From: Styela clava
Taxonomy: Eukaryota > Chordata > Ascidiacea > Stolidobranchia > Styelidae
Direction of reading: 5' to 3'
Assembly (NCBI RefSeq): GCF_964204865.1
Contig: NC_135252.1
Span: forward strand, 18,435,383-18,499,382
Length of the DNA: 64,000 nucleotides
Both the position numbers and the translations under genes were made by a program. The notes under the pieces are model-generated. The model was not told the origin of the DNA and ran no database searches. It saw nothing but the letters and a program-made list of their open reading frames with translations. Positions 1-64,000 of this stretch are shown here, in pieces. Every line of letters begins with the position of its first letter. Within the stretch, counting starts at the first letter, position 1.

Positions 1-208
1 TTTGCATAGTTTGCTGCTTTTGATTGAAAATTATATTATTTGTTTATTTTACCAAGTGCATAATATATAAAAAAGATTTCGATTTTGTTAAAATTGAGTT
101 TAAAAAATCAAGTAAAATTTTACTTTCCAAAACTACATTAAAAACCTGATTTGAATTTAATTTGGTGCCATGATAGAAATTGATGTTTTTGAACAATATA
201 TTCTAAAC

Positions 209-395
209 TAGTGGTTCTCATACTTTTTAAGTCGCGCCCCTTTTTAGAATTTGTTAAATGATTAGAGATTCTTTATTGTTTAGAGATTGCAATATCCAGA
301 ATAAGGCAGGCACGATCAAATCTAACATTTATTTTTAATTAGCCTCACGTCCCCTCAAGAAATTTTCTGCTCCGCTCCACCGTTGAGAACCACTG
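209..395. mobile_element. Short hAT-type non-autonomous element
   Basis: The ends are inverted: AGTGGTTCTCA at the left and TGAGAACCACT at the right, about 185 bp apart. They are flanked by TTCTAAAC (201-208) and TTTTAAAC (396-403), a 7/8 match to an 8 bp target duplication. CAGTGGTTCTCA-like ends and 8 bp duplications are typical of hAT transposons. There is no coding capacity. It lies in a choline kinase intron. Confidence 0.7.
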
Positions 396-581
396 TTTTA
401 AACACTACATGTGTAGCATGAAAAAAATCGAATATTCGTGTAAAAGTTTAATTGATCTCATTCAAAATTTGTTTCTTTAATTGAAAATGTATAAATGACA
501 AGACATGTATCACGACAACATGTATCAGTCAGGAGTCACGACAACATGCCATTTAAATCACTTTTGAAATAATCGTTACAG

Positions 582-4200
<3,619 letters not shown>

Positions 4201-4597
4201 ACATCACAAATTTTGACGTCAAACATTTTTCCCAATTTAAATGAATGTTATATGAAAATAGAATGTTACATTTAAAAAGTTTTGAGTAGTTTTTTTGTCA
4301 ATTATTTGTGGTGGGTTGTATTTTTATGATTTTTAATATGAACTAATATATTTGTGGGTGTTCCAATTTTATTTAATTAATACTGCTTTTCTTCCCTGTT
4401 TTTGCCCTCTTTAATACATTGACATAAATAGACTTGTTGTAATGCAAAATTTCATGTATCATTGCAATCATAACTCCTTCTTGCGATTTTACGACTGAGC
4501 AGCTCCTGTGCATTCCATCAGAATTAATAGATTTAATCGAATTTTGTGTTGTATTATCGTGATGTTTATGAAGTCAATATTATATCCGTAACGTCCC

Positions 4598-4710
4598 TTT
4601 ATAATTTCAATTTTGTTATGAAGTCAGTTTTCAATATATCTTAACCAGATTTGTTGTTTTTTAATCAGTAATTGGTATCGATAAATTCCCTTTGCAATTT
4701 TAAAACTTGG
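4598..4710 (+). repeat. Dispersed repeat, copy 1
   Basis: The block TTTTGTTATGAAGTCAGTT, then TTGTTGTTTTTTAATCAGTA and CCCTTTGCAATTTTAAAA recurs in the same order at about 24505-24665, where it is longer by an insert of roughly 50 bp. The ends are not defined and no target duplication is seen, so the class is unknown. Confidence 0.6.
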
Positions 4711-6296
4711 GACATCCTATATATAGTATTATGTACAATAAACAATGGAATATTTGAATTTTCAGAATATCTTTATTTTATCATTTCCTATGAACCAGAT
4801 CATCCACTGCTTGTAACAAATTTTGATGTAACATTTTCATACATTCATATCTTTCTTCATGCTTTGCAATACAGTAGTGGAATTTTTCATAATTCAATTC
4901 CACTATTCAACACTTGCCTCTATTCTCACTCATCTCTAAGTATTTTTTAGAATTTCAATTTTGCAGTTTTATGATGTTATGTGACAAAAAATATGTGACT
5001 TGAACAACTGCTCAGTGGCCTTTCTTCCTGTTCAAGATTATTTTGACATTTGCGTTTTTTTTAAAGAAATGTATTTGGTTGATTTTTGTTCTATTTTGCA
5101 TGTTTGTCAACAGATATTGTAGTGGTATCTATTTCATCACAATAACAAGTTCATATATTTTTCTGCTTTCATGTCAGAGTCTGGGAAATCGGGAAAGTGG
5201 TCAAAATCTAAAAAAAGATTTAAGACGTGCTGATGCACGTGCCCACTTACCCCGTTCACATCTCATTAGACTGCTCTACGGTAATTGTTGTAATAACCTT
5301 GGTAACATAACTTTGTCTAAATGGAACATTCTAGGGCTCACCATGGCAATTGAAAAACTTTCAGGCAATATTTTGAGTTTCTGGTATATTTTTACAATTC
5401 TTTGGAAACCTGGATTCTTTCTGCTGCTATTGGTGCAATGAATGCTCGATAGAAGAAGCATTTGCCTCCATCTCCAAAGTGCTCTTCAAAGACAATAATG
5501 TATATCATACTTGCTGTAAATGTACAGCCCACTCACATAAATGAATGCCGTTACTCTCAGTGTGAAAAAGTCTAAAAGAACCTGTAACATTTGTATCAAT
5601 ATCCATGACAAAATTATATCTCATTAGAATATCTATCAAATTAAATAGAAGGTATTATTCCAGTTGTGCTACCTTTCATTTTTGCCATAATTTCGTAGCT
5701 CCATTCATATTGTTGCTGCCTTTTTTTATTTAGTACTTGACCAGACCAACAATAAAATTCCTTCTTTTGTGCCATCAGTTTAGGATTAACTCCTCTACTG
5801 CTTGTAATATAAACTGGTTGGTCCATGGTTTTTAGATATTTGTGCAAATTCTATTCAGAATTCACATTTCTGCATGCAGAATCTGCATTTACTGATTTTG
5901 AAAAACTGTATCCCAACCTTTCAAATGCACTGGCGTTTCCATCTCGCTTATGCTTATTATGGCCCGTATTTTAGTAGGTGTTGTAGTGATTCAAATCAGT
6001 TTATCATCAACTCTGTCTGAAAATGATTATTCGATTGAGTGTTTTCCCAAGTTGATGAACTAGAAACTGTTCACAATATGAGATCAGATGATTTTTGTGT
6101 TCTTAGATGTGCAATTGGTGTAAGTTGTTATTTTCTTGTGCAATTGATGTCCTTTAATAAACACAAACCGCTGTCTAATATTAGTGTTATGAAGTAACAT
6201 TGTAGTCTAGTCCAGTGAGATATTGAGAAACCAGGTGATGAAAAGTATTTTTACACCTGCCTTCTACCATGACCATTCAGCTCTACGTATTTGCAG

Positions 6297-6370
6297 TGAT
6301 AGTTCACCAATAAACGCTATGATGTGGTATGATAGGGTAACCTGTCATAGCGTTTATTGGTGAACTATCA
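6297..6370. repeat. Perfect 26 bp inverted repeat (hairpin)
   Basis: The left arm 6297-6322 and right arm 6345-6370 are exact reverse complements around a 22-base spacer. No homologous copy was noticed elsewhere in the window. It could be a foldback transposon remnant or a cruciform-forming element. Confidence 0.85.
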
Positions 6371-6544
6371 TACCATGCTGTATATCTTATGTCCATACCG
6401 ACAGGATTTTCACATCAGTAAAAAGAGAAATAACTACAGGTAGCAGTTTTAAAATTTGTCGATAATTCGTTCAACTTTGCATGCTACGGTGATATGTCAA
6501 GGTTCCTTTGTTTGCATGGCGGTTTGTATTGAAAATGAGGCACT

Positions 6545-6665
6545 CCCGAAGAATGTAAACTAAGATGGCAAACACTGGAACTTAGTAGGTGTACCAGGTC
6601 AGGGTTGGGCGAAAATTTCAGGTACAAATACTACGGGAGCCAACTTGGTTCACACACTCCAACCG
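6545..6665. mobile_element. Short inverted-end repeat, family F2 (degenerate)
   Basis: The left part resembles CCCGAAGTATGNNAACCAAG (here ACTCCCGAAGAATGTAAACT) followed by a GGTCAGGGTTGGGC core. The right part has ACTACGGGAGCCAACTTGGT. The same family is seen at about 11168, 13098, 30375 and 44138, where the palindromic ends are clearer. Confidence 0.5.
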
Positions 6666-7004
6666 AAAATGAACGTTATTGCGGTATGGTACAGAAAGAT
6701 GTTAGGTGTTTGGTCATGTCACAAAGTGATATAACAACCTCCGACAATGTATCATATCAAGGCAGTGAATCTGATATTTTTTTTCTATGCCTGACTGCAA
6801 AGAAAACGTCAGACCAATTATGATTAAGAAGGCCAGACAAACAGAATTTTGCCTCGCAGCAAAACGGTCTCTATCGTGAGATTTAGAACATTCATTCCAA
6901 AATGCTTTTTTAATTTGACTAGAATACTTGATTCCAATCTATTCTGTAGTTAATGCATACTTTTATTCTATATTTCTTAACTACAATGTGTGTGTGAAAA
7001 TATA

Positions 7005-7010
7005 TTTATT
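7005..7010 (-). terminator. Candidate poly(A) signal of the LRR gene
   Basis: The minus strand reads AATAAA about 133 bases past the stop codon of the leucine-rich-repeat gene. Position and motif fit a cleavage and polyadenylation signal; there is no transcript evidence. Confidence 0.45.
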
Positions 7011-7142
7011 TGCTCAGCAATCTAAATTGAACATATTTGCATAGAAAAGTGCATAACATATGAATTAAATAAACAGTGGAAATATACATGAACATCCAAA
7101 CCGCAATATAAAAATGAAACAAAAAATTTTTTGATACAGAAT

Positions 7143-10100
7143 TCAACCTTTAACTTCTCTCAGAGCTTCAGCAACTGCTTTCAGTACTTCATCAGGATTA
7201 GCTGATTTATCATTTACAGTTGGTTTCAATTTTCGCTGATGAGCCGCTTTTGAATCAGATGCCTGGAAATTGAAAGCTGAGTGTGTAAACCAAGTATAGA
7301 TAAGATTAGGATTTTTATATTTGGTAAAGGTAGTCATAACTAACCATTGGTTACGTGAACAACACTGCTTTAGCAAAGAGTTCAGCAATTTCCTTGTACA
7401 TAACTTGAACCCACACAGAATAATTAGAGGTACAATGGCGAACGTTTTCCCAAGTGGTTGCCTATGAGGTGTCGCCAATCATAGGCAGGTGTAAAACTTT
7501 TAAGACAATACAATGTTCATTTTAACAAGTATACACTCATAATAAAATCTGTCAACAGATCAGTGTGAACAACAAAATTGTTAGTAATTTCAAGAATTTG
7601 TATGATACTGCTTGGAAGCTAGACCATCCTCTTACAATGGATACGGATGCAATGCTGACTAACACAAAAACTGCCCTATTGGCCCAAACAAATTAAAGAA
7701 ATTAAATAAATAAAAACTCTACGAGAGCCCTATATGAGATTTTATTAGACATAAATTTATGAAATCTACAGCCGAAACAGATTTCTCAAACATCCCATCT
7801 ATCTCCAAATTCTAATTGCACTCTATATACCTGAGATTTTGGAATTAATCCATCAGATTCCACAATAGCTGCAGCTCTTATCTGACTTACTGTTAATGAT
7901 CTTGCTTCATCTGCTGTCAAAGTGTCAATATATCTAAAAAGTAAAAATTCTTATTAGTTTAAAAGTGCAAATATCCCAGAAAATTTCACACTCGTCCCGA
8001 ATTTTTGAATACTTGGAAAATGATTAGACTATATTTTTACAATATCATTCAAACATTTTTAATTAAAAGTATATTGAAACCCTTTGAGAAAAACTCATGG
8101 TGACTGTTTTCTAGGCTCATATTAACTTAAATATTACTATTTGCTAGTGACCCAGGGATGGCCATTTCCGAATACTAAACTATTCCGAATACATTCTAAA
8201 ATAATGTTTTCGAATCTGGAATTCCGAATACATTCTAAAATCGAAAATAACACATTTTTGTTTTAGTTTATGAAAACCCAGTAAAATAGGAAATAAGCTC
8301 CAATAGAAATATCAGAGTAAAGCCACAAACCAACAGTATATGTATACAAAGTAATTGATAGTTTGTGGTTATTATGTTTAGCATATTGTTAAGTCTGAAA
8401 TTAGCAATAAGTTAATTAAGAGGATAGATGACCACCACTGCCAGGCGCGCAGCCAGGATTTTCAAAATCGGAAATTCCCATTGCCGCCTGTAACAGCCAC
8501 CGCGATTCCGCGCTCGTTGAAAGAGCCGTCTTTTCAGCGAATAATTATCATCCTGTCACGTAAATAATTCAATCCATGACAACTACTAGATTCTAAAATA
8601 TCTTTATATTTTAATTTAATGTGTCCAACGTAACTCGCGGTTGCTTCTTCTTACGTCAAAATAAAAACATTACTATTTGGTCCACGGCGATCTGTGTCCT
8701 AAATGTACGAGATAAACTGCCTGATGTATTTAATTTTAATACGTATTTTTGCAATCTTGCCAACTCGTTATCGCCGTTGGAAAAATCTCAATAACTGATA
8801 TAAAATCCTGCAAAGTACACTTTCAATTCATACAATGAATATACATGTAAAGTTTAGCAGGAAATTAAAAATACATATTCATCGCCGCGATTACTCCACC
8901 TGTTAAAAGAGCCGACTTTTACAACGAATAATATAACAACGAATATATCGCCGGATGAGAACAGAAGGGGCCTAAGTCACATTTTTGGAAAATTGACTTT
9001 TTTCAATATTTTGGGGTTTTGAGCCATGCTCTACAAAGTGGTAGTCTTGAAATCCTGAATTTCTCAATAATAAAAATTTTAGCTGGACTTAGGCCTAAAA
9101 TATTTAAGAACAGAATGGGCCTAAGTCCAGCTAAAATATTTATTATTGAGAAATTCAGGATTTCAAGACCACCACCTTGTAGAGCATGGCTCAAAACCCC
9201 AAAATATTGAAAAAAGATAGTCCTAAGTTCCAATATGATGAGCATGAACATCAGAAATGAAATGACCGAAACTTACATCCCTAAAATTTGTTCAGTGCAA
9301 CTTAGGCCTAAGTCACCTTGTTTTACCTTGCATCCCATACAAAAAAATTCAGAAGTTGTTGAGAACAGAATGGGCCAAAGTTTCTTATGGGGGTAAAAAA
9401 GCAGGAAGGGATTGAAGTTGAAGTGCCAAAAAATATTGATTACAAAGATGTTCTCATCCACATTAAAATAACCAGAGCTCAGGACTTTACTAAGTGTGAA
9501 TATCTAGAAATTCGAAAATAAAAAAAATTCCAAATTGTTTTTTGCGTTTTTCTCAAAACTCAAAATTGTGACTTAGGCCTGTTCTGTTCTCATCCGGCGA
9601 TATATTGTGCAAAGTGATTAATTCGTGACCGATACGGGCATATTTAAAAGGTCTTGCTTTATTAATTTAATTGTCTTCAATTTAACCTGCGGTTCCGTCG
9701 ACAAATTAAAATCCTCACCACTCTAATATATCATAGCAATCCGCGGACATAAAAATAAAAATGTGTGGTAAACTGCCCAATTATATATTGTTTTGATCCG
9801 TATTTTGCGAATTCGGCAAATTTGAGATGTGTAACACTGACTCCGCTCAATCGAAATGCCGCCACTCTGCCGATTATTTTTGAGATAAAACCGTGAGAAA
9901 AATCCATAAATCTGCCGTAAAATCTGAGTAAAATTTATTTCAGCACAATAAAAATTGATTGAATATACTTTAGATTAATTATATTATAAACATTCTCACA
10001 ACCCAGTAAAAGTCGCGTTTCAAACCTTGTATAATGTTACACAAAATTTTTTCGACGGCAATTTAATTAAGCTAATGGATAATCAGGCAAATACCGCCCT

Positions 10101-13100
10101 CAATTAGTGACGATATGTTTTTAAACGCGGACCAAACATAATGTGAAATTGTGATTTTTACTGCCTAGAAAAGAATTTTTTAAACTGTCGCGGGCTTCAA
10201 TGAAACCTATTTTGTTTACGGTTTTATTTTCAATATTTTAATTTGCCGCTTTTCAATTAAAAAATTGCGTTTTCTTTAGAAACTCGCCGCCGATGAACGT
10301 ATTCACCGGATTCACAATTCCGTTCGAGTACAAAAATAAAATGATTGTCATCGTTATCGTGGAACAAATTTGTGGAAAATTTGCGTTTTAGAGAAAATAA
10401 CACAAACGTAAAGGCGTTTAGGCCTAAATAACAGGACCGCTGATAAAGCAATCGCGCGTAAGTTTCTATCGAGAATGTATTCACTCAACGGAAACGTCTT
10501 GAAAGCGGCGTCGAAAATGTGTGACGTCACACAAATATCCGATATTCTTATGAACGCTAATTCCGATATTCGAATAACGAGATATTCGAATACATTCGAA
10601 TACTTTATTCGAATTGGCCATCCCTGTTTGCTACGATTCTAAAATAAACAAGAACAATAATGTACATGAAATACAACCTTGTACCTTAACAAATGATACA
10701 GAAACCTCTAACTAAGCCATGTTGTTATCATTATCATCCTCACAATACACAATAATGGTGACATATATGTCACACTCATTTTATCACACTAAGTATAATT
10801 CAGTATTAGATTCGAATATGTAGTCCTACTGCGACTCTCTTACTATATTTTACCTGCACCATGCTTCTGTATCACCCACTGCCGCATCTTCTTGTTCTTC
10901 AAGCTCATCAAGCAAGTTTCTAACAAAATGTACGTATGCATTACGAAAACGGTAAAACTACAACTATGTTTTTTGTGGTTTTTAATTGATTTTTGGTGTT
11001 GTTAATTTTAACAGGAAAAGTTTGTGATGATGAATGCATAAAGCAATTTCACGGATAGAATAGTTATCTATTCAGGTGAAAATTTAAATACATAAAGCAA
11101 TGGTTTGTGACATTTGTAAAAATACCAATTTACGATTTCAACATTACATCACATGCACATGATTTCAGGGTACTCCCAAAGTATGTGAACCAAGATGGCG
11201 GGCACTGGAACGTAGTAGTATGTGTACCAGTTTAGGGTTAGGCCATACACATACTACGTTCCGGGGGGGCCGCCATATTGGTTTACATTCTTTGGAAGTA
11301 CTGATTTCAGTGCATAAGGTATTTTATAGTTGAAGGCAATATATTTTTACAACATTCAAATTAAACTAAAATGTATGAATGGCAGGTAACTTTGCAGATT
11401 AGAGGAAAGTTTGGATAAAGTGGTCATGTGGTCTCAATCGTCATTTGAATTTCGCAGAGGGCTATTATTTTCAGGGCAACCATACAAGTTGTATACTGTC
11501 AATGAAATTCATTGCTTTTTAAAGATATGTTCTTTGAAAGATTTTAAATGTCTCTAGCCATAACTGAAAAAAGGTTTATAAACTAATTCACCAACTAACA
11601 ATATCTTTTTGTGAAGAAAAAATATGTTGTCGTGTGTTCTCTGTCGCTTCTTAATCATTCCTTCAGCCATCGATTCACGAACTGCCTTCTTCAATTTGAT
11701 CTTTATATCATCTCTCGGACTTGGTGGTTCTCGATGACTGAAACTATTGAACTGAACAAAAATAAAGAATGTCATTTTTAAATTTATTTATTTAATTTAT
11801 CAAATTGCAGAATACGACATTAATTCCATTTATTCAAAAATGCAACAAAGCTGAAAAAATGACTAAAATGTCTTTACCCAAAATATTAATAACCAAAACG
11901 TTTATCTGAAATGATCCAAATATTTCTATACTGGGTTAAAATATAACAGCTCCAGCGAGCCCCACACAAGCAGCTATTGGGAAGGCCCTAACATACCTGA
12001 GTTTTGGCTGGTCTGATGTTAATTCCATCCATAATAACAACTGCAGTTTCACGAACCAATGCTGCATGCATTTCTTGTAATGGTATACTAGACAGAATAG
12101 GATTTCCTGCCAGAAATAAATTAAATTTATTTTTCGCCAGCAAGATCTGATAAAACAGACTTCCATAGGAATGGCAGTCATGGTTATGAAATCTGAAACA
12201 GAACCCAAAATGTTACACGAGACTCGATGAGAGCCATCTTTAATATAATGCAACATAAACTCAGAATAACTGTAAGACCCATTCAACACTAACATAGAGG
12301 TAGGTTTTTTTAAAGCAAACAGACAGGATTCATCAATAATAGCAATTACATATATTAGATCAGGGGTTCTCAAAATCTCAACCTGGGGTTCGCGAACCCC
12401 CAGGGGTTCACAGGAAGATTTTCAGGGTACTTGGATGGAAGTTGAATTTTCATGTGTTGCTGTTTTTTAATATCCTTTACTATCAGTGGAAAATGGTGCC
12501 AATTGAAAATCGCCGTAGATTTTCCCTGATTTTGCGTTGTTGTGACGCTTTGCTGCCAAACTGGGAAATCTCAATACTCAATGTGCTGTTTGCCTGTCTA
12601 AAACCGCTCCTCGAATTGAGAAACTCATTCGCAATAAACAGGGACAGCCTACACACTAATGTTCTGTATAAATGAAATACATAAATACTTTTGTAAATAT
12701 CCTTTAAAATATATTACAACTTTGTATGGTGTCTGATTACTGGAGGTAATCCATAAGGAAATGAGAATTCCTAGTTGCAAATAACTCACCTTTCAAAGTG
12801 ATCTGCTTCAACCTAGTCAGAGGAGAAATTGAGGCGACAACATCTGATATTGTATCAAGTAAGTTATCAGAGACATTGAGTTCTGTCATTTCTAAACATG
12901 GACACAAGTGTATGATGCTTGTCTGAAAGTGAAAAAAAAAACGGATTGAGGACATATTTGAATGACAGGAGAGCTACATAAACGAAAAATAGAAATCCTA
13001 AATTATGTCAGGTAGGGCAACAAAAAACATAGTTGAATGCTGGAAGGGCTTAAACACAAAAAGGCAAAACTTGAAAGAGCTGTTGAAAGAAAAAAGAATG

Positions 13101-16100
13101 TTCCTGAAGTATGCATACCAAGATGTCTCATAACCTGAACCCTAACCTGATACACAACCTGAGTTCAGGTTGTGCACCATCTTGGTGCGCATACTTCAGG
13201 AGGTCCGAAAAAAGTATATCTTGGAATTTTGAACTCATGTTACTTTTTATTGAACTGCTGATGAAATGGTGAATATTGGTCCAATCTAAGATCCAATACC
13301 AATTTAAAGGTACCTGCTTTTTCATCCCAATATTTTTAGAAAGAAAATTTCTTTAAAATTTCAACATTCGGCCATTTTTTCATAAAACCCTCCAATAACA
13401 AATCGTAATAGATGAAATATTACTAGTGATATTTAGATAAAAATAGATTTTCCCTATATAACAACAGATAATGAGAATAAGCCTAAAATTAGAAAATTAA
13501 CCTTTTTTTGCCACCTGTAACAGTAAGAAGTTAAACAGTCCCCCAAATAATTCCACCCTTACAGATTCGTAACAGTGAACCAAATCAATAAGTCCCATTG
13601 AATAGATGAGAATACAAGAATCCAAATTCCAGCAAACAAGATTTATGAGAATTCTCTGAATACATATAAATCACTCAATAGTAATTATGAACAATTCCAA
13701 TTTCTTACAATTTTGTTCTTGGATGCATTGACTTTCTTGAGAGATCTGAGTACTTGCAATCCTTGTAAATCTTTCAATTTATTGTGACGAATCGTTAACG
13801 TGAGAAGGTTGGGGAGGATTGGAAATGTAATCAATGACGAAATCTTGTTCACAGAAAGATCCTATATAAAAAATTCTACATTTTAAATAAGTAGTTTACA
13901 CGTTGACAGCACATTTGCACCCACATACATTTGCACGTGGGTACAAATGTATGCGGGTGTGAATGAATGCGGATGCAAATGTGCGGGGTGTAATGTACTT
14001 GGTGTTGGTGCAAGTGTACGTGGGTGCAAATGTCTATGGGAGCAATCTGTATGTGGGTGCTAAAATCTACGAGTGCAAATGTACGTGGGTGCAAAGATAA
14101 TGGAACCAGTATACACATATAACTTGTTCAAAGTACGAGGCACAGGAAACCAATACTGGTTGTCAAGTAGCGAACATCCATGATTGAGTCGAACAGTAAT
14201 TGATAATAGCATAAGTGGAAAATCAAATAAGCAAGATTTTGAAATTCATTAAAAACCAGATTTATAATTTGTTTTTACCCACAGACTGACTAAATTAAAT
14301 TACTTGTAATAAAATAATGTTTTATATCCAATTTTGAAAAATATAATCAAATCAGTCTTTTGTTTCATCATGGATAAATCTACTTAAAGAATTATACTTT
14401 GTTTTAAATATTTCTCAATGAATTTTTTCAATGTGGAAGTATATTTTTTCTAATTTGTACTCCTCTAAAAGTTCACTGAAATAACTACCGTACATATAGT
14501 TACTCCACATATCAAAATGTGCAGTGTACATTTATTAAGTAATAGAAGTAATTATAATAACATTTTTATCTGTGATGGAAAAATTAAAATAAATATGTAA
14601 AACTGAAAGATTTGGTAAATTTTCCCCGAGTAAGCTTTTACTTGCTTTGTATATAAAAAAAAATATTCACCAAATTTTGTAGATTACTGCATTCGGCCAG
14701 TGCTTCATTAGGTATGTATCTTATGTTGTTGTAAGAGAGATTCAGAGAAACCAACTTTGTAGCTATTTCTATTCCCTGCAGAAAGATTTGTCAAGTTAAA
14801 AAATGGGTACTCTCGTAATATGTGTCCCAGGTTAGGCCATACTTTTATTCAGATTTTCTTTATTTTAGTTCTATTATGAGTTCGGGGACGATTTGAGTTA
14901 GCCAAGTGAATATACCCCCTGCCCATAGGCTTCCATCCCTTTGCAGAACTTGATATAAATTAGGCAAACAAAATTAGTAACCTCCATATTGATACACATA
15001 ATGGATACAAAGAATAATTAGTAATCCAAAATACAGAATTACCATACACCCCACACAGTAACAAAAATTTGATCACACTCGCCTGTCAGAATTCGACTAT
15101 AGAAATTGAATATAAGTTTATTTTTATTATTAAACTTGAAAAAGCAAGCTGCTTTACAAATGGATCAGCGTATTGCACTGAATTTACTCAAAATACGAAT
15201 GCGCAATACCTGAAATGATTCTATTGCATTCAATGAAACATCCAACGATCTAATCTCAGGGAACGGAATCAAATCTTGAATCAAAAGTTCTTGTAATTCA
15301 TTGAGAGATAAATCAACTTTCAGTATTAATTCAGGATAAGAGAGCGGGTCATCAGTAGATGCTGACTTCTTGCGCGTTCTGTTAAAAAATATAAAACAAT
15401 GTAAGGTAGATAGTGGGGTAATTAGAATAGTCTGAATCTTTGAAAAAAAGTACATGATTAAATATTTTGATAAGTTGAAACTGTAAATTGAGTGAGTTGC
15501 ACTATTTGACACATTTTTTCTCACATACTGTAACTCTACTCACAATTATAGCAAGCATTATTGAACTTTTGAAATAAATTTGACTATAGAATAGTAAACA
15601 TTTCCATACTGGGCTTATACATCCTAAAACTGAACAGAAGACTATATTTAATGAAAGTTTACAAATATACTTGCAATTTTGTTGAGAGATATTATATTAT
15701 TCTAAATTATTTAGCATATTCAGTACTTACTGATCATTCCTTCTCAAAATAAATCTATGAAACATGAGAGAATAATGAAACTTCATACCTTTCATTGTCT
15801 GTTGCATTCTCTTCCTGAGCTGTTGGATTTGGTTGAAAACTTGTGGAAGTCAACAGGTGAGCAACCTGCGATGATCAATTAACAGATGAAAATCATTTTT
15901 GACTATTAGCATCGCTTAAGGATGAAAGTCTTTTAGATTTTAAGGTCATATTTATTATCATGTATTATCCATGCATCTGAAAACAAATAACCGGCCAACT
16001 AACCCCATATCCAACATGTACTGATAACCAGAATAGAGGTCATGGTACGCGGTATGATTAAGCTGGCTTTCCTCTTTCCATGGACCGACAAAAATTTCGC

Positions 16101-16729
16101 CAGACTTTGAATAGCATTTTAAAAGGTTAGATTTCAAACAGCAGTAGATTCACTGGTTACGCTTGAAAACAAGCTTAATAGATTATCAGATTATTAAATC
16201 AGCGGTTCCTAATTTTTTTCGACACATTCCTTCCTTTGACTGTTTGGAAACTTCATTCCTTCCTCCCTATGTGTAAATACTCGGTTACCATTTGTTGTTG
16301 TTATTTCTGATGGACCCATAGCTAGTGATAAACAAAACTTGCACTCTGGCTTTTGTACAGTTTGGTAGTTTATAATGTATCGATATATATATATTTCACC
16401 GGTGCATATTACTAATACTACATGCAAATATAAAATTTTCATTGCAAAAATAGGGAATTTCTTCCCAGGAACAGTTTTATCTAGTCTGCAAACACTGCAT
16501 TAGATTATCAGGTAAAATTGGAGACAGTGGTTAACAACTCTAGAAACTGACAAACATTGATCACGATCTTAAATTCAGATACCTGCTCAGCAACATCATA
16601 GATTCCACAATTTTGTAAATCTAAAACATGAAAGACTTGCTCATTCAGTCGCTTCACAAACCATGATACTGGTAATGCATTCAGTTCTTTAATTTTGGAT
16701 GTTACCAATGTCCGTGGTAGAACTGGCAT
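7143..16729 (-). CDS. Leucine-rich-repeat protein, 444 aa, 11 exons
   Basis: Exons on the minus strand are 16729-16583, 15865-15789, 15378-15210, 14775-14671, 13861-13709, 12922-12790, 12106-11997, 11751-11600, 10919-10854, 7933-7831 and 7262-7143. All borders are GT-AG and the phases join without a stop; the exact 3' end of exon 8 was chosen by phase. About nine SDS22-like LRRs occupy residues 30-260: LDLQNCGIYDV, VDLSLNELQEL, LDVSLNAIESF, LNLSYNNIRYI, LSVNKISSL, IRHNKLKDL, LNVSDNLLDTI, ITLKGNPI. An LRR-cap-like segment (ALVRETAVVIMDGINI) follows, then a charged helical tail (KIKLKKAVRESMAEG, LLDELEEQED) and a C-terminus DEVLKAVAEALREVKG. There is no signal peptide or membrane segment, so it is probably an intracellular scaffold. 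Many such proteins are ciliary or centrosomal, but I cannot name the orthologue. Confidence 0.85.
8942..9606. mobile_element. Nested foldback element inside the 2.47 kb element
   Basis: The termini AATATATCGCCGGATGAGAA (left) and TTCTCATCCGGCGATATATT (right) are exact complements, and the similarity runs on into GGCCTAAGTCACA. The interior repeats the motif CTTAGGCC several times and includes a long hairpin (9002-9217). No protein is encoded. The class is unknown. Confidence 0.7.
9002..9217. repeat. Long near-perfect hairpin, about 95 bp arms
   Basis: The left arm (TTCAATATTTTGGGGTTTTG through CTGGACTTAGGCC) and the right arm (GGCCTAAGTCCAG through CAAAACCCCAAAATATTGAA) pair almost fully around a short loop near 9100. 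Because of the symmetry, both strands show similar open frames; these are not genes. Confidence 0.85.
11168..11305. mobile_element. Short palindromic repeat, family F2
   Basis: The left end has CCAAAGTATGTGAACCAAGA and the right end CATATTGGTTTACATTCTTT. The inner inverted arms GTAGTATGTGTA and ATACACATACTAC surround a TTAGGGTTAGGCC core. It lies in an LRR gene intron. Confidence 0.6.
12363..12430. repeat. hAT-end-like fragment with a 21 bp palindrome
   Basis: CAGGGGTTCTCAAAATCTC resembles a hAT terminus, followed by the palindrome CTGGGGTTCGCGAACCCCCAG. No matching right end was found, so this is probably a solo end or a truncated element. It lies in an LRR gene intron. Confidence 0.4.
13098..13201. 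mobile_element. Short palindromic repeat, family F2
   Basis: Inverted ends TCCTGAAGTATGCATACCAA and TTGGTGCGCATACTTCAGGA flank AACCTGAACCCTAACCTG and a GTTCAGGTTGTGC return arm. It is very similar in design to 44138-44247. It lies in an LRR gene intron. Confidence 0.7.
13895..14100. repeat. Minisatellite with about 18 bp units
   Basis: Degenerate units of the type GTGGGTGCAAATGTACGT recur about ten times; the first units are in the opposite sense (TTGCACCCACATACATTTGC). It lies in an LRR gene intron. A related array with the same CCCACGTACATTTG motif lies at 58490-58680. Confidence 0.75.
14807..15002. mobile_element. Dispersed repeat, family F1
   Basis: It begins TACTCTCGTAATATGTGTCC, has the family core GTTAGGCCATA and GTTCGGGGACGATTTG, and ends near TATTGATACACATAATGG. 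It lies in an LRR gene intron. Confidence 0.6.
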
Positions 16730-17111
16730 ATTTTAAAGATCCTGAGAAATGAAACTTAATCAATTATAATTAACTATTAAACTATGAAATGAAAAGTCTA
16801 AGAAACAGAAAATATCAGACATTATAATATTGCTGTTCTTCAATTATAAAATCAAAAATAGGTTGTTATATAAACCTTCATTCTATTTCAAATTAAATTC
16901 AATATTGTTTTTAAAAGTAAGGACATTTATACAAAAAAAATTGCTCTCTCTGACATAGTAAAGAATACCATGCCTACCATTTTAGCATAATTTCCAAGGT
17001 ATCCTTTATATAAAACAATGCAAATTACATGTTTATTTTGCAACATGAAATTGCTTTTAACATTATTAAAATGTGATATTTGTTCATATTTATAGCAGCT
17101 AACTTACAGAA

Positions 17112-17326
17112 ATCGGCGCTCCAGAAGTGTGTGTACCAATGTGGAGGTAACTAATTTTGTTTGCCACATCAATTTGTGTAAAGGGAATGCAACCTATGGG
17201 ACAGAGGGTATACTATTCACTTGGCTAACGCAGACATTCCCCGAACTCGTAATAGAACTGAGAGAATGAAAATCTGAATAAAATTATGGCCTAACCCCAA
17301 CCTGGTACACACATTACGAGAGTACC
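17112..17326. mobile_element. Dispersed repeat, family F1 (reverse orientation)
   Basis: It runs from CGCTCCAGAAGTGTGTGTAC to GGTACACACATTACGAGAGT and contains the complement of the GTTCGGGGA and TTAGGCCATAA core. About 215 bp. Confidence 0.65.
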
Positions 17327-17551
17327 CAGGAATCTTTCCATAATTATAGCCTATCCACTTTGCTAATAAACTTGCAGTGAATTGATAATGACCTGAATAT
17401 CTTACCTTCAATAAAAATAATTAGTAGTCTAGTGCATATAGTGACTTTTGAGCGACAATCAATTTTTGAATATGCATATACTGGTAGTACATAACGCAAA
17501 TACATGGTTTGTAGAATAGTACGAATTCTCAAATATATCAAAAATCGGGTC

Positions 17552-17671
17552 TCCTGTAGTACACGCCCGCAGGTACTTCTAGTTGGCCTGGCTCAACAAA
17601 TTTTGCATATGTCATTTCTAACCCTCACCTGACTTCTAGAAGTACTTGAGGGCGCGTACTTCAGGAGACCC
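17552..17671. mobile_element. Short palindromic element
   Basis: Outer inverted ends GGTCTCCTGTAGTACACGCC and GGGCGCGTACTTCAGGAGAC, with inner arms AGGTACTTCTAGT and ACTTCTAGAAGTACTT. It shares the CTTCAGGAG end with family F2. Confidence 0.6.
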
Positions 17672-18411
17672 CAAAAATGTATATAGATATAAATCAATTT
17701 TCTACTATGGAGGAAAAGTTCATCTTATCAGTATTATCTCTATTTTGAGTTTCTTAGAATAAATAAAGCTATTTCTGGTTTCCAGATATATTTTTTATTT
17801 CGCAAAGATAAAATATAGAATACTGTCATTCTTTGAATATAATTTTGGAAAAAAAATGCACAATTAGTCATGAGATAGATTTTTGTGCAACATTATTCAT
17901 ACATAAACATACAATCTTGAACAAATTAATAAAGCCGTGAACACTGAACAGTTTAATCAATTGCACGTAAGGCATAAAATGTAAATTAAATATATATATA
18001 TATATATATTTTCTCTACCTTCACTTTATTAAGACCAATGTAGCTTATGTCAAATTTTTCAGTAATGAAATTTTTTGATATCCTGTTATTATGGACCACA
18101 GCCATCATTTGTCATCAGCTGTTTGTACCTATATTAGGTTTGATTTTAGGGGTAGTGCCTTATGTCCAATTTTAGGTTTGCAGAACCAAACCATTACAAA
18201 AATGGAATTTGCTCAATACCATGGAATGTAACATAAGCTAATTTGGTCTTTTTTCGCATTATGTACAAGCATCTACAACCGCTAATATTCATCGGTCACT
18301 TAAAACAATGATACCACAAAAAGGCTTTAAAACCTATTTAAAACATAAAAGAGTATTGAAAAGGACTATGTTGCTCCTGTTGGTTACATATTTCGCTTGG
18401 CAGAAAACATT

Positions 18412-18939
18412 TTAACCAGGATGCATCTTCTCTTTCAAGTCTGCCACTTTAAGCATAAGCTTGGTGATTTCTGTATTCCCATTTGTTTTTGTATCTTTGA
18501 GCTTTTGAAGATATTCATTATCCAATTCATTTGTAATTGCTCCATCTACAATCGCTTCAAGATATTGTGGTGAAGGATCATTGTAGGGTTGACTCCCACC
18601 TAAATCTGTAAGTTGATAAGTCCTGCATTTTATAATATCACCAGAATCACTTCTCACATTCACTGCCAATGGTTTGTATATGTTATTATTCACACCTTCT
18701 TGTAAGTCTAAAGCTGGGAGCTCTGTGTCTGGAATATCCCATATAACACCGCATACACGATCGCTTATTGATTCTTCTATTGAAGCAACTCCTCCTTTCC
18801 AACCCTTAGAGAACCGTCCGAATGAAAGCTTATACCCGGATAATTGACCATTGCAAAACTTTTTGGCAGATGGACAACTACAGACGAGCCTATAAAGCGA
18901 TAAGTTGCTCCCATATGCAAAATATTTAAAAGAATTCAT
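18412..18939 (-). CDS. GGCT: Gamma-glutamylcyclotransferase, 175 aa, single exon
   Basis: The enzyme converts gamma-glutamyl amino acids to 5-oxoproline and the free amino acid in the cytosol (gamma-glutamyl cycle, glutathione turnover). The N-terminal YFAYGSNLS (residues 6-14) is the family's substrate loop. GWKGGVASI (47-55), RVCGVIWDIP (61-70) and the LDLQEGVNNNIYKPL stretch contain the expected catalytic Glu at about residue 81 in the QEGV motif. SPQYLEAIVDGA matches the C-terminal part. The length fits the family (about 180 aa). The start is the first Met just before YFAYGSNL. An exon-like stretch upstream (19149-19086, MDFRAFCQEFSAEPK then a GT) could be an alternative 5' exon, but only through a weak acceptor. 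No lesion was seen. A single-exon structure could mean a retrocopy, but there is no poly(A) tract at the end. Confidence 0.93.
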   Translation of the reverse strand: MNSFKYFAYGSNLSLYRLVCSCPSAKKFCNGQLSGYKLSFGRFSKGWKGGVASIEESISDRVCGVIWDIPDTELPALDLQEGVNNNIYKPLAVNVRSDSGDIIKCRTYQLTDLGGSQPYNDPSPQYLEAIVDGAITNELDNEYLQKLKDTKTNGNTEITKLMLKVADLKEKMHPG

Positions 18940-19711
18940 AACATATGAAATAGCTCAATTATTACTGCTAAAAATGTATGATAAATAACAAGGATTAGTC
19001 TTAATTTAATTTTAAGTGTGAAATTGTATGTAAATTAAAGGCATAATGTTATACAATTCTGCAAAATTGTTCTTTGCACTGATACCTATGAAATTATCAC
19101 TTATTTTAGGTTCAGCAGAGAATTCTTGACAAAAAGCTCTGAAATCCATCTAAGTTCTGTTATCGAAGACAGGATGGCAGGCAAATGACATTTGAACACA
19201 TTCAAACATGAAAAATAATATGTCTAGACGCCTTTCCAGTTACTCATAACACTTGAAAGATAAAGGCAACAGTTTCAGGATTCTAGGCATTGATCAATTA
19301 AATACATAACAAATGTCTGCAGAATGTAAGAGAACGTTTCTATAATCAATATTGGGAGGGAAGGCATCGACTCAAATTCTAGCTCCTACAGATTTTGCAG
19401 TTTGTTGACAGAATTTGTCACAAATGATGTCAATGATTGAAATCAGTTGAATATAATTCATAAGATAGAAAATCAAAATATGAAAACAGTCTATTGCACA
19501 AAAAACCTAACAAAGAAATGCTTAGATATAAGAATACAATTTACAAGCATGGAAATCCTTGTTGCTATGGTTACATTGAATATTGGGAAGTATTCAATTC
19601 TGACCACTGAGAGGGTATAGACAAATCATGATCGTTCCACAGCACATTATAATCCGATTTGATATTCCCATTTGCTTTAATGTTTTTTTCTTAAATTGAG
19701 ATATGTAAATA

Positions 19712-19975
19712 TTATGTCTGCTGTAATTCTTTTTTAGCTGTTTCCAAACATTCAATCAGTTTATTTAGTTCCGATTCATCCATTTCAAGCGATGTAACTT
19801 TGGCATAATTCCCATCCTTTGTTTGAGTGTGTAAATCCACATTAACAAGATTCTCTGACAATGACGCTAGTGTGTCACTGGATAATGCAAGACTCAGCTG
19901 CCAGTCAAAGTCTTTTAACTGTGAAATATCCATAATCAGATCTTCTTCACAAGTTTTAAATGTTGTCAAATACAA
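19712..19975 (-). CDS. COMM-domain protein, C-terminal exon (COMMD8-like)
   Basis: COMMD proteins form the Commander complex with CCDC22/CCDC93 and the retriever subunits, which recycles membrane cargo from endosomes. The open frame ends LKDFDWQLSLALSSDTLASL, then NLVNVDLHTQTKDG, VTSLEMDESELNKLI and ECLETAKKELQQT and a stop. This is the classic COMM domain pattern with the invariant Trp and the terminal helix. DFDWQLSLALSSD suggests COMMD8, but I would not rule out a paralogue. The N-terminal helical domain is not found: upstream on the minus strand the frame runs to about 19975, with possible acceptors near 19942 and 19996 and no convincing exon before the neighbouring galactosyltransferase. 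Upstream exons may be tiny, or the start may be the Met of MDISQLKDF, which would leave a COMM-only protein. Confidence 0.75.
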   Translation of the reverse strand: MYLTTFKTCEEDLIMDISQLKDFDWQLSLALSSDTLASLSENLVNVDLHTQTKDGNYAKVTSLEMDESELNKLIECLETAKKELQQT

Positions 19976-20164
19976 TTTGTAATAAGAGACTAAAACTAGA
20001 AAAAGTTCACAGTAATGATCAAGATGAATAAACTATATATATTAAGAAAATTTGATTAATAAAGCAAGATGGCAGAAACTCACTCAGAAGTAAAGAAGAC
20101 TGACGACCTATGAGCAAAATTATTCATAATCAAGGAAGAACGAGGAGCTATTGAAACTATACAG

Positions 20165-20489
20165 CAGTGGTTCCCAACCTTTCATATATCTTGGCCCACT
20201 TCCCAAGGCTTTCAGCATTCATTGTCCCCCGTTTACTATTCCAGTGGTATTCATTGTGTTACTTTGATTAGTAGATTCCAAATACCATTATGTTCAAATA
20301 ATTTATGCTCAACAACAACAAAGTGAAAACCCCCTGTGAAATAACCTTATCAAGCAATGAAACTAGGAAGAACGAGGAGTTTTCTAGTCAAGGAAAAAGT
20401 AAAATCAGTTTTGCGCCTGGCATGTTGGTCTCCTCCAACTGCTCTGTGGCCCTCTTGGTGGACCAGGGACCCCCGGTTGTGAATTACTG
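20165..20489. mobile_element. hAT-type non-autonomous element, 325 bp
   Basis: It begins CAGTGGTTCCCAACCTTT and ends GGTTGTGAATTACTG, flanked by CTATACAG (20157-20164) and CTATATAG (20490-20497), a 7/8 target duplication. The inner blocks TTAGTAGATTCCAAATA and CAGTTTTGCGCCTG recur at 33763-34010. Short open frames inside it are not genes. Confidence 0.75.
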
Positions 20490-21367
20490 CTATATAGCAT
20501 TATGGCATGGCAGTGCATTCGGAGATAAGACACATGGAAGTGGGATGTTATTACGAGTTTAGAATCAGAAATGTTCAGGACTGTTAGTTTAATGAAAACC
20601 ACAATAACAAAGAGCATGACATAAAAAAAATTCAATTCATCACAATAGTACTACAAATGTAAAACAAAGCTTAAATTTATCCATAAAAAATCTTGTGCAA
20701 TAATATAGCAAGACCATATGAATTTTGGAATTGTATGATTGTTATTAAGACCACATATCGAATGCTAATTTTACCTATCAGAGTATCAGTTCAACATAAC
20801 ATTTTGAATAAGCTCAATGCACATAAATTCTGGGTTGTTAAAATTAGATAAAATAATACCAATACAAGTGAGACAACTAAATAAAATACTTTATCTGATT
20901 TGAGGAATCCAGTTACCGGTAAATCAATTTAAAAAATTCAAAAAAAAAATTTGAAATCCAAAACTGAAAAGCTTTGATAATAAGTGCACTAGTATAAGTG
21001 AATGCGTATTTGAGAATAAAAACACCAATGACATAAGATTTAATCAAAATAAAAGCATCACACAAACAATCCATGCAAGAAATTAATTTGAAATATAAAT
21101 ATAAAATAAATGAAACACTGTTTCAATCTGCTACAATGCATTGCTAACATAATATTACCTTGATTCAAAAATATTAATAATAAAATATTGCTTAAGATAT
21201 TTTTGAAAATATGTAATGTAGTTTAATAGTGCAGAATTAATCAGTTCACTAATTATCAACCATTCTAGCAATAAAAAATAATAAAAACAAATTTTAGAAA
21301 GTCATGTTTCCATCACACAAATAGGAAATATGACCAACAACGAATTTCAACCATAAATGAAAAATAA

Positions 21368-21373
21368 TTTATT
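21368..21373 (-). terminator. Candidate poly(A) signal of the galactosyltransferase gene
   Basis: The minus strand reads AATAAA about 160 bases after the stop codon of the beta-1,3-galactosyltransferase-like gene, in an AT-rich 3' flank. Confidence 0.4.
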
Positions 21374-21531
21374 CATCTCTTCATAAATGTAGATAAAAGC
21401 TATAGAAGACATGTTATTTTTCCAATGGACTGGATTTTGCAAGAGGTGGATGAAATAAAACTGAAGTTTAACAAAAAGTTAAAATTTCTTTCAAACTTTC
21501 TGAACTCTGCATATTTGGATCAGTTTTTTAA

Positions 21532-22671
21532 TTACTCAATTTTGGTCATCTTTGACTGAAGTTTGAACCATTCTTGCACGAGAAAATTTTCATTTCCGGT
21601 ATCAACGGACGTATATTCTTCTGGATATTCAGTCCACAGACCCATAGTTGTATTCATAACTTTACAATAAACACACTGTGATGATTTTTCTAAAAAATAC
21701 TTCAATCTAAGAAAACCTGTGATCCAGATATCATCTATCCAAAACATAGGCAGGGTACGAGACAGGTCATAAAAATCTTGCGCTAGTTTAAGAGTCATAG
21801 CATAGAATCCTCCAAAACAATAAGATGGATAGATTTTAAGAGGATACTCATTTTCAGCCATGAACCATTTGCTTTCTTTTAATCTCTTCGGTCTTGGTTT
21901 CAATCTGTAACCAAACCCACAATATATAGGTAAATCTGTTAAATGTTTATATTCAATGTCTTTGTTGAAATTATTACTGCTGTCAATATCAGGCTTATCA
22001 AATAGCAAACGGAGTCTTTCTAATTTTTCTCTTTCCATTATTTCTTGAAGGTCTTCAGAAATTTTCACAAGATCTGGCAAGACGTCATCATCCATGCTAG
22101 CATAAAACCAGTTTTCTGGAAAGGTTTCTACAGCCCACTGCATTCCAGCAAGAGTTTTATAAACTAAATTATCATAAGATTCAATGAATGTTGTTTGCAA
22201 TAAATCTCCATGATTTTCATTCTCTTTTTGCAAAGCAAGATTTCCTTTCGAATCCGATAAACCAACGATAAAGACAATTTGAAAACGAAATCCATTTACA
22301 ACATGAGCAGATGAACCCCAGGAGTTCCCGATAAATTGACGTCGTCTAGTGTTATTCGCATGAGATTTTATAAGTATGATCATAGAATAGTTTACATCAT
22401 CACCAACAAAATAGTTGTGACTATACTTCCAAGGCAACATTGTAAAGTTTAACCTGTTCCGTTTAGTTTTTCTTACTTTGTTCATAAACTTAACTTGATT
22501 AAAACTTTGGACATCGCGGTTGAATGTTCGAGATAATCTCAACTTTATTTTCTTCTGAGATGCTTTTGTTTTTTCTTGTATTTCAACCTCTTTCCATGTC
22601 AAAGATAATCCATAAAATGCAGATACAGCCAGAAAAATACAAACGGTTGAGAAGATTTTTTTCTTATGCAT
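21532..22671 (-). CDS. Beta-1,3-galactosyltransferase-like (GT31) enzyme, 379 aa
   Basis: A Golgi type II membrane glycosyltransferase that adds beta-1,3-linked Gal or GlcNAc from the UDP-sugar to glycan acceptors. There is a short basic cytosolic tail (MHKKK), a signal-anchor at about residues 6-24 (FSTVCIFLAVSAFYGLSL), a stem, then GT31 motifs: RRRQFIGNSWG (109-119, the R-x-x-x-R-x-x-WG motif), ENHGDLLQTTFIESYDNLVY (152-171), the DxD metal site MDDDVLPD (193-200), CFGGFYAMT (285-293) and IDDIWITG (312-319, the E/D-D-V-x-x-G motif). There are N-glycosylation sequons in the stem and lumenal part. Intact and single-exon, as many GT31 genes are. The donor or acceptor subtype cannot be told; Asp in place of the usual Glu in IDDIWITG is mildly unusual. 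Confidence 0.92.
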   Translation of the reverse strand: MHKKKIFSTVCIFLAVSAFYGLSLTWKEVEIQEKTKASQKKIKLRLSRTFNRDVQSFNQVKFMNKVRKTKRNRLNFTMLPWKYSHNYFVGDDVNYSMIILIKSHANNTRRRQFIGNSWGSSAHVVNGFRFQIVFIVGLSDSKGNLALQKENENHGDLLQTTFIESYDNLVYKTLAGMQWAVETFPENWFYASMDDDVLPDLVKISEDLQEIMEREKLERLRLLFDKPDIDSSNNFNKDIEYKHLTDLPIYCGFGYRLKPRPKRLKESKWFMAENEYPLKIYPSYCFGGFYAMTLKLAQDFYDLSRTLPMFWIDDIWITGFLRLKYFLEKSSQCVYCKVMNTTMGLWTEYPEEYTSVDTGNENFLVQEWFKLQSKMTKIE

Positions 22672-25309
22672 AATGAGGAAAATCCATTACTGCATTACTA
22701 CAATTATAAGATTATGTTATTTACTGATTTAGGTTCTCAGAATTCCCATGATTACAAACAAAATCATTTCTAAATCCCCATAGATTCTGTAGACTGCAAA
22801 TCTATGTCAGCATGCAATATCACTGTACCATCAACACCATTTACCATCCTGGTCTAGCAGTAAATACTGAAATATTCAAAATACCAGAATACTGAAATAT
22901 CAGAATATTCATGATATTAAATTGTTAGGAAGTGAAATGCAATGAAAAAAAAAAACTTTAAAACAGTAGGCCTAGCAGTAAAAGCATAGCCATCAACTTG
23001 AATATACTAGCAGTGTAACAGTACAGCAGTATAGTGATATAAGTCACTCGTATTACTATCTGACTATCCAGCTATTTGGATGGATTATCTGACCCATACA
23101 ACTGTACAATCCAGCAATCATAGAAACTATAGGGGATCCAAAACTACCAGAGTTAGGTACCGGTACCGGTACCCCAGAACACACTCATCATGCGGTCAAC
23201 AGGTTAGCCAATAATTTGACTCACTTTATAAACTGGTAAAAGTTATTTTATATAAAATTTGGCTTGTTGATATAGCAGTAAAATCATAAATTCAAATTAA
23301 CTCGACTCAAATATCATCATACTAAAGAACGAAATAGTACCGGTAGACCTATGTCTACTAAAAATATTACGGTATTTCAATTATTTGGTTACCGTAAGAC
23401 GTACCGGTGCCGGTAAGTGGTTAAGAGGAAAGACAAAAAAACGAACGTTGAAACGTAGGCTACTATTAGGCTACAGAGTTTTGTATGACAGTTCGTATAG
23501 CCATGAACTTGAAGGGCTTTATTACGTCAATGTGACGTAATTTTTGGATGGCGTAGTCAGGTGGGGGTTAGGAATTAGCATTGGCACATGCAATTATTGT
23601 TATTCTACGCGCACCAAAAGTACGTAGGGACGAAACTACATGAGACCCCGATCTGCTTCGGGTCAGTAATCAGTATTTTTTTTTGCCAAACAAATTCCAA
23701 TGCCAAACGGAATTTTCGTATTGAGATTTTAGAATCGAATTATTATATTTGGAATACCGGTACATATTTTTTTGTTTTCATGTTTTGGTTTTTAAATTCA
23801 AATCCCCCCCAGTTAGACTAAGGCAAATAGAATTTAAGCAAATAGTACTAGGGCAAATAGTACTTTTCGATGATGTGCCCCACTTTTAGATAAGTTGTTT
23901 TTTACTATTGGATTTGAAGAACGTCGATTTATTTGGGACATGACTGAGAAAATTGTCTGATAGTGATTAGGTCTCATTCCATTAAAAATTTATGAAGACA
24001 ACTAGTTGTTTTTTGTTATTTTATTTGTAATTCGTTAGACGCATTAGACGTTGCATATGACAATATATAAAAATTTAATCGCTGCAATTGTACAAAAACA
24101 CAGCTGAATGATATGGTGATTTATTTTTATAATTACTGTATATCAATTGAATTTTCCCGACTTTTATTTTTACTTTCTCTCCCAAATCATATATAATGAT
24201 TCATATCAACCTTGTTGGTTAATTTATGAATGGATAAGCTTTTCTTTGTGCATATTGCTTTCACTTATTTGAATTTTTTATTATTGACTCGTTTTTAATC
24301 TTGGTGTCGCAGACTTGTGATGACTATTCCTGGTCCTTCGCGACTTCCTGTCAATTGCGATGAAATCCGTTACTGTATTTGAAATGTACTGTAATACTGA
24401 ATTTGTATTGTGATTTCTTGCACGACGAAATAAACTTATTGTCTATTGTCCATTGACGCCCAATCTCGACGTAAAAAATGTTTTTGGAGTCATAATAGGG
24501 TATTGGTACAATTTCAACTTTGTTATGAAGTCAGTTCTTAATATAACTTAACAAGGTTTGTTGTTTTTTAATCAGTAATCGTTCAAGTAATTTTACTTTA
24601 TTTTATACATCTGTGGAGGCAGAATCTCTAAATGGCATTGATAAACTCCCTTTGCAATTTTAAAAAAATTCAAGATTTTATGGAGACCCTATTAACCCAA
24701 CACCTTAATGTGTCGCAGTTCAGTACCGATTAGTCTGAACGTTATGTCATCATAGTGATCTGATGCTGATCATGGGTCACTTTAATTAAACAGTATTAAA
24801 AAGATTCTTTACTTATAATCGAATCCATTTGGAATTTCATTGGTAGTCTTCGCGCCACTATGCACAGTTGCACATACGTCACAGACATGCCTTTCACCAA
24901 GTATCTCAGTGGTAAAAGCATAACGATATCTCACATATAAACCATGCACGAGATGCGATAAATCACAATTTCCCTCTATGAAATCCATTGCTTACTACTT
25001 GCTAATACAGCTGGCATATGCCAGTCATATCTGTAACAGATCTAAGCAAGTCAATACTCTGTTACTGTCGACTAGAATTCTTCATTATTTGTCATTTCAG
25101 CATTTCGAAATAATGACTTGTAGAGTACTTCCTACCACGGCTATCAGTTGCACGATGCCCAAATCATCGCGTCGTCAACTTACAGGGGGTGTTTAAGTCG
25201 GATACAGAAATGCATGTGCTACTGTTCGAGATATATAATCACCAGGCAGCCGCGAATCTTTAGCTCGCAAACTGTCACTCAACTATTCACATTCCCCCTA
25301 CTAATTATT
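22672..25309. other. Intergenic, repeat-rich, no gene seen
   Basis: It contains several short ACCGGT-based palindromes between 23155 and 23415, the second copy of the 4.6 kb dispersed repeat (24505-24665) and AT-rich sequence. Short open frames at 23588-23821 and 24978-25196 show no family motif or splice context. Confidence 0.5.
24505..24665 (+). repeat. Dispersed repeat, copy 2
   Basis: Same order of blocks as 4598-4710 (GTTATGAAGTCAGTT, TTGTTGTTTTTTAATCAGTA, CTCCCTTTGCAATTTTAAA) with an additional stretch of roughly 50 bp between the second and third blocks. Class unknown. Confidence 0.6.
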
Positions 25310-25846
25310 CTATAGATCAGTGATTCTCAAACTAGGGTTTGAGAGCCGCATGCGGCTCTCAACAACCTCTCCTGCGGCTCCCGTTAATGTTTTAAAAATT
25401 AATTATTTTCAAAGGAAATTTTTCATTGAAAACTAATCATTGACTCGAATTAAAATGCTGGAGTCTATTAGTTAGTCGAATGGATTCCCCCGTGTTTATT
25501 TGCGTAGCGTTGACTAACCTATAAGATGCAATAGTGACGCAACAGTGAGCGTTTTCGCGGCCAATCGAACACTTTTTACTTGGAAAGATTTTTAGACATG
25601 GCTGTAATCATTGGCTTGCTTTCGTGGATTTTCAGTTTTTGTCGCATTTCCAGATCTTATGTATAAATCAAATAACTCGATGATTATTTTAATTTCTATA
25701 GCATTTTAATTTTGTTCCAGTAATCGAAAATAGTCTCGAAAAATGTGGCGATCATCTCAAGCAGCTACTGCACCTTGCATCCTCAACGATTACGACCCGC
25801 TTTGAAAACTTATCAGAAATCAAAGCCTAAATAAATAGCTGTTCGG

Positions 25847-28800
25847 CTAGGGTGGGCAAAATGGAATTTTTTTTTTAATCGAATAATTTGAATATTTTTT
25901 TGTATACATAACAGGGATCCAGAACTTCGGAGGTCGATACTCCAGTTGGAAATTAATAGAAACATTAAAAAGTCGGCAATATAGCGTTTTTTAATGGGTA
26001 ATTTTATCATAATTGCTGATTGTCGTTGTCACCGCAATCGTTTTGGCGGCGATATCCTAAAGTTGGTATTCTATATTTCCGCCCTTTCTCGTTTTTGCAA
26101 GAATAAGCGGTCGCCGAATATCAAAATTTCATATTTCTAGTATACCCTTGCGTTCACATCAGCGACAGCTGTTGAATACATTTAAGGACTAATTTTAGAA
26201 CCAAATTAATTCTATTCTGAGTTTTATCCTCTGCCTTGGATTCAATCTTCCTTATCACCGCTTGTAAATTAACCGTGCATGTTTAAAGTGAACGGTAACC
26301 GAGATGCAGATATTTATTATAATTAGGCTTACCATACGTCCCGGTTTAGCCGGGACAGTCCCGGATTTGACATGCTGTCCCGGCGTCCCGACCGGTTGAC
26401 TCAAATGTCCCGGTTTGTCAGCACGGTTTTCATAGGTAAAAAATTCAAATTCATTATTATTACAAATTTTTTTTTTAACGGTGACAGCCCATTTACCACT
26501 GTTTTGCGACACACTTTGCTAGTTCAGAGAGAGAAATCGCTCTATTGTTATGTCACAATTAGTATATGTTTTAATGCGTTTTCTGGCGTTAACTGCAATG
26601 TCGTTAAGTTGTCGAAATGCCAAAAAGAAAGTACAAGTTTTCTGATGAGTTGAAGAAAGATTTTCCTTATTTGAAGCAAACTAAAGGAGGAAAGGTACAC
26701 TGTACGCATTGCAGATCTGTTTTTCTATTAGTCAGGGCGGACGTTCAGATGTCAACGATCATATCCAAAGCAGGAAGCACAAAACATTGAGGCATCGACT
26801 CGACTGACCAATTTTGCCATAACAAATTCGGATGATTCTGTGTCGTTGGCAGCCAACATTTACCTATCACACTGCTATTCATGACCAAAGTTTTGACTGC
26901 ACCTCTAAATTAATTTCAAATTTTTTTGAGGCTAAATTTGCATTAACTTGTAAATATACACAGTTAGAATTTCTGATGTCCGCTGTCTGATAAGCGGATT
27001 CGCTGATTTTGCACGTTTAGCCAGAAATAAATGAGAGTTGGTGCATTGCTCCGCTGTTCTCCTCTGAATTTAATGATGATTTACTTCAAGCTCGAATGGC
27101 AACAAAACGCAGAAAAGTTGAAGCTAAGTGCAAAGGGTTCAATAGCGCTGAAAATATTCAAATGGAATTTTTTGAGATGCAATGAGGAAATAAATCTATA
27201 TTCTATTCGAGAGATGTATCACTGCATGATTTTTAATATAAAAAGTATCATCCGTTCAGTTTCAACTTTCTAAAAATATGTGCGGCCCGCCAATGACTCG
27301 AAACCATTAATTTGGGCCCTCTGGCGACAAAAGTTTGCCGACCCTTGCCGTAGATGTTGCAAATATTCTGTCAGAGGTGAAGTTAAATTTGCAGGGAAAA
27401 AATTTGTATTTAAAAAGAATGTTTGCGATTTTTAAAAGAAATGTCTATCGTATATAGAGCTGCACGATGAAGCCTACAATGCTGCCAGGCCACACATATG
27501 GACAAATTTGAAGAGTGAAATAAACTGGACTGAAGTGTTTGGTCTGCAAAATTGATGAATGATATGATTGGTTAGCTGATCAGGTTTTGAATAGCGATGC
27601 ACTTTTCGACGAATACTGATAAAGAGATATTTATCTGAGCATGGTTCAAATGCAATTTGACTTACTTTGCCGGTTGAAATTAAGTAGACAGAGATGTTTA
27701 ACGTTTTTTCTAACAGAAATATTAGCATTTCGAATTTGCAGCAAATTGGTTGATTTTGTTTTTCGGAACATCTGTTAAAAGGATTTTTTTCCATTGTTAA
27801 AAAATTTTGGTCCGAAAGCAGGTGCAGAATGCCAGAAGAAAATATAAAACCACTCCGTAACCTGCAAATTTAATGGTGATGTCTCTTGTTATCAGTGTTA
27901 TGACAAAATCAAAACAAGAATTTTTGAGAAAGGTTCCATCTGCGGACAAATACTTTTGGTCTCAATGAATAATACAAACTAATTTTTTGTGTTTTTTCTA
28001 ATTCAATGATCAGTAGAGATTTACAGCCGTATATACCCGCAATGGCATGGTAGACGTTCCAATATTATCAAGACTGGCAATCGACCGAATGTTTGCCAAA
28101 TCGCACCGTCCCGGTTTTTTGTTTCAGATTTATGGTAAGCCTAATTATAATGATATTTGAGATTCTCATGCTTTTCTATGGTGTCCGTGTTATTTTAGTA
28201 TTAGATAGATAAACCTAGCAAATTTACGAATGCGTGAATCCTGCATGTTGATTTAAAATAGCGATTAAATAAATTGGCAATAAAGGCATTTCTAGGTCTT
28301 TGTGCTTAATAGAGGGTCAGACTCTAATTATACCTAATTCCTTCAAGTTTTATCGTTTTTTTTTTTCAACATAACAACACCCCGATGGTTATTATAGCTA
28401 AAATACTTACTGAGTAATGCTCAATTTTCTTTACGGAATTTGCAAATTCAGCACTTCGCTTAATGATTTCGATTATGTCATACCTTGAGGCTTAATTATT
28501 ACTGCCCAAATGCTTCAAAATTTAACAATTGTAATCATTTTCGATGATAATAGACGCAACAATTCGTGAACGAGTCAGTGCTTTAAAGGGAGTAGGACAT
28601 GACATTTCTTATCCGGCTACAACTTAATGAGTGTTTTCCATACAAGTAACTCATACCAGCTTTTGGAAAAACTTTTGGTCATTTTAAAATCCATGCTATT
28701 TACATAACTAGAGTGTTTTAACGACCTAAAATCGCCTTTTTCACAATGAAACGCCTAAAAGTCATTTTAACATTTAATTTTAAGCAAGTTTATGTTCGGT

Positions 28801-29173
28801 AATGCAAGAAATGGCTAATGACATGCCACCAAGCATGCCGAGTGTAAATCTGGGAAATTTATTTTAAATACCTAATCTGGTTTGACGTTTCTAAATTTAC
28901 GGAACGGTCGGTACGTTTTTTTTTTGCAAAATGATGAATTGAAAGGATACGTTAGGTGCAAAAATAAGCATATAACACCATAACGCAAAGACGACTTTTC
29001 AAAATTTTTCTGATAGCGAGCGCCTTTGGGAAATCTCGCACAATTCACGATTGAGTTGGAGACGCTCGAGTTCGGTGTCCAAGCAGAGCGGCGCAGGTCA
29101 CGTGGTACCGGATATCCGAATCGTAAAATGCCATTCGAATATTTTATTATTCGAAAATTTTGCCCAGCCCTAG
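25847..29173. mobile_element. Second-level nested element with CTAGGG-TGGGCAAAAT ends
   Basis: The left end CTAGGGTGGGCAAAAT and right end ATTTTGCCCAGCCCTAG are inverted and are followed inside by AATTTTCGAATA-type runs resembling the ends of the 8153-10626 element. The flanking 8 bases do not match well, so the insertion scar has decayed or the ends are slightly misplaced. No protein motif seen outside the inner element. Confidence 0.65.
26324..28143 (+). mobile_element. hAT element, TAGGCTTACC family, internally deleted copy
   Basis: Ends TAGGCTTACCATA and TATGGTAAGCCTA, with an exact 8 bp duplication ATTATAAT at 26316-26323 and 28144-28151. The left subterminal region is rich in CCCGG blocks. 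At 26617-26800 the + strand encodes the start of a transposase: MPKRKYKFSDELKKDF, then the BED zinc-finger pattern VHCTHCRSVF with RSDVNDHIQSRKHK in a shifted frame, so it is broken. The catalytic core is deleted. The deletion joins transposase sequence at about 27098 to part of a nested CAGGGGTCGG-type element (to about 27349), then to the transposase 3' region. Confidence 0.88.
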
Positions 29174-30198
29174 TTGTTACGTGTGTTGTTGTTACGGTGA
29201 CTTAGTATTTTAATTACGCGCTAAAGGTTTGTTGCTATTTTACCTTGCGTTGTTTGTGTGCGGCTCTTCATACCTTTGAGGTTTGAAATGCGGCTCTGGG
29301 ACTAAAAAAGTTTGAGAACCACTGCTATAGATCCTGTCCACTAGCTCTTACGATACGGGAGTCTAACTTGATATGTTTGGGAAAAGACATAAATAGAAAT
29401 GCACTGCCCGATAAAACCCAAATTTTAAGCAAATATATTTAGTAGCAGATCAGATGTAAATTTTAAAATCGATACGCGGAAGCTTAAAACTTAAAAACTA
29501 TTGCATTTTAAAATTAGAAATAACAAAATCGGCAAAATTCAGATGCTCTGTGAAAAGCCCACCCCAATCCTAGAATTACCATAAAGGAAATTGCAGAACA
29601 GTTTTACCCAAAGTAGAAAATACAAGGGGTTTGCATAATTATTATTTAATATAGTTATTTTGAAGTCAAATCAATTTGAAACGAAAAGGGTACCCAAGAA
29701 AACTTATACAATTCGCCAAAAAATAACATTTCAAAAGGATTATTTTCAAGAACATTTTGACAGCCAACAGCGCGTTATAGTATTCTCATGTTAATAGTGA
29801 CAAAACAACTAGAATATTTCTGAAACAGAGGAGCATAAAATAAATATAAAAAATCGCTAATGCAAAGATTTCCCAAGTTACAAGTAGTCAGATTGTGCAG
29901 ATGCAAACTGAAGGAGTTATATTACTACATCGAATCTAAGAGCCGTTGTTAATCCTTCATATTTCAATGTTGATACAATGAAATAGCTGTAAACCTTACA
30001 CTGAGCTGGATGCGGACATTTTAATAAATTAAGTAAATTCCAGATTCGTCAGCATCCAGCACTGTGAAAAAGTCCACCCCAATCCCACAGCAAATTTAAA
30101 AACAGAATTCAGCTCATTAGAAGTTGTTGAGGTAAGAAACGTCACAAAATCCCTTGGTTGCATGGGGAAAAAAGGAAAAAATAAATCCTCTTAGAACA

Positions 30199-30262
30199 AA
30201 GCAGCACAAAAAAAATAAAAAAAAAAAAAAATAAAAAAAAAAAAAAAATAAAAAAAAAATCA
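30199..30262 (+). repeat. A-rich low-complexity tract
   Basis: Runs of 6-14 A separated by single T bases. It could be a retrotransposon tail, but no retroelement body was recognised upstream; simple-sequence expansion is the conservative reading. Confidence 0.7.
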
Positions 30263-30374
30263 GATTGTACGATGATTGAAGTTGAATTCAAACCGTTCTA
30301 TTTCGAAAGGTAAAACAAATCAATAGTCGGCACGGAAAAAAATTGCTGTAAACCATACACGGAGCTGGATATTT

Positions 30375-30601
30375 GGGGCTCCCGAGTTATGCGAACCAAG
30401 ATGGTGAACATCGGAATGTAATATGTGTACTAGGTTAGGGTTAGGCCATAATTTTAGGTATAAATACTACGGGAGGCTCTTGGCTAGTCTTCGAACTGAT
30501 AATAGGACTGAAATAAGGAAAACTGGAAAAAAATTATAGCCTAACCCTAACCTGTTACGTTCCGACGTCCGCCATCTTGGTTCGCATACTTCGGGAGCAC
30601 C
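30375..30601. mobile_element. F2 element with exact 8 bp target duplication
   Basis: Ends GGGGCTCCCGAGTTATGCGA and TTCGCATACTTCGGGAGCAC, flanked by GGATATTT at 30367-30374 and 30602-30609. The interior has the TTAGGGTTAGGCCATAA core and its inverted return. The clean 8 bp duplication makes F2 a DNA-transposon (probably hAT-class) MITE family. Confidence 0.82.
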
Positions 30602-31033
30602 GGATATTTCAATGAATTGAATCCAGCTCTGTGCATAAAGCCCACTCCAATCCCACAGCAATTTAGTAAAAGACGAATAACACGCTTGGAAATAAAATTA
30701 AAAAAATAATATTACGAAGTAAATACATAATTCACATAATATTAATGCTATCATAAAGTTCTCAGAAAAAAAAAAACTGTTTGCTTTAATACATTTCCGG
30801 CCGATAATAGCACGGTTCTTCAGGCATTTCAACGTTCACATATTATTTATCACGGTTCATCTAGTTTCTGGTGTTTTTTTAGGGCTATACACATTCCATT
30901 TGGGCATTTTACCACGATGTAGCACGTGTGGCAAGATAGTTCACTACACGTTCATTTAGAATCATTGTTAATAGTCTTAATCTGTCATTAGAACATGTTA
31001 CTAACTATAAAAACAAGATGTTTTAAATATTTT

Positions 31034-31490
31034 ACCTGCTTTTTCTTTGCTAAATGATAATTTCAAGATTTGATGTTCACAACGCTTCTGGCTTCTCTCT
31101 AAAGTTGAATAAAAACAAAATCAGCGAATACCCACCCTACAGCAAAATACAATAAAACACCAAGAAGTCTAGTGAAAGGTGTCTAATGTTCTTTACCCGA
31201 TTATGTGAGAATATTTTGTACAAATATCGAAACAGGTCAAATATATTTTATCTGGTAGGTCTTCGCCAAACGATAATTCGTTGATTTGACGTCAAGTCCA
31301 GCAACAAACGCTTCCGCCATTCCTGGTAAGTGGAAAAATTTAGTTTTAACATAGCATTGTGTGTCGAACTAGAAAAACAAGATGAATGTTATGAATAGTT
31401 TACCTGCTTTAGTCTTTGCTAAACGATAATTTGAAGACTTGAATTCAAATCCAGTTTAACAACGCTTCTGGTTTCCCTCTTAAAGTTAAA
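31034..31490. repeat. Three spaced copies of an approximately 85 bp repeat
   Basis: TTTGCTAAATGATAATTTCA with GATTTGATG and ACAACGCTTCTGG at 31034-31111, a diverged copy at 31250-31330 and another at 31399-31487. It shows no protein reading frame and no inverted ends. Confidence 0.55.
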
Positions 31491-31499
31491 TACTAAAAA

Positions 31500-34400
31500 T
31501 TCAGTTCTAACAAACTACCTATGGCGAATGATTCGAGCTACCCAAGTATTGTAATAGATATAGTGTATTATTATATATATCTTAATTCCTGTTTCTTAAG
31601 TTCTTGAAGTTTCTGATTTTCTACATATGTGCCATGGTTATGTTGTCTAAAAAGTAATAAATGTACCCGTGAAGTAGTGTTCTCATGAAGTAGTGTTCTC
31701 TTTTATTGAATTTCAAATGATCGAAATCACTCATCCCAGAATGTTGATGGTGAAAAAAATAACTTGGAAGAGAAAGAGTTTCAATCCCCAGACAAGATGT
31801 CCAAAAACCAATACATCATTCATTTTCCTACTGCGTCCCTATCACCGTGGAAAGTGAATTATCAAACCCAGCTTGAAGTCACAAGAGAGGACAACAGTGC
31901 GAGTGATAATTAGTCTTCACCCTTAGACCTATCTATCCCTAACTAGGAAACTAACTATCCGGCCGTCCCACCCATCACAACATCCCAGCGAAAGGAATTT
32001 TAGACCCTAGTTTGACAAAGTCTATTTAAAGCGCCGACCTGATCTATGATTGCAATGGTCGAAGCGTTCCCTACATTTTCTAACCTTCCTAAGGTCAGCT
32101 TTTTTAACCCGATCTGTATTTATCATGTGCGCGGGCGATTTCACTATGCTACGTTGAGGGAATCGTAGCTAAATGGTGCAAGCCCCAAGGGTTTAGGCTG
32201 TCTAGATCGAAGCGCGGGCGTCAGCTCCCCCTGCAATCACAAACACGAACCCAAATATTGCAACTTATGAGTTTGTTTATGAATGCCGTACTAAACCCAT
32301 ATATAAACTGAAAGCTGACCAGCCTAAAAACCCTAAGTTGCCTGAGACCTAGAGGCAACATCTAAGAAGAACAGCAGACAACTTTGCACTGGCACACAGT
32401 TGATCTAATCGTAATAATTACTTAAATTTCAGTTTTAGATAGTCGTTTTCACGTGATTTGTGGGTTTAATTCCATAATACAATTAAGTGCGGCACAATGC
32501 TAAAGTCATCAACTACTATTTGCCCTGTAGTCTAACTACCTTACAAGAAGTTTAGTGCTACTGGGCTTGGTAACATTGAATCGGAATTTAACGTTCAGAA
32601 ATCCCGTTCAATATTATACCAAGACTTCGTCTCTTTGATTGCAATAGTGGCGAATGGTTTTCAAATAAATTCGAATATTGAGATAATCGGAACAAATAAT
32701 TTGAAACTTTTTCCAAACAATTTCTTTATAGAAATTTAAAAAGTATTGCCCTTTATTGCACCCGAGAGGATCTATTGTACCTTCCGAAGTCTTTCGTCTG
32801 CTTCGTCTCACAATTTGTGAGACCCTGTACTATGGCCTAGTATGCAAAGGGGAAAAGCTCAAGTCTCATTCAAATATGTACTCCATGTGACCGATTTAAT
32901 TTAGGAGACTTTGAAGCTTAATCCCCAGAATATAGAATAAAACCTAACGCCCTATCTAACTAATATTACAAAATTCAGTGCAGTGCTAAGCCTAACCGAA
33001 ACCCTTCTTTATTCAATTTAGTCGGTCAAAGGAGCAAATTTGGTTTAATTTCCAAGATCGCATTGCTAATTATGATGTTAGAAAGGTTTCGGCAATATTG
33101 AAAAGAAAAATATGGTTAGTTTGCCCTATTTCAAATATTAATCGTATCAAATCGACCACGTATTATTACCGTGTGGTTCGATTCATTAGAATGAAGTTAA
33201 ATAAAAGTCCAATCAGCAATTTATACTGATTAATATTCGCATCATGTGCACGCCCATAAAAAGCAGATCATCATTAAAAATCATTTGAATTCTTAAATTG
33301 CTATAGCCCGCCGGACTGTGTTGTTCTTCGGTAAACATTTCTAATAAGAGCCATCGAAACACCTAGTCTAATTCGTCTGTCGAACCCTATCTAATCATTC
33401 CTTGCTGACTAACTAATATATCAACAGACGAGAATGGATTTGTAGCACCATACAAGTGAAGAATCCTCTAGCGAAGCGTAGAGTCCTATCTTCAATCTTC
33501 GCGATCTTTGCTTTTCGCCCGATGGCTCTGATTCTATATCAAGTGTTCGTACAACGAACTTAGATGACCCCATCAGTTGGCCTAAAATAAAAATAAAATG
33601 TGAACACTAAATATGATATTCGGATAATCATATTTTCTTTTTAGGATAAAAATTCAAGCCAATTAAACAACTGCAGTATAAAATAATGTGCCCTGCATGA
33701 ACAAGATCAAATATGACTTATAGTGACTTATTATGTATTACTAAGTGATTGTTTTTAAAATCTTTGTTCTGGGGAACCAGACCCAAACTTTTGTGGCTCG
33801 TGGCCGCCTTCCGAAGGCTTTTAACACTCGTGACCCCATGTTAAACATTGCAGTGGTATTTATATAATAAGCGTCATTTTGCTGGTTAGTAGATTCCAAA
33901 TATGTGCAAAGTAGAAAGTCAGCTTTGCGCCTACCATTGTACTCCCTCCCCAACAGCTCTGGGGCTCCCCTCGGTGGGCCAGGGGCCCCCGGTTAAATAC
34001 CGCTGGACGAGAATTACCAAATTATTAAATGTTTTATCCAACGTATAAAAAACTTTACTGCATTGAATGAATGATTATTATTTAGCGCAGCTGGAAATTT
34101 ATTATTGCATCTCACCTTATTTAGTTGATGTCAGGGCTGGTCTTTTTGAAAACTTGAATATTATGAAATTTTCTTTAACCTGTAAATTACCATATAACAA
34201 CCAACAATCCTTTCATGATTTTTATTTGAAAGCAGGGCATTTGTATAAATAATTGTTAATCTTGGCTGTGGGTAAACTTCACTAATCGGGATATTTTGAT
34301 CAAACAATAATATCATAAGCAGAACATATGTAAGCAGTTTATAGTTACAATAAATACCGTTTCCAAGTCGATGACCTATTGAAATCTTCGGAATATTCAG

Positions 34401-34740
34401 TCAGCCCGGGGTAAAATGAACATGAGGTAGATGAAAATCTGTTCAGACTCGCCGTACAAAGTGTGGATTTTTTCGGCTGCTGTGAAACATTCAAGAACTC
34501 AGTTATTAGTGTAATTACTAATAATATAAGTTCAGTTGGCATGAGATATAAAACGAACATGGAACAGAAGCATGATATTCGGAAATTAATGTTATTTTTT
34601 AGGGTGAAAATCCAAGCGAAGAAGTGTTGGTGCAAGGAACATTCAAAAATTTATATTTGGTTTTGGGGGTAAAAATATAATCTGAAAACTGCTGTGACCT
34701 GCCTAGCAAACACTCGAAAACTCATGAACAAGACAGGTTA
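31500..34740. other. Gene-poor region, no feature beyond a transposon relic
   Basis: AT-rich sequence with a slightly higher-GC island near 31920-32350 that has no long open frame. Short frames on both strands at 34345-34672 lack recognisable motifs. A degenerate relative of the 20165 element lies at 33763-34010. Confidence 0.4.
33763..34010. mobile_element. Degenerate hAT-type element related to 20165-20489
   Basis: It shares AGTGGTATT, TTAGTAGATTCCAAATA, CAGCTTTGCGCCT and GGGGCCCCCGGTTAAATAC with the element at 20165-20489, in the same order. Termini and target duplication are not resolvable. Confidence 0.6.
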
Positions 34741-34913
34741 CAAACTTTAGCGACTCATTGAGTGTGTACCAGGTTAGAGTTCGCCCATTATTTTGTTCTA
34801 ATTTACCTTTAATTTAGTTCTAATACGAGTTTGGGAACTATCCAATTGATTCGTATAGTACTAGTACCTGATATCATGTCCTCCATCTTGTCACGTATAC
34901 TTCAGGAGTACTA
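34740..34913. mobile_element. Dispersed repeat, family F1
   Basis: GAGTGTGTACCAGGTTAGAG start, GAGTTTGGGAACTATC middle, and CACGTATACTTCAGGAGTAC end. It is shorter than the 2638 copy because the middle block is deleted. Confidence 0.55.
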
Positions 34914-35117
34914 ATTCTTTTTTTGGATTTGCACGTAAGCTGGAAACAAGAAATTCACTTTGAAAATGTATTTCCGAATTTTGCTGATATGTTTTATGTT
35001 ATTTGTAAGATTTTCTTTCACCCGAGAACAGTGAAGCCAATGATAAGCCCTATATCAGGGCGCAAACTACAGAACACGCTGGTACATTCCAGTTCCAAGT
35101 TGTTGGACCAAACGATA

Positions 35118-35340
35118 ATCCCGAAGTATGGGTACCGGTACCAGATTAAGATCAGGCCATATTTTATTCCGATTACCTTTATTTTAGTTCTATTGCAAGC
35201 ACGGGGGGCCGGGGCTGTCTGTGTTAATCAAGTAAATATCGCCCCTTGCCAATAAGCTTCAGTCCCTTTACATAACTGGATGTTAAATGGGCGACCAAAA
35301 TTAGTTACCTTCATATTGGTACACACACTTCTCGAGCGCC
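35118..35340. mobile_element. Dispersed repeat, family F1
   Basis: It begins CGAAGTATGGGTACCGGTAC, contains TTTATTTTAGTTCTATTGCA and GGGGCTGTCTGTGTTA, and ends TTGGTACACACACTTCTCGA. Confidence 0.6.
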
Positions 35341-36047
35341 GACAAAACAACCACCACCCGCGAAATTCCAGCTTTCGACTAGGGCTGTTGCAGTTGCGTT
35401 GTAGGCCTATTCCTTGAAGCGTAGCACGATGTGCATACAGTAGGCGTAGGGTAAATAAAATAAAAAGTACCCACCTGGAGGTTCTTTGGCTGGTGCGAAT
35501 AAGACGATTGCATTTTCAATAGTCAAAATCTTGAAATATCCACGGGTCTGCAGCATGTTATTTATGCATATAGTATGGTATATGTTAACAATGAAACAAT
35601 AAAATACCCTGATAAATAATCGCACTATATCAATAAGGTAACAGAAACAGGGAAAAAAATATTCAAACCACGATTCTCCAACACCCCTCTTGAAATTTCA
35701 CACACCCCTGCACCCCCCTACAGATTCAAACAATTAGGGTTCTTAAAATGTCCAAAAATAGGACTTATACCGGTAACTACATTGTTAGTTTAAAAAAAAC
35801 GCGTGCGCTCAAAACTCAACTCTGAAAGGATCATGTGCACAAGCTTTTATTAATCTGAAGACTGTTCTTCTTTCATAACTTTTGATTATATTCAACACTA
35901 ACCTATTATAAATACACCATTGCTTTGGAATTGCCACATAAACAAATTGCAAACGCAATTTTTGAACAACCTGACTACACACGTACGGGAAGTTGACTAA
36001 CACGACTGATGTCGAGGCGACGTTGATTAGCGAGTTGATTACTATCC

Positions 36048-36275
36048 CGCGTTTTATAGAATCTTCGTCTCCACCAATCAACGCCCGATCCTGCTTTTTC
36101 TGATGACTTTTACCACGCGCGTTTTTTTTAATTTTCGGTTCTACCAATCAGCGCTCGTTCCTACTTTCTCTGGTGGCTAAAACCACGTCTTTTTACTTAA
36201 ATCTTCGGTTTTACCCATCAACGCTCGTGTCTACTTATTCTGATGACTTTTACACCGCGCGTTTTTTTGAATCCT
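36048..36275. repeat. 70 bp tandem repeat, just over three units
   Basis: Units start at about 36048, 36118, 36188 and a partial at 36258. Each contains TTCGGTTCTACCAATCA-like and CTTTTTCTGATGACTTTTAC-like blocks ending CGCGCGTTTTTT. It abuts the left border of the duplicated segment A. Confidence 0.8.
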
Positions 36276-37212
36276 CGCTCGCGATTATGACATTCGTTGA
36301 AATTGCTGATTTTTTCAGCGATGATGATTGATCTGTTGCGCAGAACAGTTAGTGCATGGCCGATACGAATATTAACAGGAATTTGTCACTATAATTTAAT
36401 ATTTTTCAACGTAACTCACCGTAGCGCCTACTTACAATAAAATAAAAGTATTTTTGCTCTGAAATACTACAATCTGCGTACATATAATATATTGTATACT
36501 GCTCGATTACAATTGATTCGCATTTTACCGATCTTAGTAATTTGTTAAATTTGAGCCGTTCGCGGTTATTTTCAAGATATCACCGTTAGCAAAATGCCCA
36601 TGTCGACAATAAAATTTTACAATATCACATTGATTAGTTTTGATCAATTGATCTTGGGATCCGGCGGTAATCCAATAATGAATAACGGAATGGATCAACT
36701 TCAGATAACTACGGTGTAGTTTCCGATCGAAAATTTGCGCATTTAATCCTGGGATTGTATTGGTCTGGTCCCAGACGATCGCATAAGAACGAGTTTTTCA
36801 CACTTCACGCACAATTCAGGACGATAGAAAACGGGCGATATCGCCCACTTTGGAAAACGATGGTATAGAAATAGATAATTGCAGTGTTTTCCAACCTATG
36901 AATCGCGACCCACAACTAGGTCGTCTGAAAATCTTGTTTTCGCTTGTTTTTACAACTACTACGGATTTATATCTCAGAAAATTGTACTATTTATAATAAC
37001 TATAGTAGGCTATATCTGGGGAGTATCACAGCGTACAATCTTAGCGGTTAACCATAAGTAAAGCTACGCTAAGATTTCAAAATTCTTGGAGTATACTCGT
37101 AGGTCGCGAGGTTTCACCAAATTTATTTTCGAAAGAATTTGGGTTTCTTGAAAAAATGTTAGGAAATACATTAACATGTACCACATACTGCATCTATTTG
37201 GTTGCTCTAACC

Positions 37213-37388
37213 CAGGGGTCGGTAAGCTACGGCCCGCGGGCCGGATCTAGCCCGCGGAGTTATATAATCCGGCCCGCGAATCTATATTCGAGAGATGTCT
37301 CGCTGCATGATTTTCATTTTAAAAAGTATCATTAGTTCGGTTTTCAATTTTCTAAAAAAATGTGTGGCCCGACAATGACTTGCAACCA
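37213..37388. mobile_element. Truncated CAGGGGTCGG hAT-type element
   Basis: It has the left end CAGGGGTCGGTAAGCTACGG with the GCCCGCGGGCCGGAT palindrome, then the ATGTCTCGCTGCATGATTTT interior, but the right end is lost. The corresponding copy in segment B (60389-60697) is complete to both ends. Confidence 0.7.
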
Positions 37389-38272
37389 GAAATTACATCA
37401 CCTATCCAGAAAATACATCACCTATATATAGGCTTACCATAAATCTGAAACAAAAAACCGGGACGGTGCGATTTGGCAAACATTCGGTCGATTGCAAGTT
37501 TTGTAAAATTGAAAAGTCTACCATGTCATTAAGGGTATATACGGCTGTAAATCTCTACTGATCATTGAATTAGGAAAAACACAAAAAAATAGTTTGTATT
37601 ATTTATTTAGACCAAAAGTATTGTCCGCAGATGGAACACTTCTCAAAAATTCATGTTCTGATTTTTTCATAAAACTGATAACAAGAGACATCACCATTAA
37701 ATTTGCAGGTCACGAGTGCTTTTATATATTCTTCTGGCATTCTGAACCTGCTTTCGGATCAAAAATTTTTAACAATGGAGAAAATCCGTTCAACAGATGC
37801 CGATGTTCCGGCAAACAAAATCTACGAGTTTCTGCAAATTCGAAATGCTAATATTTCTGTTAGAAAAAACGTTAAACATCTCTGTCCACTTAATTTCAAC
37901 CGGCAAAGTAAGCCAACTTGCATTTGAACCATGCTCAGATAAATATCTCTTCATCGGTATTTGTCGAAAAGTGCATAATCTGACTAGCCAACCAAACATA
38001 TATATCATTTATCAATTTTGAAGACCAAACACTTCAGTCCAGTTTATTTCACCCGTCAAATTTGTTTATATGTTTGGCCTGACAGCATTGTAGGCTTCAT
38101 CATGCAGCTACGATAGACATTTCTCGTAAAAAGCGCAAACATTCTTTTTAAATAGAGTTACGTCGATTTCGTCAGAGCGTTCCAAGGATTTCAGAAGTAC
38201 AAGTGATTGCGACGGAATTAACAGACTTTACCCGTTTTCCTTCAAATTTAGCTTCACTTCTGACATCTACGG

Positions 38273-38727
38273 CAGGGATCGGCAACCTTTTGTCGATCGC
38301 GGGCCAAAATTGAGGGTTGCGAGTCTTTGGCGGGTCGCACATATTTTCAAAAGCTGAAACCGAACGGATGATACTTTTTATAATAAAAATCAAGCAGTAA
38401 TACATCTCTCGAATAGAATATAGATTTATTTCTTCATTGCATCTCAAAAAATTCCATTTGAATATTTTCAGGGCCATTGAACCATTTGCACTTAACATCA
38501 ACTTTTTTGCGTTTTGTTGCCATTTGTCTAATTATAATTAAATTATAGGCACATTAAACGAGTAATTGTGAATTATATACTTGTAAGGTTATAATATAAT
38601 TTAGTTAAACAAAATATAATCGTCAAAACGGCTGTTTTGTTACTATAATTCAGTGAAGCGTCACGAGCCGGATTATAATACTCTGCGGGCCGGATCCGGC
38701 CCGGGGGCCGTAGGTTGCCGACCCCTG
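38273..38727. mobile_element. Nested CAGGGGTCGG hAT-type element
   Basis: Left end CAGGGATCGGCAACCTTTT, right end CGTAGGTTGCCGACCCCTG, exact 8 bp duplication ATCTACGG at 38265-38272 and 38728-38735. Its interior, on the minus strand, starts with ATGGCAACAAAACGCAAAAA, the beginning of a transposase-like frame also seen at 60441. It interrupts the transposase of the host element. Confidence 0.9.
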
Positions 38728-38739
38728 ATCTACGGCATT

Positions 38740-39540
38740 ACTATTATCTTTTTCCAAAATTAAAATAATTTTGCTGAGGTAGGTGAGCTGGCAAAGGACA
38801 AATTTCAAGTGAAGTTTGTACGTTGGAACATTTAAGCATAAGAGTAGGACATCCTTCTTGAGAATTTGAATAACTTATCAAGCTTTCAAACATTTCCGTA
38901 ATCCTTTGCAAAGCAGGTAATAAAGGGAGAAACCGAGTGTTGCCATGCTGTAATAACCGTTGATATTCAATATCAACAAAATCGCAGAATGGTTTCTGCT
39001 CTGTTACTCGGACAGTGTGAATGTAAAAATAATCATACATTCTGACAACAACACAAACAGGCAAAGTATCTACGGCATGTTGGAAAGGGCATCGCAGTGC
39101 AGTGTTGAACTACATGAGCCACACAATCTAAACCGGTTATGATTCTTTTAGTTTTAACAAAAAGCATTATTTGTTTTTCGTCTTTTTACGCCTCCAAAGT
39201 TGGTGTTGCAGTTATCCGCACAGAATCCAACAACTTTTCCGAGAACAGGGAGCAAGTATTCAGTAAAAGTTTTGGCGGTTTCCCTGGGTAAAGATTTGAA
39301 TTCTAATAGTTTTATCTTCACACCAACATCAGGTAAAAATAACGAACCATAACTGAAACAAGCTTTAAATTTTTTCTGTTTGATGCATCGAAGGTTACTG
39401 ATACGAAACTGGTTTAAAGTAAATCATCATTAGGTTCAGAGGAGAACAGCGGAGCAATGCAATTAAAAATCACCGACTCTCATTTATTTCTGGCTAAACG
39501 TGCAAAATCAGCGAATCCGCTTATCAGACAGCGGACATCA
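38740..39540 (-). pseudogene. hAT transposase, broken RNase H-like core
   Basis: Read on the minus strand, the region gives KVVGFCADNCNTNFGG, a strong hAT catalytic-core motif, followed by GLDCVAHVVQHCTA. After frame changes it reads VTEQKPFCDFVDIEYQRLL, HGNTRFLPLLPALQRITEMF and SQEGCPTL, which match the family order (Q-R-L-L-x-H-x-x-T-R-W-like motif with Trp replaced by Phe). Several frameshifts and stops separate the pieces, so no active enzyme is made. A further C-terminal part lies beyond the nested element, at about 38010-37790. Confidence 0.85.
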
Positions 39541-40433
39541 GAAATTCTAACTGTGTATTTACAAGTTAACGCAAATTTAGGCTAAAGAAAAATTAAAATT
39601 AATTTAGAGGTGCAGTCAATACTTTGGCCATGAATAGCAGTGTGATAGTAAAACATATACCGATTGTGACATAACAATAGAGCAATTTCTCTCTCTCTGA
39701 ACTAGCGAAGTGTGTCGCAAAACAGTGGTAAATGGGCTGCCACCGTTAAAAAAATTGTAATAATAATGAATATGAATTTTTTACCCACGACAGTCGTGCT
39801 GACAAACCGGGACATTTGAGTCAACCGGCCGGGACGCCGGGACAGCTCGTCAAAACCGGGACGTATGGTAAGCCTACCTATATATCACAATAAAACACAT
39901 GGTTTTCAACGAGCAAAAGAGTGGCCACGTCGATGAGAAATAAAACTGTTTACATTCTAATTCATCAAGTGCCTCAAACTCAATACCGCCACTATTCTGA
40001 ACCGAATTGATTTTTTAATTCCAATTGTGGTGTAAATACGCTTGGGGGAATATTTTCTGCTACTCTGAGCTCTGATACACTGAGCTACAGGGCATATGAG
40101 TATTCACGTCCTGTACTCTGCTCACCCGAATAAAACTCTTCAATCCATGCATTAACAACTGACAGTAGGAACACTGGAAAATCCGATTGATGCCGGCGAT
40201 GTATTGGGTATTACCAAGTCACCCGTTTTCAGAAATATTACAGTTCAATATACGGCAAAGTAAAACCCTGCAAGTGAAGTATAAACAATTTATTGAAATT
40301 TTAAAACTATACGAAACTTTTCATTTTCTGATAAATTGTATATATATATATATAAAGTTAATTATATCAAATTTTGGGACTAGGTCAATGGCTCAAATGA
40401 ACAGGTTGTCCAATTTAATTTAGTGAGGTGATA

Positions 40434-40682
40434 ATATGTAAATCGTTATTTTGAGTTCGACATGCACGTAAGTAAATAAATGGAGCTTTAATTACGCATT
40501 AGAAATTGTAGAAACAGAAGGTGAAGCGGAAATGTTATGAAGGGAAACAATGACGCATGCTGGGTTATGCGGTTCAAATTTTGATTAATATCACATTTTC
40601 GGTTTGACGAGTTAGTTTAGTTTGGATTTGTTTATCAGTTATTCAGTAAAAAGCTCCAAGACTGTAGTTCAAAACAAGAAAC
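40434..40682 (+). promoter_or_regulatory. Conserved upstream block of FReD copy A
   Basis: The 250 bases before the start codon are shared with B (61344-61594) and, more diverged, with C (46150-46394). The best-conserved parts are TGACGCATGCTGGGTTATGC, ATTTTCGGTTTGACGAGTTA and GTAAGTAAATAAATGGAGC. Conservation in the diverged copy C beyond the surrounding sequence suggests a promoter with the transcription start just upstream of the ATG; this is inference. Confidence 0.6.
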
Positions 40683-43516
40683 ATGATGTGTCATTCTTTG
40701 TTCCTGTTGCTTATTGCGGGATCAAGTCTCGGTGAGAAAGTTTTAAAATATTTGACCCTACTTAGTGTAAATTAAAGACTAAAAATTTTTAAAATTACGT
40801 ATTTGTTTATTTCTCATAAAACAAATCCATAGTTAACATATAAAAGCTTTCACGATATCACACGAATTGAGAATGTCGCCAAATTAACGAACAACGCATG
40901 TCGATTGGAACATGTTTCGTCTAAATAACATAACCAAGTCCTAAGCTATGGCTTAGTCAAAATTAATAACTTCATAATGTTACTCTTATACACAGCAAAA
41001 ATATTGCCAAACTCAGAAGATACCTGTGATGGCATATCACACAATTTTTACTTGACGGTAAGTTAAATTATTTATGTATTATTGCAATTTTATAAATACC
41101 ATCACCAAAACGTGTGTAAATACTATTAACCTAGCAAAAATCATTCTTGCGCAGATAATATACACATTGTATAACAAATTTTCAGCAGCATTAAACCTCA
41201 AAATGTTATTTCTCGAATTTCATATGTCAATGTTGTGGGAATTCAAGGAAATGTTGCATTTGTTGTAAATAATTTGTAGTATAATATTCTTGCTCTAATT
41301 TTATACAATTGATTGTTTAGCATATTTTTTCTTACTTCTTAAAAAACCCTTCACAAAAATGTGAAGTAAAGTGTGTTTCATTCTGTTTGTTTCAGTTAAC
41401 CAGCGAACAAGGTAAGATGTGACTTTTATTACAATATTGATTGGTTTAACGGTCCCAGAATCTTTATTTGGATTCAATTTGAGAGAATCTTTGAATAAAT
41501 ATATATATCAATCTCATTAGTTTTACATGTTCAAAATCTTCGTACACCAACAGACACACTAAGTATTGGTAAGCTAAAGCAACTTAAATCTATACCAGAT
41601 TCAGAAATACATCAGAAGGTTTGTTAATTCAGATTTGCGAATGCAGTTGGAAGAAAAGCTTACATTATTGTTAATGAATAATTTTGACGGAGATCTTGTA
41701 ATAAACACTCAAATATTTGAAAATGTTGCACGCACCAACCTAAATCATACAACTACAGATAGAGATGATACCACCGACAATAATGTTGAATATTCTAGTT
41801 CCGCGTCTTCTAATGATGTCACAACTGATCCGTTTTATTCAAGGACAAATTTGATAACAGAGAAAACTGAATTGAGTACAAAGAAGGAAATTACGACAGG
41901 TTTTAATAATTTTTCTTCATATTTTCAACGTAAATGTAGATCAAGCTACACCAACAACTCGAATTGCAATGCATTATGTATACACAGTGTAGAAGGGAAC
42001 CAATAAAAATATTGCAATGACAAAAATTTGAAAAAAAAAACTCTTCAAATATGTATGAAATTATGGAAGTGTATGATCGCAAAACCCAACAAATTTGTAT
42101 TCTAGTCAAAATTATAATTATTACTCAATTCTTATGGTAGTAGCTTATACAATTGAGGTAGTTTAGTCATTTGGTAAGGTATTTAAACTATAATGTCCGT
42201 AATATAATACGAACGCGTCATCTATCGATTTCATTACATTCAATTATTGAACCTAATTGACCTCATTTCAGGCACTTACGAAATATACCGACTGGGAATG
42301 GCCGAGAAGTACCGACAAATTGATAACAACCGACAAAGATGATATTGGAGATGTGGTGACCACTGACACGGATTCAACTCTTCTTCAGTCTTCTACTTTA
42401 ACTACTCTCGTTGATAGGAATGAAGGAAGCTCACATTCAGGTATCGGTACTAGCAGAAGATTTCTGTCTTCCTCTTGATCATTATATTTACAACGTATAG
42501 TTAATATTATGTAATAATATTATGTTTTATATCAATATCAGATTTACCCGAGGATTGTACAAACATGCAAAAGAAAAACGCGAAAACTAAAAACGCTACT
42601 GGTGGAGTATTTAATATTTATCCTGAACCAAACGAAAGTTCCATTGAAGTTTATTGTGATCTCGTCACCGAATGAGGAGGATGGATTGTAAGCTTTGCAT
42701 TTTGAACAAAGCTAGTATAAGCTGATTAAAAATTATCCCTTGTATCAATTTTCAATATTCACTAATCACTCCACTCTCATGAGTGAAAATTTTATAAATC
42801 TGCACGGATACGTAAATTTGACAAAATTTTTGTAACATTTCGTTGTGAATCAATCATTGAATAATATAAGAACAACAGCAAACTTGATTTCAAAGGTGTT
42901 TCAACGACGAATGGATGGATCGGAAAATTTTTATAGAAATTATTCTGACTACGTGAAGGGGTTTGGAAAAGCCGATAGAGAAATGTGGCTTGGTAAGTTT
43001 ATTTACTTTTAATATTGTTGGAATATTTGCAATGTAACAATTTTGAATGAAGTTGCGATAAGAAAATGTCAAAAAAATTTAATATTGATCAAAATGTGCA
43101 ACTCGGTTGGTTTACTTGCCCAATTCTAAATCCAGAAGTCATAAAATTAAATATTTCCATATTAAATCTTTGAAATTGTATAAAATCATTCAAGTTAACA
43201 TAAAAACGAGAATATCGGTTGGAAACCGAAGACTTATCGATCGATAGTTAGGGGATCCCCCAAAACAGAAACTGCAGTTTCGATTCATCCGCTCTTGTAA
43301 CTTGCGCACTGCGCATCGCACACACACACTCGGCGGGTTTCAAAATTCTCTCGCTTTACAAAAATCTAGATCACTATATCAATAATTGATTGATAACTCG
43401 CTAATTATACGACATAATTCGCCCAAAATCAATAGGCTACTGGTCCGAGATAAGATGAATGCACATGCAAAATCTGGAGCAGATTCAATCTCGCTTTCGT
43501 GAGATATCGCGTGCAT

Positions 43517-43570
43517 CTAACAGACAGACATACATACAGACATACATACAGACAGACATACATACAGACA
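43517..43570. repeat. ACAG/ACAT microsatellite
   Basis: Alternating CAGACAGACATACATACAGA units in intron 8 of FReD copy A, inside a possible small element with ACTTATCGATC-type inverted ends (about 43230-43611). Confidence 0.7.
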
Positions 43571-44137
43571 AATACCTATCAATATACTTACCGATCTTAA
43601 GATCGATAAGTAATTAAGCACCAATACCATGTATAATGATACCTCATTTGCGCCAATATAAACTTCAGGTCTGGAAACGTTGAATCTGATTACGAATAAA
43701 TATGATTGTGAACTTCGTATAGATATGAAAGATTGGGAAAACAACACATCTTACGCCAAATATGGGTGAGTCGCGTGATAAAAAAATAAAAAGCCAATGA
43801 ATTACACATAGCTTATAAATGTGGGTTGGACTTTGAAAGGCCAATCTGTCACCCTATTTAGGAAAGTCGCCATTGACTTCAAGTTTTAGTGTTATTTGAG
43901 CACGCACTCGGGAAGAAATGCTAGAGCAATGGAAGTTGGCTATTATATAATTTCTTTATTAAACTTGGCATCTTGGAATTGTTGTGAATTCGGAATAGCT
44001 TTTTCTAATATTCAAAATATTTCATATTGATTGAATGAAACTACATAAGCTACAATAATGCGGATAAAAACACTCGAAATAAGATAGAAACGTACCAGAC
44101 TACTGTAATATTACTAGTACAAACAAAAAATAAATGG

Positions 44138-44247
44138 GACCTCCTGAAGTATGCGCACCAAGATGGCGCACAATCTGAACTCGGGTTGTGTACAAAGTTA
44201 GGTTTCAGGCTGTGCGACATCTTTGTGCGCATACTTCAGGAGTACCA
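44138..44247. mobile_element. Short palindromic repeat, family F2
   Basis: CTCCTGAAGTATGCGCACCA and GTGCGCATACTTCAGGAGTA are inverted ends, with a GTTAGGTTTCAGGCTGTGCG return arm inside. It lies in the last intron of FReD copy A and closely resembles 13098-13201. Confidence 0.75.
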
Positions 44248-44713
44248 AATAATGATATACGTTTGACTGCTGTTGATAAATAGTCAAGAAACGAATCTCA
44301 AAACCCCTCAGACATACTGTAGAGACGCAGTTGAAGGACAGAAACATGAATAACGCTCTAAATTTCTAGGGTGTTTAAAGTTGGAGATGAAACTAACAAA
44401 TATCAACTCACTGTGGGGGAATACAGTGGAAATGCGGGAGATTCAATGCGAAATCATTCTACAATGAACTTCACAACAAAAGATTACGACAACGATATCT
44501 GGCAAAGAAATTGCGCTCAACGATTCAGAGGCGGTTGGTGGTACAATAAATGCCATCAATCTAACCCAAACGGCATTTACTTATCAGGAGAATCTGAGTT
44601 TGGCGTTGGAATCAGCTGGTTTACCTGGAAAACGCACAGATACTCCCTCAAATTTATTGAGCTGAAACTCAGGAAAAAATCTAAAACTATATGATCTCGC
44701 GCGAACCTTGCAA

Positions 44714-44719
44714 AATAAA
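44714..44719 (+). terminator. Poly(A) signal of FReD copy A
   Basis: AATAAA lies 20 bases after the stop codon and a second AATAAA follows at about 44727. The spacing fits a compact 3' UTR. Confidence 0.55.
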
Positions 44720-45149
44720 CGATCAAAATAAACGATTGGTTTTTAAGCGAGCTAGTGTTATGCTGAAGTCCCTCTCGTTTTTTTTTCCATATGTGTGAAT
44801 GGACATCAGTGGCCTAACATGTAGCAAATTTTTGAGCTACCATTTATGGTGATTGATTACCATTTGGGATTGCTGCCTGCATATAAATGGCCTGGCAATT
44901 GATGTAAATAAGTGACTTTCGAAGATTTTAAACATTTTGTCATCATATATATACGTTTGTTCCATATTCAAATATACCCATAATAATATGTCACGGATGC
45001 CGTCAGCATATTAGCGAGTTTCGTCCACGCACGCTTCAATCATCTCATTGGCATACTCGATCCGTATAAAACCGGAGAGTACAAGGTTTGATTTGACGAT
45101 CGCAGCGTGTGTGAAGCACATTTAGTTTCGCTACGTGGTAAAACGGGAC

Positions 45150-45570
45150 GTTGGCTCGAGGGTAGGAGAGTTGAGGTACATAGACAGTGGGTCGAAGATA
45201 GGAAGGTAAGAGGGATCGGAACGCGGGCCGGCGATAGAAAGGTTGAGGGAGATATGATGGTGGCACGTAGATAAGTGGTGAGTCCAGGATAGAAGGGTGG
45301 GAAAGATAGGGCAGGGCAGTGGGTCGAGGATAGGAAGGTGAGAGAGATAGGACAGCGAACCGGGGATAGAAAGTTTGTATGAGATAGGGCAGTGGGTCGA
45401 GGATAGGAAAGTATGAATAGATAGGTGGCTAGTCGAGGATAGGATAGTGAGAGAGGTAGTGCAGTGGGTCGAGGATAGAAAGGTTGGGGAGCTGGGGCAA
45501 TGTGTGGAGGACAAGAATGTTGAGGGAAATGGGACAGCGGGTGTAGGATAGAAAGGTTGAAGTGGATAGG
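45150..45570. repeat. GA-rich minisatellite, about 36 bp units
   Basis: Imperfect repeats of GTGGGTCGAGGATAGGAAGG and GAGAGATAGGGCAG. The minus strand is open in more than one frame and would encode Pro/Ser/Thr-rich FLSSTHCP repeats, an effect of the repeat composition and not evidence of a protein. Confidence 0.8.
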
Positions 45571-46149
45571 CAGGGCCATTTTGTATCTTGCTCTTCTGTG
45601 TTAAAGGTTGCACATCCCTGATTTAGCGTATATATAAAAGACTAAAAATTTTGAAAGTCTGCATATAAACTCAACTAAGGGCAAGCCGCAGTAAACAGTC
45701 TGGCGGGCCGTGGGTTGGGCAACCAATATATAAAGCTACAGCTCCTATGACCTATACCGAGCCGTAGTTGTTGCCGAATATAGGAGATTGAAAACATCGT
45801 CCTGAAAACTTTGGTACCGGGATGCATGTATACGATCAATAACTTCTTACAAATTTGAAAATCTATTTATCCATAGGAAAACTAAAACACATTGCATATG
45901 AGACGTTGATATAAACGTAAAACATATTTGTTATAAATTTCAATGATCGAGTTGAGTTGTCGGTGTTTTTCCACAGCAACAATGGAATAATGAATAGAAT
46001 AATAAATAAATAGAATAAAAAATCTTTGGCGCTTACATATTATACTGAGCTCAACAATGCCATGAACCTCCCAAAAATATAGAAAACTACTTCGATGTAA
46101 AATGGAAGTAAATTAAAAAGCTCTCAAATTTATTTTGATTATCGGGAAA

Positions 46150-46394
46150 TAATTTCTAAAATACTATTTTGAGTACAACATGTACGTTAATAAATACATC
46201 GACAGTTCGAAAGTTGTATTACCAAAAGATAAAGAGGAAATGTTATGACGTGAAATGATGACGCATGATGGGTTATGCGGTTCAAATATTAGTTGACATT
46301 ATCATTTTCGGTTTGACGAGTTAGTATGGTTTGATTTTTTCTATCTGTAAATCCGCAACAAAACTTCAAGCTTATAATTCAAAAAAGAAGAAAC
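46150..46394 (+). promoter_or_regulatory. Conserved upstream block of FReD copy C
   Basis: It shares GATGACGCATGATGGGTTAT, ATCATTTTCGGTTTGACGAG and CGTTAATAAATAC-type blocks with copies A and B in the same order and spacing. Confidence 0.55.
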
Positions 46395-48240
46395 ATGATA
46401 TATCAATATATATCAATTTGTTCGTGTTACTTATTGCGTGTTCAAGTCACGGTAAGATGGTTTTAAAATATTTGACCTACTTGATGTAAATTAAATACTA
46501 AAATTTAATAAAAGTATGTATTTGTTTATCTGTCATAAAACAACTCAATTGTTTACACATAAAAGCTTTCACGTTATTACCCGAATTGAGTAATTTAAAA
46601 GGCCGGTTAGAACATTTGTTGTCTAGATAACGTAAATTAAACTACGGTTTAGACCAAATTGACAAACTTCATAATGTTATTCCTGTAAACAGCAAAAATA
46701 TCGACAAACTCAGAAGATCAGTATGATGGCATATCATACAATTTTGACTTGACGGTAAGTTGAATTACTTATGTTTTATTGTAGTTTTATGAGTACGATC
46801 ACCGAAAATGCGTTAATACTATTAACTTAGCATAGATGATTATTGCACAGATTGTATACACATTGAATAACAAATTTTCAGTAGCAATAAACCGCAAAAT
46901 GTTATTTTTTGAATTTCTTACGTCGGTGTCAGCATTTAATATATATATAGGCTACATGTAGAATACGATCATTTGTGAAGTCGTAACACCTTGGGTGTTC
47001 GAGGAAATGTTGCATCTGTTGTTCATAATTTGGTAGTTTATTAACCTTGCTTTATTTTAATACAATTGATTGTTGAGCATATGTTTTGTTACTTCTCAAG
47101 TGACCCCTTTACAACACAGATAAAGTAATTTACGTTTTACTCTGTTTGTTTCAGTTCTCAAGTGAACAAGGTAAGATGTGTTTTTTATACTTATATTGAT
47201 TTGTTTAACGGCCCCAGAATCGGTTTTTATTTTGATTCAATTTGAAAGGATTTTTGAATAAGTATATATCTTAATCTCATTATGAGTAAACTAAAGCAGC
47301 TTAATTTATTCTACACCCGATTCAAGTTTTTTTTTTTAATTCAGATTTGCGAATGCAGTTGGAGGAAAAGCTTACATCAATTTTAATGAACATTTTTGAT
47401 GGAGATCTTGTAATAAACACTCAAATATTTGAAAATGTCGAACGCTCCAACCTAATTCCAACAACAACAGATAGAGATGATACCACCGACAATAATGCTG
47501 TATATTCTAGTTCCCCGTCTCCTAATGATGTCATAACTAATCCGCTCTATTCAGCGACAAATGGAATACACGAGAAAGCTGCATTGAGTACAAGGACGGA
47601 AATTACGACAGGTTCAATCAATTTTTTTTTGACGCTTATAAGCATACGTGTAGATCAGGCAATATCAAATACTCAAATTACATTAATATATATACACAGT
47701 GTAGAAGAGAAACAATTATAATTTTGCAACTCTGAAATTTGCGAATATGAAAATTTGTTAAATATATCAAGAGTCTAACAAATTTCTATGCTATACCAAA
47801 TTTTAATTGTTAATTCAATATAGGTAAATCTAAGCAATTGATAAAGTATTTGAACTATAATGTCTGTAATATAATAAGAACACGTCATCTATCGATTCGA
47901 TTACCAATCTATTTGATCCTATTTCAAGCACTAACGAAATATACTTGGGGATGGCCGCTTAGTACTGACCAATTGATAACAACCGACAAAGATGATATTG
48001 GACATAGAGTGACCACTGACACGGATTCAACTCTTATTCAGTCTTTCCCTTTATCAACCTTCGTTGATAGGACTAGAGGAAGCTCACTTTCAGGTATCTG
48101 TAGGCTACCAGCAAAACATTTCTGCCTTCCTCTTGATCACTAAAATAAATATCATGTTTATATCAATACCAGAATTACCCGAGGATTGCACAAACATGCA
48201 CAAGAAAAACGCAAAAATTAAAAACGATACCATTCCAAGC
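46395..48240 (+). pseudogene. FReD gene copy C, 5' half only
   Basis: Exon equivalents 46395-46451, 46693-46754, 47155-47170, 47345-47611, 47929-48093 and the start of exon 7 at about 48174. The 15-base exon 4 of A/B is missing, but as a phase 1-1 exon its loss keeps the frame. The stalk exon is the same length (267 bases) as in A and clearly homologous (TTTDRDDTTDNN). Exon 7 reads LPEDCTNMHKKNAKIKND, then homology stops and the frame meets TGA at about 48247. In exon 1 the ATG is out of frame with the recognisable signal-peptide frame (INLFVLLIACSSHG) because of an insertion in the TATATATC run. As it stands there is no fibrinogen domain. It could supply the 5' exons for the downstream FReD (D). 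Confidence 0.75.
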
Positions 48241-50292
48241 AAAAGTTGAATTCCATCAATTTTTTTAAAAGTGTAGTGAAAGTAATTTTTTTTTTTTTTT
48301 TTATATTAAAAGACATTGGAATTTTATTGGACTGCATTCTTTTCACCGAAAAAGTCAAAATTCCACCCAGGTTTTTGATGGTTTTTAAAAAATGGCCTAA
48401 AATGTAGAAATTTTGGTATAATTGACATATTTTGTGATGATTCGTGACACAAAGTGTTTGATTGTGCGATACAGTTATTTCAAATGAAATAGACGCACTA
48501 GATTTAAATATTTTTTATTGGAGAGTTCTTTAATATGTATTAACGTCCTTTTTTTCTCTAAGACATTGTTATCATTAGCTTTATGTACCATATATGTGCA
48601 GAAAAGCATGTTGCATTACGCTACACTCTTTTAAATAAAAAATGCCCGATTATATATATTGAGAAGATCAAAAGTTACAATTAGATTCGATACAATAAAC
48701 CATTTTCGTCTTATCTTCTCAGCTATGTATCAACAACAATACAATAATTTTAAGTTATTCATAATTTTGGGATTCATAATGGTACTTTTCTACCAGATAC
48801 ACAACCATGTTGAGTCTTATTGGAGTATCAATTGAGTAATTAAATAATATATAGAGTATTTTATCCAATTTTTGAGCTTGTTGGGGATTTCAATGAATGT
48901 CATTTTTCTGTGGCAATTCAATTAATGCTTTCCACCTAAGTTGTTAATGAATATATTTCACTCATTATTTTAATTTCGAATTGCCCTGAAATATAGTTAA
49001 GAGCAGGAATTTGTGAAAAATATGTATTTTGTAAGTTGCAATATTTATGAAACATCTCAGTATAAATAAATGAGATGTTTTACAGATACAAAAATTTAAT
49101 CTTATTGTTCTCTAACAAAATTTGGAAATGCTGGTGTTTACCTGTTGCTGTCAACATTTATACATTCATTCACACTGCTCTTCTATCTTCAATATAATAT
49201 GAAATGTACAATGAAGAAATAAACAGACTGAAACACGAAGGTGAGTTGCTGTTTTAATTTCTGAAATTTGTATATATGTTTTACTTGGCCGGTTAGAGAT
49301 TGAGTTCATTATTTGATTCTGAATAAAAAAAAATACCATGTTTTCCATTATACATACTTTTATAAATTATTTTATTTCAAAATTATTGCAAAATAATATA
49401 TTTTTATCATATCATTGCTTATTTTATAATACAAGTTTCCAAAGCTGATTGTATTTCGTATCGAGCATATCCCCATATTTGCATTCAAAATTCCAAATTA
49501 CTTTAGGTTTGTTAAAATACCAATTTGTGTTTTCTAGTTTCTTTTACTATTTGATATTATAACATAGTTTTAACATCTATTTCAGTGACTGAAGCGAAAA
49601 AGTTAATAGAAAACTATAAGATTGATACTGATGCTTCAACAGAAAAACTCAATTTAGACAAAGATATCAAAAAATACTTAGAGAGAAGTAAGCAATCAAA
49701 CTATTTACATTCCACACAAATGCCAATTAATAGTTCAGTGACACCAAACACGAAGCAAATTTTATTTTTAACTTTAACTTGGTTGTTCAAAAAATATAGG
49801 TATGTAAGAATGTAATGTAGAATGAAAGAAAATAGTTTTAGGAATACTTTATATCCACTTACCGTTACCGTTTCATGGACGTATTAAATGTGTCATTAAT
49901 TATTCGATTATGCAGTACCTCTATCGTCCATAGTTAGCATTCGACATAGTCATAATTTTTATTGACAAAATTATTATTACAAAATTAATATTCAGGTCGT
50001 TATTTGCCGGATAGTTGTCGAGGGTTACACAAACACAATTTATTTCTTGGAATGAAACCGGAGAAGTTTTTGGAATCTACCGTACACCGGTATCTGAAAA
50101 GATTTTACCGTGACTTGATGACAGATGACGGAGGATGGGTTGTGAGTTGAATCGATTTATTGTTATTCTGATTGAACCATTTTGTAATGTATTTTTCTAT
50201 TATCTTACAAAATACTTAAAAACTTTCGATCCATGAAATAATTTTCTCGATCCTAGCTCCTTAACTGGAAATAATGACTTGTTTGTTTAAAG

Positions 50293-51957
50293 CAGGGGTG
50301 GCCAACCTTTCACATACCATGCGCCACGTTTTAAACATAATGTTTCAGATGCGCCGTAAATCTCATGTATTCCCACGCCTAATGTCCGCTTCTTGTGTCC
50401 ACTCATTTAGAGAATTACGGAATCACTGAATTAAACACTGAATGAATAAATTACAATGACAGCCGCATATATATAGTTAACTCAACGAAAATTCTCGTAT
50501 CCACGCAAAAATTCGAGCAATTTACGATAAACAGATTACGATTGATTACGAAACAGGGAACCATTGTGACGCCATGCTTCAAGTAAAAACTACAGCCTTC
50601 CTGAAAGTAGGAGAAAAACGCATTCTGTCTTAGTTATGAGCATTACGCAATAAAGCTGTTTTTAACAACGAAGAGAAAAAGGTACGATTAAGAAGTAAAG
50701 TTAGGCGTAATATTGTGACAACAGGCCTTTAGTATCAATATCTACTCTACTCTACTCTACCCTCGATTCTAATTGGCCTTTGCTAATCAGCTGTTTGGCC
50801 TAGCGTTGCGTGATTTCACTCCAGGCTTCTTCGAGATTAGTACCTGCGTCACAGCAAGCGATTTTACGCTTTGCTTTTGTTGACAACGGTCATTTGAAGT
50901 TTGGATGAAAAAGGCGGTATTTAGGGGTCATTTTCAGCATGTTGTGGGTTGATTTATATTAAATTTTTTAGACTTGGGCAATTCAATTGGTTGTTCAATG
51001 GTTATTGGGAGATATTTGGGGAGTCTGGGCAATGGAAAATCCATGTCTCAAGCTGATAAATGACGATTTTCTATTTTTCCAGAAGTTCTGAACTTTTTAC
51101 TTCAGTAGGAAAAAAATAGTAAATTTTACTAATTTTTGCTAAAAGTCTAGAATGAATGTCATAAAGTCCGTCCAAAAGCTAACGTCGATAATCGCCTGTT
51201 GTTTATAATTCCAACAAGCCGTAAGTGGGCGACGTGGAGTAAGGAGAATAGATTTCAGGTACAATCAAAAGTCACCATGTAAATTGCAAAAAAACGGCTT
51301 GGGGTGGAGAAGCCAAGTGCTATTAACAATTTTGGCATGAAAAGGGTTAAAGATGCAATGCGCCACCTCTAATCATGCAATGCGCCACGTTTGGCGCATG
51401 CGCCATAGGTAGGCTTACCATATCTCTGAAGCCAAAAAACCGGGACGGCGCGGATTGGACAAGTCAAACTTGGTTCGATTCTGGGGGTTAGTAATAGTTT
51501 AAACGCTTTCCTACCATTGTGGGTAGATTGCAGGCATCAAAATTAGCTGTAAATCTTATTACGAAATCCTCGGTTTGACAAATAAAAATAAACTCTCTTT
51601 CTATTGGTCTTCGCTTCAAATAATGGGAATTGTTCTCATTCTTAAACTCATCAGAAAACTTGCACTTTGTTTCCGGCATTTTGATGATTCAACGACATTA
51701 CAGTTGGGTGTTAAATTAACACATGGTTCATACTTCATGTCATGAAGTGAGACGCAAATCATTGGTAAATCGGCTGCCTCCATTAAAAATAATTTTTTTT
51801 GTAATATTATCGAATAGAAAAACTATTATGACTGTCATACTGCAAAACCGGGTCATTTAAGTCTATCGCCGGGACGGCAGAAAAACATGCTAAAACTGGG
51901 ACTGTCCCGGCTAAACCGGGACGTATGGTAAGCCTAGCCATAGGTTGGCCACCCCTG
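50293..51957. mobile_element. hAT-type element with GCGCCA repeats, 1.67 kb
   Basis: Ends CAGGGGTGGCCAACCT and AGGTTGGCCACCCCTG with an exact 8 bp duplication GTTTAAAG (50285-50292, 51958-51965). Both subterminal regions carry ATGCGCCACGTTT repeats. It contains no transposase of its own, but does contain a nested element at 51410. It lies in a D gene intron. Confidence 0.9.
51410..51936 (-). mobile_element. hAT element, TAGGCTTACC family, 527 bp copy
   Basis: Ends TAGGCTTACCATAT and GTATGGTAAGCCTA; exact 8 bp duplication GCCATAGG at 51402-51409 and 51937-51944. A minus-strand remnant at 51679-51488 begins MPETKCKFSDEFKNE, the counterpart of MPKRKYKFSDELKKD in the 26324 copy, and then degenerates. 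It is inserted in the subterminal region of the 50293 element. Confidence 0.9.
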
Positions 51958-53350
51958 GTTTAAAGTCTTGTTTCAATCGCTATCTTCCGATATCTTTATC
52001 CCAAGTATATATACCGATTGAAATATATTTGAAAGTGTAATGTTTTTACAAAGGTATTTCAACGTCGAATGGATGGCTCTGAAAACTTTTATCGTGAATG
52101 GTATTATTATAAAAAATGGATTTGGAAATACAACTGGAGAATTTTGGCTTGGTAAGTTTTTTTTTATTCGCTTAAATAGTAAACAAATTTTTATCCTGAA
52201 CTAGTTCTTGAAAATGCTGTCAACTGAAAAATGTTAGATATATATTTCATTCATTCCAATTTTACATATTCATTTTGTTTCCTGTCAGTGTTTGACGCAA
52301 TATTCTTGATCATAGTATAAAACATGAAATTCATTCAAACCACAAACTCGATGACGATATTTTACAAGCTGTTGAAAATGAAAATTCACTATTCGCAACT
52401 CTTAATCGTAACGACGAAAAACGATAAGGAGAATAGCGGGGGAAACGATTCTGATAATCTTTATTTCTGGTTACTGTGGCAACTTTTCCATCTTATTAAT
52501 CAAACGATATATTGAGGAAATCCATTCTGATAAACGTCCGTGGCACACAAAAATTTACCAAATTGCACTTGTGTGGTGAAATTTTGTATAACGTACAACA
52601 GTACGCTAAATGCATTCGTATCAGACAAGGACGCGGGATCAACCCGTATAAAGGTTAATGATATACATCATCAAGGCAGGCTATTATAATAAATCTTGTA
52701 TCTGAAATTAAGTTTTTAGGTCTTGAAAATATCTATCAGATATTGAAAAGTAAGACGTATGAACTCAGAGTAGACATGGAATACTGGGAAGGAAACAAAG
52801 CCTATGCAAAATATGGGTATGATATGAGCGTGTATGTAAAAGCTGGAATTGGGTTTAAATTATCATGTTTCTATATCGATTTCCAGAACATTTTCAATCG
52901 GTGATTCTTCAACAAATTATCGTTTAACGATTGGTCAATACAGTGGAAATGCTGGGGATTCACTTAGACATTCCCAACATCAAGGACAATCTTTCACAAC
53001 TAGAGACGCAGATCATGACTCTACATCTGGCAACTGTGCTGTGAATTTTGAGGGAGCGTTCAGGTACGGAGGTTGTCATGCGACTAATTTGAATGAGCTG
53101 TATATCGCAGGAGGAAAAGCAGAATACGGAATATCTGTTGTCTGGTGGACCTGGAAAGGCCATATTCAGTTCAAGTGGTGTCGTTATGTTTGCTCCGAGC
53201 GGGTGTCTGATAAATATGCCATTAAAAGCAAAGCTCAAATGTTATGGTTCGCTAAATAGCTCTAAACAATGCCAAATTGTAAGCATGTATTCCCCACAAA
53301 AAAGATAAAAAGCCAGTCGAGACTGCTACGAACATCATGCAACCTCACTA

Positions 53351-53590
53351 CCGTGTTTTCCCAAAAATAAGACTGCCCCTTCTTTTAATTTTCTTTCGAA
53401 AAATAACACTAGCTCTAATTTTCTGGCGATGACTTTTATTTTCATTTATAAAAAAACAAATTTACAAAGTAGGGATTACGAGATTTTCAAATACACAAAA
53501 TATGAAAACCGATATCCATTTACTTATACTTATATCCATTTACTTAATATAAATAAACGAAATTGCAACAAAATTAAGTGGTGTACTTTT
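53351..53590. mobile_element. Truncated MITE with CCGTGTTTTCCC end
   Basis: It begins after TA with CCGTGTTTTCCCAAAAATAA and shares a block containing AAAACCGATATCCATTTACT with the 3687-4012 element (there in reverse sense). No right terminus was found. Confidence 0.55.
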
Positions 53591-54278
53591 GTATAATACA
53601 TATAATTCGGATTGACTCGAAACCAGATGTTCAGGACGTGGCTCCAATTCATTGCATTGTATTCGCAATAACGCAATATCTATTTTTAACAAACGGCCAT
53701 TTATTTTTAGCGATGTTGTGGGCTACAATATAATTGGTCAATAACGTAGATTCGCTTTCATTTGACGTTTTCTTTTGTTTGGCTTTTTCATGAATTTAGG
53801 TATTTAACGTAGAATTAAATTTTGAAATTCACGCTCTTACTGACGGTATTTTAAAGAATGCTTCGTCTCATAATAGCGCCCAATGATGTATTACGTCAGA
53901 ACTGGAATATTTTGTTGGCAAGGAAGACAAATCGCTGAAGTTTAAATCTTTTCAATAAATAAATAGGACGGTTGCCATATACCGTATCTAAAAAACGCCT
54001 GTTTTCGGTGACTAGTTGTCGTTTTGTGATATCTCTTGGCACAAAATGGTCAAGTCAGAAAATGTTATTGCTGTGGGTCGCGTTATAATGCATTATTGTT
54101 TCTAACCTATATACTGTTATTTAAAAAGGCATCTTCAGATTATATCAAATGAACTGATTCCGAATCGTCAATTCGGTTCCTTTTCCACTTTCTTATGAAG
54201 ATATCACAATCTGACGTCAGCCACGTACGGCATTTTGATCAAACCCGCTCAGCAAAAATATGCAAAAAGGAGAATTTC

Positions 54279-54470
54279 ATGCAAATTATCATAAGCTTCA
54301 TCTTTTCATTATATAGTATCAAGATCAATGTAGCCTTGGAAAATGTAAGAATACCACATGCGATGGAGGAGCTACGTCGAAAGACATCACACAGAAAGTT
54401 ACACGACATAATAATTGCATTAATTAGTGGAGATAAGTTTTATTTAAAGCGAAAGTGTGAACACGCCTGA
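54279..54470 (+). CDS. Possible small secreted protein, 63 aa (uncertain)
   Basis: From the Met at 54279 the frame gives MQIIISFIFSLYSIKINVAL, which looks like a signal peptide, then ENVRIPHAMEELRRKTSHRK and a basic tail ending LKRKCEHA. A later open stretch after an acceptor (54707-54895) has three spaced Cys (TRCQGIFQTCQEFADKCHLN), but I could not find a clean donor to join them. Nothing in it is recognised. It may be a chance frame in AT-rich DNA. Confidence 0.22.
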   Translation: MQIIISFIFSLYSIKINVALENVRIPHAMEELRRKTSHRKLHDIIIALISGDKFYLKRKCEHA

Positions 54471-55225
54471 CTATAAACTTTCAATTTGCAATAAATTATA
54501 TCATATATCATATATAATTTAATGCTGTTATAGAAATAGTCATTGCCTTCAGATCTCAAAGTCTCTCTATAGAGCTCGTACTGTGATAATTCGTGAAAGC
54601 ATGCTGATGCACAAATTGAGAATATTTGTTCATCGTGACTTATTAGTTATATCTACGTACTAATCGATTATGCTTCTAATACGTTTGCTGTTCTGAACAG
54701 TTTTCGATGTTAAAAGTTGCCCTGTTTTCAAACGCTCCTTCAAACACCTACCAACCACCATTATCAAAAATTGCGGCGAAATTAATTAAAGGAAATTATG
54801 CACAAACATTTACCCGATGCCAGGGGATATTTCAAACATGCCAAGAGTTTGCTGATAAATGTCATTTAAACAAACTTTTTGTTTTAATAGAATGAAAATC
54901 TCCAAAAGAAAATCTTAGTAAAACAAATCCGTTGTGTAGTAAATGGTCCAAAAAAATTGCACAAATGAGGTGGTCACAGCCGATCAAAATACGTGTTCGA
55001 ACGTTTAAAATGAATGTCTGATATAATATCTGCCAAATTAAGCCAAATCAAATTATTGCCAATCATATTTAAATCGCGCAACCCCTGGGTGCGAGTTGCG
55101 TGTGCCCCAATTTAATGATGCATTAAAGATTAAACAATTGTAGTATTTTAATGCGCATATGCAAAAAAACTATGAGCGATCCTCAAAGTTATTAAAAGAG
55201 AATTAAGAGTTTCAGTAGGTAGGTA

Positions 55226-55492
55226 TCATAAAAGATTGGAAAGCACTGTCTTGAACTTTGTCATTTTATCCTGACTAACTGCGTCAGCCACCCAAAATTT
55301 GAAACCTAGTCCTGAATTCCGACGACAGCCTGCCTGCTGTCCCATCTGTCCGCTGCGATTTCTGGAAGTACTTAATCCCATGAATGATCGTGCATAATCA
55401 AATTTCTGTAACATATGCACGTTCCACTGCCTCACACTTTTCCAGTGAACCATTCCAACCTTTACAAGTTCTCCGTCCTCCGCTTTACACAC
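55226..55492 (-). CDS. Exon-like open frame, unknown product
   Basis: After an acceptor (TGTAG) at the right edge, the minus strand reads VCKAEDGELVKVGMVHWKSV, then RNRSGQMGQQAG and LGFKFWVADAVSQDKMTKFK to a stop; 88 codons with balanced composition unlike the AT-rich flanks. It may be a terminal exon of a gene whose other exons I could not find to the right. No domain was recognised. Confidence 0.3.
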   Translation of the reverse strand: MCKAEDGELVKVGMVHWKSVRQWNVHMLQKFDYARSFMGLSTSRNRSGQMGQQAGCRRNSGLGFKFWVADAVSQDKMTKFKTVLSNLL

Positions 55493-56966
55493 CTACATTT
55501 CACAATTTAAATTATATTGATTGAGTTGTCGGAGACGTTTCAGCATACGCAAATTATGTTGAATGTTTTCTATCATTTGTATGATCTTATCGAGGAACTA
55601 AAATGATAGATTATCTGTATTTCCCTAAGATTGGATACTAATTCATAAAATATTGATGATTACATTGAGACCAAATTCAGGTGGGTGCTTTGTAAGCCAC
55701 TTTTCGGTAGTTCGTCCCAAATAGAAGATATCGAATTCACTTCATTTAGTACTCTGGTGATTATGCCATCAATAAATCATTTACGCTATCGAAGTAAAGT
55801 TAAATTTTTGATGAAATAAAAATACTTTCAAAAAAAAATTTAAATAAATATATGCGTCCATATTCAATTAAAAAATTGATAAAACTTTTATGGTAACTTC
55901 TTTTGTACATAATTTTATGCAGTTTTGAAACCATATTATGTTTTATCTTTTTACGCCAAAACACTTTCAAATACAGTTATCGTTAAAAATCTACGAATCA
56001 TAGTCTAGAGCGAACAATACAGTTTAACATTAGAATAAACATGAAAATAGCTTATAACAATTGAAGTGGAAACTGAAGAGAACGATACGCCGATGCAAAT
56101 ATAGAAATGTAGCTTAAAATATTCACTGAGGTTAGGAGGCATTTTGGGGTTTTCGATTTGATGTAAATATGAGGCAACGCGATAACTCGCCCGTATGCAC
56201 ATCTAGGCTAGTTTCCACGTGAAGCTATCTAGTACAGTTACTGAAATAAATTTGACGTATACTTAGGGTCAAAAACCCACAAATCGTCCAGCCACATCAT
56301 TTCGTTTTGCTTTATTTCCGTTTATTGACATTACATTATATATATGAAGTAAAAGTTTTACAACGTATTCACATATATTTAATGCGATAGGTGAACCGTA
56401 TTATTGCATATAAAGGATCATAACACGGCCCATCGCAACATTCACTTTATTGGTGATTTTATGCCAAGTTGTAAACGAGGGAAAGGCGAAAGGCATGTTA
56501 AAGAAACAAGCTGATATTTTTGGGTCGCGTCGTTTAGATATTGGCCCAAGGAGGTACAATGTGTTCACATTATATTGTTCTATATATTATGACTTGGACA
56601 CTGGCATGCTTCGTACAAGTTAGTTTTATCTCTTATAGATAGATAAATCTTAAAGTCAAATATGGTCACAGCATCCAGTTTGACTCCTCTTGAAGAAATA
56701 CACGAAAGATGTTGAGCACATAAAACACAACTGTCCAAACAAATCTACCCTAGTTTAACCAAACCAGACTCTTACCTGGATTTGAGATTTATATCAGTGA
56801 CAGTAGTCAGGGTCGAAACTAAAAATATTTACCAGTTCTTATACTAATGTAACTGATCCATCCATTAAAAATAATTAATTGGGTGTGTACGATTTTTGAT
56901 TAACTTATTAATGTATAATCTGGACATCCCAATATCATTGGTATTTTAGCCTATTTCGTTGAAAAT

Positions 56967-58071
56967 ATGAGTGTAACAATTCAAAGTCAAGCTTCTTCAA
57001 ATTGTCCACGAAATGAAGTAATTCATTTACATCCCCAACACAAAAGTGTGTTTGTTCACGGATATGGAGGATCATCCGAAAGTGCTGAACATCAAGCACA
57101 TATCCTCAGCTCGTACATTTACGACGAATCACTCAATATCGACCCAAAGATTGCGGTCATTCCTAACGAAGCACAACGTTTCAATGCTTCTTGCGCTAAA
57201 GCAACCACTCATCTGTTAGATTATATAAAGAAAATTGCAAGAGGCGAACAAAGTTCAAAGAGCAACGGGGATGAATGTGTTGAGCTGCTGGTGTATTGCC
57301 ACAGTAACGGTGCGAAACCAGTTCAGAAGGCTCTTACTCCTGAAAAGCTTACAGAATTATGCAAGAAGGAAAATATCCCTGAAATGGAAATAGACAATTT
57401 AATGAGAAGAATAAGAAAGAAAATTGTCGTGATTTCGTTTGGAGGAGTGACTTACATTCCGGGAAACTATGCCAAGGTATGGTAAAACTGATATCAGCAG
57501 CTGATTATAATTCCTGTTTTTAGTCATTCTAAATAAAATACAGCAATAAGGTATACGCAAATTTACTACTTGTTCTATTAGAGTATATCGACTGCAATTG
57601 AACCGAGTTTTCTACTGTTGCTAAGATAAATTTATATATAGTTTTAACTTACTGTGCTTACCTTTAATAAGGATTTGAGACTGCAGAGAAATTAATTTAC
57701 ATACATAAATATAAGTTTAAAATGAATTATATATATATATGTCGTTTTTTGTTAAGATTGTCATGAATTTTTGTTCAACAAGCGACTATTTTAGCCAGTT
57801 TTGTCATTTTATGGAAGTTGGAAAGCAACCGAAAGATGACGAGGCAAATCCGAAAATTTATGTGAGAGATCCTGCAATGCCCGAGAGAGAGAGAGAGGTT
57901 TCTGCTGGAATATGGGAATATTTCCCAACAGTTAGCACTGTCTCGGGGGCGGCCAAAGATGTAAGTGAATCGCCGGAAAGACTGAATCGATTTTTTTGTA
58001 ATTTGATACCGCATGCAATGCTCTGATGGCTGGGGCGATATAGGCCTATTGTTTTTTACCAGCTTCTTTGA
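56967..58071 (+). CDS. Alpha/beta-hydrolase-like protein, family not recognised
   Basis: Exon 1 (56967-57479) gives 171 residues. KSVFVHGYGGS (26-36) resembles the strand plus oxyanion loop of alpha/beta hydrolases, and ELLVYCHSNGA (106-116) resembles a nucleophile elbow (x-H-S-x-G, Ser 113). KKIVVISFGGVTYIP (151-165) could be a later core strand. Exon 2 (57799-57960) reads FCHFMEVGKQPKDD, IYVRDPAMPEREREVSAGIW and FPTVSTVSGAAKD. A third exon at 58063 would add LL and stop, for about 226 aa. Alternatively the reading frame stops at VW just past the donor, with AATAAA at 57532. There is no signal peptide or membrane segment. The usual first Gly of G-x-S-x-G is Cys, and the acid/His pair is not assignable, so activity is unproven. 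Confidence 0.6.
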
Positions 58072-58489
58072 TAACCAATATTGGCCACATAGACCAAATG
58101 AAGATTCGTGTCCCAAGTAACAATTGCACAGCACGCTTGAATGTTCGTATTGTAGTAAGTTTTGAAGATGAAATAATGGGTTTCATATAAAATTATTTAT
58201 TCCACCCTAAAGACGTTTCAAATAGTGATTTCCTTCTTCCCTTTTCGGTTTAAAATTCTAAATACCGATATTTTTCAAATTTTCATTTTACGTTTATGTA
58301 AACCATTTCACACTGCGTGTGATAAATATTATATTGAAGTAAACATTTTTATATTGCATAGCTTGTTGTGAATCGGAGAATCATCCACACTATCTCGGAA
58401 GCATTCTGAAGAATAAAAAGATGATCTGTTACATAAGAGAAGTTCTGGGATTAAAAGCGGTAGAACATCTAAACTAAATGGTTCCATTA

Positions 58490-58680
58490 CATTTGAACCC
58501 ACGTACATTTGAACCCACGACAATTGCACCTGCATGCCATTGCACCTATGGAAATTTTTTTGGTTTTACGGATATTTGTACTCATACTAACCTAACCCAT
58601 GGGTTTTAGCACCCGCATATTGATTGAACCCGCGGATATACACATGGGTTCAAATGTACATGGGTTCAAATGTACGGTCA
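58490..58680. repeat. Minisatellite related to 13895-14100
   Basis: Units such as GAACCCACGTACATTTGAAC at the left and CATGGGTTCAAATGTACATG at the right: the same unit in opposite orientations around a central spacer, giving an overall inverted arrangement. Confidence 0.7.
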
Positions 58681-59084
58681 CCAAACTAAATATACAATGA
58701 ATAAAGTTTTAAAGCATAATTTTTGATAAAATAATTGTAAAACATTTTTGGTATTATAAGCTTACGATTTTAAATAAGGGTTATTTTAACATCAGTTGAG
58801 TGCATTCACTACTAAATATGAGAAACAATTTATATGTGTTGTTTTCAATATGCTTTGATCGATATATATGATTTTATAATATTAAAAGAATCAAGACTAG
58901 TTATCACTAGTAACAAATGTCTATATCAAGTGATTCCTAATTTCATAATTTTTCGATGTTTAGCCTGTTTACTCTATTCCCCCATGATGGTAGATATTTA
59001 ATATATAAAACTAAATCATCGTTCTATACTTTTTGTAGTTTAAACTGGGTTTTCTCAGGTTTAAGAGCCGGCACAGGGACGCTC

Positions 59085-59300
59085 CAGTAGTGTGTGTACC
59101 AATATTGAGGTAACTAATTTTGTTCGCCTACTTTACATCAAATTGTGTAAAGAGACGGATGCCTTTGGAAAAGGGGGTGTATTCACTTACACTTAGATAA
59201 CACGGACAGTCCCTGAACTCGTAATAGAAGCAAAATGAGAAAATTGGAATAAAAGTATATATGCCCTAACCCTAACCTGGTACCAACACTACTTGAGTAT
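59085..59300. mobile_element. Dispersed repeat, family F1 (reverse orientation)
   Basis: It runs from GCTCCAGTAGTGTGTGTACC through CTTTACATCAAATTGTG, GGACAGTCCCTGAACTCG and CCCTAACCCTAACCTGGTAC to ACTACTTGAGTA. It is very similar to 17112-17326. Confidence 0.65.
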
Positions 59301-60388
59301 CAGAACAGAACTCTGAGTTTTATCAGTCCTGTAATCGAAAATCGGTGACAGATTATTTTGCCTCAAATTATTCAGATTAGAAGGTAGGAGTCATAAGTAT
59401 TAGGCTAGAATATGTTAACAACCAGAGCGAGAGTCGTGAATTAGAGTATCGTATAGATTAGTGGTTCCCAAACTTTTAAGGCATCGTCGCCCCCTTACAG
59501 TAATTTACATTATATTAAACTATATTTTCAGTAAATTATATTCTGTATTTGAAATCGGATACGAAAATTCCGATCAAAACAGTCCTCGCTCGCGATAATG
59601 ACAATCGTTAAAATTGCTGATTTTTTCAGCGATGATGATTTGTCTGTTGTGCAGAACAGTCAGTTCATTGCCGATACGAATATTAACAAGAATTTGTCAT
59701 TTTAAAATAATAATTTCAATGTAAATGACCGTTGGGCCTACTTACAATAAAATGAAAGTATTTTTGCTCTGAAATACTGCAAGCTGCGTACATAAAATGT
59801 ATTGTATACTGCTCGATTAGAATTATTCGCATTTTCCGATCTTGATAATTTGTTAAATTTAAGCCGCTCGCGGTTATTATCAAGATATCACCGTTAGCAA
59901 AATGCCAATGTCGACAATAAAATTTTACAACACAACATTGATTAGTTTTGATCAATTTATCACAATATGGAAAGAAGTCGTGTGGAATCCGGCGGTAATT
60001 CAATAATGGATAATGGAATGGATCAACTTCAGATAACTGCGGTGTAGTTTCCGATCGAAAATTCCGAAATTTTGCAATTTAATTTCAATTTCGTCTGCAA
60101 AATCTTGTTTTCGCTTGTTTTTACAACTATTAAGGGATTTATATCTCAGTAAATTGTACTATTTATAATAACTATAGTAGGGTATATCTGGGGAGAATCA
60201 CAGCGTGCAATCTTAGCGGTTAACTATGAGTAAAGCTACGCTACGATTTCAAAAATTTTTGAGTATACTCGTAGGTCGCGAGGTTTCACCAAATTTATTT
60301 TCGAAAGAATTTGGGTTGCTTGAAAAAACGTTAGGAACCTCATTAACATGACTGTACCAAATACTGCATCTATTTGGTTACTCTAACC

Positions 60389-60697
60389 CAGGGGTCGGCA
60401 ACCTACAGCCCGCGGGCCGGATTTTACTATAATTAGATAAATGGCAACAAAACGCAGAAAAGTTGATGCTAAGTGCAAAGGGTTCAATGGCGCCGAGAAC
60501 ATTCAAATGGAATTTTTTGAGATGCAATGCAATGAGGAAATAAATCTATATTCTATTCTAGAGATTTCTCGCTGCATGATTTTCATTATAAAAAGTATCA
60601 TCCGTTCGGTTTTCAATTTTCTTAAAAAATGTGCGCCCCGCCAATGACTGCAACCCTTCATTTTGGCCCGCAAGTGACAAAAGGTTGCCGACCCCTG
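60389..60697 (+). mobile_element. CAGGGGTCGG hAT-type element, 309 bp
   Basis: Ends CAGGGGTCGGCAACCTACAG and AAAAGGTTGCCGACCCCTG. The interior encodes MATKRRKVDAKCKGFN, which I recognise as the start of hAT transposases of the GTF2IRD2/FAM200-like group, then degenerates. It is an internally deleted non-autonomous copy; the open frame is not a host gene. Confidence 0.8.
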
Positions 60698-61343
60698 CCT
60701 AACCTTTCATACACAATATTCTTAGTTTCTATCCGATGCATAATCCAGAAAATACATCACCTATATATCACAATAAAACACATGGTTTTCAACGAGCAAA
60801 AGAGTGGCCACGTCGATGAGAAATAAAACTTTTACATTCTAATTCATCAAGTGCCTCAAACTCAATACCGCCACTATTCTGAACCGAATTGATTTTTTAA
60901 TTCCAATTGTGGTATAAATACGCTTGAGTGAATATTTCCCGCTACGACTCCGAGTTACATGGTATAAGTGCGTATTCACGTCTTGTACTTTGCTCACCCG
61001 AATAAAACTCTTCAATCCATTCACTAACAACTGACTGTAGGAACACTGGAAAGTCAATGGCTCAAATGAACAGATTGTTAAATTTATTGGACACGTAGTG
61101 GACATAACGATCGTTTTGTTGTTATGTTGTTCTCAGTCTTGTTCTTGTTGTTGTGTGACACGTTTTGAAAAAATCGCCTTTCTCTTTGATTACTGGACCA
61201 ATTGCTCTTAAATTTCCAGTGGGTAAAGATGGAATTTTTCTCCAAAGGGCTATTACTTTTTTTTTTGCTATGACGTCATCAAAATTATGTGGCTCTACGT
61301 GTCCATATATTTGAGCATAGCTCTCTTGTTTTAGATGAGGTGA

Positions 61344-61594
61344 TATTATCTAAATCGTTATTTTGAGTTCGACATGTACGTAAGTAAATAAATGGAGCTT
61401 TAATTACGCATTAGAAATTGTAGAAACAGAAGGTGAAGCGGAAATGTTATGAAGTGAAACAATGACGCATGCTGGGTTATGCGGTTCAAATTTTGATTAA
61501 TATCACATTTTCGGTTTGACGAGTTAGTTTAGTTTGGATTTGTTTATCAGTTATTCAGTAAAAAGCTACAAGACTGTAGTTCAAAACAAGAAAC
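61344..61594 (+). promoter_or_regulatory. Conserved upstream block of FReD copy B
   Basis: Almost the same as 40434-40682, including TGACGCATGCTGGGTTATGC and TTTTCGGTTTGACGAGTTAG, directly upstream of the ATG. Confidence 0.6.
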
Positions 61595-63901
61595 ATGATG
61601 TGTAATTCTTTGTTCCTGTTGCTTATTGCGGGATCAAGTCTCGGTGAGAAAGTTTTAAAATAAATGACCCTACTTAGTGTAAATTAAAGACTAAAAATTA
61701 TTAAAATTATGTATTTGTTTATTTCTCATAAAACAAATTCATTGTTAACATATAAAAGCTTTCACGATATCACACGAATAGAGAATGTCGCCAAATTAAC
61801 GAACAACGCATGCCGATTGGAACATGTTTCGTCTAAATAACATAACCTAGTCCTAAGCTATGGCTTAGTCAAAATTAATAAACTTCATAATGTTACTCCT
61901 ATACACAGCAAAAATATCGCCAAACTCAGAAGATACCTGTGATGACATATCACACAATTTTGACTTGACGGTAAGTTAAATTATTTATGTATTATTGCAA
62001 TTTTATAAATACAATCACCAAAACGTGTGTAAATACTATTAACCTAGCAAAAATCATTCTTGCGCAGATAATATACACATTGAATAACAAATTATCAGCG
62101 GCATTAAACCTCAAAATGTTATTTCTCGAATTTCATATGTCGATGTATGAATTCAAGGAAATGTTGCATTTGTTGTAAATAATTTGTAGTATACTATTCT
62201 TGCTCTAATTTTATACAATTGATTGTTTAGCATATTTTTTCTTACTTCTTAAAAAACCCTTCACAAAAATGTGAAATAAAGTGTGTTTCATTCTGTTTGT
62301 TTCAGTTAACCAGCGAACAAGGTAAGATGTGACTTTTATTACAATATTGATTGGTTTAACGGTCCCAGAATCTTTATTTGGATTCAATTTGAGAGAATCT
62401 TTGAATAAATATATATATCAATCTCATTAGTTTTACATGTTCAAAATCTTCGTACACCAACAGACACACTAAGTATTGGTAAGCTAAAGCAACTTAAATC
62501 TATACCAGATTCAGAAATACATCAGAAGGTTTGTTAATTCAGATTTGCGAATGCAGTTGGAAGAAAAGCTTACATTATTGTTAATGAATAATTTTGACGG
62601 AGATCTTGTAATAAACACTCAAATATTTGAAAATGTTGCACGCACCAACCTAAATCATACAACTACAGATAGAGATGATACCACCGACAATAATGTTGAA
62701 TATTCTAGTTCCGCGTCTTCTAATGATGTCACAACTGATCCGTTTTATTCAAGGACAAATTTGATAACAGAGAAAACTGAATTGAGTACAAAGAAGGAAA
62801 TTACGACAGGTTTTAATAATTTTTCTTCATATTTTCAACGTAAATGTAGATCAAGCTACACCAACAACTCGAATTGCAATGCATTATGTATACACAGTGT
62901 AGAAGGGAACCAATAAAAATATTGCAATGACAAAAATTTGAAAAAAAAACTCTTCAAATATGTATGAAATTATGGAAGTGTATTATCGCAAAACCTAACA
63001 AATTTGTATTCTAGTCAAAATTATAATTATTACTCAATTCTTATGGTAGTAGCTTATACAATTGAGGTAGTTTAGTCATTTGGTAAGGTATTTAAACTAT
63101 AATGTCCGTAATATAATACGAACGCGTCATCTATCGATTTCATTACATTCAATTATTAAACCTAATTGACCTCATTTCAAGCACTTACGAAATATACCGA
63201 CTGGGAATGGCCGAGAAGTACCGACAAATTGATAACAACCGACAAAGATGATATTGGAGATGTGGTGACCACTGACACGGATTTAACTCTTCTTCAGTCT
63301 TCCACTTTAACTACTCTCGTTGATAGGAATGAAGGAAGCTCACATTCAGGTATCGGTACTAGCAGAAGATTTCTGTCTTCCTCTTGATCATTATATTTAC
63401 AACGTATAGTTAATATTATGTAATAATATTATGTTTTATATCAATATCAGATTTACCCGAGGATTGTACAAACATGCAAAAGAAAAACGCGAAAACTAAA
63501 AACGCTACTGGTGGAGTATTTAATATTTATCCTGAACCAAACGAAAGTTCCATTGAAGTTTATTGTGATCTCGTCATCGACTGAGGAGGATGGATTGTAA
63601 GCTTCGCATTTTGAACAAAGCTAGTATAAGCTGATTAAAAATTATCCCTTGTATCAATTTTCAATATTCACTAATCACTCCACTCTCATGAGTGAAAATT
63701 TTATAAATCTGCACGGATACGTAAATTAGGCAAAATTTTTGTAACATTTCGTTGTGAATCAATCATTAAATAATATAAGAACAACAGCAAACTTGATTTC
63801 AAAGGTGTTTCAACGACGAATGGATGGATCGGAAAATTTTTATAGAAATTATTCTGACTACGTGAATGGGTTTGGAAAAGCTGATAGAGAAATGTGGCTT
63901 G
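61595..63901 (+). pseudogene. Secreted fibrinogen-related protein gene, copy B (3' cut by window; in-frame TGA)
   Basis: Exons 61595-61643, 61909-61970, 62306-62321, 62464-62478, 62543-62809, 63182-63349, 63451-63596 and 63805-63901 correspond one to one with copy A, with the same lengths and phases. The signal peptide is MMCNSLFLLLIAGSSLG. Unlike A, the exon 6 acceptor is CAAG, which keeps the frame (GALTKYTDWEWP). The TGA at 63582-63584 is in the same place as in A, so the reading frame ends at about residue 236, before the GGW motif; the following exon ([20 protein letters not shown]) is still clean. The two remaining FReD exons lie outside the window. B might make only a secreted stalk, be a pseudogene, or be rescued by readthrough. 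Confidence 0.82.
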
Positions 63902-64000
63902 GTAAGTTTAATTACTTTCATTATTGTTGGAATATTTGCAATGTAACAATTTTGAATGAAGTTGTGATAAGAAAATGTCAAAAAAATTTAATGTTGATCA

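Follow-up and report, generated by a model that had tools for sequence, protein, structure and literature searches.

The hAT transposons and derived MITEs of Drosophila, among them Mar and the BuT2-derived elements, generate 8-bp target-site duplications (TSDs), end in short terminal inverted repeats (TIRs) and include internally broken copies amplified in trans, according to the portions of the two reports available to us (PMC3517528, PMC3942097). In the same available portions, Buster elements prefer nnnTAnnn targets (PMC3517528), and the target preference of the Tip group (Tip100/BuT2) is not investigated (PMC3942097); hobo, of the Ac group, is given as preferring nTnnnnAn in the excerpts at hand. 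The hAT superfamily is further characterized by a C-terminal hAT dimerisation domain. The available part of a report on the Sp185/333 immune genes of the sea urchin describes similar genes in clusters, accompanied by repeats and by large segmental duplications (PMC5103432). The DNA analyzed here, a window of 64 kb (G000:C3:18435383-18499382; GC content 34%) from an assembly of 376.6 Mb, resembles the Drosophila systems in its 8-bp TSDs, short TIRs and internally broken copies that would have been amplified in trans, and the sea urchin cluster in its gene organization; the dimerisation domain is found in a relative of the element within this genome. Unlike Buster (nnnTAnnn) and Ac (nTnnnnAn) elements, the family described below uses nnTATAnn-like targets, and one and the same nested MITE is found in most of its long copies that were aligned. 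In contrast to Sp185/333, as far as the accessible text of that report goes, the genes are predicted fibrinogen-domain genes, and a transposon marks one upstream region while a recombinant copy is without it.

Two copies of the predicted gene lie on the plus strand of the window (other features are unstranded unless a strand is given). Copy A (40668..44694; exon ends approximate) comprises a signal-peptide-like stretch (40668-40772), a linker (41578-42006) and fibrinogen_C exons to 44694, with a Fibrinogen_C match at 44362-44694 (E 7.5e-32), and copy B (61580..64000) runs past the window end. The upstream block of copy A (36272..40183) matches positions 59583-61055 of B, with indels. Within this block, about 0.8 kb upstream of the signal-peptide-like stretch, lies a non-autonomous hAT element of 2448 bp (37429..39876), with perfect 13-bp TIRs (TAGGCTTACCATA and TATGGTAAGCCTA) and transposase remnants on the minus strand, between two exact copies of CCTATATA (37421..37428 and 39877..39884). 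Copy A thus reads AAAATACATCA, CCTATATA, the element from TAGGCTTACCATA to TATGGTAAGCCTA, CCTATATA and TCACAATAAAACACATGG, and copy B reads AAAATACATCA-CCTATATA-TCACAATAAAACACATGG, with a single target (60760..60767) and no extra base. A first-pass annotation had described this configuration, at positions that proved exact for the element and both CCTATATA copies of A, and had proposed aligning 37300-40200 with 60600-61100; the alignment returned one exact target in B and no excision footprint, that is, no remnants of both TSDs. Excision from copy B with an ordinary footprint is therefore ruled out. Since an exact 8-bp duplication adjoins perfect 13-bp ends and 171 aligned bases are identical across the joined flanks, chance is excluded, and the filled/empty site is confirmed as real.

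To the left of the target, the unbroken match between A and B spans only 17 bp (37404-37420). Farther left, copy A has deleted the end of a neighbouring MITE together with 44 bp kept by B (60699-60742), and carries a small filler. At this deletion with filler (37380-37425), which adjoins the insertion site, AGAAATTACATCACCT resembles the neighbouring AGAAAATACATCACCT, as after break repair. To the right, homology extends to 40183 in A and 61055 in B, is interrupted by unlike stretches, and resumes at 40419 and 61330, respectively.

A third copy, C, is located outside the 64-kb window, 22.8 kb beyond B (G000:C3:18517758-18527315, window-equivalent 82376-91933; loci L053 and L054). It is also empty and matches B at 100% along 361 bp. 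A genome search with this 361-bp B flank yielded 14 matches, the 3 strong ones being B itself, C and A, to which 297 bp of the query align at 89%, and the remaining 11 reaching 71-74% over 96-136 query bases. Given that B and C are both empty, the insertion is younger than the separation of the A and B upstream blocks; B and C form one lineage in this upstream part, so that the empty state has been seen once independently.

The relationships among the three copies change along their length. In a three-way alignment, C differs from B upstream at 9 of 2703 columns, and from 41394 to 44560 it does not differ from A at all (0/3167), an identity that ends near 45.0 kb, where it drops to 92-99.5%. 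Copy C is thus a recombinant of a B-type upstream and an A-type body, or is partly converted, its change from B-type to A-type falling between about 41.2 and 42.0 kb in A coordinates. Between A and B, mismatches in the gene body amount to 28/962 and 54/2758, versus 88 of 1145 well-aligned columns in the upstream block, the latter being a low estimate because the columns were chosen by hand and badly aligned stretches left out. Within this block, A and B share an identical patch of 171 aligned bases (37404..40032, counted without the element and passing over one 1-base gap). A run of 171 identical columns was reached in 3 of 20,000 shuffles, and outside it the divergence is 88/974, about 9%. 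The patch shows that A and B exchanged sequence exactly at the insertion site.

Consequently, the "A/B duplication" was no single event, and the insertion site lies in a block much older than the similarity of the gene bodies implies. The first-pass annotation had placed the insertion after the A/B duplication (or else had B descend from an uninserted haplotype), which holds for the upstream block but not for a duplication treated as a single event, nor for small gene-body divergence used as a clock. Its statement that A and B have closely similar introns likewise applies to the gene body and fails for the block bearing the site. As gene bodies have been exchanged between copies, copy C combining a B-type upstream with an A-type body, gene-body similarity between A and B was rejected as a basis for dating the insertion. 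In exchanging arrays each block has its own age, so that the date of an insertion has to come from its own divergence and from the block in which it resides.

The interior of the element is a composite. On the minus strand, one transposase remnant with broken frames (38744..39423) consists of pieces at 39154-39423 and 38744-39109, and the C-terminal part (37606..37981, 2 TGA codons; G000:C3:18472988-18473363) lies across a nested MITE from it, transposase pieces matching on both sides. The nested MITE (38273..38727) has CAGGGGTCGGCAACC-type ends and is flanked by the TSD ATCTACGG (38265..38272 and 38728-38735). It is present in 18 of the 19 other aligned copies, in one only in part, and at the same position (381-454 of 455 columns in 17 copies and 254 in win26). 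The remaining copy, L028, is without the MITE (23 scattered letters only), and near positions 1450-1470 of this locus ATCTAAGCCTTCTACGG represents two damaged target copies, as expected of excision, with 9 extra bases left. A relative of the family, L082, has an unvisited site at this position with one ATCTACGG (near 1290). L028 and L082 together give a yardstick for how an excision looks, and copy B resembles the unvisited kind, although the yardstick is one case and comes from the nested family, not from the hAT family itself. The ends of the nested MITE resemble CAG(G/A)GGTAGGC of Mar, as given in the available part of PMC3517528, and the MITE is Buster-like; its target ATCTACGG fits Buster, being the single distinct target found for the nested family and hence affording no statistical control for target preference. 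Because the nested MITE is common to 18 of the 19 other aligned copies, the transposase was broken before the insertion in copy A. The first-pass annotation had noted the broken transposase, which stands, with the refinement that the breakage predates the insertion; the element of copy A would thus have moved in trans, with transposase supplied from elsewhere.

The same family is represented twice more in the window, by a copy of 1820 bp on the minus strand (26324..28143; TSD ATTATAAT) and a short copy of 527 bp (51410..51936; TSD GCCATAGG). The 13-bp TIRs are perfect in all three two-ended window copies. Genome-wide, the family's end sequence TAGGCTTACC was counted 579 + 610 times, versus 169 + 153 times for the reversed pattern, and the family likely counts several hundred copies, in size classes of about 0.45-0.8, 1.8, 2.0 and 2.4-2.8 kb. 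An exact 8-bp TSD was found in 27 of 41 copies examined, namely in 16 of 28 genome copies, for which the end pair with the fewest TSD mismatches was taken, 8 of 10 facing pairs, picked from the first 100 places of the end-sequence search, and all 3 window copies; L038, with CCTTTAAT on both sides, stands outside these 27.

In 22 of the 27 exact TSDs, TA occupies positions 3-4 or 5-6 (16.5% of window 8-mers). The arrangement typical of Buster, TA at 4-5, was found once (1/27; 8.7% of window 8-mers), and that of Ac, T at position 2 with A at position 7, in 6 of 27 (10.8% of window 8-mers), at most a weak tendency. Assignment of the family to Buster or Ac by target site was thus rejected in favour of an nnTATAnn-like preference (27 copies). 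A literature search with a single wording found no paper on a TATA-type target preference of hAT elements. We give somewhat less than even chances to a reading in which the family is a hAT lineage with its own nnTATAnn rule, distinct from Ac and Buster, and array recombination pairs filled and empty upstreams with the same body. The TATA-centred preference is a candidate for a modest novelty and a data point for sorting hAT groups.

Membership in the hAT superfamily rests on the 8-bp TSDs, the short TIRs and a match to PF05699, the C-terminal hAT dimerisation domain, just above the cut-off in one relative (L080, 21.9 bits versus 21.4); L038 (19.4 bits) and L082 (13.7 bits) fell below it, and a Pfam scan of three pieces of the copy A element gave no hAT match. 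A piece conserved between relatives (41% over 115 aa) may represent an RNase-H-like DDE domain, with no relevant Pfam or PDB match; searches of PDB returned nothing relevant, and NCBIfam nothing at all. Across 30 loci (L009-L038), the longest stop-to-stop frames were 421 aa (L034), 268 aa (L038) and 253 aa (L031), and none was a full-length transposase frame of the family, which would probably exceed about 500 aa. L034 was rejected as a family member, being assigned by Pfam to another hAT family, and L038 had no significant BLASTP match to the hAT protein of L034.

A protein search for the transposase, in which 143 of 467 candidates were scored, gave 144 matches. Its five longest stop-free open frames (431-559 aa, 36-43% identical) were taken for other families; the one of these that was inspected, L083, is without a family-type TIR in the 2 kb fetched. 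The L083 piece (G000:C8:8471300-8473300) holds a 482-aa open frame with 41% identity over 115 aa to a family relative, in which Pfam recognised no hAT domain. At C6:2714328 (L082) the protein search indicated 402 aa at 70-82% identity; reading this place from stop to stop, however, gave no frame longer than 152 aa, and the closer relatives L038, L080, L081 and L082 are all broken. The search for further copies with a full-length transposase, suggested by the first-pass annotation, thus came back without an intact family source among the candidates scored.

The age of the insertion was estimated from the element itself. The copies aligned with the copy A element were the second window copy and eighteen others from the genome whose ends were usable; among the aligned copies, L012 and L023 are without an exact TSD, and for L012 one end had to be guessed. 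Of the 30 loci L009-L038, 11 were excluded because they were incomplete or too different. The nearest copy is 97.9% alike. Private changes in the copy A element number 19 in 2358 aligned sites, that is, 0.8% on one lineage or about 1.6% pairwise equivalent, a value that rests on a 10-copy subfamily comparison and may be too low. The other members of the subfamily have 0.38-1.35% private changes, and the copy A element is of middling age among them. Elsewhere in the genome, the pairs L011/L013 and L022/L024 are 99.0-99.2% alike and have different target duplications. A second exact empty site was found for L019, whose joined flanks with one TSD occur uninterrupted (220/220 bases, 100%) in at least 4 places (40 of 70 candidates scored), the empty form recurring because L019 sits in another young repeat; the same search with the L022 flanks found its own filled site and no empty paralogue. 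The suggestion that the family may have been active recently is thus borne out by the few private changes, the 99.2% sister copies and the L019 empty site, and recent mobility is supported independently of the gene array.

Taken with the upstream divergence, these data make it highly probable that a non-autonomous hAT element inserted here once by cut-and-paste, with the upstream split coming before the insertion in A and the B/C duplication after it. It is improbable that the common ancestor of A and B already carried the element and that B lost it through excision, followed by repair from an empty homologue that left no footprint. Such precise repair would give the same appearance, and the exchange evident from the 171 identical bases could have assisted a loss from B, but B carries the target exactly once, the only excision observed here, that in L028, left 9 extra bases, and a divergence of 0.8% on the lineage of the element is far smaller than the pairwise A/B distance of about 9% upstream, which argues that the element is younger than the split. 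An equally small probability attaches to A, B and C being in part a product of assembly, with unmerged haplotypes making filled and empty sites alleles of one locus. The differences of 0/3167 between A and C and 9/2703 between B and C are low enough for alleles or false duplication; however, A and B are about 9% apart upstream, B and C are about 2% apart in the gene body, where C is the same as A (A/B is 54/2758), per-kb identity between the 18.7-kb blocks of B and C is uneven (91.7-99.8%), and a single 25.6-Mb contig contains all three copies, the 174 kb read being free of N.

For the favoured reading, a single insertion in A after the upstream split, the course of events may be outlined as follows. 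The upstream block of the fibrinogen-domain gene was duplicated long ago into A-type and B-type, as the alignment shows (divergence about 9% pairwise). The element, already disabled by the nested Buster-like MITE, then inserted into A only, duplicating CCTATATA, presumably with transposase supplied in trans, and copy B, judging from its exact single target, was presumably never hit. Later steps would have been the duplication that separated B from C (upstream 0.33% pairwise) and the exchange of gene bodies between A and C (0/3167), leaving copy C as a later tandem copy with a B upstream, an A gene body and an inherited empty site; placing the insertion before these two steps assumes like rates and that B and C were not reset by later exchange. 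This is ordinary hAT biology, well resolved, and the insertion serves as a clean, if ordinary, time stamp. Where a site is filled in one duplicate and empty in another, relative dates can be had without a calibrated clock, and the A/C pair, with bodies identical over 3.2 kb and upstreams filled versus empty, offers a natural test of the effect of the insertion on expression.

Several further features of the array were recorded. In the 174 kb read, an 18.7-kb block (45448-64115) recurs at 68255-86909 with 98.5% identity, uneven at 91.7-99.8% per kb. In B and C, a single stop follows the signal-like part of the signal-peptide-like stretch and may fall past the splice site. A stretch of 412 bp (43196-43607) is present in A and C and not in B (junction near 64114); it shows no clear target duplication and has a 96.8% inverted copy at window-equivalent 113993-114400. 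Degenerate direct repeats occupy 45185-45559, near the end of the A/C identity. A second gene type or partial copy, about 75-79% similar, alternates with the A-type genes (46110-48230 and window-equivalent 68983, 89927 and 98802).
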